From: an uncultured Verrucomicrobiota bacterium | GTDB lineage: Bacteria; Verrucomicrobiota; Verrucomicrobiia; Verrucomicrobiales; Akkermansiaceae | NCBI GenBank assembly: GCA_937867415.1 | Contig: CALMKO010000089.1 | Coordinates: forward strand, 1 to 38,302 | Length of the DNA stretch: 38,302 nt | Reading direction: 5' to 3' | In this document: positions 1-38,302 of the stretch, piece after piece | Position numbering within the stretch: position 1 is the stretch's first letter | Layout of the letters: every line of letters begins with the position of its first letter | Notes under the pieces: generated by a model | The model's input: only the letters and a program-made list of their open reading frames with translations | Database searches by the model: none | Told to the model about the DNA's origin: nothing | Program-made: the position numbers and the translations under genes

Positions 1-96
1 AAGCCTGCGATCCGGATGGACACCCTGCCACGCAGCGAGCTAGGCAAGCTCCGGAGGGCCAGCCTGAGGGATTCATTCATTCCCAATAACTTCTAA
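1..96 (+). CDS. C-terminal end of an adenylate-forming (AMP-binding) enzyme, partial
   Basis: The frame starting at base 1 is open for 31 codons and stops at TAA 94-96. The peptide contains DTLPRSELGKLRRASLRD, which fits the end of the ANL superfamily (acyl-CoA synthetases, adenylation domains). There a Leu-Pro-Arg turn leads to the catalytic A10 lysine in a Gly-Lys pair, followed by a basic helix. In this family that lysine takes part in adenylating a carboxylate substrate. The rest of the gene lies upstream of the window, so the substrate cannot be inferred. A condensation-type acyltransferase ORF lies just beyond the next gene, so the three could belong to one cluster. The call rests on a short peptide and is moderately sure. 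Confidence 0.62.
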   Translation, partial: KPAIRMDTLPRSELGKLRRASLRDSFIPNNF

Positions 97-132
97 CTCC
101 CTAAAATGAACAACTCTCCGCCCGCCGTGCGT

Positions 133-138
133 AAGGAG
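133..138 (+). promoter_or_regulatory. Shine-Dalgarno site deciding the start of the heparinase-like gene
   Basis: AAGGAG lies six bases before the ATG at 145. It favours 145 over the upstream in-frame ATG at 106, which has no such site and would put 13 polar residues before the signal peptide. Confidence 0.7.
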
Positions 139-144
139 AGTTCA

Positions 145-1914
145 ATGATGCTGAAGACCCTCGCTGTCTCGCTTGCCACCCTCACCATCGCCCAGGGTCA
201 GTTGGCGGAGAAAGCTCACCCGCGCCTCTGGTTCCCGGTCGTGGACGAGGCGGCCATGCGCGAGAACATCGCTCGCGACCCCCTCGCCGCGCGCCTCCAA
301 TCCGCCATCATGAATCAGGCCGCCACGGTCCTTGAGAAGCGCACTTGCCGCTACGACATCCCCGATGGCAAACGCCTTCTCACGGAGTCCCGCCTCGCGC
401 TTCACAACATCCTTCACACGACTTGGGCCTGGCGCATGGGCGGCGGCGAGGCTTACCGCCTCCGCGCCATCGCGGAACTCGATGCCGCGTGCGCCCTCAA
501 GGATTGGAATCCCAGCCACTTCCTTGACACGGCGGAAATGGCCACCGCAGTCGCTGTCGGCTACGATTGGCTCCACGGCACTCTTTCCCCGCAACAACTC
601 AGCACTTACCGCAGCGCCATCATCGAAAAGGCCCTCAAGCCAGCCCAAGCCATTTTCCAGAAAAAATCCGGGTGGGCCATGCCTCGCAACAATTGGTCCC
701 AAGTCTGCGGTGCGGGAATCGCTCTTGGGGCCGCTGCCATTGCCGAGCCCAACGCGCCCGAAAACAGCGCCCTCTCGGAAGAACTCTTCACCCAAGGACT
801 CGAACTCGTCCAAGCTTGTGGAAAATTCTACCGCCCGGACGGCATGTATCCGGAAGGGCCGGGGTATTGGCATTATGGAACGAATTTCCATGTCATGATG
901 CTCGCTGCGTGCGCCCCGCTGGACATCCCGCTCACGGACGATCCCGTCCTACGCCGGGCGGGGGACGCGATCATGCATCTTTCGAGCTCCACAGGGGTTT
1001 CCTTCAATTTTGCGGACGGCAATCCAAGCCGCTCCGTGCCTTCCGCCGCGCAAGCCTGGATCGCCCGCCACTACGGCGATCCAGCGCAAGCGGCTTACAT
1101 CAGGACCGAGCTCAGTGGGCGTCTCGATCAGGGAAAAGGAAAAATCGCGGGCGATCGCTGGTTTCCTCTGACTCTTCTCTGGCTTCCGCCCGCCCCGCCA
1201 GAATCCACCCGGATCCCTCTTGCCGCCACCTTTGGCGGTGAACAATCCGTGGCAATTTTCCGCACCGGGTGGGCGAATCAAGATGCCTGGCTCGCCATCA
1301 AGGGCGGCACGCCTGCTTCCAATCACGGCCACATGGATGTCGGCTCCTTTGTTTACGACGTACACGGGCAACGCTGGTTCCATGACATGGGAAGTGAAAA
1401 CTACAATCTCCCCGGCTACTTTGGAAAATCCCGGTGGAGCTATTACCGTCTCCAAAATCGGTCCCACAACACATTGGAAATCCATGGGAATCTCCAGAAC
1501 GCCCACTCAAAACCCTGTCCGCTCATTCACTCATCCCTCGCCGGGGATTCTCTCGTCGCCACTTTCGACCTCACCGCTGCCTATCAAGGATCAGCAACCC
1601 AGGTGATTCGTTCGGCAAGCTTTGACAAAACCCTGGGGGCCACCCGCATCGAGGATGTGATTACCGCGCCTACCGGAGATGTTGTCTGGCGGGGGCTGAC
1701 CGATGCGGAAATCACGATCAGCGGACCCATCGCAACGCTGCGGAAAGCGGGTAGGCAAATCAGGATCTGCCGACTCAGCCCCACTGGCACCTGGAGCATC
1801 GCCGCTGCCACGCCACCGCTCAAAACTGAGAAACCGAACGAGAATTTCCGCGTCCTGGTGCTGACGGTTCCGCAAGCCCCGCAGCTTTCGATTCGGGTCG
1901 AAATCCGGCCATGA
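145..1914 (+). CDS. Secreted heparinase II/III-like polysaccharide lyase
   Basis: The protein has 589 residues from the ATG at 145. It opens with a signal peptide (Met-Met-Leu-Lys, a hydrophobic stretch to about residue 20, then Gln-Gly-Gln), so it should act in the periplasm or outside the cell. Residues 30-350 look like the alpha-helical toroid of alginate and heparinase-type lyases, with WAW, YDW and NNW aromatic motifs. Around residues 393-400 lies NHGHMDVGSF, which matches the start of the heparinase II/III C-terminal beta-sheet domain, where a conserved histidine helps bind or cleave uronic-acid polymers. The likely role is beta-elimination of an acidic polysaccharide; the actual substrate is unknown. 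The TGA stop overlaps an ATG at 1911 that opens a 54-codon frame with no recognisable product. The family call is good and the substrate open. Confidence 0.8.
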   Translation: MMLKTLAVSLATLTIAQGQLAEKAHPRLWFPVVDEAAMRENIARDPLAARLQSAIMNQAATVLEKRTCRYDIPDGKRLLTESRLALHNILHTTWAWRMGGGEAYRLRAIAELDAACALKDWNPSHFLDTAEMATAVAVGYDWLHGTLSPQQLSTYRSAIIEKALKPAQAIFQKKSGWAMPRNNWSQVCGAGIALGAAAIAEPNAPENSALSEELFTQGLELVQACGKFYRPDGMYPEGPGYWHYGTNFHVMMLAACAPLDIPLTDDPVLRRAGDAIMHLSSSTGVSFNFADGNPSRSVPSAAQAWIARHYGDPAQAAYIRTELSGRLDQGKGKIAGDRWFPLTLLWLPPAPPESTRIPLAATFGGEQSVAIFRTGWANQDAWLAIKGGTPASNHGHMDVGSFVYDVHGQRWFHDMGSENYNLPGYFGKSRWSYYRLQNRSHNTLEIHGNLQNAHSKPCPLIHSSLAGDSLVATFDLTAAYQGSATQVIRSASFDKTLGATRIEDVITAPTGDVVWRGLTDAEITISGPIATLRKAGRQIRICRLSPTGTWSIAAATPPLKTEKPNENFRVLVLTVPQAPQLSIRVEIRP

Positions 1915-2064
1915 CCCCGGCATGCTCGACGCCGCGTGGCGGGCGCTTCGCGGTGGATGGATGCTCCCGGTATCGCTGCGATGCTGATTGCCCAGCCATG
2001 GCCCAGCCCCTCGGGAAAGATCGCGGAAATTTTTGTTTCCGGGACGCGGCGGCGTGGGTGAGGA

Positions 2065-3015
2065 TTGGGGGGTAGATTCCCATTGAGCCAGCGATCCCGA
2101 CAAAACGTATCCTCCGATTGGTTCCGCGCTTCCGAGGCGGCGGGGGATTTCATGGGCATACGCTACGGGTGGGTTTCCCGGGAAACGGGGCTGGTCGCGT
2201 GGCATTTTGTTTCCCATGTCGAGTGCGATGGGATTGGTGGCTTCGCGCGGCTGCTGCGGGAGCGCGGCGCGGAAATCGAGCAGCTGCCGCAGACCAGGCA
2301 TTCATGCCGTGGTGTGATCGCGCCGCTGTGGCGGCTTTGGCGCGACGGCCGCAAGGAAGGGAAGTGCGCGGATCGTAGCGACTGGAGCACGCCGGAGCCG
2401 CCGCTTTCCGTGGGCTGGCATCTTTTCACGGAGGGCGAGACGGAGGAGATCCTCTCCGCCTGCCGACGGCTCAAGGTCACGGCGAACAGCTTCCTGTTGC
2501 GACATCTCGATCTGGCGGTGCGTCCGGCAGTCCGCAGGCCGCGGCAAGGCATCGCTTGGATGATCCCGGTCAACCTGCGTGGTGACATCCGCTATCCCGA
2601 TGATACGGAAAACCATGTGAGCTGCATCGAGGTGCGCATCGGGAGGGAGGATGATGCACCAGCCATCCATGACCAAATCCGGCGTCGCTTGGCGCGTGGT
2701 GAGCATCGCGCCAATTTTCTTCTACTCACCGCGGGTGGTATTCTGGGGCATCAGGCGAAGGTGGACTACCTAAAAAAAGAACGAGCCAAACCCGCTGGCA
2801 CCATTGGGGCGTTCTCGAACCTCGGCGTGTGGAAAGGCGGTGAAGACGGTGCTGGCTGGGTATTCTGCCCGCCTGTCGTGACGGGGCAGTTGCTTGGAGC
2901 CGGTTGCGTGACCATGAATGGTCGCCTCGGGCTGGCGGTGCAGGGGCGCGACGCAGGCTCCTGGATGGAGCGATGGGTCTCGCAGCTGTGCGGGCGGGGA
3001 GTGGGCCCGGAGTAA
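2065..3015 (+). CDS. Condensation-type acyltransferase-like protein, N-terminally short
   Basis: The frame encodes up to 316 residues from TTG 2065; an in-frame stop at 2059-2061 blocks any earlier start. ATG 2152 is an alternative. Near residue 50 lies SHVECDGIGG, a variant of the HHxxxDG motif of condensation-domain, PapA-like and wax-ester-synthase-like acyltransferases, with the first histidine replaced by serine. WMIPVNLRGD and NHVSCIEV further on fit the second half of such folds. In this superfamily the motif normally lies about 120-150 residues from the start, so roughly 80-100 residues seem to be missing. I found no convincing match to them in the other frames of 1915-2064. It may be a decayed gene, a frameshifted gene, or a naturally short homologue. 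The 150 bases before it hold nothing else recognisable. Confidence 0.5.
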   Translation: MGGRFPLSQRSRQNVSSDWFRASEAAGDFMGIRYGWVSRETGLVAWHFVSHVECDGIGGFARLLRERGAEIEQLPQTRHSCRGVIAPLWRLWRDGRKEGKCADRSDWSTPEPPLSVGWHLFTEGETEEILSACRRLKVTANSFLLRHLDLAVRPAVRRPRQGIAWMIPVNLRGDIRYPDDTENHVSCIEVRIGREDDAPAIHDQIRRRLARGEHRANFLLLTAGGILGHQAKVDYLKKERAKPAGTIGAFSNLGVWKGGEDGAGWVFCPPVVTGQLLGAGCVTMNGRLGLAVQGRDAGSWMERWVSQLCGRGVGPE

Positions 3016-3095
3016 GCCCCCCTTCCGGGGCGGCGGGATGATCGCTGCCTCAGGACAAGCCGAGGATTACCTAACAGATTGTATTCGGCCCCGTG

Positions 3096-4154
3096 TTAGA
3101 AGTTCCAGTCGTGTTGATCGAGGTCGCAGACGCAGGCGCTTAGCAGCTGCACGCAGGCGCTCAGATCCTCCTTGTGGCAGGTCTCGATGGTTTGGTGGAT
3201 GTGGCGCGTGGGGACGGAAATCGCGCCGGCGATGGAGCCACCGGCGACCATTCTCTGGAGGTTGGCGGTGTCGGTGCCGCCAGCGGAGAGAATTTCCGGT
3301 TGCCACTTGATATGATGACGCTTTGCAGTGGCTTTCATGAACTCAATCATGCGGTAATCACAGATGACCGAGGAGTCCATGAGCTTGATGGCAGCGCCCT
3401 CGCCCAGTGCGGTGCAGCGTTCCTGGGGCGTGGAGCCCGGAATGTCATAGGCGATGGTGGTGTCGAGGCCGAAGCTGAAATCCGGCTGGACTTGCAAGGC
3501 GGATGCCTGGGCACCGCGGAGGCCCACTTCCTCCTGAACGGTGAAGACGGCGTGGAAATCATAGGCGGGCTTGCGCTTGGAGGCCTTCAATGCGCGGAGC
3601 GTTTGGATCAAAACAAAAACGGAGGCCCGGTTGTCGAGGGATTTCACATTCACGCAGTCACCGAGCTCGATCAGCGGCGAGTGGCGGGTGACGAAATCCC
3701 CGATGGAGACGAGTTTTTCGACCTCTTTTTTCGGAAGTCCGGTATCGATGAAGTAGTCCGTGATCTTGGGGACCTTGTTTTTTTCCTCGGGGGACATGAT
3801 GTGCACGGGCTTGGAGCCCATGACCCCCATGAGATCCTTGCTGCCGTGGATGATGACACGTTGCGAGGTGAGCGTCTTGGGGTCGAATCCACCGACCGGA
3901 TTGAAGCGGACGAAGCCCTTGTCGTCGATGTGGGTGACGATGAAGCCGATTTCATCCATGTGGGCGGCGGCCATGATTTTGTGGCTGGCGGATTTGCCTT
4001 TTTTAAGGGCGATGACATTGCCCATGGCGTCCACCTTGATGGAGTCGGCAAGGCCGGAGAGTTCGGCAAGCACGAGCTTGCGGATCTCTTTTTCATACCC
4101 TGGAGCGCCGGGAGCTTCACAAATTCGGGTGAGTAAGGGGATGTCGATTGGCAT
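3096..4154 (-). CDS. M42-family aminopeptidase (FrvX/YsdC/PepA type)
   Basis: The 352-residue protein has the layout of M42 metallo-aminopeptidases, cytoplasmic enzymes that form large oligomeric cages and trim N-terminal residues from peptides. AHMDEIGF near residues 64-71 supplies the first zinc histidine and the following aspartate. KSLDNRAS carries the bridging aspartate, and VQEEVGLRGA carries the catalytic glutamate pair. GLDTTIAYD and the late PTRHIHQ histidine complete the metal site. Length is normal for the family. It is transcribed towards the acyltransferase ORF and away from the DUF177 gene, from which it is separated by 87 bases. Peptide trimming would fit with the peptide importers elsewhere in the window, but that link is only an inference. 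Confidence 0.9.
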   Translation of the reverse strand: MPIDIPLLTRICEAPGAPGYEKEIRKLVLAELSGLADSIKVDAMGNVIALKKGKSASHKIMAAAHMDEIGFIVTHIDDKGFVRFNPVGGFDPKTLTSQRVIIHGSKDLMGVMGSKPVHIMSPEEKNKVPKITDYFIDTGLPKKEVEKLVSIGDFVTRHSPLIELGDCVNVKSLDNRASVFVLIQTLRALKASKRKPAYDFHAVFTVQEEVGLRGAQASALQVQPDFSFGLDTTIAYDIPGSTPQERCTALGEGAAIKLMDSSVICDYRMIEFMKATAKRHHIKWQPEILSAGGTDTANLQRMVAGGSIAGAISVPTRHIHQTIETCHKEDLSACVQLLSACVCDLDQHDWNF

Positions 4155-4241
4155 GGCGGGGCGAACTTAGCGGGGCGGGGGCGCTTGCGAGTCAGAAATT
4201 TTGCGACTTGGCGGCGCGGGTGAGTGAGTTACCATCCGGCC

Positions 4242-4745
4242 ATGAAGGGACAATTAATCATCGATCTGGCAACCTTGCCGGATGAGGGGAAGCAGTATGA
4301 GGGGGACCTCCCGAAAGAGGTGTTCGGCTTGGCGGAGGACGACGCGCAGGCGGTCGGGCCGCTGAGTTATGATCTCTGGGTGCAACGATTTGGTTCTGAA
4401 CTGCTTATGACTGGTAAACTGGCAGCTCCATTCGAATTTACGTGTGTCAGGACTTTGCATCCGTTCGTGCAGACGATCCGTTTGGAGGAGGCTGCGGTGT
4501 CGATTGAGATTGAGCGCGAGGGGGTGATTGATGCGACAGAAGCGCTGCGTGAAGAGGTTTTGATCAACTTTCCGGTGGACCCGAGATGCGAGGATGGAGA
4601 TGTCCCGCAGAAGTGTGAAATCGATTCCCGATATTTATCAGTGGACAAGTCCCCAGAAGATGGGCTACCCACTCCGCCCCGCGCCGAGAGTGACGACCGA
4701 TGGTCTGCTCTCGACATCCTCAAGGACCTCAAGGACAAAACTTAA
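4242..4745 (+). CDS. yceD: DUF177 (YceD-like) protein
   Basis: The 167-residue protein matches the YceD/DUF177 family, which sits next to rpmF in a wide range of bacteria and is linked to 23S rRNA/large-subunit accumulation. Visible family features are CVRTLHPF in the middle, the DATEALREEVLINFP block, and a C-terminal RWSALDILKDLK. One of the usual cysteines is present, but the CxxC-like pair is not clear. I prefer ATG 4242 because the family begins with a short charged strand; GTG 4224, six codons upstream, is possible. It ends 13 bases before rpmF and is probably co-transcribed with it. Confidence 0.85.
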   Translation: MKGQLIIDLATLPDEGKQYEGDLPKEVFGLAEDDAQAVGPLSYDLWVQRFGSELLMTGKLAAPFEFTCVRTLHPFVQTIRLEEAAVSIEIEREGVIDATEALREEVLINFPVDPRCEDGDVPQKCEIDSRYLSVDKSPEDGLPTPPRAESDDRWSALDILKDLKDKT

Positions 4746-4758
4746 CTGAACTACGACC

Positions 4759-4941
4759 ATGGCAGTACCAAAAAGACGCCAATCCAAAAGCCGCCAAAAA
4801 ATGCGCCGAGGCGCAACACGCTGGCGCGCACCGATCTTCAAGAGCTGCTCTGAGTGCGGCAGTAAAGTGCCTTCGCACATCGCGTGCCCCTCATGCGGGT
4901 ATTATCGCGGTCGCCAGGTGCTCGAAGTCGAGGCACTCTGA
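4759..4941 (+). CDS. rpmF: 50S ribosomal protein L32
   Basis: The protein has 60 residues, the standard L32 length. It starts MAVPKRRQSKSRQ, the conserved L32 N-terminus that inserts into rRNA. SCSECGS and CPSCGYY each give a CxxC pair, so this is the zinc-ribbon form of L32 rather than a cysteine-free paralogue. It follows the DUF177 gene, as in many bacteria, and is closed by an intrinsic terminator 28 bases downstream. Confidence 0.97.
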   Translation: MAVPKRRQSKSRQKMRRGATRWRAPIFKSCSECGSKVPSHIACPSCGYYRGRQVLEVEAL

Positions 4942-4968
4942 GGTTGAAGATCGTTCCCACCATTCATT

Positions 4969-5000
4969 ACCGCCCGGGGATTCCTTGGGCGGTCATTTTT
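4969..5000 (+). terminator. Rho-independent terminator after rpmF
   Basis: The arms ACCGCCCGGGG (4969-4979) and CCTTGGGCGGT (4983-4993) pair over 11 positions, the inner two as G-U wobbles, around an ATT loop. CATTTTTG with a run of five T follows. It should separate yceD-rpmF from plsX-fabH, which are one operon in Escherichia coli. Confidence 0.85.
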
Positions 5001-5048
5001 GTGCATCCGTAAACCGTTTTAACTCTGTAAAAGCATTTTCTATCCTGC

Positions 5049-6077
5049 ATGAAAGTCGCCCTGGACGCAATGGGTGGGGACCACGCCCCCGCCGTGAACA
5101 TCGGAGGAGCTATTGATGCACTGCGCTACCATCCGAAATTGACCCACCTGTATTTGGTGGGCATTGACGACGTTTTGCAGGAAGAGTGCAAGAAGCAGGG
5201 ACTGGATTTGAACGATCCCCGGGTGAGTATCATTCATGCTCCCGAGGTCATCGGGATGGCAGAACCCGGGGCGAAAACCGTCCGGCGCAAAAAGTTGTCA
5301 TCGATCAGCATCGCCATGGACATGGTCAAGGATGGCCGTGCGGACGCGTTTGTGTCAGCTGGAAACACGGGCGCGGCGGTGGCCGCTGCGACGTTGAAGC
5401 TGCGGACGCTTCCCGGCGTGGATCGTGCCGGCATCGCCTCCGCCTTGCCGAATGAGTATGGAATTTGCCATATCCTCGATGCGGGTGCGAATCCTGAAGC
5501 GAAGCCTGAGCACCTTGTGGCTTATGCCGTGATGGGCACCGCTTTTGCACGGGGAGTCCTCGGGGTGAAGAATCCCAAGGTCGGGCTGATGTCAAACGGC
5601 GAGGAGGATGAAAAGGGGACCACCTTTACCAAGGAGGCTTTCAAGCTGCTCAAAGAGACACCGGGTATCAATTTCATCGGAAACGTTGAGGGACGGGATC
5701 TTTTTGAATCTGAACTCGACGTGGTGTTGTGCGACGGCTTTGTGGGCAACATCATGCTCAAGTCCATCGAGGCGACTGCCAAGGCGGTCTCCAAATGGTT
5801 GAAAGCCGAGATCAAAGGCAATCCACTCCGAATCGCAGGTGCCATGTTGGCGCAGGGGGCGTTCAAGGCGCTCAAGGAGAAAAGCAGTTATGAGACCTAC
5901 GGTGGCAGCCCCTTGCTCGGAGTCAATGGGGTGGTCATCATCGCTCATGGCTCCTCAACCGCGCTTGCGGTGCGGAATGCGATCCGGGTTGCATTGGAAA
6001 CCGTGGAGAACCGGGTCAATCCTCAGATTGAAAGCGCGCTGGCCGCACTTTCTCCTGTCGGACGCCAGGAAGTTTGA
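5049..6077 (+). CDS. plsX: Phosphate acyltransferase PlsX
   Basis: PlsX makes acyl-phosphate from acyl-ACP and phosphate, which PlsY then uses to begin phospholipid synthesis. It is a peripheral membrane enzyme. The 342-residue protein starts MKVALDAMGGDHAP, the diagnostic N-terminal motif. SAGNTGA, ILDAGANPEAKPEHL, GLMSNGEEDEKGT, FIGNVEGRDLF, DGFVGNIMLKS and YGGSPLLGVNG follow in the order of the family. Length is normal. fabH begins 45 bases downstream, so the two probably form an operon for fatty-acid and lipid initiation. Confidence 0.97.
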   Translation: MKVALDAMGGDHAPAVNIGGAIDALRYHPKLTHLYLVGIDDVLQEECKKQGLDLNDPRVSIIHAPEVIGMAEPGAKTVRRKKLSSISIAMDMVKDGRADAFVSAGNTGAAVAAATLKLRTLPGVDRAGIASALPNEYGICHILDAGANPEAKPEHLVAYAVMGTAFARGVLGVKNPKVGLMSNGEEDEKGTTFTKEAFKLLKETPGINFIGNVEGRDLFESELDVVLCDGFVGNIMLKSIEATAKAVSKWLKAEIKGNPLRIAGAMLAQGAFKALKEKSSYETYGGSPLLGVNGVVIIAHGSSTALAVRNAIRVALETVENRVNPQIESALAALSPVGRQEV

Positions 6078-6122
6078 TTTTCGTTTTCACTTCGCGCTTG
6101 TGGCAACCCGTCATGGGTTCCA

Positions 6123-7136
6123 ATGTCCCGGCGCATGAGTGAATTGTCGTCCCCGTATCAAGTCTGCGTTGCTGGAACCGGCAGCTACGTCCCGGAAAGA
6201 ATCCTCACCAATGAGGAACTTGCCGCCAAAGTGGATACCAGCGATGAGTGGATCGTGACGCGCACCGGGATCAAAGAGCGCCGGATCGCTGCTGAGGGTG
6301 AGTTCACCTCACACATGGCGACACACGCTGCCAGGCGAGCCCTCGAACAGGCAGGGCTGGCGGCGGAGGATGTCGAGTTGATCATCGTCGCCACGATCAC
6401 GCCGGACACGCCCACGCCGGCGACCGCCTGTTATGTCCAGCAAAGTCTGGGGGCAAACCATGCGGTCGCTTTCGACATCTCGGCGGCTTGCTCGGGGTTC
6501 CTGTATGCCATGAAGATTTCCAAGCGCCTCATTTCCGATGGCGCCTTCAAGAACGCGCTCATCATCGGCGCGGAAAAACTCTCTGCCGTGACGAACTGGG
6601 AGGACCGGACAACCTGTGTGCTCTTCGGCGACGGCGCTGGAGCGGCGGTCCTGCGCCGGGCCGAGCCGCATGAGGGCTCGATCCTCGCCACCGAGATGGG
6701 AACAGATGGAAATCTAACACACCTGCTCAACATCCCGGGCGGAGGCACCGCCTGTCCGATCACCAGTGCCAACGTCAACGATCACCTGGTGACGCTCACC
6801 ATGATGGGCAAGGAGGTCTTCAAACATGCCGTCAACCGCATGAAGGAGGCGGCGGAAAAGGTCATCGACCGGGCGGATCTCAAAGCGGAGGATATCGCCT
6901 GCGTGATCCCCCATCAGGCGAATCTTCGGATCATCGATGCGATTGCCGACCGCCTTGCAGTTCCCAATGAGCGAGTATTCGTCAATCTTGACAAATACGG
7001 CAACACATCCGCCGCGGCGGTCGCCATCGCCCTGGATGAGGCGAACCGGACCGGCGCGTTCAAGCGCGGGGAGCACATCGTGCTGGTGGTCTTCGGGGCG
7101 GGCCTTACCTGGGCTGCCGCGGCGATCCGCTGGTAG
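6123..7136 (+). CDS. fabH: 3-oxoacyl-ACP synthase III (KAS III)
   Basis: FabH condenses acetyl-CoA (or branched primers) with malonyl-ACP to start fatty-acid synthesis. The 337-residue protein shows the full Cys-His-Asn triad: Cys123 in DISAACSGF, His264 in IPHQANLRI and Asn294 in KYGNTSAAA. TSDEWIVTRTGIKERRI and the final GAGLTWAAA are typical. ATG 6123 and ATG 6135 are both possible starts and neither has a clear Shine-Dalgarno site; the difference is four residues. It follows plsX and is followed after 17 bases by the peptide transporter gene, so all three could share a transcript. Confidence 0.96.
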   Translation: MSRRMSELSSPYQVCVAGTGSYVPERILTNEELAAKVDTSDEWIVTRTGIKERRIAAEGEFTSHMATHAARRALEQAGLAAEDVELIIVATITPDTPTPATACYVQQSLGANHAVAFDISAACSGFLYAMKISKRLISDGAFKNALIIGAEKLSAVTNWEDRTTCVLFGDGAGAAVLRRAEPHEGSILATEMGTDGNLTHLLNIPGGGTACPITSANVNDHLVTLTMMGKEVFKHAVNRMKEAAEKVIDRADLKAEDIACVIPHQANLRIIDAIADRLAVPNERVFVNLDKYGNTSAAAVAIALDEANRTGAFKRGEHIVLVVFGAGLTWAAAAIRW

Positions 7137-7153
7137 TATCCCTCGCCGATTCC

Positions 7154-8989
7154 ATGTCCCACCGCACGACACCGTTGGAAATCGAAGGGATGCCGCCCGG
7201 TATCCCCTACATCATCGGGAATGAAGCGGCGGAGCGATTTTCATTCTATGGGATGCGGTCGATTCTGGTGGTCTTCATGGTGCAGTATCTACATCTCATG
7301 GATGGCAGCGGGCAGGCGATCTCGAAGAACGAGGCGGTCGCGAACTACCATGAATTCGCCGGTTGGGTGTATTTCACGCCCTTTCTCGGCGCCTTGTTGG
7401 CCGATATCTTTTTGGGGAAATACCGGACCATCCTGTGGCTCTCGATGGTCTATTGCCTCGGTCATGCGGCGCTGGCTTGCATGGGGACCAGCGGGAATTC
7501 TCCGCAATGGCTGCTCGTGGGGCTGGTCTTGATCTGTATCGGTTCGGGGGGGATCAAGCCCTGTGTGTCCGCGCATGTCGGTGATCAATTCGGAAAGAGC
7601 AACCATCACCTGATACCGGGAATCTATCACTGGTTCTATTTTTCCATCAACTTCGGGGCCTTCTTCTCCACGCTGCTCACGCCGTGGTTGCTTCACCAGT
7701 ACGGGCCGCATTGGGCTTTTGGTGTGCCTGGGGTGTTGATGGCGCTTGCCACATTCATGTTCTGGCTGGGACGCAAGCGCTTCGTCCACATCCCGCCATC
7801 GGGCTCGCGTTTTTTCAAGGAGATGTTTTCAAGGGATGGCATGGTGGCGCTGGGGAAGCTGATTCCGTTGTTCACGTTCATCGCGGTGTTCTGGTCACTC
7901 TATGACCAGACGGGCTCATCCTGGGTCCTGCAAGCGGAACAGATGGATCTAACATTTCTCGGGGTCACCTGGCTGGAGTCGCAGATTCAGGCGGTCAATC
8001 CGGTTTTGGTTTTGATCTATATTCCGTTGTTCACGTTTTTTGTCTATCCATGGTTGGACCGGATCTTTCCGCTCACCCCCTTGCGCAAGATCGGGCTGGG
8101 CTTGCTTCTGATGACGGCGTCATTCGCTCTGAGCACCTTGATCCAGACGTGGATCGATGCCGGGCAGCGCCCATCCATCGGCTGGCAGGTGCTGGCCTTC
8201 GCCATCATCACCGCTTCGGAGATCATGGTTTCCATCGTGGGATTGGAATTCGCATACACCCAGTCGCCGAGGGCGATGAAGTCCCTGATCATGTCCTTGT
8301 TTCTGCTTGCGGTGTGGGGTGGGAACAAGTTCACGGCAGCGGTCAATCATTTCATCGCCATTCCATCCGCGGGTGAGGTGCAGTTTGCGGCGGCGACTGC
8401 ACAATTGCCGCCGGATTGGCGGACCTCGCCGCGGAATGTGACGCTACCCGGGCATGATGGGGTGACGGGAACCCTGGATGATCTTGTGGCGCGTTGCCGG
8501 CAAGGGCGCCTGGAGGCCCTGGAGATTCCCGGGCGGTCGGTTTTCCTGGCGGCGGCGGAAAAAATCGAGGTTGCTTCCGGCAAGGCGCTGCCGTCGAATC
8601 CAGAGGGCCGTAAACTGCTGGGGGAGGCAAAAGATCTGTGGGGAAATCCCCTGGTTTATCAGCTCATCGACTCCACTCACGCGAAAATATCCAGTGCCGG
8701 TCCGGATCGAACGAGTCAGACGCAGTGGGATACGGGTTTAATGATTGAGAAGGTGGCCTCCGAGACGGTTCCCGCCGGCGCGACTTGGCTCGGGCGACGC
8801 AAGGAGGAGCTTGGAATAGCAGAGCAGCCGAGTGCCGCGGGGTTTGAGCGCACGGAGTTTTCAGGGGGGCAGAGTAAGTTGGAAGGAGCGGCCTATTTCT
8901 CGTTCTTTACCTGGCTGGTCTTCGCCACGCTGCTCATTTACGTTCCTTTTGCCTGTTTTTATCGGCCGAAGGGGTATTTACACGATTGA
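7154..8989 (+). CDS. POT/PTR-family proton-coupled peptide transporter with a soluble insert
   Basis: The 611-residue protein belongs to the proton-dependent oligopeptide transporters of the inner membrane, which bring in di- and tripeptides. The proton-coupling signature ExxERFxxYG is present as EAAERFSFYG at residues 24-33. FTPFLGALLADIFLGKYRT and GIKPCVSAHVGDQF also match the family. Membrane segments run to about residue 402 and resume at 579-603. Between them lies a soluble stretch of about 175 residues that simple POT proteins lack. It contains GHDGVTGTLDDL (433-444), LWGNPLVYQ (495-503) and SAGPD (514-518), which recall the C-terminal part of GspG-type pseudopilins. The transporter call is firm; the meaning of the insert is open. 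Confidence 0.92.
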   Translation: MSHRTTPLEIEGMPPGIPYIIGNEAAERFSFYGMRSILVVFMVQYLHLMDGSGQAISKNEAVANYHEFAGWVYFTPFLGALLADIFLGKYRTILWLSMVYCLGHAALACMGTSGNSPQWLLVGLVLICIGSGGIKPCVSAHVGDQFGKSNHHLIPGIYHWFYFSINFGAFFSTLLTPWLLHQYGPHWAFGVPGVLMALATFMFWLGRKRFVHIPPSGSRFFKEMFSRDGMVALGKLIPLFTFIAVFWSLYDQTGSSWVLQAEQMDLTFLGVTWLESQIQAVNPVLVLIYIPLFTFFVYPWLDRIFPLTPLRKIGLGLLLMTASFALSTLIQTWIDAGQRPSIGWQVLAFAIITASEIMVSIVGLEFAYTQSPRAMKSLIMSLFLLAVWGGNKFTAAVNHFIAIPSAGEVQFAAATAQLPPDWRTSPRNVTLPGHDGVTGTLDDLVARCRQGRLEALEIPGRSVFLAAAEKIEVASGKALPSNPEGRKLLGEAKDLWGNPLVYQLIDSTHAKISSAGPDRTSQTQWDTGLMIEKVASETVPAGATWLGRRKEELGIAEQPSAAGFERTEFSGGQSKLEGAAYFSFFTWLVFATLLIYVPFACFYRPKGYLHD

Positions 8990-9469
8990 TCCCGGAATCC
9001 GCAGTGCGTCAGAGAGGGGTGCTTTTGAGCATGGATTGATCGACTTGGACGGATTTTAAAGAAGACTCGGAAATCGAAAACCCCACTCGTCTTCACCCGA
9101 TCGGTGAAACCAGACTTCTTCATGGCTCATGGATTCCACACGCGGGTTTCACGTTGATCCTTAAAATCCTTCCGCAACGGCGGGAGGCGGGATTTTGGAT
9201 TCTGGCTACAATCCTGTTTCCAAATACACCGAAGTTCATTTTTCGCACTTTCCGGTGAAATCTGGGTCGTTTTAACCCCTGATGGGCAGTAAAATTTTTT
9301 CGTTTTTGAGGATGGATCTCACGGTTTTTTTGGAAAAACCAGCGAATGGTTTTCCTAACTCGCTTATTTTAAGCGATTTATTTTTTATTTTGTGGATTCA
9401 AAATAAATCTTGTCGAGGCTGGGTATAAAAGTGTACTTTTCTGCACTGACACGAAGGTCAGTTCAACCA
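8990..9469. other. 480-bp spacer before the dcw cluster, rich in inverted repeats
   Basis: I see no convincing gene here. The stretch becomes AT-rich from about 9280. It contains several inverted repeats: GAAGAC/GTCTTC (9061-9094), TTCACC/GGTGAA (9092-9108), AAAATCC/GGATTTT (9163-9196), GGAAAAACCA/TGGTTTTCC (9332-9355, one bulged A) and TCGCTTA/TAAGCGA (9360-9376). It probably holds the end of the transporter transcript and the promoter of the cell-division cluster. Confidence 0.6.
9360..9390 (+). terminator. Weak candidate intrinsic terminator or operator upstream of mraZ
   Basis: A 7-bp perfect stem, TCGCTTA/TAAGCGA, with a TTT loop is followed by a run of A and T dominated by T (9377-9390). 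The stem is short and not GC-rich, so it could equally be an operator. A possible -10 box TATAAA at 9424-9429 lies downstream, without a good -35 at the usual distance. Confidence 0.3.
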
Positions 9470-9922
9470 GTGAGCACCACCGAATTCAGCTACATGGGCC
9501 ATACGGCCTACAAGATGGACCCGAAGTATCGGGTTTCCATCCCTACGAGCTGGCGTCCGGCGGCGGGTGAACCGCTTTATCTTCTTTCCTCCAAGACCCA
9601 CGACATGCCCGTGATCAAGGTGCTCAGCCAAAAGGCCTACGATCACCGCAAGAACACGGTGAAAAACAGCAATCTCAGCCCGCGTGAAAAGACCGACCTT
9701 CTCGGAACTTTCGCCATGCAGTGCCGGGCGGCGAATGTGAACGACCAAGGGAAGCTCCTGATTCCGAAAGACCTTAGCGAGGCGATCGGCATCAAGGCGG
9801 ACTCGGAAGTCGTCCTCGCCGGACGCGACCTCCATTTCGAGGTCTGGAGCAAGGAAAACCACGCCAAGGTGCTCATCATCGAAGCTCCAAATCTCGAAAA
9901 CGACGTGCTCGGAATTTTCTAA
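9470..9922 (+). CDS. mraZ: Transcriptional regulator MraZ
   Basis: MraZ is the DNA-binding protein that heads most dcw clusters and controls them. I place the start at GTG 9470, giving 150 residues; ATG 9494 is an alternative, and a GAAGG about 12 bases upstream supports 9470 weakly. The two AbrB-like half-domains are visible. The first has DPKYRVSIP, where the family usually has Asp-x-Lys-Gly-Arg, so a tyrosine replaces the glycine. The second has NDQGKLLIP followed by LSEAIGIKADSEVVLAGRD. The sequence is quite divergent, but position directly before rsmH makes the identity nearly certain. I did not find the three-fold TGGGN repeats known as MraZ boxes upstream. Confidence 0.9.
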   Translation: MSTTEFSYMGHTAYKMDPKYRVSIPTSWRPAAGEPLYLLSSKTHDMPVIKVLSQKAYDHRKNTVKNSNLSPREKTDLLGTFAMQCRAANVNDQGKLLIPKDLSEAIGIKADSEVVLAGRDLHFEVWSKENHAKVLIIEAPNLENDVLGIF

Positions 9923-9956
9923 ACCACTCTCACCCACCACACACCCAACAGCAGCA

Positions 9957-11522
9957 ATGTTGTTCACCCCACCAATTCCGACACTTGAAGCGGTCCGCAA
10001 ATCAGCGGCTACGGTCGCTCTCGCCCGAGTGTCGGAGTTGGGACTCTTTTCCTTTTCAGACGGAGCAAGGCGCTCGGGACAGTATGCCTCTTCGTTAATC
10101 CTAACGGATGCCCGCACCGCACCTGGCTGGTTGCTGGTGCGGCGTCCGGTGATTTTCCTGGCTCAGTGCAACAAGTCTCTCGGGACAGAGCTTTTTGCGC
10201 GTTTCAAATCGATGGTCCGCGCTGCTCCTGGCTGGTTGTCAGCGCGGCCATCGCAGACTTTCTTTTCAAGACAAGATGGTGGGCTCGGGACAGCCGCCCG
10301 TTTTGTCGATCAAGCAGACGTCCGCACCGCTCCTGGCTGGTTGTCGTTGCGGCGTCTGGGAACTTTCGTAGCTGAAGCAAAGAGGTCTCTCGGGACCGAG
10401 CTTGGCTCAGCATTCGATGCGATGGTCCGCGCTTCTTCAGGGGTGTTGTTTGCGCGACCATCGCAGAATTTTTTTTTAGGATCCACTCATGGGCTCGGGA
10501 CAGCACACGAGTGGATCTCTCCGACGGATGCCTGCGCTGCTCCTGGCTGGTTGTCAGCGCAGGCTCCGGACCCCTTTTCTGAGAATCCGGCAGCGGGCGG
10601 TTACCATCTGCCGGTATTCCCTGAGGAATGTGCCGAGTGGATGGCGGCGAGTCCGGGGAAGTTCATCATCGACGGAACACTCGGTGGCGGCGGGCACAGT
10701 GAGATTTTTCTCAATTCCGGAGCGAAGGTGTTGGGCGTGGATCGCGACCCGGAAGCACTTGCCCACGCCCGCGCACGGCTCGCGGGCTTTGGTGCTCGAT
10801 TTTCGACGTGGGAGGGAAACTTCTCACGCCTTCAAGAAATCCCCGAGATCCAGAAGGGGGAACTGGCCGATGGCCTGCTGATGGATCTCGGGGTATCTTC
10901 CCGCCAGCTCGATTCCGCTGCGCGAGGGTTTTCCTTCATGAGGGAAGGTCCTCTCGACATGCGCATGGGGCCGTCCAGCCCGCGCACGGCGGCGGAGATC
11001 GTCAACCACTGGCCGGAGGCCGAACTCGTGCGGATCTTGTTCGAATACGGCGAGGAATCCAAAGCGCGCCGGATCGCCGGGGCGATCGTCAGGCGGCGGG
11101 AGCAGTCGCCATTCGAGACGACGCTCGATTTGGCCGCTTGCGTCGAGCGTGCCATCGGCCGTCACGGACGCACCCATCCAGCGACCCGGACATTCCAAGC
11201 GATCCGGATGGCGGTCAATGAAGAGCTCGAGTCCCTGGCCACCGCACTTTCCCTGATTCCCAAAGTCCTCAAACCGGGGGGCGTGTTGTTGATCATCACC
11301 TTCCACAGTCTCGAGGATCGCATGGTGAAGCGCTTTCTCAAGCACCGCTCCACGCTCTTCCTTGATGAACCCGGTTGGCCGGAGCCACGGCCCAATCCGG
11401 ACTGTCAATTCCGCCTCCTTGTGAAGAAGGCCATCATTCCAACCACCGGGGAATGTTCCCAGAACCCGCGAGCCCGCAGTGCCAAACTGCGGGTTGCACA
11501 GCTTTTGGATCTCAAGCCATGA
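9957..11522 (+). CDS. rsmH: 16S rRNA (cytosine-1402-N4)-methyltransferase RsmH with a repeat-bearing N-terminal extension
   Basis: RsmH methylates C1402 of 16S rRNA using S-adenosylmethionine. The catalytic part begins near residue 216 of the 521-residue frame with YHLPVFPEEC, then IDGTLGGGGHS (SAM binding), VLGVDRDPEAL, LMDLGVSSRQLD, GFSFMREGPLDMRMG and ITFHSLEDRMVKRFL. That part is about 305 residues, the normal whole-protein length. The preceding 215 residues consist mostly of 35-residue repeats around APGWL and LGT, encoded by the hairpin array at 10068-10568. No ATG or GTG lies close before the core in frame; TTG 10551, inside the last hairpin loop, is the only near alternative. ATG 9957 has no Shine-Dalgarno site. 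The core call is firm and the start is unresolved. Its stop overlaps the next start as ATGA. Confidence 0.9.
   Translation: MLFTPPIPTLEAVRKSAATVALARVSELGLFSFSDGARRSGQYASSLILTDARTAPGWLLVRRPVIFLAQCNKSLGTELFARFKSMVRAAPGWLSARPSQTFFSRQDGGLGTAARFVDQADVRTAPGWLSLRRLGTFVAEAKRSLGTELGSAFDAMVRASSGVLFARPSQNFFLGSTHGLGTAHEWISPTDACAAPGWLSAQAPDPFSENPAAGGYHLPVFPEECAEWMAASPGKFIIDGTLGGGGHSEIFLNSGAKVLGVDRDPEALAHARARLAGFGARFSTWEGNFSRLQEIPEIQKGELADGLLMDLGVSSRQLDSAARGFSFMREGPLDMRMGPSSPRTAAEIVNHWPEAELVRILFEYGEESKARRIAGAIVRRREQSPFETTLDLAACVERAIGRHGRTHPATRTFQAIRMAVNEELESLATALSLIPKVLKPGGVLLIITFHSLEDRMVKRFLKHRSTLFLDEPGWPEPRPNPDCQFRLLVKKAIIPTTGECSQNPRARSAKLRVAQLLDLKP
9972..10041. repeat. Long inverted repeat at the front of the rsmH leader/extension
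   Basis: CCAATTCCGACACT (9972-9985) and AGTGTCGGAGTTGG (10028-10041) pair at 13 of 14 positions around a 42-base loop. It lies just before the alternating hairpin array and may be a closing or degenerate member of it. Confidence 0.6.
10068..10568. repeat. Array of ten alternating hairpins with a 105-bp period
   Basis: Two hairpin types alternate. Type A lies at 10105-10148, 10210-10253, 10315-10358, 10419-10464 and 10525-10568. Its loop centres on CTCCTGGCTGGTTGT, degenerate in the fourth copy, and is spaced exactly 105 bases from copy to copy. Type B lies at 10068-10089, 10166-10200, 10270-10307, 10371-10411 and 10480-10517. Its loop is TCGGGACA (TCGGGACC in the fourth), always closed by a C-G pair, and is spaced 105-106 bases. 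Stem sequences differ between copies but mostly keep pairing: outer A stems read CGGATG with CGTCCG, GATGG with CCATC, and CAGACG with CGTCTG. All A stems carry one extra base at about the same place in the left arm. Some B stems, mainly the first and fourth, are weaker. The pattern indicates constraint on folded DNA or RNA. The period is 35 codons, so the rsmH frame stays open throughout. Confidence 0.88.
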
Positions 11523-11860
11523 ACCGCCGTCGTAACGAAGTCCGCACTCCCGCTTCTGCTTTCATCGCGCTCATCGTCGCGGTGTCCATCATCGCTGGCG
11601 GAGGGGTGCTTCATGCCGTTTACAAAAACCGCCAGATTCAGGTATCACGTGAAATCGATGCGATCGACCGCCGTGTCGAGCAATACCGCCTCGACATCCG
11701 GACCACGGAAATGCGCATGGACCAACTTCTCAATCGCTTTGTGATTCGCAAGCAAATCGAGGCGAACAGTTCTTCTCTGCGTCCGATCCCGATGAATGCC
11801 GTCGAATCGATTCTTACGGCCGGAGGCTCTCGCCCGAGCGTGGCATCAACGATTCCCTAA
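11519..11860 (+). CDS. ftsL: FtsL-like division protein
   Basis: The 113-residue protein starts at ATG 11519, overlapping the rsmH stop by four bases. It has a short basic N-terminus (MNRRRNEVR), one membrane segment at about residues 15-33, and a charged helical stretch (35-80) with coiled-coil character. That is the bitopic layout of FtsL, which with FtsB and FtsQ activates the FtsWI peptidoglycan synthase at the septum. FtsL sequences diverge strongly, so the call rests on layout and position between rsmH and ftsI. ftsI begins three bases after its stop. Confidence 0.72.
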   Translation: MNRRRNEVRTPASAFIALIVAVSIIAGGGVLHAVYKNRQIQVSREIDAIDRRVEQYRLDIRTTEMRMDQLLNRFVIRKQIEANSSSLRPIPMNAVESILTAGGSRPSVASTIP

Positions 11861-11863
11861 CCT

Positions 11864-13783
11864 GTGAAGTCAGCTTTTCAATCCCGTTGCATCATCCTGT
11901 GCGCCACGCTTGTGGTGGGCTTGAGTGTGCTTTCGGCGCGCTTGGTCAAGATTCAGTTGGTGGACCGGCAGCGGTATGCGGAAAGCTCTCGGAAGGCTTA
12001 CCACCGGACCGAGGTCCTGGCGGCCAGTCGTGGGATGATCGTGGACCGCAACGAAGAACCGCTTGCCAAGAGCGTCCCGGTTTCCACCGTCTTTGTTGAC
12101 AAAAATCACCTGTATGACCCAAAGCTGGCGGCTTTCGGTCTTGCCTATCAGGAGGCTAGCGAGGAACCGGGTTGGAGCACGCTGGACTCCGCAAAGAAAA
12201 ACCGCAGGATCAATGTCCTCCGAGGCGAGCTTCTCAGTCGCGAGGAGGCACAGGTGATCGTTGAAAAGCATCTCGCTCATGCCATTGGAATCCTTGCGCG
12301 ACCGCTCGGCATGAGACGCGAGGAGCTCCGAGGGAAAATCGAAAACAGCAAGGGAAAGTGGATTCCCATCGCCAAGGATCTCCCCGAGGATGTGGCTGAC
12401 AACTTGCGTCATGAGGTGGACAGCCGGTGGATTCAAGGATTCGAATTTGAAAATTCAATCAAACGTTGGTACACCGCGCCGAACCTCGCAACCCACCTCA
12501 TCGGCTTCACAGGTGAAGTGGAAAACAAGGACGAACTCGGAAAATCCCGCGCCCGGGTCCTCGGACTGTTTGGAATCGAGTCATCCATGGAGACGTTTCT
12601 CGCCGGCCGGGACGGCTCCCGGGAACATCTGCGAGACTCCAGAGGTCTGGTTGTCCCGGGGAAAGAGACCAGCTTGAAACCGCCGCGTGCCGGTTTGAAT
12701 GTCAAGCTGACTCTCGACACGGGAATTCAAGCGATTGTCGAAGAGGAACTGGATGCGGGCTTGGCGGAGTTTGAATCTGTCCGCGGCTGTGTGGTTCTGA
12801 TGGATCCCAAAACAGGCGAGGTCCTGGGAATGGCCAGTCGCCCCCACTTCGATCTCAACTTGAAGCAGGACATCTCGGAAAATGGATATAACTATGCCAT
12901 TCAAGCGATTTATGAACCAGGCTCGACAATCAAAATTGTCGCCACCGCGGGCGCTCTGAATGAAGGGCTGGTCCGGCCGCAGACATCGATCTTTTGCCAT
13001 CATGGATATTATAAGTCCGGAGCGGTCGAAGTGAAGGATGATCATCCCGCAGGCTCTCTCTCCTTTGAAGGAGTGCTTCAGAAATCCAATAACATCGGAA
13101 CCTGGAGTCTGGGACGGCAGTTGGGGGCCAAGCGCTTCTACGATTACCTTCATCGATTTGGATTCGGTAAACGCACGGGGATTCAATTGAGCGGCGAAAG
13201 CTCGGGAATCGCGCGTAATACCGGCAACGAAGTCGACTTCTCCAGAGCCTGCTTTGGTTACGCCTCGAATGTCACGCCCCTCCAGCTCGCGTGTGCCTAC
13301 TCTGCAATCGCCAGCGACGGAAAACTGCGGAAACCGCACATCGTCAAGTCGGTCATCGCGAATGATGGAACAATCGTCGAAGACTATCTGCCGGAAGTCG
13401 TCAATGACGTGCTCAAGCCAAGCGCAGCCTCACAGATGCGCAATGCTTTGGAAAAGGTCGTCCTTGAAGGAGGAACCGCAACACGCGCCGCCGTTCCCGG
13501 ATTCCGCGTCGCCGGAAAAACAGGAACCGTGCAAAAACACAACCCGAAAGGTGGCTATCTCACGAATAGCTATATCGTCTCGTTTGCTGGCATGATGCCT
13601 GTCGATCAGCCCGCCTTCGTCTGCGTGGTGGTGGTCGATGATCCGAAAACGCAAAAGGTGACGCGCTATGGTGGAACCATTGCCGCGCCAATCTTCAGCA
13701 AGATCGCAACCCGCGTCGCCTCTCACATGAACTTAGTGCCTACTCAACCGATTGTCCCAGCGCTTGCGACTGCCACCCGATGA
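11864..13783 (+). CDS. ftsI: Penicillin-binding protein 2/3 type transpeptidase FtsI
   Basis: This is the monofunctional class B transpeptidase of septal peptidoglycan, 639 residues from GTG 11864. It has a cytoplasmic start, one membrane segment (about 9-28) and a dimerisation/pedestal domain containing SRGMIVDRNEEPLA. The transpeptidase domain shows all three catalytic motifs: STIK with Ser354 (SxxK), SNN at 408-410 (SxN) and KTG at 552-554. No PASTA domains follow. Its substrate is lipid II-derived strands, and its partner polymerase FtsW is encoded later in this cluster. The stop overlaps murE by four bases, indicating translational coupling. Class B assignment is certain; ftsI rather than a paralogue is inferred from the cluster. 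Confidence 0.94.
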   Translation: MKSAFQSRCIILCATLVVGLSVLSARLVKIQLVDRQRYAESSRKAYHRTEVLAASRGMIVDRNEEPLAKSVPVSTVFVDKNHLYDPKLAAFGLAYQEASEEPGWSTLDSAKKNRRINVLRGELLSREEAQVIVEKHLAHAIGILARPLGMRREELRGKIENSKGKWIPIAKDLPEDVADNLRHEVDSRWIQGFEFENSIKRWYTAPNLATHLIGFTGEVENKDELGKSRARVLGLFGIESSMETFLAGRDGSREHLRDSRGLVVPGKETSLKPPRAGLNVKLTLDTGIQAIVEEELDAGLAEFESVRGCVVLMDPKTGEVLGMASRPHFDLNLKQDISENGYNYAIQAIYEPGSTIKIVATAGALNEGLVRPQTSIFCHHGYYKSGAVEVKDDHPAGSLSFEGVLQKSNNIGTWSLGRQLGAKRFYDYLHRFGFGKRTGIQLSGESSGIARNTGNEVDFSRACFGYASNVTPLQLACAYSAIASDGKLRKPHIVKSVIANDGTIVEDYLPEVVNDVLKPSAASQMRNALEKVVLEGGTATRAAVPGFRVAGKTGTVQKHNPKGGYLTNSYIVSFAGMMPVDQPAFVCVVVVDDPKTQKVTRYGGTIAAPIFSKIATRVASHMNLVPTQPIVPALATATR

Positions 13784-15279
13784 CCCTACGCGATCTTATA
13801 TCCAGTTTGTCCAAAGTGACGGTTGCAGGACCGTTGGATACGGAGGTGCATACCATCACCGCCTCCTCACGCGACGTGATTCCAGGAGCGGTTTTTGCAG
13901 CGATCCGTGGCACCGTGATCGACGGACATCGATTCATCAATGACGCGCTGGCCGCCGGTGCGAGCGCGATCCTCGCGGAGACCGCGCAACCTGCGGACTA
14001 CAGCGCGCCCGCCACTTGGCTGCACGTGCCGGACAGTCGCGCTGCCGTCGCGACTCTCGCATCCGTGCTTGCCGACCATCCGTGGAAGGATCTCGCCATG
14101 GCAGGCGTCACAGGAACCAATGGGAAAACCACCACCGCCTTTTTACTCCATCACTTGATGAAGTCGGAGTGGCATCGTGCTGGTCTGTTAGGGACGATCC
14201 TGGTGGACGATGGGGAGACCATGGAAACCGCCCGGCACACCACGCCGGGCTCCATCGAGCTTTCAGCCGTGCTCACGCGCATGAAGGACAACGGCTGCCG
14301 CGGGGTGGCCATGGAGGTGTCCTCGCATGGCATCCATCAAAAGCGCGTGTCGGCGATCGGCTTCGACGCCTGCATCTTTACCAATCTCACCCAGGACCAC
14401 CTCGATTACCACGGCACGATGGATGCCTATTTCCAGGCAAAAGCCGCGTGGTTTTATGATCTGGCGGCAAATCCGCTGGGGAAAAAACCGGTTGCGGTGA
14501 TCAATACAGACGATGCCTATGGGCTGGAGCTGGCGGCATCACTGGATGGAAAGATGCCCGTGGTCCGGTTCGGTTTCGGCGTCCATTCCGATTTCCGAGC
14601 TAACAACTTCCGACAGAATGCTCGTGGGATGGAATTCGAACTCAGCGCGAAAGGTAAGTCCTATCTGGTGCGCGCACCCTTGATCGGTCGGTTTAATGTC
14701 TATAATCTGCTAGGGGCGCTGGCCGCTGCCAATGCCTGTGGAATCCGCCCTCGTTCTGCGATTGCGGCTCTTGCTGAAGCCCCGCAGGTCCCCGGACGCA
14801 TGGAAAACGTCGGGAATGCCGGCGGCGCGACGGTCTTTGTGGACTATGCGCACACTCCGGATGCTCTTGAAAACGCGTGCCGCACGCTGCGTGAACTTGA
14901 TCCGCGCCGGCTCATCACCGTCTTCGGTTGTGGCGGGGATCGGGACAAGGGCAAGCGCCCGTTGATGGCCGCTGCGGCGGCCCGTCACAGCGATGCGTGC
15001 GTCATCACTTCCGACAATCCGAGGTCGGAAGACCCGTTGGTGATCATCCGCGAAATCGAGGCAGGTCTCAAGGGCGTGAAGTCCCGCAGCATCCCCGACC
15101 GTGCGGAAGCCATCGCGTTCGCCGTCAACAACTCGCTTTCCGGCGATATCATTCTCATTGCCGGGAAGGGGCATGAGACCACTCAAACTTTTGCAAGCGA
15201 AACGCTCGAATTCGATGACCGCAAACACGCCGGCAAGGCCCTGCGTGATCGGGCACAAACGATCTCAGAAATGCGATGA
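13780..15279 (+). CDS. murE: UDP-N-acetylmuramoyl-tripeptide synthetase, MurE
   Basis: MurE adds the third amino acid to UDP-MurNAc-dipeptide in the cytoplasm. The 499-residue protein has the Mur ligase P-loop GVTGTNGKTTT near residues 109-119, the TPGSIEL and EVSSHGIHQKRV segments, and FVDYAHTPDAL in the C-terminal half. The substrate-selecting motif reads DNPR (in SDNPRSEDP), the form found in meso-diaminopimelate-adding enzymes. The wall peptide is therefore expected to be of the Gram-negative meso-DAP type. It overlaps ftsI and murF by four bases on each side. Confidence 0.96.
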   Translation: MTLRDLISSLSKVTVAGPLDTEVHTITASSRDVIPGAVFAAIRGTVIDGHRFINDALAAGASAILAETAQPADYSAPATWLHVPDSRAAVATLASVLADHPWKDLAMAGVTGTNGKTTTAFLLHHLMKSEWHRAGLLGTILVDDGETMETARHTTPGSIELSAVLTRMKDNGCRGVAMEVSSHGIHQKRVSAIGFDACIFTNLTQDHLDYHGTMDAYFQAKAAWFYDLAANPLGKKPVAVINTDDAYGLELAASLDGKMPVVRFGFGVHSDFRANNFRQNARGMEFELSAKGKSYLVRAPLIGRFNVYNLLGALAAANACGIRPRSAIAALAEAPQVPGRMENVGNAGGATVFVDYAHTPDALENACRTLRELDPRRLITVFGCGGDRDKGKRPLMAAAAARHSDACVITSDNPRSEDPLVIIREIEAGLKGVKSRSIPDRAEAIAFAVNNSLSGDIILIAGKGHETTQTFASETLEFDDRKHAGKALRDRAQTISEMR

Positions 15280-16640
15280 AGCCAATCACTGCCCGACAGC
15301 TCGCAGATATTCTCGGCGTCCCGCTGGCCGCCGGGAGTGGTGACGTGTGGATTTCCAGCGGGGTCTCGACGGACACCCGCAAGTTGCCAAGTGCTTCGGC
15401 ATTTTTTGCTTTGCGCGGGGACAACTTCAATGGGGATCAATTCGCGGCACAAGCCCTCGAAGCGGGAGCCTCGGTGGCGGTGGTGCATGAGTGGAACGGC
15501 GAGGTCGCCGAGGACAAGGCCGTCATCGTCGTGCCGAAAACCTTGCTCGCCCTGCAGCGCCTTGCCTGTTGGTGGCGCAAGCAACTGGATCTACCTGTCG
15601 TGGGAATCACCGGCTCCAACGGCAAAACAAGCACCAAGGATTTCACCGCGGCGGTGCTTTCGAAACGCTTCAAGGTCTCGGCCACCCAAGGAAACTTCAA
15701 CAACCACATCGGGGTGCCCCTGACGGTCCTCGCCACGACGGAGCAGCACACTGCGGCAGTCTGGGAAATGGGAATGAACCATGCGGGTGAGATCGCCCCG
15801 CTTTGTGAGATCTCGCGGCCGAAGCATGGCATTATCACGAACATCGGCACCGCACACATCGAGTTCCTCGGAAGCCGGGAGGCAATCGCCGAGGAAAAGG
15901 GCATGCTGGCGCGTGCACTGCCTGCCGACGGAACCCTCTATCTTCCCGCAACCTGTGATTTTCATGACTATCTCCGCCAACGGACCCGCGCGGCCATCAT
16001 TTCGGTAGGAAATGGCCGGGGGCTGGTCCGCGCCGAGAATCTCCGGTTCGAGGGGGATCGCACGCTCTTCGATCTTGTGATCGATGGGGAGGATGCGGTC
16101 CGGGTGCATCTACCGGTGCCAGGCCGGCACATGGTGACCAATGCCTTGCTGGCCGCGGCGGTCGGCTGGAAGTTGGGTGTCTCTCCTGCCGAGATTGCCG
16201 AGGGTCTAGCCGAGTCCAGGGTGACCGGCGGCAGGCTCGCCAACTATGAGTATGAGGGGATCACCGTGATCGATGATACCTATAATGCCAACCCCGAGTC
16301 GATGGCTGCGGCCATTGAGACTCTGGCGGAGATGCCGGTTGCGCAAGGTTCGAGCCGGTTCATCGTGCTCGGGCGGATGGGGGAGCTGGGTGCTCATGCA
16401 GCTGCTGCCCATCTGCAAACCGGCGCTCTGGCTTCCGAGCGCGGGCTCAAGGTTGTCGCTGTGGGTGAAGGCTCGGAGGGCATCGCCCGTGGCGCAAAAG
16501 ACGCTCCTCATTTCCCAGACCTGGCGGAAGCCGCGCAGTGGCTCAAAACCGAGGTCAATTCCGGTGATGTTGTCCTTTTCAAGGGCAGCCGCACCGCTGC
16601 TGTAGAACGCGTGATGAACGCCGCATTCCCTAAAAACTAA
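15276..16640 (+). CDS. murF: UDP-N-acetylmuramoyl-tripeptide--D-alanyl-D-alanine ligase, MurF
   Basis: MurF joins D-Ala-D-Ala to the UDP-MurNAc-tripeptide and completes the cytoplasmic precursor. The 454-residue protein has GITGSNGKTSTKDF (P-loop), QGNFNNHIGVPLT, EMGMNHAGEI, NIGTAHIEFLGS and DDTYNANPESMAAAI, all standard MurF blocks in order. Length is normal. Its first four bases overlap the murE stop, and its stop TAA shares one base with the mraY start, so the genes are tightly coupled. Confidence 0.96.
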   Translation: MKPITARQLADILGVPLAAGSGDVWISSGVSTDTRKLPSASAFFALRGDNFNGDQFAAQALEAGASVAVVHEWNGEVAEDKAVIVVPKTLLALQRLACWWRKQLDLPVVGITGSNGKTSTKDFTAAVLSKRFKVSATQGNFNNHIGVPLTVLATTEQHTAAVWEMGMNHAGEIAPLCEISRPKHGIITNIGTAHIEFLGSREAIAEEKGMLARALPADGTLYLPATCDFHDYLRQRTRAAIISVGNGRGLVRAENLRFEGDRTLFDLVIDGEDAVRVHLPVPGRHMVTNALLAAAVGWKLGVSPAEIAEGLAESRVTGGRLANYEYEGITVIDDTYNANPESMAAAIETLAEMPVAQGSSRFIVLGRMGELGAHAAAAHLQTGALASERGLKVVAVGEGSEGIARGAKDAPHFPDLAEAAQWLKTEVNSGDVVLFKGSRTAAVERVMNAAFPKN

Positions 16641-17854
16641 TGTTCCCCGCTGTATTCGACTTTTGGTATCAAGCATTCGAAGCCGAGAGGGCTTCGGGCA
16701 CTCCCGGCTGGGCGCATACCTTCTCATTTTTGAATCTTTTCCAATACATCACCTTTCGCGCCGCAAGCGCCGGGTTGCTGGCATTTTTGCTGTCGGTCAT
16801 CTTCGGCCCCTGGGTGATCCGGCGTTTGATTTCGCTGAAAGTCGGGCAGCCCCTCCGCACCGCGGACGAGGTGCACAAGCTCGCTGAATTGCACGGCGGC
16901 AAACTCGGCACTCCGACCATGGGCGGGGTGTTGATCATCGGCTCGGTGCTGGTCTCCACCCTTGTCTGGGCGCGGCCGCTCAATCCATTCATCGCTGTCT
17001 GTGCCTGCACCATGGCGGCTTGTGGGTTGTTAGGCTTTTGTGATGACTACAAGAAAGTCAAAGAGAAGAAATCAGATGGAATCAGCAGTCGTAAAAAGCT
17101 GGCCTGGCAGCTCATCATCGCCCTGGTGGCGGCATCCTTCCTTTATTTCAAAAAAGAGATCTCCGGCTTTGGCGCAAGCGAGCAGCAGATTGCGGAAGGG
17201 CTCGCAGGTTACCGCCTGGGTGAGACGCCGATTGGAATCGGCGCGGTTTGTTTCCCTTTGTTCAAGGTGGCCATCATCGACCTTCAGTGGTTGATCATCC
17301 CATTCTTCGCGCTCGTCATCGTCGGCTGTTCCAATGCGGTGAATCTAACCGATGGCCTGGATGGATTGGCGACAGGCACGACCATCAGTGTGGGGCTTTC
17401 CTATGCATTTCTCGCCTACCTCGCAGGGCATTTCTTCATGGCCACCGAGTATCTGGTCATTCCCCACAACCGCTACATCGGTGAGCTCGCGGTGTTTCTG
17501 ATGGCATTGGTGGGAGCCTCGTTCGGATTCCTCTGGTTCAACTGCCATCCTGCGAAAGTATTCATGGGCGATACCGGCTCCCTCGCGATCGGCGGTGCGC
17601 TCGGGACGGCGGCCCTGTGCACCAAGCAGGAATTGCTTCTGATCATCATCGGCGGGGTCTTCGTCATGGAGGCGATGTCGGTGATTCTCCAGGTGGGTAG
17701 TTTCAAACTGCGGAAAAAAAGGATTTTCAAGATGTCGCCGATCCATCACCACTTCGAGCTTCTGGGGTGGCATGAAAACCAAGTGATCATCCGCTTTTGG
17801 ATCATCTCGATCATGCTGGCGCTCTTCGGTCTCGCGCTTCTCAAGATTGCCTGA
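16640..17854 (+). CDS. mraY: Phospho-N-acetylmuramoyl-pentapeptide transferase, MraY
   Basis: MraY transfers phospho-MurNAc-pentapeptide to undecaprenyl phosphate, making lipid I in the inner membrane. The 404-residue polytopic protein has GTPTMGG, the DDYKKVKEKKSDGISSRKKL segment with its aspartate pair, NLTDGLDGLATG, FMGDTGSLAIGG and the HHFELLGWHENQV histidine block, all part of the MraY active site. It is about 40 residues longer than the Escherichia coli enzyme, mostly at the N-terminus (residues 1-45). It ends five bases before murD. Confidence 0.96.
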   Translation: MFPAVFDFWYQAFEAERASGTPGWAHTFSFLNLFQYITFRAASAGLLAFLLSVIFGPWVIRRLISLKVGQPLRTADEVHKLAELHGGKLGTPTMGGVLIIGSVLVSTLVWARPLNPFIAVCACTMAACGLLGFCDDYKKVKEKKSDGISSRKKLAWQLIIALVAASFLYFKKEISGFGASEQQIAEGLAGYRLGETPIGIGAVCFPLFKVAIIDLQWLIIPFFALVIVGCSNAVNLTDGLDGLATGTTISVGLSYAFLAYLAGHFFMATEYLVIPHNRYIGELAVFLMALVGASFGFLWFNCHPAKVFMGDTGSLAIGGALGTAALCTKQELLLIIIGGVFVMEAMSVILQVGSFKLRKKRIFKMSPIHHHFELLGWHENQVIIRFWIISIMLALFGLALLKIA

Positions 17855-17859
17855 CACTT

Positions 17860-19170
17860 ATGACACTGACTGGAAAACACATTGCTATTCTGGGGGCGGG
17901 CCGCAGCGGTCGCGCGGCAGCGGCGCTTGCCTTGCGCGAGGGTGCCCGCGTCAGCGCATGGGATACCGCCGGCCCGGATGCCTTCGTGGGAATGTCGCCA
18001 GGCGTGGAGATCCATCCGAACGCAACTTCTGACGAAGGCGCGGGGGTGGTATCCGATCTGTTGGTCATCAGTCCCGGGATCGACACCTACGGCCCATACG
18101 CCGGGGCGTTTGCCAAGAACGCGGGTGAAGTGATCGGCGAGGTGGAGCTGGCATCACGCATCTATCAGGGACGGATCATCGGCATTACGGGCACAAACGG
18201 AAAGACGACCACCACCGAGTTGGTGGCCCGGATTCTGGAGCAGGCTGCTCTCGGCGGGAATGCCTGTGGGAACTATGGCGTGCCATTCGCGGAAGTCGTC
18301 ATGCTGGCGAATCCTCCCGCAGCGGTGGCTTTGGAACTCAGCTCGTTTCAGTTGGAAACGATCCGGTCCCTCCATCCAACCGTCGCGGTTTGGCTGAACT
18401 TCGCGCCGGATCACATGGATCGTTATCCAACGGTGGAGGCATACCGCGCGGCCAAGCTGAGAATCTTCATCAACCAGGTCGCGGAGGATACCGCAGTGGT
18501 GCGGAGTGGTGAGCCGATTGCCGATTTGGTCGCGCAGCGGGTCAGCTTTTCCACCACCGATCCTTCGGCGGACTGGTTTTCGGATGGTCAGACGATTCAT
18601 CACGCGGGCGAGCAGTGGCTGGACCTGGAGAAGGAAACCACCCTCCGCGGGCTTCACAACGCGGAGAACACGATGGCTGCGATGGCGGCTTGCAAGGCCC
18701 TCGGGATCTCCCAGCAAACCATGCGCGATGCCTTGCACGGCTACTCACCGCCACCGCACCGCTGCGAGCTGATCCGGACCCTTGATGGGGTCGAGTATCT
18801 CAATGATTCAAAAGCGACCAATCTGCACGCCTTGGAGAGCGCGCTCCGCTCACAGAACCGCCCGGTGGTGCTGATTGTGGGAGGTAAAGAAAAAGGCCTC
18901 GATTACGCCCCGGTGGTTCCACTGCTCAAGGAAAAGACTCTGGCGGTGGTGACCTTTGGACAAATCGCCCGGCCTCTCGCGGCGCTGTTTTCCCAGGCAG
19001 TGAATTGCCAAGCCGTGGTGACTCTGGCGGATGCCGTGGCCACGGCTCGAAGCCTTGCTCCGCGTGGGTCGACCGTTTTGCTTTCCCCGGGAACCTCTTC
19101 CTTCGATCAATTCAACGGTTACGAACAACGCGGCAACGCTTTCCGTGACCTTGTCCATCAACTTCGCTAA
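17860..19170 (+). CDS. murD: UDP-N-acetylmuramoyl-L-alanine--D-glutamate ligase, MurD
   Basis: MurD adds D-glutamate to UDP-MurNAc-L-Ala. I use ATG 17860 (436 residues) because it leads straight into the nucleotide-binding start HIAILGAGRSGRAAA; an upstream in-frame start would lie inside mraY. Other motifs are ISPGI, GITGTNGKTTTTEL (P-loop), GNYGVPF, LELSSFQLET, APDHMDRYPTVEAYRAAK, NDSKATNLHA, VGGKEKGLDY and LSPGTSSFDQFNGYEQRG. Length is normal. In the pathway it acts before MurE, although the gene follows mraY, which is the common dcw order. Confidence 0.96.
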   Translation: MTLTGKHIAILGAGRSGRAAAALALREGARVSAWDTAGPDAFVGMSPGVEIHPNATSDEGAGVVSDLLVISPGIDTYGPYAGAFAKNAGEVIGEVELASRIYQGRIIGITGTNGKTTTTELVARILEQAALGGNACGNYGVPFAEVVMLANPPAAVALELSSFQLETIRSLHPTVAVWLNFAPDHMDRYPTVEAYRAAKLRIFINQVAEDTAVVRSGEPIADLVAQRVSFSTTDPSADWFSDGQTIHHAGEQWLDLEKETTLRGLHNAENTMAAMAACKALGISQQTMRDALHGYSPPPHRCELIRTLDGVEYLNDSKATNLHALESALRSQNRPVVLIVGGKEKGLDYAPVVPLLKEKTLAVVTFGQIARPLAALFSQAVNCQAVVTLADAVATARSLAPRGSTVLLSPGTSSFDQFNGYEQRGNAFRDLVHQLR

Positions 19171-19175
19171 TCGCC

Positions 19176-19937
19176 ATGAAACCTCGGACCTTGCCTGTTA
19201 AACGCCACCTTGCGCAAAAAGGACTATTCAAACGACTGCGTGCCGTGACCGGAAGTCGGAAGCAGCGCGTCGCAGCGGCTGCCACCCCTGATCTGGATCT
19301 TGAGGACAGCAGCTATAAAATCTCCCGAGCCCTTACGATTATCTTCCTGATCCACATCGTGGCCATCGGGCTGATCTTTGTTCATCAGAAATTCCTGGAT
19401 GGTAGGGCTTCCGTTGACAACAAGCTTGAGAAACCCGCGACCCTGAACCCGGTGGTTCCCGCGCCACAAGCGGAGATGCGACGTCTTTCCTCCGGCGAGC
19501 AGTCCTACTCGCCACGGCCGGGCGACAACTATGCGAGAATCGCCAGCTATCATGGGGTGGATGAAGCGGACCTGCGCGCGGCGAATCCGAACAAGGACGT
19601 GGTGCCCGGACTGTTGCTTACGATACCACCGCAGCGGGTCGTTGCGTTGGAGCCTGCGGAGGTGACCGCGATCCGTGAGCAGTCGGCGGCGCATGACGCG
19701 GGTGCCTTGGTCGATGCCGTGCCCGTCGGCTCTCCCTCTGCCATGCAGGCTCAAGTGGTGCGCCCGGCAAGTCCCGCGGCGGCATCATCCGGAAAAACCT
19801 ATACGGTCCAGAATGGCGATAGCGTCTGGAGAATCGCCAATCGGTTCAAGGTGGATCAGAATTTATTGATGCAGGCCAACGGCATCAGCGACGCCCGTAA
19901 AATGAAGGTTGGTATGACCTTGAATATTCCCCGTTAG
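19176..19937 (+). CDS. Membrane-anchored protein with two LysM domains
   Basis: The 253-residue protein has a very basic cytoplasmic N-terminus (1-50), one membrane segment (about 51-71), and two LysM-like modules. The first is at about 108-152 (SYSPRPGDNYARIASYHGV). The second, clearer one is at about 208-253 (YTVQNGDSVWRIANRFKV, ending LNIPR). They are joined by an Ala/Pro/Val-rich linker. LysM modules bind N-acetylglucosamine-containing glycans, so this should hold or sense peptidoglycan from the inner membrane. It lies between murD and ftsW, five bases after the first and four before the second, so a role with the divisome is a reasonable inference. It has no catalytic domain. Confidence 0.8.
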   Translation: MKPRTLPVKRHLAQKGLFKRLRAVTGSRKQRVAAAATPDLDLEDSSYKISRALTIIFLIHIVAIGLIFVHQKFLDGRASVDNKLEKPATLNPVVPAPQAEMRRLSSGEQSYSPRPGDNYARIASYHGVDEADLRAANPNKDVVPGLLLTIPPQRVVALEPAEVTAIREQSAAHDAGALVDAVPVGSPSAMQAQVVRPASPAAASSGKTYTVQNGDSVWRIANRFKVDQNLLMQANGISDARKMKVGMTLNIPR

Positions 19938-19941
19938 ATCC

Positions 19942-21090
19942 ATGATCGCCCGTCACTTCTCGATTATCCTCTGCTCGGCCGTGGGTGTGCTTGTCGCGCT
20001 GGGGCTGATCATGTTGACGAGCACGGGCGCTTGGGTCAAAGGCTTCGGCGAGTATCATTTCCTCACCCGCCAGTCGATCATGGTGATGGTTGGATTGTTC
20101 GCGGCGATCGCGGCAGCGCGCTTTCCCTTGGAAATCGTCAGGAAGCTTTCCCCTTGGATGTTGCTGGGTGCGTGTTTCCTGCTGGTGCTCTGTTTTGTGC
20201 CGGGCATCGCCGAGCCTCAATATGGCTCTAACCGCTGGATCAAGGTTCCGGTCATCGGCCAGTTTCAGCCGTCGGAAGCCGCCAAGATCGTGATTGTGGT
20301 GGCGCTGGCCTCCTGGTTCGCGCGTTGGCAGACCGAAGTGCATACCTTATGGCGTGGTTTTGTGATTCCGGGAGTGATTGCGGGTGTTCCAATTTTGTTG
20401 ATCGCGGCGGAAACGGATGTGGGGACGGCGCTTTCGTTGTCGGTGGCAGTTGGTGCGATTCTTTTTTGCGTGGGAACGCGCCTGCTTTTTGCAGTGCCCA
20501 CCGCCTTGGTCGTGATGGCGGGAGCGGCATCTTATGTTTATCATGATGCGAACCGTTGGGGGCGCATCGAGGCGTGGCTGGATTTGGAGAATCCCGTCCA
20601 TCAATTGGATCGGGGGATGCAGCAATGGCGGGCACTGCTTGCCCTGGGGAATGGCGGTCCTTGGGGGGTGGGTCTTGGAAATGGCGTGGAAAAATTCGGG
20701 ACGCTCACCTTCGCGCACATCGATTTCATTTTCCCCGTGATTGGTGAGGAGTTGGGCTTACCCGTCACCCTTGGGGTGATTCTTTGTTACGTATTGATTG
20801 CGGTGAGTGGCTGCGGGATCGCGCTTCAGGCAGACAATGTGTTCAACCGCTGTGTGGCCTTGGGGCTGACCTGCGTGATCGTGGTTCCGGCGATGGTGAA
20901 CATCGGGGTCACGACAGCATTGCTGCCCAATGATGGACTGCCGTTGCCGTTTGTGAGTTATGGCGGCACGAGCCTTGTTTTCAGCCTTGCAGCGGTGGGA
21001 ATGTTGGTCGGGATTCATCGCCGATCCCATGTGAAGGTCTTCCAAGAGTATCCCTTGGCGGGGCAGACCCGCTTGGCTGTCCGTCTTTGA
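19942..21090 (+). CDS. ftsW: SEDS peptidoglycan polymerase FtsW
   Basis: FtsW polymerises lipid II into glycan strands at the septum together with the FtsI transpeptidase. The 382-residue protein has about ten membrane segments. SEDS family marks are present: GSNRWIKVPVIGQFQPSEAAK, AAETDVGTAL, the large periplasmic loop with LALGNGGPWGVGLGNG, HIDFIFPVIGEELG and the final LPNDGLPLPFVSYGGTSL. FtsW rather than RodA follows from its place in the dcw cluster. It is the last plus-strand gene of the cluster; murG, murC, ftsQ, ftsA and ftsZ do not follow. Confidence 0.94.
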   Translation: MIARHFSIILCSAVGVLVALGLIMLTSTGAWVKGFGEYHFLTRQSIMVMVGLFAAIAAARFPLEIVRKLSPWMLLGACFLLVLCFVPGIAEPQYGSNRWIKVPVIGQFQPSEAAKIVIVVALASWFARWQTEVHTLWRGFVIPGVIAGVPILLIAAETDVGTALSLSVAVGAILFCVGTRLLFAVPTALVVMAGAASYVYHDANRWGRIEAWLDLENPVHQLDRGMQQWRALLALGNGGPWGVGLGNGVEKFGTLTFAHIDFIFPVIGEELGLPVTLGVILCYVLIAVSGCGIALQADNVFNRCVALGLTCVIVVPAMVNIGVTTALLPNDGLPLPFVSYGGTSLVFSLAAVGMLVGIHRRSHVKVFQEYPLAGQTRLAVRL

Positions 21091-21098
21091 CGGCAAGG

Positions 21099-22532
21099 TC
21101 AAACCCGCCGGATTTTACCGCTTGCCGTGAGTGGTATCTGATCCACAAAGCGGACCTGGACGGGGACCTTATAGATGGAAACAAGGTCACGGCACCAGTG
21201 GATGAGTTCCCGGGCTGTGAGTGAATGGCCGGGCTCTAAAATGACGTCGGCGACTGGGACGATTCCGAGGATGGAATGATGGATGCCCGTGATGCGACAC
21301 CGATTCACCGCTGCATGACGCTCGATGATGGTTTCAATTTCCTCGGGGAAGACCTTCATCCCGTTGATGTTGAGCACGCTTTTTTTCCTTCCCCGCAAAT
21401 GCAGCCGCCCGGCGGCATCGGTCTCGGCGAGGTCTCCGGTGGCGAACCAACCGTCCACGCAGATTTCCGTGACGGGTTGCCACGGTGAAAGGTAGGCGTC
21501 AAACATGCCCGGGCCCTTGATCCAGAGCTCGCCTACACATCCCGCAGGCAAGGCCCTGCCATCGTCATCACGAAGCTCGATGTCAAAGGCTGGCAGCGGG
21601 CGGCCGACTGCGGTAGGGGCGTCGATGGCGCTGCCCGTATTCACCAGTGGCAGCCCGATTTCGATGATGCCCAATCCCTGAACCAGCGCTTTTCCAAATC
21701 TCTGATAGAAGTGCCGCGCGGTTTCGACGGGGAGAGGTGCTGCGGTCGAGACGGCGAGGCGCAAGTCCGGCCATGAGTATCCTCCGCGGTCGGCGGCAAG
21801 CAATGCATAGTGAAAAGGTGCGCCGTAAATGACCGTCGCGCGGGTGGTTTCGGCGGTGTCGAGAACTTCTTCCGCAAGGTGCGAGCTGCCTAACACCGTG
21901 CAGGCTCCGTGGTAAAGATAGAGCACGATGGAAACTGCGAAGTGATGTGCCATGGGAAGCATCCACAGGATCCGGTCTCGCGGGCAGATTTCCAAGGCGG
22001 CATTCGCGGCTACGATCCTTTCGCGCAGCTTTGTATGGCTCAGGATCACTCCCTTGCTGCTTCCTGTGGTGCCAGAGCTGAAGCGGATGAACGCTGGCTC
22101 CAGGTTCGCGAACTCCGCTTCGTTTTCAAGGTTGCCACCCTCAAGGGCAACCCAGATGGCGAGGGTCGATGGTTCCATACAAAGCGTGACGGAGGGAATC
22201 CAGGTCTCCGGTGATCCAAGAATCAGGCCGGATAGTGCGGTTCTCTCGATCAACTCACGTCGTTCTGTTTCGGTCAGTTCCTCCGCGATCGGCACCAAGC
22301 AGCCGCCTGCTTTGAGAATGGCAAGTGCCAGGACGATGTAGGTGACCCCGCTCTCGCAAGCCAATCCAATGCGGGGGCAGCGCTTGCGGTCGAAGCCGGG
22401 GCAGTGGCTGAGCCAGTCCGCAACCACCGAGACCCGCTCGAAAAGCTCGCCGTAGGTTGTCGTTTCGCCCTCATGCATCAATGCAGGACATTGAGCGGAG
22501 GCTCTGAGAACGATCTGGTCGACGATATTCAC
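21099..22532 (-). CDS. Stand-alone class I adenylate-forming enzyme (AMP-binding)
   Basis: I choose GTG 22532 (477 residues) because AAGGA lies eight bases before it; TTG 22568 would add 12 residues without such a site. The protein has the ANL signature FSSGTTGSSKG (residues 151-161), DGWFATGDLAE, GRKKSVLNINGMKVFPEEIE (the hinge region) and the catalytic A10 lysine in SGKIRR at the very end. It should activate a carboxylic acid as an acyl-adenylate, probably passing it to CoA or a carrier protein. There is no carrier domain. The usual YGxTE motif reads GIIEIG, which does not point to a known substrate class. It converges on ftsW with an eight-base gap. The HDAC-like gene upstream is on the same strand, 54 bases away. 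Confidence 0.88.
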   Translation of the reverse strand: MNIVDQIVLRASAQCPALMHEGETTTYGELFERVSVVADWLSHCPGFDRKRCPRIGLACESGVTYIVLALAILKAGGCLVPIAEELTETERRELIERTALSGLILGSPETWIPSVTLCMEPSTLAIWVALEGGNLENEAEFANLEPAFIRFSSGTTGSSKGVILSHTKLRERIVAANAALEICPRDRILWMLPMAHHFAVSIVLYLYHGACTVLGSSHLAEEVLDTAETTRATVIYGAPFHYALLAADRGGYSWPDLRLAVSTAAPLPVETARHFYQRFGKALVQGLGIIEIGLPLVNTGSAIDAPTAVGRPLPAFDIELRDDDGRALPAGCVGELWIKGPGMFDAYLSPWQPVTEICVDGWFATGDLAETDAAGRLHLRGRKKSVLNINGMKVFPEEIETIIERHAAVNRCRITGIHHSILGIVPVADVILEPGHSLTARELIHWCRDLVSIYKVPVQVRFVDQIPLTASGKIRRV

Positions 22533-22586
22533 GTGACGTATCCTTGAGGGGAAATCGATTGATGACAAGCTTTCACCTGGACCGGT

Positions 22587-23531
22587 TCAGCCAAGCGCGC
22601 GGACGTGCGCCAGTGCGGCAGATGCCAATCCACCCGGATTGTAGCCCCCTTCTAACACGGAAACCAAGCGGCCATGGCACCACCTTGCGGCCAGGGATCG
22701 GGCGCGCCGGGTCATTGCGGCAAATGTGTCATCGGTCCAACGCAGCCCGCCGATGGGGTCATCCACCCGGGCATCAAAACCGGCGGATATCAGGATGAAG
22801 TCAGGTTTGAAATCGTCGATCGCGGGTGCAATCTGGTTCTCCCACTCTTCCAAGGCGAGGCTGCCCTCCGAATGGTGGGGCAGGGGAATGTTCAGGTTGA
22901 ATCCCTGCCCCGCTCCCTGCCCTTGCTCGCTGGCAAGCCCGGTGTAGGGATACATGTTTGCTTCGTGCAGGGAAATGTAGAGAACCGATGGATCCTCGAT
23001 GAAAATGGCTTCCGTCCCATTGCCGTGGTGGACGTCCCAGTCGATGATCGCCACTTTCATGAGTCCGTGCCTCGATTGCAAATACCGGGCGGCGATGGCG
23101 ACGTGATTGAAGATACAAAAGCCCATCCCTCTCGTGGCTGTGGCATGATGTCCCGGCGGGCGTACGGCGCAAAAAACGGACTGCAGGTCTCCACGCATCA
23201 CCGCATCGGTTGCTGCTAGAACGGCGCCGGCCGCTTCCAATGCCACCTCATAACTCTCCTCACAAATGGCCGTGTCACCGGTGGGGAGTTTGTCTGCAAA
23301 GGTTTCCGCACTCCGATAGACCAAGTCATGGTAGTAATGCTCATGGGCGAGTAGAATCTCGGCCACGCTGGCCTTGCGCCCTCCCACGCGCGCCACACTT
23401 GCTGGCAGGGTCTCGAGGGCTGCTTCCAGCGCCTGATACCGAGCAGCCGACTCCGGATGACCGGGGCCGGTGTCATGACGCTCGTAGCACGAGTGGTAAT
23501 GCACACCCACGGATTGGCAATCTTCATTCAT
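22587..23531 (-). CDS. Histone-deacetylase-family (AcuC/HDAC-like) zinc deacetylase
   Basis: The protein has 314 residues from ATG 23531; ATG 23582 would add 17 residues. Family motifs are RPPGHHAT with the catalytic histidine pair (128-129), DWDVHHGNGTE with zinc ligands Asp166 and His168, SAGFDARVDDPIGG with the third zinc ligand Asp253, and EGGYNPGGLA near the end. Bacterial members deacetylate acetylated lysines, acetylpolyamines or other small amides in the cytoplasm; the substrate cannot be told from sequence. The downstream same-strand gene is an acyl-activating enzyme, as acuC neighbours an acetyl-CoA synthetase in some bacteria. The partner here is too divergent to press the analogy. 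Confidence 0.9.
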   Translation of the reverse strand: MNEDCQSVGVHYHSCYERHDTGPGHPESAARYQALEAALETLPASVARVGGRKASVAEILLAHEHYYHDLVYRSAETFADKLPTGDTAICEESYEVALEAAGAVLAATDAVMRGDLQSVFCAVRPPGHHATATRGMGFCIFNHVAIAARYLQSRHGLMKVAIIDWDVHHGNGTEAIFIEDPSVLYISLHEANMYPYTGLASEQGQGAGQGFNLNIPLPHHSEGSLALEEWENQIAPAIDDFKPDFILISAGFDARVDDPIGGLRWTDDTFAAMTRRARSLAARWCHGRLVSVLEGGYNPGGLASAALAHVRALG

Positions 23532-23630
23532 TTCTGAGACCTGCTGTGTGCACGACCTTTGCAGCGGCAGGTGCCAAGTCAATGTCTATCGACAGGGCGG
23601 ATGCTCATCGGATCAGGGGGGGGCGGATGC

Positions 23631-23679
23631 AAAAAAAAGCGCGCTTTGGATATCCCCCCGGATCTCGCAAAGCGCGCTT
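23631..23679 (-). terminator. Strong Rho-independent terminator, minus strand
   Basis: AAGCGCGCTTTG (23637-23648) and CAAAGCGCGCTT (23668-23679) are perfect reverse complements. The inner part GATATCC-CCCC-GGATCTC extends the stem with one mismatch. Read on the minus strand the hairpin is followed by eight T (complement of 23631-23638). It would end transcription from metG, or from a small RNA lying between metG and here, before the deacetylase gene. Confidence 0.85.
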
Positions 23680-23713
23680 GTTTCTTCAACCACTCGGCTC
23701 GGAACGTGTTCGA

Positions 23714-23735
23714 ATAACTTCCCCCCGGATGTTAT
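23714..23735. repeat. Hairpin with a four-base C/G loop, related to the terminator loop
   Basis: ATAACTTCC (23714-23722) and GGATGTTAT (23727-23735) pair at eight of nine positions around CCCC. The 11-mer TCCCCCCGGAT spanning its loop also forms the loop region of the terminator 70 bases away. This may be part of an untranslated RNA or the 3' end of the metG transcript. Confidence 0.5.
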
Positions 23736-23940
23736 GTCAAAGCAGGTGTTCCAGCACTGGGTGGCAGGAGTTCCAAGGAGTTTGAACTCGCTCAGAACAA
23801 GATCAAGATACCTGAAAATCAGGAGAACGAAAGCATTTTTTGCACCCGATTTCGGCCAGATGGTCCCAAAATCGGCCATATCGCGACTTTGGAGCCTGCG
23901 ACAGAGGATTTGGGAAGCTGTCGGCCTCGTTTTCCGGGAA

Positions 23941-25506
23941 TCAGGGTTTTTCTGTGATGATTCTGGGGAAGATGGGGAGTGGTTTCTCGATGAGGTGTCC
24001 GTCAGGGAGCAGGCCCCAGTGGAGATCGGCGAGCTTGAGGGTGGTGAGGGACGGGAGATTGATCTGCGCGGCAAGCTTGGCAGCGGCATCCGGCAGGATG
24101 GGTGAGAGCAGCACGGAGGCGTGGGCGACGCTTTCTGCGAGATGATAGAGCACGGTGGCGAGCCGCTGGTGGTTCTCCGGGTTTTTATTGAGTTCCCAGG
24201 GTTTCATGCGCTCGGCGTATTGATTGCAGTGGACGATGTGGCGGCTGAGGGCTTCGAGGCCTTTTGAAATCTCAAACTCGTCCATGGCAAGTTGGTAGTC
24301 ATGGATGGATTGGGTGAGGGATGCCTGGAGGGCGGTGTCGTCCTCGGTGAGTGGGCCGCCGTGGTGGAGGATGCCGCCGGTGAAGCGCTGGCTCATGTTG
24401 AGGGCGCGGTTGCAGAGGTTGCCGAGTTCATTGGCGAGCTCGGTGTTGAAAAGCATGACGAGGCGGTCCATGTCGAAGTCGGAGTCCTTGCCGGTGACGA
24501 TGTCGCGGACGAGGTAATACCGGACGGCCTCGGTGCTGAATTGGTCGGCTAGGAGATCGGGATCGACGATGTTGCCGGTGGATTTCGACATCTTGTCGCC
24601 GCCGCGGCTGTTCCAGAATCCGTGAACGAGAAGGCGGGGCATTTGGGCGTCGCTGAAGCCCATGGCGTGGAGCATGCAGAGCCAGTAAATGCCGTGGGCG
24701 GGGATGAGGATGTCTTTGCCGATGATGTGGATGGGGCGGTTGGACCAGATTTCGTCAAAATCGGGCAGGCCGGAGTCGGCGGCGGCGTGGTAGCCGGCGA
24801 AGGAGATGTAGTTGATGAGCGCGTCGAACCAGACGTAGGTGACGTAGTTGGGATCGAAGGGGAACTCGATGCCCCACTGGAGGCGTTCCTTGGGGCGTGA
24901 GATGCAGAGGTCGATGCCGGAGTTTTTTTCCAGCGCGTTGAGGAGTTCGGATTTGCGGAAGGAGGGGATGATGACGGCGGGGTCGGACTCGATGAAGGAT
25001 TTGAGCCAGTCTGTGTGGTCGCTGAGTTTGAAGTACCAGTTTTCTTCCTCGATTTCGACGACCTCGCCCCATTCCGGGCCGAAGTTTCCGGCTTCGTCGC
25101 GGTCGCGGTCCTGGAGGAACTGTTCCTGGCGGACGGAGTAGTGGCCGGAGTGGGATTTTTTGTAGAGTTGGCCTTGGTTTTTCAGGCTGGTGAGGATGGA
25201 GCGGACACAGGCCTTGTGGCGCTCGTCGGTGGTGGCGGCCCAGCCGTCGTAGTTGACTCCGAGTTTTTCCCAGAGGGCGGTGAATTTCCCGGTGGTGCGT
25301 GCGACAAAATCAGCGGGGGAGACACCTTCCTTTTCTGCGGTTTGCTGGACTTTCTGGCCGTGTTGATCGACGCCGGTGAGGAAATAGACTTCATCCCCGC
25401 GCAGCCGGCGGTAGCGGGCGATCACGTCGGCGAGGACCTTTTCATAGGCATGGCCGATGTGGGGTGAGCCGTTGGTGTAGTCGATGGCGGTGGTGAGGAA
25501 GAACAT
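23941..25506 (-). CDS. metG: Methionyl-tRNA synthetase, short form without zinc cysteines
   Basis: MetG charges tRNA-Met. The protein has 521 residues from ATG 25506; GTG 25521 is possible. Class I signatures are HIGH at residues 16-19 (in SPHIGHAYEK) and KMSKS at 305-309 (in GGDKMSKSTGN). FLTGVDQHGQK and WNSRGGDK are typical for the enzyme. In the knuckle region, where many MetG proteins have two or four zinc-binding cysteines, this one reads GHYSVRQEQFLQDRD, so the zinc site appears to be absent. There is no C-terminal tRNA-binding domain, which some bacteria lack. It diverges from mtnP across 93 bases. Confidence 0.95.
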   Translation of the reverse strand: MFFLTTAIDYTNGSPHIGHAYEKVLADVIARYRRLRGDEVYFLTGVDQHGQKVQQTAEKEGVSPADFVARTTGKFTALWEKLGVNYDGWAATTDERHKACVRSILTSLKNQGQLYKKSHSGHYSVRQEQFLQDRDRDEAGNFGPEWGEVVEIEEENWYFKLSDHTDWLKSFIESDPAVIIPSFRKSELLNALEKNSGIDLCISRPKERLQWGIEFPFDPNYVTYVWFDALINYISFAGYHAAADSGLPDFDEIWSNRPIHIIGKDILIPAHGIYWLCMLHAMGFSDAQMPRLLVHGFWNSRGGDKMSKSTGNIVDPDLLADQFSTEAVRYYLVRDIVTGKDSDFDMDRLVMLFNTELANELGNLCNRALNMSQRFTGGILHHGGPLTEDDTALQASLTQSIHDYQLAMDEFEISKGLEALSRHIVHCNQYAERMKPWELNKNPENHQRLATVLYHLAESVAHASVLLSPILPDAAAKLAAQINLPSLTTLKLADLHWGLLPDGHLIEKPLPIFPRIITEKP

Positions 25507-25599
25507 GGCGGAGGGAATCACAGGCGGGATGGCTTGTGCAAGGGGAGTTCTCAGGATGTCTGCTTGCGGGCTCGGTGAAAATGGCTTAGTCGGTGAGTG

Positions 25600-26463
25600 A
25601 TGAGCGAAGCGGTAATCGGAGTGATCGGCGGGAGCGGGCTTTATGAAATCGATGGATTCGAGGAGATCGTGGAGAGGTCGGTCGAGACGCCGTTCGGTGC
25701 GCCGTCGGACAAGGTGGTGATGGGGCGGATGGGCGGTCGGCAGGTTTGTTTTCTACCGCGCCATGGGGTGGGTCATCGGGTCTTGCCCCATGAGATCAAT
25801 CACCGGGCGAATATCTGGGCCTTGCGCTCGTTGGGGGTGCGCTGGGTGATCTCGGTGACGGCGGTGGGAAGCTTGCGTGAGGAGTTGGCACCGCGGGATA
25901 TCGTGGTGCCGGACCAGTTGATTGACCGGACCGGGACGGCGGCGAAGCATACGTTTTTCGGCAAGGGAATCGCGGCGCACGTGGGCTTTGCCGAGCCGTA
26001 TTGTGGGGAATTACGGGAAAATCTTCTGGCTGCGGCGCGCTCTTTGGCTCCTAGGGTCCATAATGGCGGGGCGTATCTGTGCATGAACGGCCCGGCATTC
26101 TCGACCCGGGCGGAGGCGAATTTCCACCGGATGATCGGCGCGGATCTCATCGGCATGACCAACGGTCCTGAGACGCGGCTGTGTCGGGAGGCGGAGATTG
26201 CGGCGGCGGCCTTGGCCCTGGTGACCGACTACGACTGTTGGAAAGAGGACGAGGAGGCGGTGGAGGTGGCGACGGTGATTGAGAATCTTCATGCGAACAG
26301 CGCCATGGCCAAGCGCATCATCCAGGACGTCGTGGCGCGGATCCCGGAAGCGCCGGAAGGGCCATGCCACCGGGTGCTTGATACGGCGATTTTTACCCCA
26401 CGGGCGATGTGGCCTGAAAAAACGGCGGCGGATCTCGCGCCGATTCTTGGGCGATTTGGTTGA
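25600..26463 (+). CDS. mtnP: S-methyl-5'-thioadenosine phosphorylase
   Basis: The enzyme splits methylthioadenosine with phosphate into adenine and methylthioribose-1-phosphate, recycling the by-product of polyamine or autoinducer synthesis. From ATG 25600 it has 287 residues; GTG 25597 adds one. Visible family motifs are IGVIGGSGLYEIDG, LPRHGVGHRVLPHEINHRANIWAL, SVTAVGSL, MTNGPETRLCREAEI and LVTDYDCW. Members of this family can also act on adenosine or inosine; the PET in place of the common PEA should be noted when judging specificity. It may share a transcript with the aldo/keto-reductase-like gene 56 bases downstream. Confidence 0.92.
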   Translation: MSEAVIGVIGGSGLYEIDGFEEIVERSVETPFGAPSDKVVMGRMGGRQVCFLPRHGVGHRVLPHEINHRANIWALRSLGVRWVISVTAVGSLREELAPRDIVVPDQLIDRTGTAAKHTFFGKGIAAHVGFAEPYCGELRENLLAAARSLAPRVHNGGAYLCMNGPAFSTRAEANFHRMIGADLIGMTNGPETRLCREAEIAAAALALVTDYDCWKEDEEAVEVATVIENLHANSAMAKRIIQDVVARIPEAPEGPCHRVLDTAIFTPRAMWPEKTAADLAPILGRFG

Positions 26464-26519
26464 CCGCTTGCCACTGCGGGTTTAGGCACTGCCATCCCTC
26501 ATTTTTCAAATTTCTCACG

Positions 26520-27638
26520 ATGGAACCTACAACGACGGCATACGGAACCTGGAGCGGTGGACGCTTCATGCATTTTGGCGAGACTTTATCCGAGGAGCGC
26601 TTCATCGGCTGCATCGAGACGGCCTACGAGGCTGGTATCCGGACTTTCGTGACATCTGACGTTTATGGAAACGGCAAGGCGGATGAGCTGTTAGGGGTGG
26701 CGCTCAAGGGGGTGGATCGTGCCAGTTACAGCTTGGTGGGGATGATCGGCCATGATTTCTACGAAGGCCAGCGGCAGGGAAGCAAGGGCTACCCTCGTTT
26801 TACCGATCCGGAATTGCGTGGACCTGCCGGGTATGCCGACTTCATTCAAATGGCCTGCGCCAAGGAGTTGGAACGCTGTGGCGCGGATCGCTTCGATTTG
26901 TTGATGCTCCACAACCCGGATGAGCTCGGCTACACCAGCGAGCCACTTTGGCAGGCGCTTGAGGGCGCGAAGAGTTCCGGTCTAACCGACCGGCTCGGAA
27001 TTGCGCCGGGTCCTGCGAATGGTTTTTCCCTGGACTTGATCGGTTGCTTGGAGCGTTTTGGAAGTTTGATCGACTGGTCGATGCTGATTCTCAATCCGCT
27101 GGAGCCGTGGCCTGTCGGATTGACCCTCCCGATTTGTGAGCAGCACGGGGTGAAGGTGATGACGCGGGTCGTGGATTACGGTGGTGTGTTTCACGATGAC
27201 ATCGGTGGTGCCGAGCATAGCTTCAAGCCGGGCGACCACCGGACCTATCGCCCTGAGGGCTGGGTTCAGCACGGGATGGAGAAGGCGAACCGGATGAGAC
27301 CTCTTGCCGAGAAATACGGGCTGACCTTGTTGGAGCTGGCTTCCATCTGGAATCTGAGCCACCCCGCCGTGCATAGTGTGGTTCCGACTTTCATTCAGGA
27401 AGCAGGTGCCGGCGCGCGTTTGATCGAAGACAAGATCCGCGAGTTCGGGAAGATGCCCGACATCCGCTTCACGGCCGAGGAAGTGGATTTCATCCGCACC
27501 ATTGGCGATAATACCGGCTGCATGACGCTGAAGGGAGCGAGCAAGCGGCACCAGACCAGCGAGCGTCCGGACGAGTGGCCGATGCGGGAGGATTTGTTGG
27601 AAATCGCCGGTCGCCACGGCTTGGGAGCGGATTGGTGA
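26520..27638 (+). CDS. Aldo/keto-reductase-like protein with altered catalytic residues
   Basis: The 372-residue protein from ATG 26520 has the aldo/keto reductase TIM-barrel layout: AYEAGIRTFVTSDVYGNGKADELLG, FDLLMLHNPDE, then a C-terminal half with ELASIWNLSHPAVHSVVPTF. Canonical enzymes use an Asp-Tyr-Lys-His tetrad. Here Tyr49 (VYG) and His131 (LMLHNPD) are in place. The position five before the tyrosine, normally Asp, is Val44, and the strand that normally ends in the catalytic lysine reads SLVGMIGHDF without one. It may therefore have changed chemistry or bind without reducing. It converges on oppC with two bases between stops. Confidence 0.82.
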   Translation: MEPTTTAYGTWSGGRFMHFGETLSEERFIGCIETAYEAGIRTFVTSDVYGNGKADELLGVALKGVDRASYSLVGMIGHDFYEGQRQGSKGYPRFTDPELRGPAGYADFIQMACAKELERCGADRFDLLMLHNPDELGYTSEPLWQALEGAKSSGLTDRLGIAPGPANGFSLDLIGCLERFGSLIDWSMLILNPLEPWPVGLTLPICEQHGVKVMTRVVDYGGVFHDDIGGAEHSFKPGDHRTYRPEGWVQHGMEKANRMRPLAEKYGLTLLELASIWNLSHPAVHSVVPTFIQEAGAGARLIEDKIREFGKMPDIRFTAEEVDFIRTIGDNTGCMTLKGASKRHQTSERPDEWPMREDLLEIAGRHGLGADW

Positions 27639-27640
27639 AA

Positions 27641-28570
27641 CTAATCTTTCGCCGACTTCGGGTCGAGCGCGTCCCGCAGGCCGTCACCCAGGAAGTTCAA
27701 GGCGAACAGGGTGCTGGCGAAGAAGATCGACGGAAAAAACAGCAGCAGCCAGTTCACCTCCATGCGGTCCGCACCCTCCTTGATGAGGATGCCCCATGAG
27801 CTGTTGGGCGGTTTGACGCCGAGTCCGAGAAACGAAAGCACGCTCTCTAACAGCATGATTCCCGGCACGGCAAGGGTCGTGTAGATGATGATGGGGCCGA
27901 TGACGTTGGGGAGAATATGCCGGAACAGGATGCGCGGACGGCTCAGGCCGAGGGAGACCGCTGCTTCCACGAACTCCTGTTTTTTCACCGCCATCACCTG
28001 GGCGCGCACGATCCGTGCGATGGTCAGCCAACCGATCGCGCCGATGGCGATGAACAATGGAATCAAGGTGGTGATGGGAGCCACCCGGTCCCGGGCGAAG
28101 CCGGTTTTCGCGATGATCCAGTCCGTAAACAACGAGGCCGGGTTGTCCACCACCAGCGCGAAGAGGATCACCAGCACGAGAAAGGGAAGGGCGAATAAAA
28201 TGTCCACAAAGCGCATCAGCAGGTCGTCGATTTTTCCTCCAGCATAACCTGCGATGGCACCGTAGATGACGCCGATGAAGACCGCGACGGCGGTGGCCAC
28301 GAGGCCCACCAAGAGGGAGACTTGCCCGCCGTAGAGGACCCGGGCGAAAAGATCGCGTCCGAGTTGGTCGGTGCCGAACCAAAAGTCGGCCGATGGCGCG
28401 GCACCGGTGTTGGACAGATTGATGGCGGTGGGGCTTTTGACAAACGGCATCAAGGGGCCGATGAAGCAGAGCAACAGGATGAAGACCAAGACGAACAGGC
28501 TGACGATCGCCGCGCGGTTATGCGCGAGGCGATGCCATGCGTCTTTCCAGAGTGAAGTGCCTTTTTCCAT
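27641..28570 (-). CDS. oppC: Oligopeptide ABC importer permease OppC
   Basis: This 309-residue inner-membrane permease has the OppC layout: one N-terminal membrane segment, a periplasmic stretch with FWFGTDQLGRDLFARVLYGGQVSLLVGL, then five further segments. The cytoplasmic coupling loop carries the EAA-type motif (EFVEAAVSLGLSRPRILFRHILPN), where the ATPase docks. The ending GDGLRDALDPK is typical of OppC. It is last in the minus-strand oppA-oppB-oppC group, nine bases after oppB. No ATPase genes accompany it on this strand. Confidence 0.93.
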   Translation of the reverse strand: MEKGTSLWKDAWHRLAHNRAAIVSLFVLVFILLLCFIGPLMPFVKSPTAINLSNTGAAPSADFWFGTDQLGRDLFARVLYGGQVSLLVGLVATAVAVFIGVIYGAIAGYAGGKIDDLLMRFVDILFALPFLVLVILFALVVDNPASLFTDWIIAKTGFARDRVAPITTLIPLFIAIGAIGWLTIARIVRAQVMAVKKQEFVEAAVSLGLSRPRILFRHILPNVIGPIIIYTTLAVPGIMLLESVLSFLGLGVKPPNSSWGILIKEGADRMEVNWLLLFFPSIFFASTLFALNFLGDGLRDALDPKSAKD

Positions 28571-28579
28571 AGATTGCGG

Positions 28580-29500
28580 TTAGGATTTGCGGAGCCGTGG
28601 GTTGAGGGCGATTTGGGCGAGATCGGCTAACAGATTGGCACCGACGATGAGGAAGCCGTAGAACAACACCAGTCCCTGGATCAGGAAGAACTCGCGATCC
28701 GTAGCCGCGTTCACGAAATGTTGGCCCATGCCGGGGATTTGAAAAATCGTCTCGATGACAAAGGATCCCGAGATCATCCCCGCGAAGGCGGGGCCGATGA
28801 ATGCCACTGCCGGGATGAGTCCGCCACGCAGGGCATGGCGGATGACGATGCGGGTAGGAGGCGCTCCCTTGGCGCGAGCCGTGCGGATGTAGTCCTGCGA
28901 CAACACATCTAACATCCCGCCGCGTGCCAGGCGGGCAAGGTAGGCCGCATTGATCAGGCCCAGCGTGATGGCGGGTAAAATCCAGTCCCCCGGAGACGAC
29001 CAACCCGCCACATTCAGCGAGTCCAGCCCCAGCCCCGCGAAGACAGCGAGCAGCGGGCCGATCACGAAGCTCGGCAAGCAGATCCCGATCATGGCCGCAG
29101 ACAGGCAGATGAAATCCGTGGCGGTGTTTTTCCTAACCGCAGCGAGGACGCCGGCGGGGATGCCCACCATGAGGGCGATGCCGATGGATAGCACCCCCAG
29201 GCCGAATGAAACGGGGAAGGACTCGGCGATGATTTCAGAGACCTTGACGCCATCTTTTTTGATCACGTCTCCGAGGTCTTGGTGGACGATCAGGTTTTTC
29301 AGGTAGCGGAAATATTGTACGGGCAGGGGTTGATCGAGCCCGGTGTATTCCTTCATCCGTTGGAGGGTGTGGGCGGGGATCGCCTTTTCCTCGGTATAGG
29401 GGCTGCCAGGCATGGCGCGTACCAGGAAAAACGTGAGTGTGACCAACACAAACAACGTGATGATCCCCTGGCCGATGCGGTTGATGATGATGCGGATCAT
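28580..29500 (-). CDS. oppB: Oligopeptide ABC importer permease OppB
   Basis: The 306-residue permease is close to classic OppB. It starts with a membrane segment, then FLVRAMPGSPYTEEKAIP and DQPLPVQYFRYLKNL, followed by SFPVSFGLGVLS. The coupling loop reads DYIRTARAKGAPPTRIVIRHALRGGLIP. The segment GSFVIETIFQIPGMGQHFVNAATDREF and the terminal NPRLRKS complete the family pattern. It forms the transmembrane channel with OppC. It begins nine bases after the oppA stop. Confidence 0.94.
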   Translation of the reverse strand: MIRIIINRIGQGIITLFVLVTLTFFLVRAMPGSPYTEEKAIPAHTLQRMKEYTGLDQPLPVQYFRYLKNLIVHQDLGDVIKKDGVKVSEIIAESFPVSFGLGVLSIGIALMVGIPAGVLAAVRKNTATDFICLSAAMIGICLPSFVIGPLLAVFAGLGLDSLNVAGWSSPGDWILPAITLGLINAAYLARLARGGMLDVLSQDYIRTARAKGAPPTRIVIRHALRGGLIPAVAFIGPAFAGMISGSFVIETIFQIPGMGQHFVNAATDREFFLIQGLVLFYGFLIVGANLLADLAQIALNPRLRKS

Positions 29501-29509
29501 GGCGGATGG

Positions 29510-31132
29510 CTAACGGCCCGGGATGAGGCGGATCATTTCGTAGGGGTTGTTCGCAAGCAGCAGGGGATTCCAGCCCTCCACGGATGGGTGGAGCAGATAG
29601 TTCCGCGACTGCCAGGCGATGAAAAGAACGGGAGCGTCCTCGATGAGCAGCGATTCCGCTTGCGCAAGCAAAGCGAAGCGCTTCGTGGCATCCGTCTCTT
29701 GGAACGAGTCCTGGAGAAGCTTGGCAAAAGCGGGGTTGTTCCATCCTGTGAGGTTGTTGCCGTTGTCCGGGGTCCACATTTCCAGGAACGTGAGCGGGTC
29801 CAGATAGTCGCCGATCCAGCCGGCGTTGGCGATGTCGTAGTCGAGCTGTTGCATGGCGACCAGATAGGCATTCCATTCCTTATTCTGGATTTCGATTTCG
29901 ATTCCGAGGGTGTTCCGCCACATCGCTTGAGTCGCCTGTGCGAGGGTGGCTGCGGTTTCCTTGCTTGCAATGAGCAGCTTGAGCCGGGGGAATCCCCTGC
30001 CGCCGGGGTAGCCTGCGTCTGCAAGCGCTTGACGGGCTTTTTCCGGATCGAATCCACGGTCCTGGGGTGGCCTGTAGTCACCCATCGGCGGGGTGATGGA
30101 AAGCGCGGGGGTGAAGCCCCTGAAGACATTCCCGCAGATCGCCTTGCGGTCGATGGCATAACTCAGGGCCTTCCTCACCCGCGGGTCGCTGAGGGGCTGG
30201 CGGGTGGTGTTGTATCGGAAAAAGCTGGTGCCCACATAAGGCTCCTGGCGGAGTTGCTCGGGGTGCTTCTTTTGCATCAGGTCGATCACCTCGGGAGTCG
30301 CGGTATAGGTCATGTGGAGCTGCCCGTCGCGGAACATCCGGCTTTCCGTATACGGGTTGCCGATCGGCAGGAAGCGGATGCCATTGAGAGTGACATGGGC
30401 CGCATTCCAGTAGAACGGATTCCGCGTGACATCGATGTGATCGTTGCGACGCCAGGATTTCAGCTGATAGGGTCCATTTCCCACGATGTTTTCCGGGCGT
30501 GTCCATGGGTTTCCGCGTTGGCCGATTTTACCATGCTTCAGCACCACATGGCGGGGGACGGCCGTCCAGGTGAAGTGCTTGAGCACCTGTCTGAAAAATG
30601 GGGTCGGGCCGCGCAAGGTCAGCCGGAGGGTGTCATCGTCGATGACCTGCACCCCGACGCTGGAGAAGTCCTTGGTTTTCCCTTTATTGAAGTCCTCAGC
30701 GCCTTTGAGAAAATAGAGCATGTCCGCATATTTCGCGCCGAGTTCGGGGGTCAGCATGCGTTCGTAGGAAAAGGCGAAATCCCGGGCGGTGACGGGCATC
30801 CCATCAGACCACTTTCCATCCGGCCGGAGCTTGGCGGTCCAGACGGTGGCTGTGGCGTCCGGCGTGACCTCGAGCGCGGCGCCGCCGGGTGTGGCGTTGT
30901 CGTGCAGCGGGTCGGCCGTGATCAAGCCCTCGAAAAGCGCTCGCAGGATGTTGGACTCCAGAACCCCGGAAACGATGTGGGGGTCGAGCCCCTTTGGCTC
31001 GCCTGAGTTCCCCAACAACAGGATCCCCTCGCGAGTCGCCTGGTCCACTTGCGATTCTTTCTGGCAAGAGCCGAGCAGCGGAAACAGCGCTAGAATGAGA
31101 AGTAAGTCGCGGACGATCACGCGGCAGAACAT
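29510..31132 (-). CDS. oppA: Oligopeptide-binding lipoprotein OppA
   Basis: This is the extracytoplasmic binding protein that delivers peptides to OppBC, 540 residues from ATG 31132. I prefer this start to GTG 31177 because it begins directly at a lipoprotein signal, with the lipobox LLGSC and Cys23. It is therefore anchored in a membrane. SBP family 5 motifs are GEPKGLDPHIVSGVLESNI, LFEGLITADP, TARDFAFSYERML, NGPYQLKSW and DPRVRKALSYAIDRKAI. Length matches OppA/MppA. It heads the minus-strand operon, in a 120-bp divergent gap with the yejB-like gene. Confidence 0.92.
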   Translation of the reverse strand: MFCRVIVRDLLLILALFPLLGSCQKESQVDQATREGILLLGNSGEPKGLDPHIVSGVLESNILRALFEGLITADPLHDNATPGGAALEVTPDATATVWTAKLRPDGKWSDGMPVTARDFAFSYERMLTPELGAKYADMLYFLKGAEDFNKGKTKDFSSVGVQVIDDDTLRLTLRGPTPFFRQVLKHFTWTAVPRHVVLKHGKIGQRGNPWTRPENIVGNGPYQLKSWRRNDHIDVTRNPFYWNAAHVTLNGIRFLPIGNPYTESRMFRDGQLHMTYTATPEVIDLMQKKHPEQLRQEPYVGTSFFRYNTTRQPLSDPRVRKALSYAIDRKAICGNVFRGFTPALSITPPMGDYRPPQDRGFDPEKARQALADAGYPGGRGFPRLKLLIASKETAATLAQATQAMWRNTLGIEIEIQNKEWNAYLVAMQQLDYDIANAGWIGDYLDPLTFLEMWTPDNGNNLTGWNNPAFAKLLQDSFQETDATKRFALLAQAESLLIEDAPVLFIAWQSRNYLLHPSVEGWNPLLLANNPYEMIRLIPGR

Positions 31133-31252
31133 GAAGGGTCGGGTCGAAAATGCAGGCCAAATTTTTAGAAATCGCACGTCGGTCGCGCAAAATCAAAAAT
31201 CGTCAAGCTTGCATGATCCTGACGGCTGGCTAAAACCTTTGGCGAACCATCT
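31133..31252. promoter_or_regulatory. Divergent promoter region of the two peptide importers
   Basis: The gap between two diverging operons must hold both promoters. For the plus strand TTGCAT (31209-31214) and TAAAAC (31231-31236) with a 16-base spacer form a weak candidate. CGTCA/TGACG (31201-31224) is an inverted repeat over that promoter and could be an operator. No box for the minus strand is clear. Confidence 0.35.
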
Positions 31253-32590
31253 GTGAAAAGTTATTTTCTCCGCCGCTTGCTGTTGATTCCGCCGACCATG
31301 ATCGGGATCACGCTGCTCGTATTCACGATCACCCGCTTCGTGCCTGGCGGTCCGATCGACCGAATGCTCCAACAGGCGGCTGAAGGGAACAAGGGGAAAA
31401 GCACCTCGTCCGGAAACTCCAAGGGCGGCCTGAGCGAAGAGCAGCTCGAGGAACTGGAGGAGTCCTACGGTCTCGATAAAACCACCCTCGTCGCCTATGG
31501 CCAATGGCTGGGGGTTCTTCCCCGTGAGATTGATATCTCTAAGGGCGAGTTCGACATCCAGTCAGACGAGACCATCGGCGGCAGCGTTGACGGGAAATCC
31601 ACGGCTCAACTGATTCTCAAGGGCGACGGGCGGCTCGTCCATGCCAAGCGGGAAGGTGGTACGATCCGCTCCGTGATTTTTCCTGATACCGGGAAAGCGC
31701 TTCCCGCGCAGGATTGGGAAATCCGTTATGAAACGCAGGCCGAGCGCCAGTTGCGCTACGCCAGGCGGAACCCGGGCGCGGTGGAGCGTCCGAGTTACAA
31801 TGACCGGGTGGTGATCTATCAGTCGCGCTTTTCCGGAATCCTCCAAGGAGATCTCGGGCGCTCGATGGTGTATGGCGACCCGGTTTCAGAAATGATCCTC
31901 GCCCGGATGCCGGTCGCCGTTTATTTCGGACTGCTCACGGCCTTCATCACCTACTCGGTTTGTTTGCCCTTGGGGATTTTGAAGGCCCTGAAACACCGGA
32001 CCTTCCTGGACTCCGCAAGTTCGGTTTTGATTTTCCTCGGCTACTCGATTCCCGGTTTTGCCTTGGGGGCGATCCTGCTCGTTCATCTCGGGGCACGTGC
32101 GAATCTGTTTCCGCTTTTCGGTCTCACGAGCGCCAACTTCGGGGAAATGGGTCCGTGGGTCCAGGTGAAAGACCTGGCGCACCATACCGTCCTGCCGCTG
32201 ACCTGTTACATGATCGGCGGTTTCGCCATGTTGACGATGCTGGTGAAGAACAATCTGATGGACAACCTCGCTGCGGATTACGTGCGCACGGCCGTGGCTA
32301 AAGGGACGAGTTTCCGGGGCGCGGTCTTCGGCCATGCGTTCCGGAACTCGATGATTCCGGTGGCCACCAGCCTGGGTGGTCTGGTGACGATTTTCGTGGG
32401 TGGCTCGATGCTGATCGAGCGGGTTTTCGACATTCAGGGATTTGGCCTGCTGCAATTCCAATCGGTGGTTGAGCGGGATGTGCCGGTGATCATGGGGACT
32501 CTCACGATTGCGGCATTTCTCACGCTGATCGGGAATGTCATCTCGGATCTGAGCGTCGCGCTGGTCGATCCACGAATCAAATTCCAATAG
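31253..32590 (+). CDS. yejB: YejB-like peptide ABC importer permease with a periplasmic insert
   Basis: The 445-residue protein from GTG 31253 matches YejB, the permease of the YejABEF importer that takes up peptides including microcin C in Escherichia coli. Shared blocks are RRLLLIPPTMIGITLLVFTITRFVPGGPID, FGLTSANFG, YMIGGFAMLTMLVKNNLMD, YVRTAVAKGTSFRGAVFGHAFRN (coupling loop) and the ending VDPRIKF. It is about 80 residues longer than the Escherichia coli protein. The extra part, roughly residues 88-192 between YGQWLG and FSGILQGDLGRSMVYGDP, is hydrophilic and would face the periplasm; it includes a charged stretch ILKGDGRLVHAKREGG. It heads an operon with the yejE-like gene, binding protein, oppD and oppF. 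Confidence 0.9.
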   Translation: MKSYFLRRLLLIPPTMIGITLLVFTITRFVPGGPIDRMLQQAAEGNKGKSTSSGNSKGGLSEEQLEELEESYGLDKTTLVAYGQWLGVLPREIDISKGEFDIQSDETIGGSVDGKSTAQLILKGDGRLVHAKREGGTIRSVIFPDTGKALPAQDWEIRYETQAERQLRYARRNPGAVERPSYNDRVVIYQSRFSGILQGDLGRSMVYGDPVSEMILARMPVAVYFGLLTAFITYSVCLPLGILKALKHRTFLDSASSVLIFLGYSIPGFALGAILLVHLGARANLFPLFGLTSANFGEMGPWVQVKDLAHHTVLPLTCYMIGGFAMLTMLVKNNLMDNLAADYVRTAVAKGTSFRGAVFGHAFRNSMIPVATSLGGLVTIFVGGSMLIERVFDIQGFGLLQFQSVVERDVPVIMGTLTIAAFLTLIGNVISDLSVALVDPRIKFQ

Positions 32591-32591
32591 C

Positions 32592-34166
32592 ATGAAGCGC
32601 GGCGGCGGACTTTTTCTAACCATTCTCGGAATCCTCTCGCTCGTGGGGGAGATCAAGGGGATTTCGTTTCCAACCGCGCGCTGGTTTTTCGAAACGAGCC
32701 GTGAAGTGCCTTGGTTGCACATCGCTCGGGGAAACCAGGTGTTCCCATGGTTCGGCTGGTTTGCCTGCGGAGTCCTGATCCTCGGGGGCCTTGCGATGCT
32801 CGTCCGGTCACTGACCGCCGGCCCGCCCAATCCTGTGACCGTGCGCAGGTTGCGGCGTTTTCGGGAAATCAAGCGGGGTTATTATTCATTGCTCATCCTG
32901 TTAGGTTTTTGCGGGCTCGCAATGCTTGATCAAGTGATTGTGGGAAAGCGGGCACTTGCGGTGGAGTGGAATGGTCAATGGATTTTCCCCGCGTTCCGTG
33001 CCGAGGAGATGAAAAACAAGGACTTCGGCATCACCGGGCCTCGGGCGGAGGCGGTGGTCGATTACCGTCAGTTGAAACGGACTTTTGCCGGCAGCGGGGC
33101 TGGCAGGGTCGTGTTGCCGGTCGTGCCGTATGATCCCACGGGTGATACCCTCGCACCCCGCTCGCGGGCGATGGAGCAGCGTGAGAAAACCTACTACGAG
33201 GGCCGCGGCGGTGATCCCTATTTCGGTCTGGCCGCGAGGTATCACGATGTGGATGCAGCTCGCATCCATCTCCGCTATACCTTCCGCCGGGGACAACTCA
33301 ACGGGCCTGTCGATGGCTGGAATCAAGAGGGCGAGCCGGTCTATAGTGCGGAGTATCGTGACGGAGAACTTGTGTCAGATCGATACAATGGCGTCGGATC
33401 CAAGGCGGAGTTTCTCGCTCTGCCGACCAGTGAGATTCGTGCGGTCAAGTATCACCCTGCACCGCCGCTGCCTGAGACCGGGAATTGGTTGGGAACCACT
33501 TCGCAGGGCTATGATGTGGTGGCGTATCTTTATGGTGGATTGCAGGTGAACCTCAAGGCGGCGCTGATTTTCCTGCCTCTTGTGTATCTGATCGGGATCA
33601 CCATCGGAATGTCGATGGGTTACTTCGGTGGGTGGTTCGATATCGTTGCAGACCGCCTCATTGAGATATTTTCAAACATCCCGTTTCTGTTCGTCATCAT
33701 CATTCTCTCGAGCATGGTTCCAGAGCGTTACAAGGGGCTGACGATCATTCTTGTGATCTTGATCGTGTTCGGATGGATGGGAATCGCTTCGTTGATGAGG
33801 ACGGCGGCTTACCGCGACAAGACACGCGACTATATATCCGCCGCCAAGGTCCTGGGCGCGGGCACGCCGCGCATGATCTTTCATCACTTGCTCCCGAACA
33901 CGCTTGCCATCATCGTGACCTTGGTGCCGTTTTCCTTGTCCGGGTTGATCTTCTCCCTGACCGCGCTCGACTACCTTGGATTTGGTCTGCCACCCCAGTA
34001 TGCTTCCTGGGGACGCCTGCTGAATGATGGCCTGGCCAATCTTTCCTCGCCGTGGCTGGTCACTTCCACCTTCATTTGCCTCGTCGGGCTTCTCGTTTTG
34101 ATCACCTTCGTGGGCGAGGCCATTCGCGAGGCCCTGGACCCGAAAAAATTCACTTTCTATCGTTGA
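32592..34166 (+). CDS. yejE: YejE-like peptide ABC importer permease with N-terminal extension and MORN-like insert
   Basis: The 524-residue protein aligns by eye with YejE: RFREIKRGYYSLLILLGFCGLAMLDQV, ALAVEWNGQWIFPAF, DYRQL, NWLGTTSQGYDVVAYLYGGLQVNLKAAL, coupling loop DYISAAKVLGAGTPRMIFHHLLPN, ending EAIREALDPKKF. It is about 180 residues longer than Escherichia coli YejE (341). One addition is an N-terminal segment (1-90) with one or two extra membrane helices. The other is a periplasmic stretch (about 185-290) containing YTFRRGQLNGPVDGWNQEG and YSAEYRDGELVSDRYNG, like YwqK/MORN_2 repeats. It starts one base after yejB. Its stop shares a base with the next start. Confidence 0.88.
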   Translation: MKRGGGLFLTILGILSLVGEIKGISFPTARWFFETSREVPWLHIARGNQVFPWFGWFACGVLILGGLAMLVRSLTAGPPNPVTVRRLRRFREIKRGYYSLLILLGFCGLAMLDQVIVGKRALAVEWNGQWIFPAFRAEEMKNKDFGITGPRAEAVVDYRQLKRTFAGSGAGRVVLPVVPYDPTGDTLAPRSRAMEQREKTYYEGRGGDPYFGLAARYHDVDAARIHLRYTFRRGQLNGPVDGWNQEGEPVYSAEYRDGELVSDRYNGVGSKAEFLALPTSEIRAVKYHPAPPLPETGNWLGTTSQGYDVVAYLYGGLQVNLKAALIFLPLVYLIGITIGMSMGYFGGWFDIVADRLIEIFSNIPFLFVIIILSSMVPERYKGLTIILVILIVFGWMGIASLMRTAAYRDKTRDYISAAKVLGAGTPRMIFHHLLPNTLAIIVTLVPFSLSGLIFSLTALDYLGFGLPPQYASWGRLLNDGLANLSSPWLVTSTFICLVGLLVLITFVGEAIREALDPKKFTFYR

Positions 34167-36295
34167 TGCATCGAATCACCCACCACCTTCTGTTGCTTGC
34201 TGCTGCTGGGCTGGGCATGGTCCTCATTTCCGGATGTGAACGCAGGACTCAGGCCGTGGTCCGGCCATTTGGATTCGATGAGTTCGTTCCGGTTTACAAC
34301 CGTCACATCCAAGATTGGCTGGTCGGTCAGGAAAAGGCGGCGCTGGCGGCGCTGGAGAACAACGCGGTCGCCATTTCCAACGCGGAGGGTGAGGCGAAAG
34401 CGCGGCTCGAAATCCAAACCGCCTCGCTGCAACGGGACTTGGCAAAGTGGCAGTTCCGCCTCGCCCATGGCGACTATATCAAATTCCGGAATGTCGAAGA
34501 TGTGCCGACGGATCTGGTCTGGGAGAATGGAATGGATCAGCCCGAGATTGGCGATCCTGCGGCGAAAAAAGGCGGCGTCCTGCGGCGAAACTTTCCCGGG
34601 CTTGATTTTCCACCGACCATCCGCCCGTTCGGACCGAACTCCAATAACAGTTTCCGCGGTGATCTCTATGACAACATCGAACTCCCCCTGGTGGGCCTGC
34701 ATCCCGGAACGATGAAGGAAATCCCCGGTGTCGCCAGCGAGTGGGCGGTCACTGCGGATCGGCGGACGGTGTATCTGAAGATCGATCCTGCGGCAACTTA
34801 CTCGGACGGCGAGCCGGTAAAAGCGCGGGACTTTCTGATCGCGCTGTATGTCCGTGTCTCGGACAATGTCGTCAATCCCTATACCAAGCAGTTCTTCCGC
34901 GAGAGTTACGCGGGGATGACGACGTATGGTGACCGGCTCATTGCGGTCACCCTGCCCGAAGCACAAATCTATCCGGCGGCAGCGGCGGGCGCCATCGCTC
35001 CGGCGTCGCCCAAGTTTTATGCAGACTACGGTCCTGATTATGCAGACCGTTACCAGTGGTTGTTTCCGCCGACCACCGGGGCTTACGAGGTTCTTCCGCA
35101 AGATCTGGTGAAAGGGGTCTCGATCACCCAGAGCCGGGTGAAGAACTGGTGGGCGAAGGATCGCAAGTATTTCAAATACCGCTTCAATCCGGACAAGCTG
35201 GTCTATGTATTGGTCCGTGACGAGTCGAAGGCATTCGAACTTTTCCGCTCGGGCGAGTTCGATTCATTCCCGCTCACAAGGCCGGAGTTCTGGTATGAAA
35301 AGTCCGAGATGCCGCCGGTTTATGATGGGTATATCGAACGTGCGACTTTTTATAACCGCTACCCGAAGCTGCCGCGTGGCCTCTATCTCAATGTGACGCG
35401 GCCCTTGTTGAATGATTTGAACGTGAGGATTGGTATCCAGCACTCGATGAATTGGCAGAAAGTCATCGATGTGCTTTTCCGGGGGGACTTCGCGAGGCTC
35501 AATGCCTTCAATGAAGGCTATGAGAACTTCAGCGATCCTTCGATCCGCGCGCGGCCGTTTTCCATTGAGCAGGCGAGAGCTGCCTTTCGTGCGGCAGGCT
35601 TCACGGTGGAGGGGGCGGACGGGATTCTGGAAAAACCGGACGGGACACGGCTCTCGGTTCCGGTCTCGTATGCCTCCATTCCTGCGACTGATCGCTTGTT
35701 CGCGATCCTCCGTGAGGAGGCCAGATCTTGTGGGTTTGACCTCCGGCTGGATGGGCTCGAAAGCACGGTGTGGTATAAAAAAATCATGCAGAAGCAGCAC
35801 GATATGCAGTTTTCCGCGTGGAATACCAATCCTCCCTTGCCTGACTTCTATCAGTTTCTTCATTCTTCCGCTGCCTTCGATGACAAGGGGAATCCCAAGC
35901 CGCAGACCAATAACTTTTTCCTGTGGAGCCGTCCTGACACCGACATGTTGACCGATAAGGCCCGCAGTGCCCGGACGGAAGAGGAGTTGCGTGACGCTTC
36001 GTGGAAGCTCCAGCGCATCATGCATGACGAGGCGATTTTTGTGCCGGGTTATGTTTCCGAATTCCAGCGGATCGGCTATTGGCGGTGGGTGAAGTGGCCG
36101 GAAACCGCAGAGACGCATTTCAGCCCCGCGATGGTTTATGAGCCGCATGAGGGATTTGCCTTCTGGATCGACCAGGAGGTTCTCGATGAGACCCGGGAGG
36201 CCCGTCGTTCTGGAAAAACCTTTCCTGAAGTCAACCGTGTGATCGACCAGTATCGGCAGGTCCCCGCGCCTGTTTTACCCCATCCATCCGAATGA
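34166..36295 (+). CDS. YejA-like peptide-binding lipoprotein with a helical N-terminal segment
   Basis: The 709-residue protein starts at ATG 34166, which overlaps the previous TGA by one base. A lipoprotein signal ends in the lipobox LISGC with Cys24. Residues 44-100 are charged and alanine-rich and likely form a long helix or coiled coil, not usual in binding proteins. The SBP family 5 part follows: KGGVLRRNFPGLDFPPTIRPFGP, TYSDGEPVKARDFLIAL, PPTTGAYEVLPQD, KAFELFRSGEFDSF and LYLNVTRPLLNDLNVRIGIQHSMNW. The pattern resembles YejA rather than OppA, in line with the YejB- and YejE-like neighbours. It should pass peptides to that permease pair. oppD overlaps its stop by four bases. Confidence 0.88.
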   Translation: MHRITHHLLLLAAAGLGMVLISGCERRTQAVVRPFGFDEFVPVYNRHIQDWLVGQEKAALAALENNAVAISNAEGEAKARLEIQTASLQRDLAKWQFRLAHGDYIKFRNVEDVPTDLVWENGMDQPEIGDPAAKKGGVLRRNFPGLDFPPTIRPFGPNSNNSFRGDLYDNIELPLVGLHPGTMKEIPGVASEWAVTADRRTVYLKIDPAATYSDGEPVKARDFLIALYVRVSDNVVNPYTKQFFRESYAGMTTYGDRLIAVTLPEAQIYPAAAAGAIAPASPKFYADYGPDYADRYQWLFPPTTGAYEVLPQDLVKGVSITQSRVKNWWAKDRKYFKYRFNPDKLVYVLVRDESKAFELFRSGEFDSFPLTRPEFWYEKSEMPPVYDGYIERATFYNRYPKLPRGLYLNVTRPLLNDLNVRIGIQHSMNWQKVIDVLFRGDFARLNAFNEGYENFSDPSIRARPFSIEQARAAFRAAGFTVEGADGILEKPDGTRLSVPVSYASIPATDRLFAILREEARSCGFDLRLDGLESTVWYKKIMQKQHDMQFSAWNTNPPLPDFYQFLHSSAAFDDKGNPKPQTNNFFLWSRPDTDMLTDKARSARTEEELRDASWKLQRIMHDEAIFVPGYVSEFQRIGYWRWVKWPETAETHFSPAMVYEPHEGFAFWIDQEVLDETREARRSGKTFPEVNRVIDQYRQVPAPVLPHPSE

Positions 36296-37278
36296 GTGAT
36301 TCCGCAGACCCTGTTTTGGAGGTGGATAAACTGATCACCTCATTTGATACCGAGCGCGGCTTGCTGCGGGCGGTGGACCAGGTCTCGTTCGTGGTTCCCA
36401 GTGGCAAGACTCTGGGGATTGTGGGCGAGTCGGGCTGTGGAAAAAGCGTGACGGCCATGTCGATCGTCCGCTTGCTTCCGCAGCCGGCGGGAAAGATCCT
36501 CGGGGGCCAGGTGAGGTTCAAGGGGCGTGATCTGGTCCAGGCGGGTGACAAGGAAATGCAGAAGATCCGCGGCGGTGAGATCGGCGTGATTTTCCAGGAG
36601 CCGATGGCCGCGCTCAACCCGCTGCACCGGATTGGCAAGCAGGTTTCCGAGGTGTTCCGGATTCACAAAGGCCTCTCCAAGAAGGATGCCTGGGATGCGG
36701 CTACGGAAATGTTAGAGCAGGTTCGCATTCCTGCTCCGGCCCAGCGGATGATGGACTACCCTCATCATTTATCCGGAGGGATGCGGCAGCGGATCGTGAT
36801 CGCCATGGCGCTTGCGTGTCGCCCGTCGCTATTGATCGCGGATGAGCCTACGACGGCTCTGGATGTCACGGTCCAGGCACAAATTCTTGATTTGCTGGAG
36901 CGCTTCCAGCAGGAGATGGGAATGTCAACCATCCTGATCACGCATGATCTGGGTGTCATTGCCGAGACCTGCGACGAGGTGGTGGTCATGTATGCGGGCA
37001 GGGTCGTGGAGCAGGCGAGCGCGGTGGAGCTGTTTGGGAATCCCCTCCATGCCTACACAAGGGGGCTTTTGCGCTCGATTCCGACCTTGGAGACGCCCTC
37101 GAAGTCGGTGCTCAACACCATTCCGGGAATGGTGGCAGGGCTGGCGGACTATTCACACGGCTGCAGGTTCTGCCAGCGAATGGGGCGGATGGATCGGGGC
37201 AGTCGGGAAAGGCCTCAGTTGGTGGAGATATCCCCCGGGCACTGGGTGGAAAATTGTCCAGAGTGTGTGAAGCCATGA
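36292..37278 (+). CDS. oppD: Peptide ABC importer ATPase OppD/DppD type
   Basis: The 328-residue ATPase has Walker A GESGCGKS (45-52), Q-loop FQEPM, signature LSGGMRQR (160-167), Walker B LLIADEP (180-186) and the H-loop THDLG. The C-terminal region of OppD/DppD ATPases, which can carry a cysteine cluster, is present with CRFC and CPEC pairs, though the usual PRC spacing is altered. It should drive the YejB/YejE-like permease, paired with the OppF protein encoded next. Nothing in the sequence excludes that it also serves the minus-strand OppBC. Confidence 0.93.
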
Positions 37279-37294
37279 ATTCTAACGGACATCT

Positions 37295-38302
37295 ATGAAT
37301 CATCCACTACTAGCGGTTCATGATCTCCGCATTCACTTCCCGGTGCGCGGTGGGGTGTTGCTGAGACAAAGCGCCTCGGTGAAAGCCGTGGATGGCGTGA
37401 CTTTGGAAATTGCCGGCGGTGAAACGCTTGGTTTGGTGGGCGAGTCCGGCTGTGGGAAGTCCACCCTTGGCAAGGCGATCGTGCGCCTTCTCAAGCCGAC
37501 CTCGGGCAAGATCCAGTTCCAACAGACTGACATCTCCCACTTGGGCCAAAGGAAGTTGAGACCATTGCGGCGTGACTTCCAGATGATTTTCCAAGATCCG
37601 GCCGAGTCGTTGGATCCTCGGATGAGCGTAAGGGCCATCATTGAGGAGCCTTTTGTCATCCATGGCATGGGCACCCGCGCGGAACGGTCGAAGTGGGTTG
37701 GCGAGCTCTTGGACCGGGTCGGTCTGCCGGCGGCTTCGGCCGAGCGCTATCCATTCGAATTCTCCGGTGGCCAACGCCAGCGGATCGGTATCGCGCGGGC
37801 GCTTGCGCTGAAGCCAAAGCTCATCGTCTGTGATGAGCCGGTCTCGGCGCTGGATGTGTCGGTGCAGTCGCAGATCCTGAACCTGCTGGTGGAGCTACAA
37901 AAGGATTTTGGCTTGTCCTTTCTCTTCATCGCTCATGATCTATCGGTCGTGAAGCACGTGAGTGACCGCGTCGCCGTGATGTATCTGGGAAAAATCGTCG
38001 AGCTTGCGACTGCGGAGCAGATCTATCAGAATCCACGGCATGCCTATACCAAGGCCTTGTTGTCCGCGATTCCTTCCCATGATCCCAAGGTGGTTCGGCA
38101 GAAGATTCTTTTGGAAGGGGATGTGCCATCGCCCATTGATCCGCCGGCGGGCAGTGCTTTCGGGCACCGGATCAATCATCCGCGCTATCAGGAGACCATC
38201 GGCGCGGATCTTTCGCTCCGGGAAATCGCCCCGAATCACTGGGTGGCTGCGGATCCCTGCTGTGTTTCCGAGGAGGACTGGTCTGCTCTCTGCAAGACAC
38301 CC
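37295..38302 (+). CDS. oppF: Peptide ABC importer ATPase OppF/DppF type, runs off the window
   Basis: From ATG 37295 the frame is open for 336 codons to the window end, so the stop lies outside. Motifs are Walker [10 protein letters not shown] (49-57), Q-loop FQDPAESLDPRM, signature FSGGQRQR, Walker B LIVCDEP and AHDLS. DEPVSALDVSVQ and YTKALLSAIP are typical OppF wording. Most of the protein must be here, since the family has about 320-340 residues. The last 60 residues (INHPRYQETIGADL onwards) diverge from the usual ending. It follows oppD after 16 bases and should form the second half of the ATPase pair. Confidence 0.93.
   Translation, partial: MNHPLLAVHDLRIHFPVRGGVLLRQSASVKAVDGVTLEIAGGETLGLVGESGCGKSTLGKAIVRLLKPTSGKIQFQQTDISHLGQRKLRPLRRDFQMIFQDPAESLDPRMSVRAIIEEPFVIHGMGTRAERSKWVGELLDRVGLPAASAERYPFEFSGGQRQRIGIARALALKPKLIVCDEPVSALDVSVQSQILNLLVELQKDFGLSFLFIAHDLSVVKHVSDRVAVMYLGKIVELATAEQIYQNPRHAYTKALLSAIPSHDPKVVRQKILLEGDVPSPIDPPAGSAFGHRINHPRYQETIGADLSLREIAPNHWVAADPCCVSEEDWSALCKTP

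Follow-up and report, generated by a model that had tools for sequence, protein, structure and literature searches.

A pseudopilin-like domain predicted in the periplasmic TM11-TM12 loop of a Verrucomicrobiota POT transporter

Among POT/PTR2 peptide:H+ symporters, mammalian PepT1 and PepT2 carry an ectodomain between TM9 and TM10 that consists of two immunoglobulin-like folds and binds trypsin, according to the consulted parts of PMC4597091. A large extracellular domain is absent from bacterial POTs, as stated in those parts and in the consulted parts of PMC4331665. The C-terminal domain of GspG-type pseudopilins (PF08334; structure 3G20) has a D-P-W-G-x-P-x-x-Y strand, a hairpin and an S-x-G-P-D loop on a helix-plus-sheet pilin fold. 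The calcium motif PERCAL, G-x-D-G-x-x-[GN]-[TN]-x-D-D, was defined by Santamaria-Hernando et al. (PMC3396595), whose consulted sections report calcium binding to a PERCAL-motif peptide with a KD of 33-79 uM and note the motif in pseudopilin 3G20 as well. Its hosts in those sections are heme peroxidases and pseudopilins, and the word 'transporter' is absent from the main text.

Here, we analyzed a window of DNA (a whole stretch of 38,302 nucleotides from an uncultured Verrucomicrobiota bacterium) in which the host of such a motif is a POT transporter. As in the mammalian proteins, a folded domain stands in an outward loop of the POT C-terminal bundle. However, the model places it at TM11-TM12 and not at TM9-TM10. 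Transporter family and domain type are both known, whereas their combination appears to be new: we found no published description of a pseudopilin-like domain in a POT transporter in the open-access literature, the range of our search, outside which most subscription papers lie.

The transporter and its inserted domain

Feature coordinates are on the forward strand unless marked otherwise. The ORF at 7154-8989 encodes a 611-aa POT/PTR2 peptide:H+ symporter, with 269.4 bits for PF00854 against a cut-off of 27. An NCBIfam scan gives 306.6 bits for TIGR00926, under that model's own cut-off of 821.6, and the other Pfam and NCBIfam matches are to the wider MFS family or are weak ones below cut-off. 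The AlphaFold model of the whole transporter, built on a 72-row alignment, has a pLDDT of 87.3, a pTM of 0.88 and 12 TM helices. POT transporters fill a fold search with this model from the top row, the best being PepTSo (4uvm, E 4e-24). The product therefore resembles the described POT/PTR2 proteins (PepTSo 2xut/4uvm, PepT1 and PepT2) in helix number, best structural matches and family motifs. EAAERF lies in TM1 at residue 24, GSGGIKP in TM4 and GLEFAYTQ in TM10, and across 72 transporter proteins these segments are mostly invariant or nearly so. We take the TM4 and TM10 segments to be POT family motifs. ExxERFxYY on TM1 is given as a POT motif in the consulted part of PMC4331665. Judged by these sequence features, the product would take up peptides coupled to protons.

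Unlike the known POT/PTR2 proteins, it has a 177-residue periplasmic domain at TM11-TM12, comprising residues 402-578 (8357-8887). In the whole-protein model the insert is one domain reaching from TM11 (residues 373-401; 8270-8356) to TM12 (residues 579-602; 8888-8959), and modeled alone it has a pLDDT of 85.2 and a pTM of 0.75. Because Lys and Arg number 17 on the inner side and 2 on the outer side, with the insert left out of the count, the positive-inside pattern assigns this loop to the periplasm. The original prediction had put a pseudopilin-like segment between membrane segments of a POT transporter at 8450-8758. Host and placement are borne out, and the interval does lie in the insert, but the domain is larger than that interval. 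The motifs it had named, GHDGVTGTLDDL, LWGNPLVYQ and SAGPDRTSQTQWD, are all present in frame in the ORF.

Within the insert, a modeled helix at residues 461-474 (8534-8575) may stand where pilins have their alpha1-C helix, the pilin alignment described below covering positions 58-174 of the insert. DLWGNPLVYQ (residues 494-503; 8633-8662), in which LWGNPLVYQ occupies residues 495-503 (8636-8662), corresponds to the pseudopilin D-P-W-G-x-P-x-x-Y strand. The C-terminal part (residues 527-578; 8732-8887) is modeled as a strand, a helix with W545, a further strand and the glycine pair 571-572. Two calcium-type loops, loop 1 and loop 2, complete the domain and are treated separately. We aligned 79 inserts (alignment A4, the window and 78 loci; L085, with a broken frame, and L100, at a contig end, were excluded). 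G433, G516, W525, W545, G571 and G572 are invariant in all 79. Counted over the same rows, loop 1 has D435 in 75 and D442 and D443 in 72 each; the WGNP strand has D494 in 77, W496 in 75, G497 in 70, P499 in 59 and Y502 in 74; and loop 2 has D518 and D526 in 78 each and T523 in 75.

Chance similarity of the motifs was rejected: translated in six frames, the window contains the exact pattern GxDGxx[GN][TN]xDD a single time, where its composition predicts 0.0002 occurrences, and the motif residues are near-fixed in the 79 inserts. An assembly or frame artefact was rejected as well because the insert is in frame across dozens of genomes. Separately, some transporter copies have broken or split reading frames, with stops or a frame shift (L024/L085, L025 and G277:C111).

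Relation of the insert to GspG-type pseudopilins

The T2SSG profile (PF08334) gave no match to the window's own insert at E<=10, nor to residues 429-529 alone at E<=1. Across the orthologous inserts, 42 of 79 match at E<=10, the best at 3e-6. Ten relatives were scored singly, nine of them as whole transporters and one as the insert; two exceed the Pfam cut-off of 21 (L113 with 24.4 bits and L107 with 21.2 bits), and the remaining eight fall below it or have no match. On the 108-position profile, the relatives' matches begin at about 53-66 and end at 96-102. The HMM search proposed with the original prediction is thus negative for the window's protein and positive for the family, through those two orthologues. 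Pfam found no N_methyl or prepilin motif in the transporter or in the inserts, where the domain is internal.

Searching 387 genomes of the phylum with an insert profile (A1) gave matches in 95. In 15 genomes these are strong (E<=2.4e-32) and are the transporters themselves; 80 more genomes have weak matches only, against about 4 expected at E<=0.01. All 15 weak loci examined (L131-L145) carry a D-x-W-G ... S-x-G-P-D ... acidic module; nine have a prepilin motif, and the other six, which lack it, are single-anchor proteins. L131 and L132, the two of the nine that were scanned in Pfam, have T2SSG and N_methyl both above cut-off. With hhalign, the insert scored 72 against the short-hairpin pseudopilins ('pil'), 58 against the single-anchor proteins ('tm') and 54 against T2SSG loci picked by Pfam ('gsp'), where the best of 60 column shuffles reached 22.5, 16.6 and 21.8, respectively; the aligned stretch is about 32-52 residues. 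Because 'pil' and 'tm' consist mostly of insert-profile matches, their scores are aided by selection. The 'gsp' set, which comprises the 12 of 30 T2SSG loci (L146-L175) in which the motif pattern was found, is free of that.

When the insert model was compared by VIA-align with 993 chains, the best four were type IV pilins (3soj, Z 6.3; 4xa2, 6.0; 4noa, 5.9; 1qve, 5.8; 85-91 residues aligned) and the next row stood at 4.6, values below 8 being ones that may reflect a common arrangement. GspG and immunoglobulin chains are not among the best 50 of the 993, which excludes nothing. Foldseek with the same model gave no match at E<=0.001, so the fold check divides: a confident model with pilins in its four best VIA-align rows, but nothing significant from Foldseek. 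Against PDB sequences, phmmer with the insert returned a chance primase match only, and the insert profile put 3g20_A, a type II secretion protein, first at an E of 0.35, which is not significant.

It could be argued that an unrelated small beta domain gained two PERCAL-type loops and a WGNP hairpin by convergence, with no pseudopilin descent. PERCAL loops do occur in unrelated proteins, for example heme peroxidases (consulted sections of PMC3396595), and both the absence of a T2SSG match in the window's own insert and the negative Foldseek search fit such an origin. However, the D-x-W-G-x-P-x-x-Y strand, hairpin and loop stand in the right order and spacing, the profile-profile scores exceed the shuffles widely, two relatives pass the Pfam T2SSG cut-off and the fold comparison favors pilins. 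We regard convergence as distinctly improbable. At the sequence level, the D-x-W-G hairpin and the calcium loop are homologous to those of pseudopilins, and for the insert as a whole a pilin-type fold is predicted. It is likely that the C-terminal alpha/beta domain of a GspG-type pseudopilin either gave rise to the insert or has its core in common with it, and we assign the domain to the pseudopilin type with considerable confidence. The pseudopilin likeness first read from the motifs is in this respect upheld by the T2SSG matches in relatives, by the profile search that leads to pseudopilins, by hhalign and by VIA-align.

The insert also departs from GspG. It sits inside a transporter, lacks the prepilin peptidase motif and the N-terminal hydrophobic helix, has Trp for Asp at motif position 10, adds a calcium-type loop in front and continues for about 50 residues behind.

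A family of single-anchor Verrucomicrobiota proteins (L133, L135, L136, L140, L142, L143 and L202) shares the hairpin and loop spacing of the insert. Their C-terminal module reads D-R-W-G-T-P ... S-A-G-P-D ... T-x-D-D, they have no prepilin motif, and T2SSG matched the two that were scanned weakly (12.2 and 13.2 bits). In contrast to the insert, they have one N-terminal anchor and no transporter, most keep the DD, and no added loop was seen in them. Such proteins are a possible donor of the insert. One of them, L202 (G000:C308), is encoded in the source genome itself and bears the module of the insert. The same genome encodes a GspG with a canonical loop, with further pilin-like genes adjoining (L203), and two secretins. 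With L202, L203 and the two secretins, the genome thus holds candidates from which the domain may have come.

Two calcium-type loops

Loop 1 is GHDGVTGTLDD (residues 433-443; 8450-8482), within GHDGVTGTLDDL (residues 433-444; 8450-8485). It is an exact match to the PERCAL consensus of PMC3396595, with a predicted strand on either side. The strict motif is found in 43 of 79 inserts and a relaxed form in 71. Loop 2 is SAGPDRTSQTQWD (residues 514-526; 8693-8731), which falls at the pseudopilin calcium-loop position when the insert profile is aligned to 3g20, with W525 at motif position 10. In the consulted sections of PMC3396595, the calcium ligands of 3G20 are D117, T122, D125 and two main-chain oxygens. 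T122 is listed in one passage as a side-chain ligand and in another, where it is position 8, as binding through the main chain, and D124 is not named as a ligand. Loop 2 retains ligand positions 3, 8 and 11 as D518, T523 and D526, and D124 corresponds to W525, a non-ligand position with Trp in 79 of 79. By analogy with the PERCAL peptide and with 3G20, the insert would have two putative calcium sites.

The original prediction had read the motif order as reversed relative to pseudopilins, with the DD-bearing motif first. A scan of 11,325 pairs of non-overlapping 14-column windows of the insert alignment put loop 1 against loop 2, ungapped, at the top, and a simple reversal was rejected on this ground. 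Because the two loops are the best-matching pair in the insert, loop 1 is best read as an added, duplicated copy of the loop at the pseudopilin position.

An Asp pair at loop-2 positions 10-11 is found neither in the window's insert (W525-D526) nor in any of the 79 A4 rows; it occurs only in L182-L184, from three genomes of one genus. Their shortened inserts, at residues of about 400-510, have no loop 1, and their second loop, SAGPDGELKTEDD or SAGPDGELKTSDD, is the canonical pseudopilin form with the acidic pair. (The loop-1 pattern match assigned to these loci in the tree is a false match to their loop 2.) Because L182-L184 nest within the Trp clade in a 63-row transporter tree, the loop-2 Asp probably returned there upon loss of loop 1. 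However, L199 has no loop 1 yet keeps the loop-2 Trp, and the loop-1 DD pair is gone in seven of 79 inserts, all of which retain that Trp. Any compensation between the loops therefore rests on one lineage. We consider it doubtful that the captured domain is a two-site calcium switch or docking head at the outer gate in which the loops act together, the added loop 1 having relaxed the acidic pair of loop 2 to Trp-Asp and the pair having come back where loop 1 was lost, as in L182-L184.

A related possibility is that the insert packs on the periplasmic mouth as a calcium-responsive gate, so that calcium would set outward opening and uptake would track external calcium. In the model the insert is tied at both ends to the C-terminal bundle, and the invariant W545 and G571-G572 lie toward the TM12 join and may contact the transporter. 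TM11-TM12 periplasmic extensions are required for transport in the mycobacterial proteins Rv1410 and MHAS2168, according to the consulted part of PMC10576003. A fixed two-site sensor, however, is not conserved because loop 1 is degraded in the seven inserts and absent from L182-L184 and L199. We hold such a gate to be unlikely.

Distribution, neighborhood and possible role

The transporter was matched in 31 of 39 related genomes. Thirty loci were retained, 24 of them with a readable insert; L026-L029 have none, L023 is truncated at a contig end and the frame of L024 is broken. From a scan of a wider genome collection the best 80 of 343 relatives were kept, all from Verrucomicrobiota wherever a group is given, and 78 gave alignable inserts. 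At the level of the order, 179 of 191 genomes have a transporter match and at least 79 of the 191 span the insert in one piece; these genomes overlap those of the wider collection, and the counts are not additive. In many other members of the order, the frame is about 450-530 aa long and the match ends close to residue 401, which is the insert-free form. The survey of Verrucomicrobiota POT proteins suggested at the outset accordingly finds the insert to be a family feature.

In a tree of 63 transporters computed with the insert columns omitted, one change separates 52 carriers from 11 non-carriers (L023, L024, L025, L030, L187, L196 and 61 of the 80 named loci are not in the tree). The carrier branch has a bootstrap of 97 but an SH-aLRT of 32. 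From this tree, the insertion probably occurred once, in an ancestor within Verrucomicrobiales. The change count alone cannot discriminate gain from loss; a gain would be the simpler account, since POTs elsewhere generally have no insert, as far as the consulted part of PMC4331665 goes. Two further observations concern divergent relatives. In genus g13, which belongs to the same family, there are POTs with lower identity and no match over the insert, and L185, the one examined, has no insert. L189 (G497:C105), a homologue with the insert, has a highly divergent membrane part, with 37% identity and an extreme branch length, and by its sequence it is perhaps no longer a transporter.

Insert-free transporters are common in the same order, and mean column identity is 43% in the insert against 61% in the whole protein (alignment A5, the window and 71 others; L085, L100 and seven proteins of 590 aa or less, L045, L053, L076, L081, L086, L091 and L098, were excluded). 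Both would suit a tolerated passenger, a neutral insertion into a TM11-TM12 loop that accepts cargo. The single branch of origin, the presence of the insert in no fewer than 79 of the 191 genomes and the six residues invariant in 79 of 79 speak against this, and we give it little credence.

No neighboring gene is conserved: fabH lies directly upstream at 16 of 69 loci and mraZ downstream at 0 of 72. A partner, if there is one, is therefore probably encoded away from the locus. Other ORFs of the window were recorded in passing. An M42 aminopeptidase is encoded at 3096-4154 on the reverse strand, and 31253-36292 encodes a permease component of the inner membrane together with a family-5 solute-binding protein. 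Family-5 solute-binding proteins are of a type that often serves peptides. The mraW-like 521-aa ORF at 9957-11522 matches the methyltransferase domain only from residue 217; either its N-terminus carries a long extension or its start codon was placed too early. A histone-deacetylase-domain protein (22587-23582, reverse strand) adjoins an AMP-binding enzyme (21099-22568).

The GspG with its canonical loop and the two secretins of the source genome might suggest that the insert docks on a type II secretion pseudopilus, coupling protein secretion to peptide uptake. Pseudopilins assemble mainly via their N-terminal hydrophobic helix, and the insert has neither this helix nor a prepilin motif. The scanned ORFs of the window show no linkage to secretion genes, and we judge this coupling very improbable.

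The explanation toward which we lean, by a small measure, is that a captured pseudopilin-type domain serves as a calcium-stiffened periplasmic docking or gating module on an intact importer. A domain of this type would have entered the TM11-TM12 periplasmic loop of an ordinary peptide importer and lost its prepilin N-terminus. Calcium at periplasmic concentration would stiffen both hairpins, and the insert would stand as a rigid knob whose two ends are both anchored in the mobile C-terminal bundle, presenting an extracytoplasmic docking surface or a lid beside the outward gate. As a docking head, it might recruit to the transporter's mouth partners that produce or bind peptides, or else tune the opening of the transporter. 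It would then work like the mammalian PepT ectodomain, with another fold and at another site. Docking as the role of the insert is itself tentative, and we put it at somewhat short of even.

Taken at this strength, a large bacterial group bears an outer domain on its POT transporters, of an origin and at a site other than those of mammalian PepT1 and PepT2, and the C-terminal calcium domain of pseudopilins has left the secretion machinery. If the two-site calcium switch or docking head were true, bacteria would have their own equivalent of the PepT ectodomain, on a POT that calcium regulates. Since close relatives without the insert exist, the family offers a natural test of what an outer domain does for such a transporter, be it docking, gating or stability.
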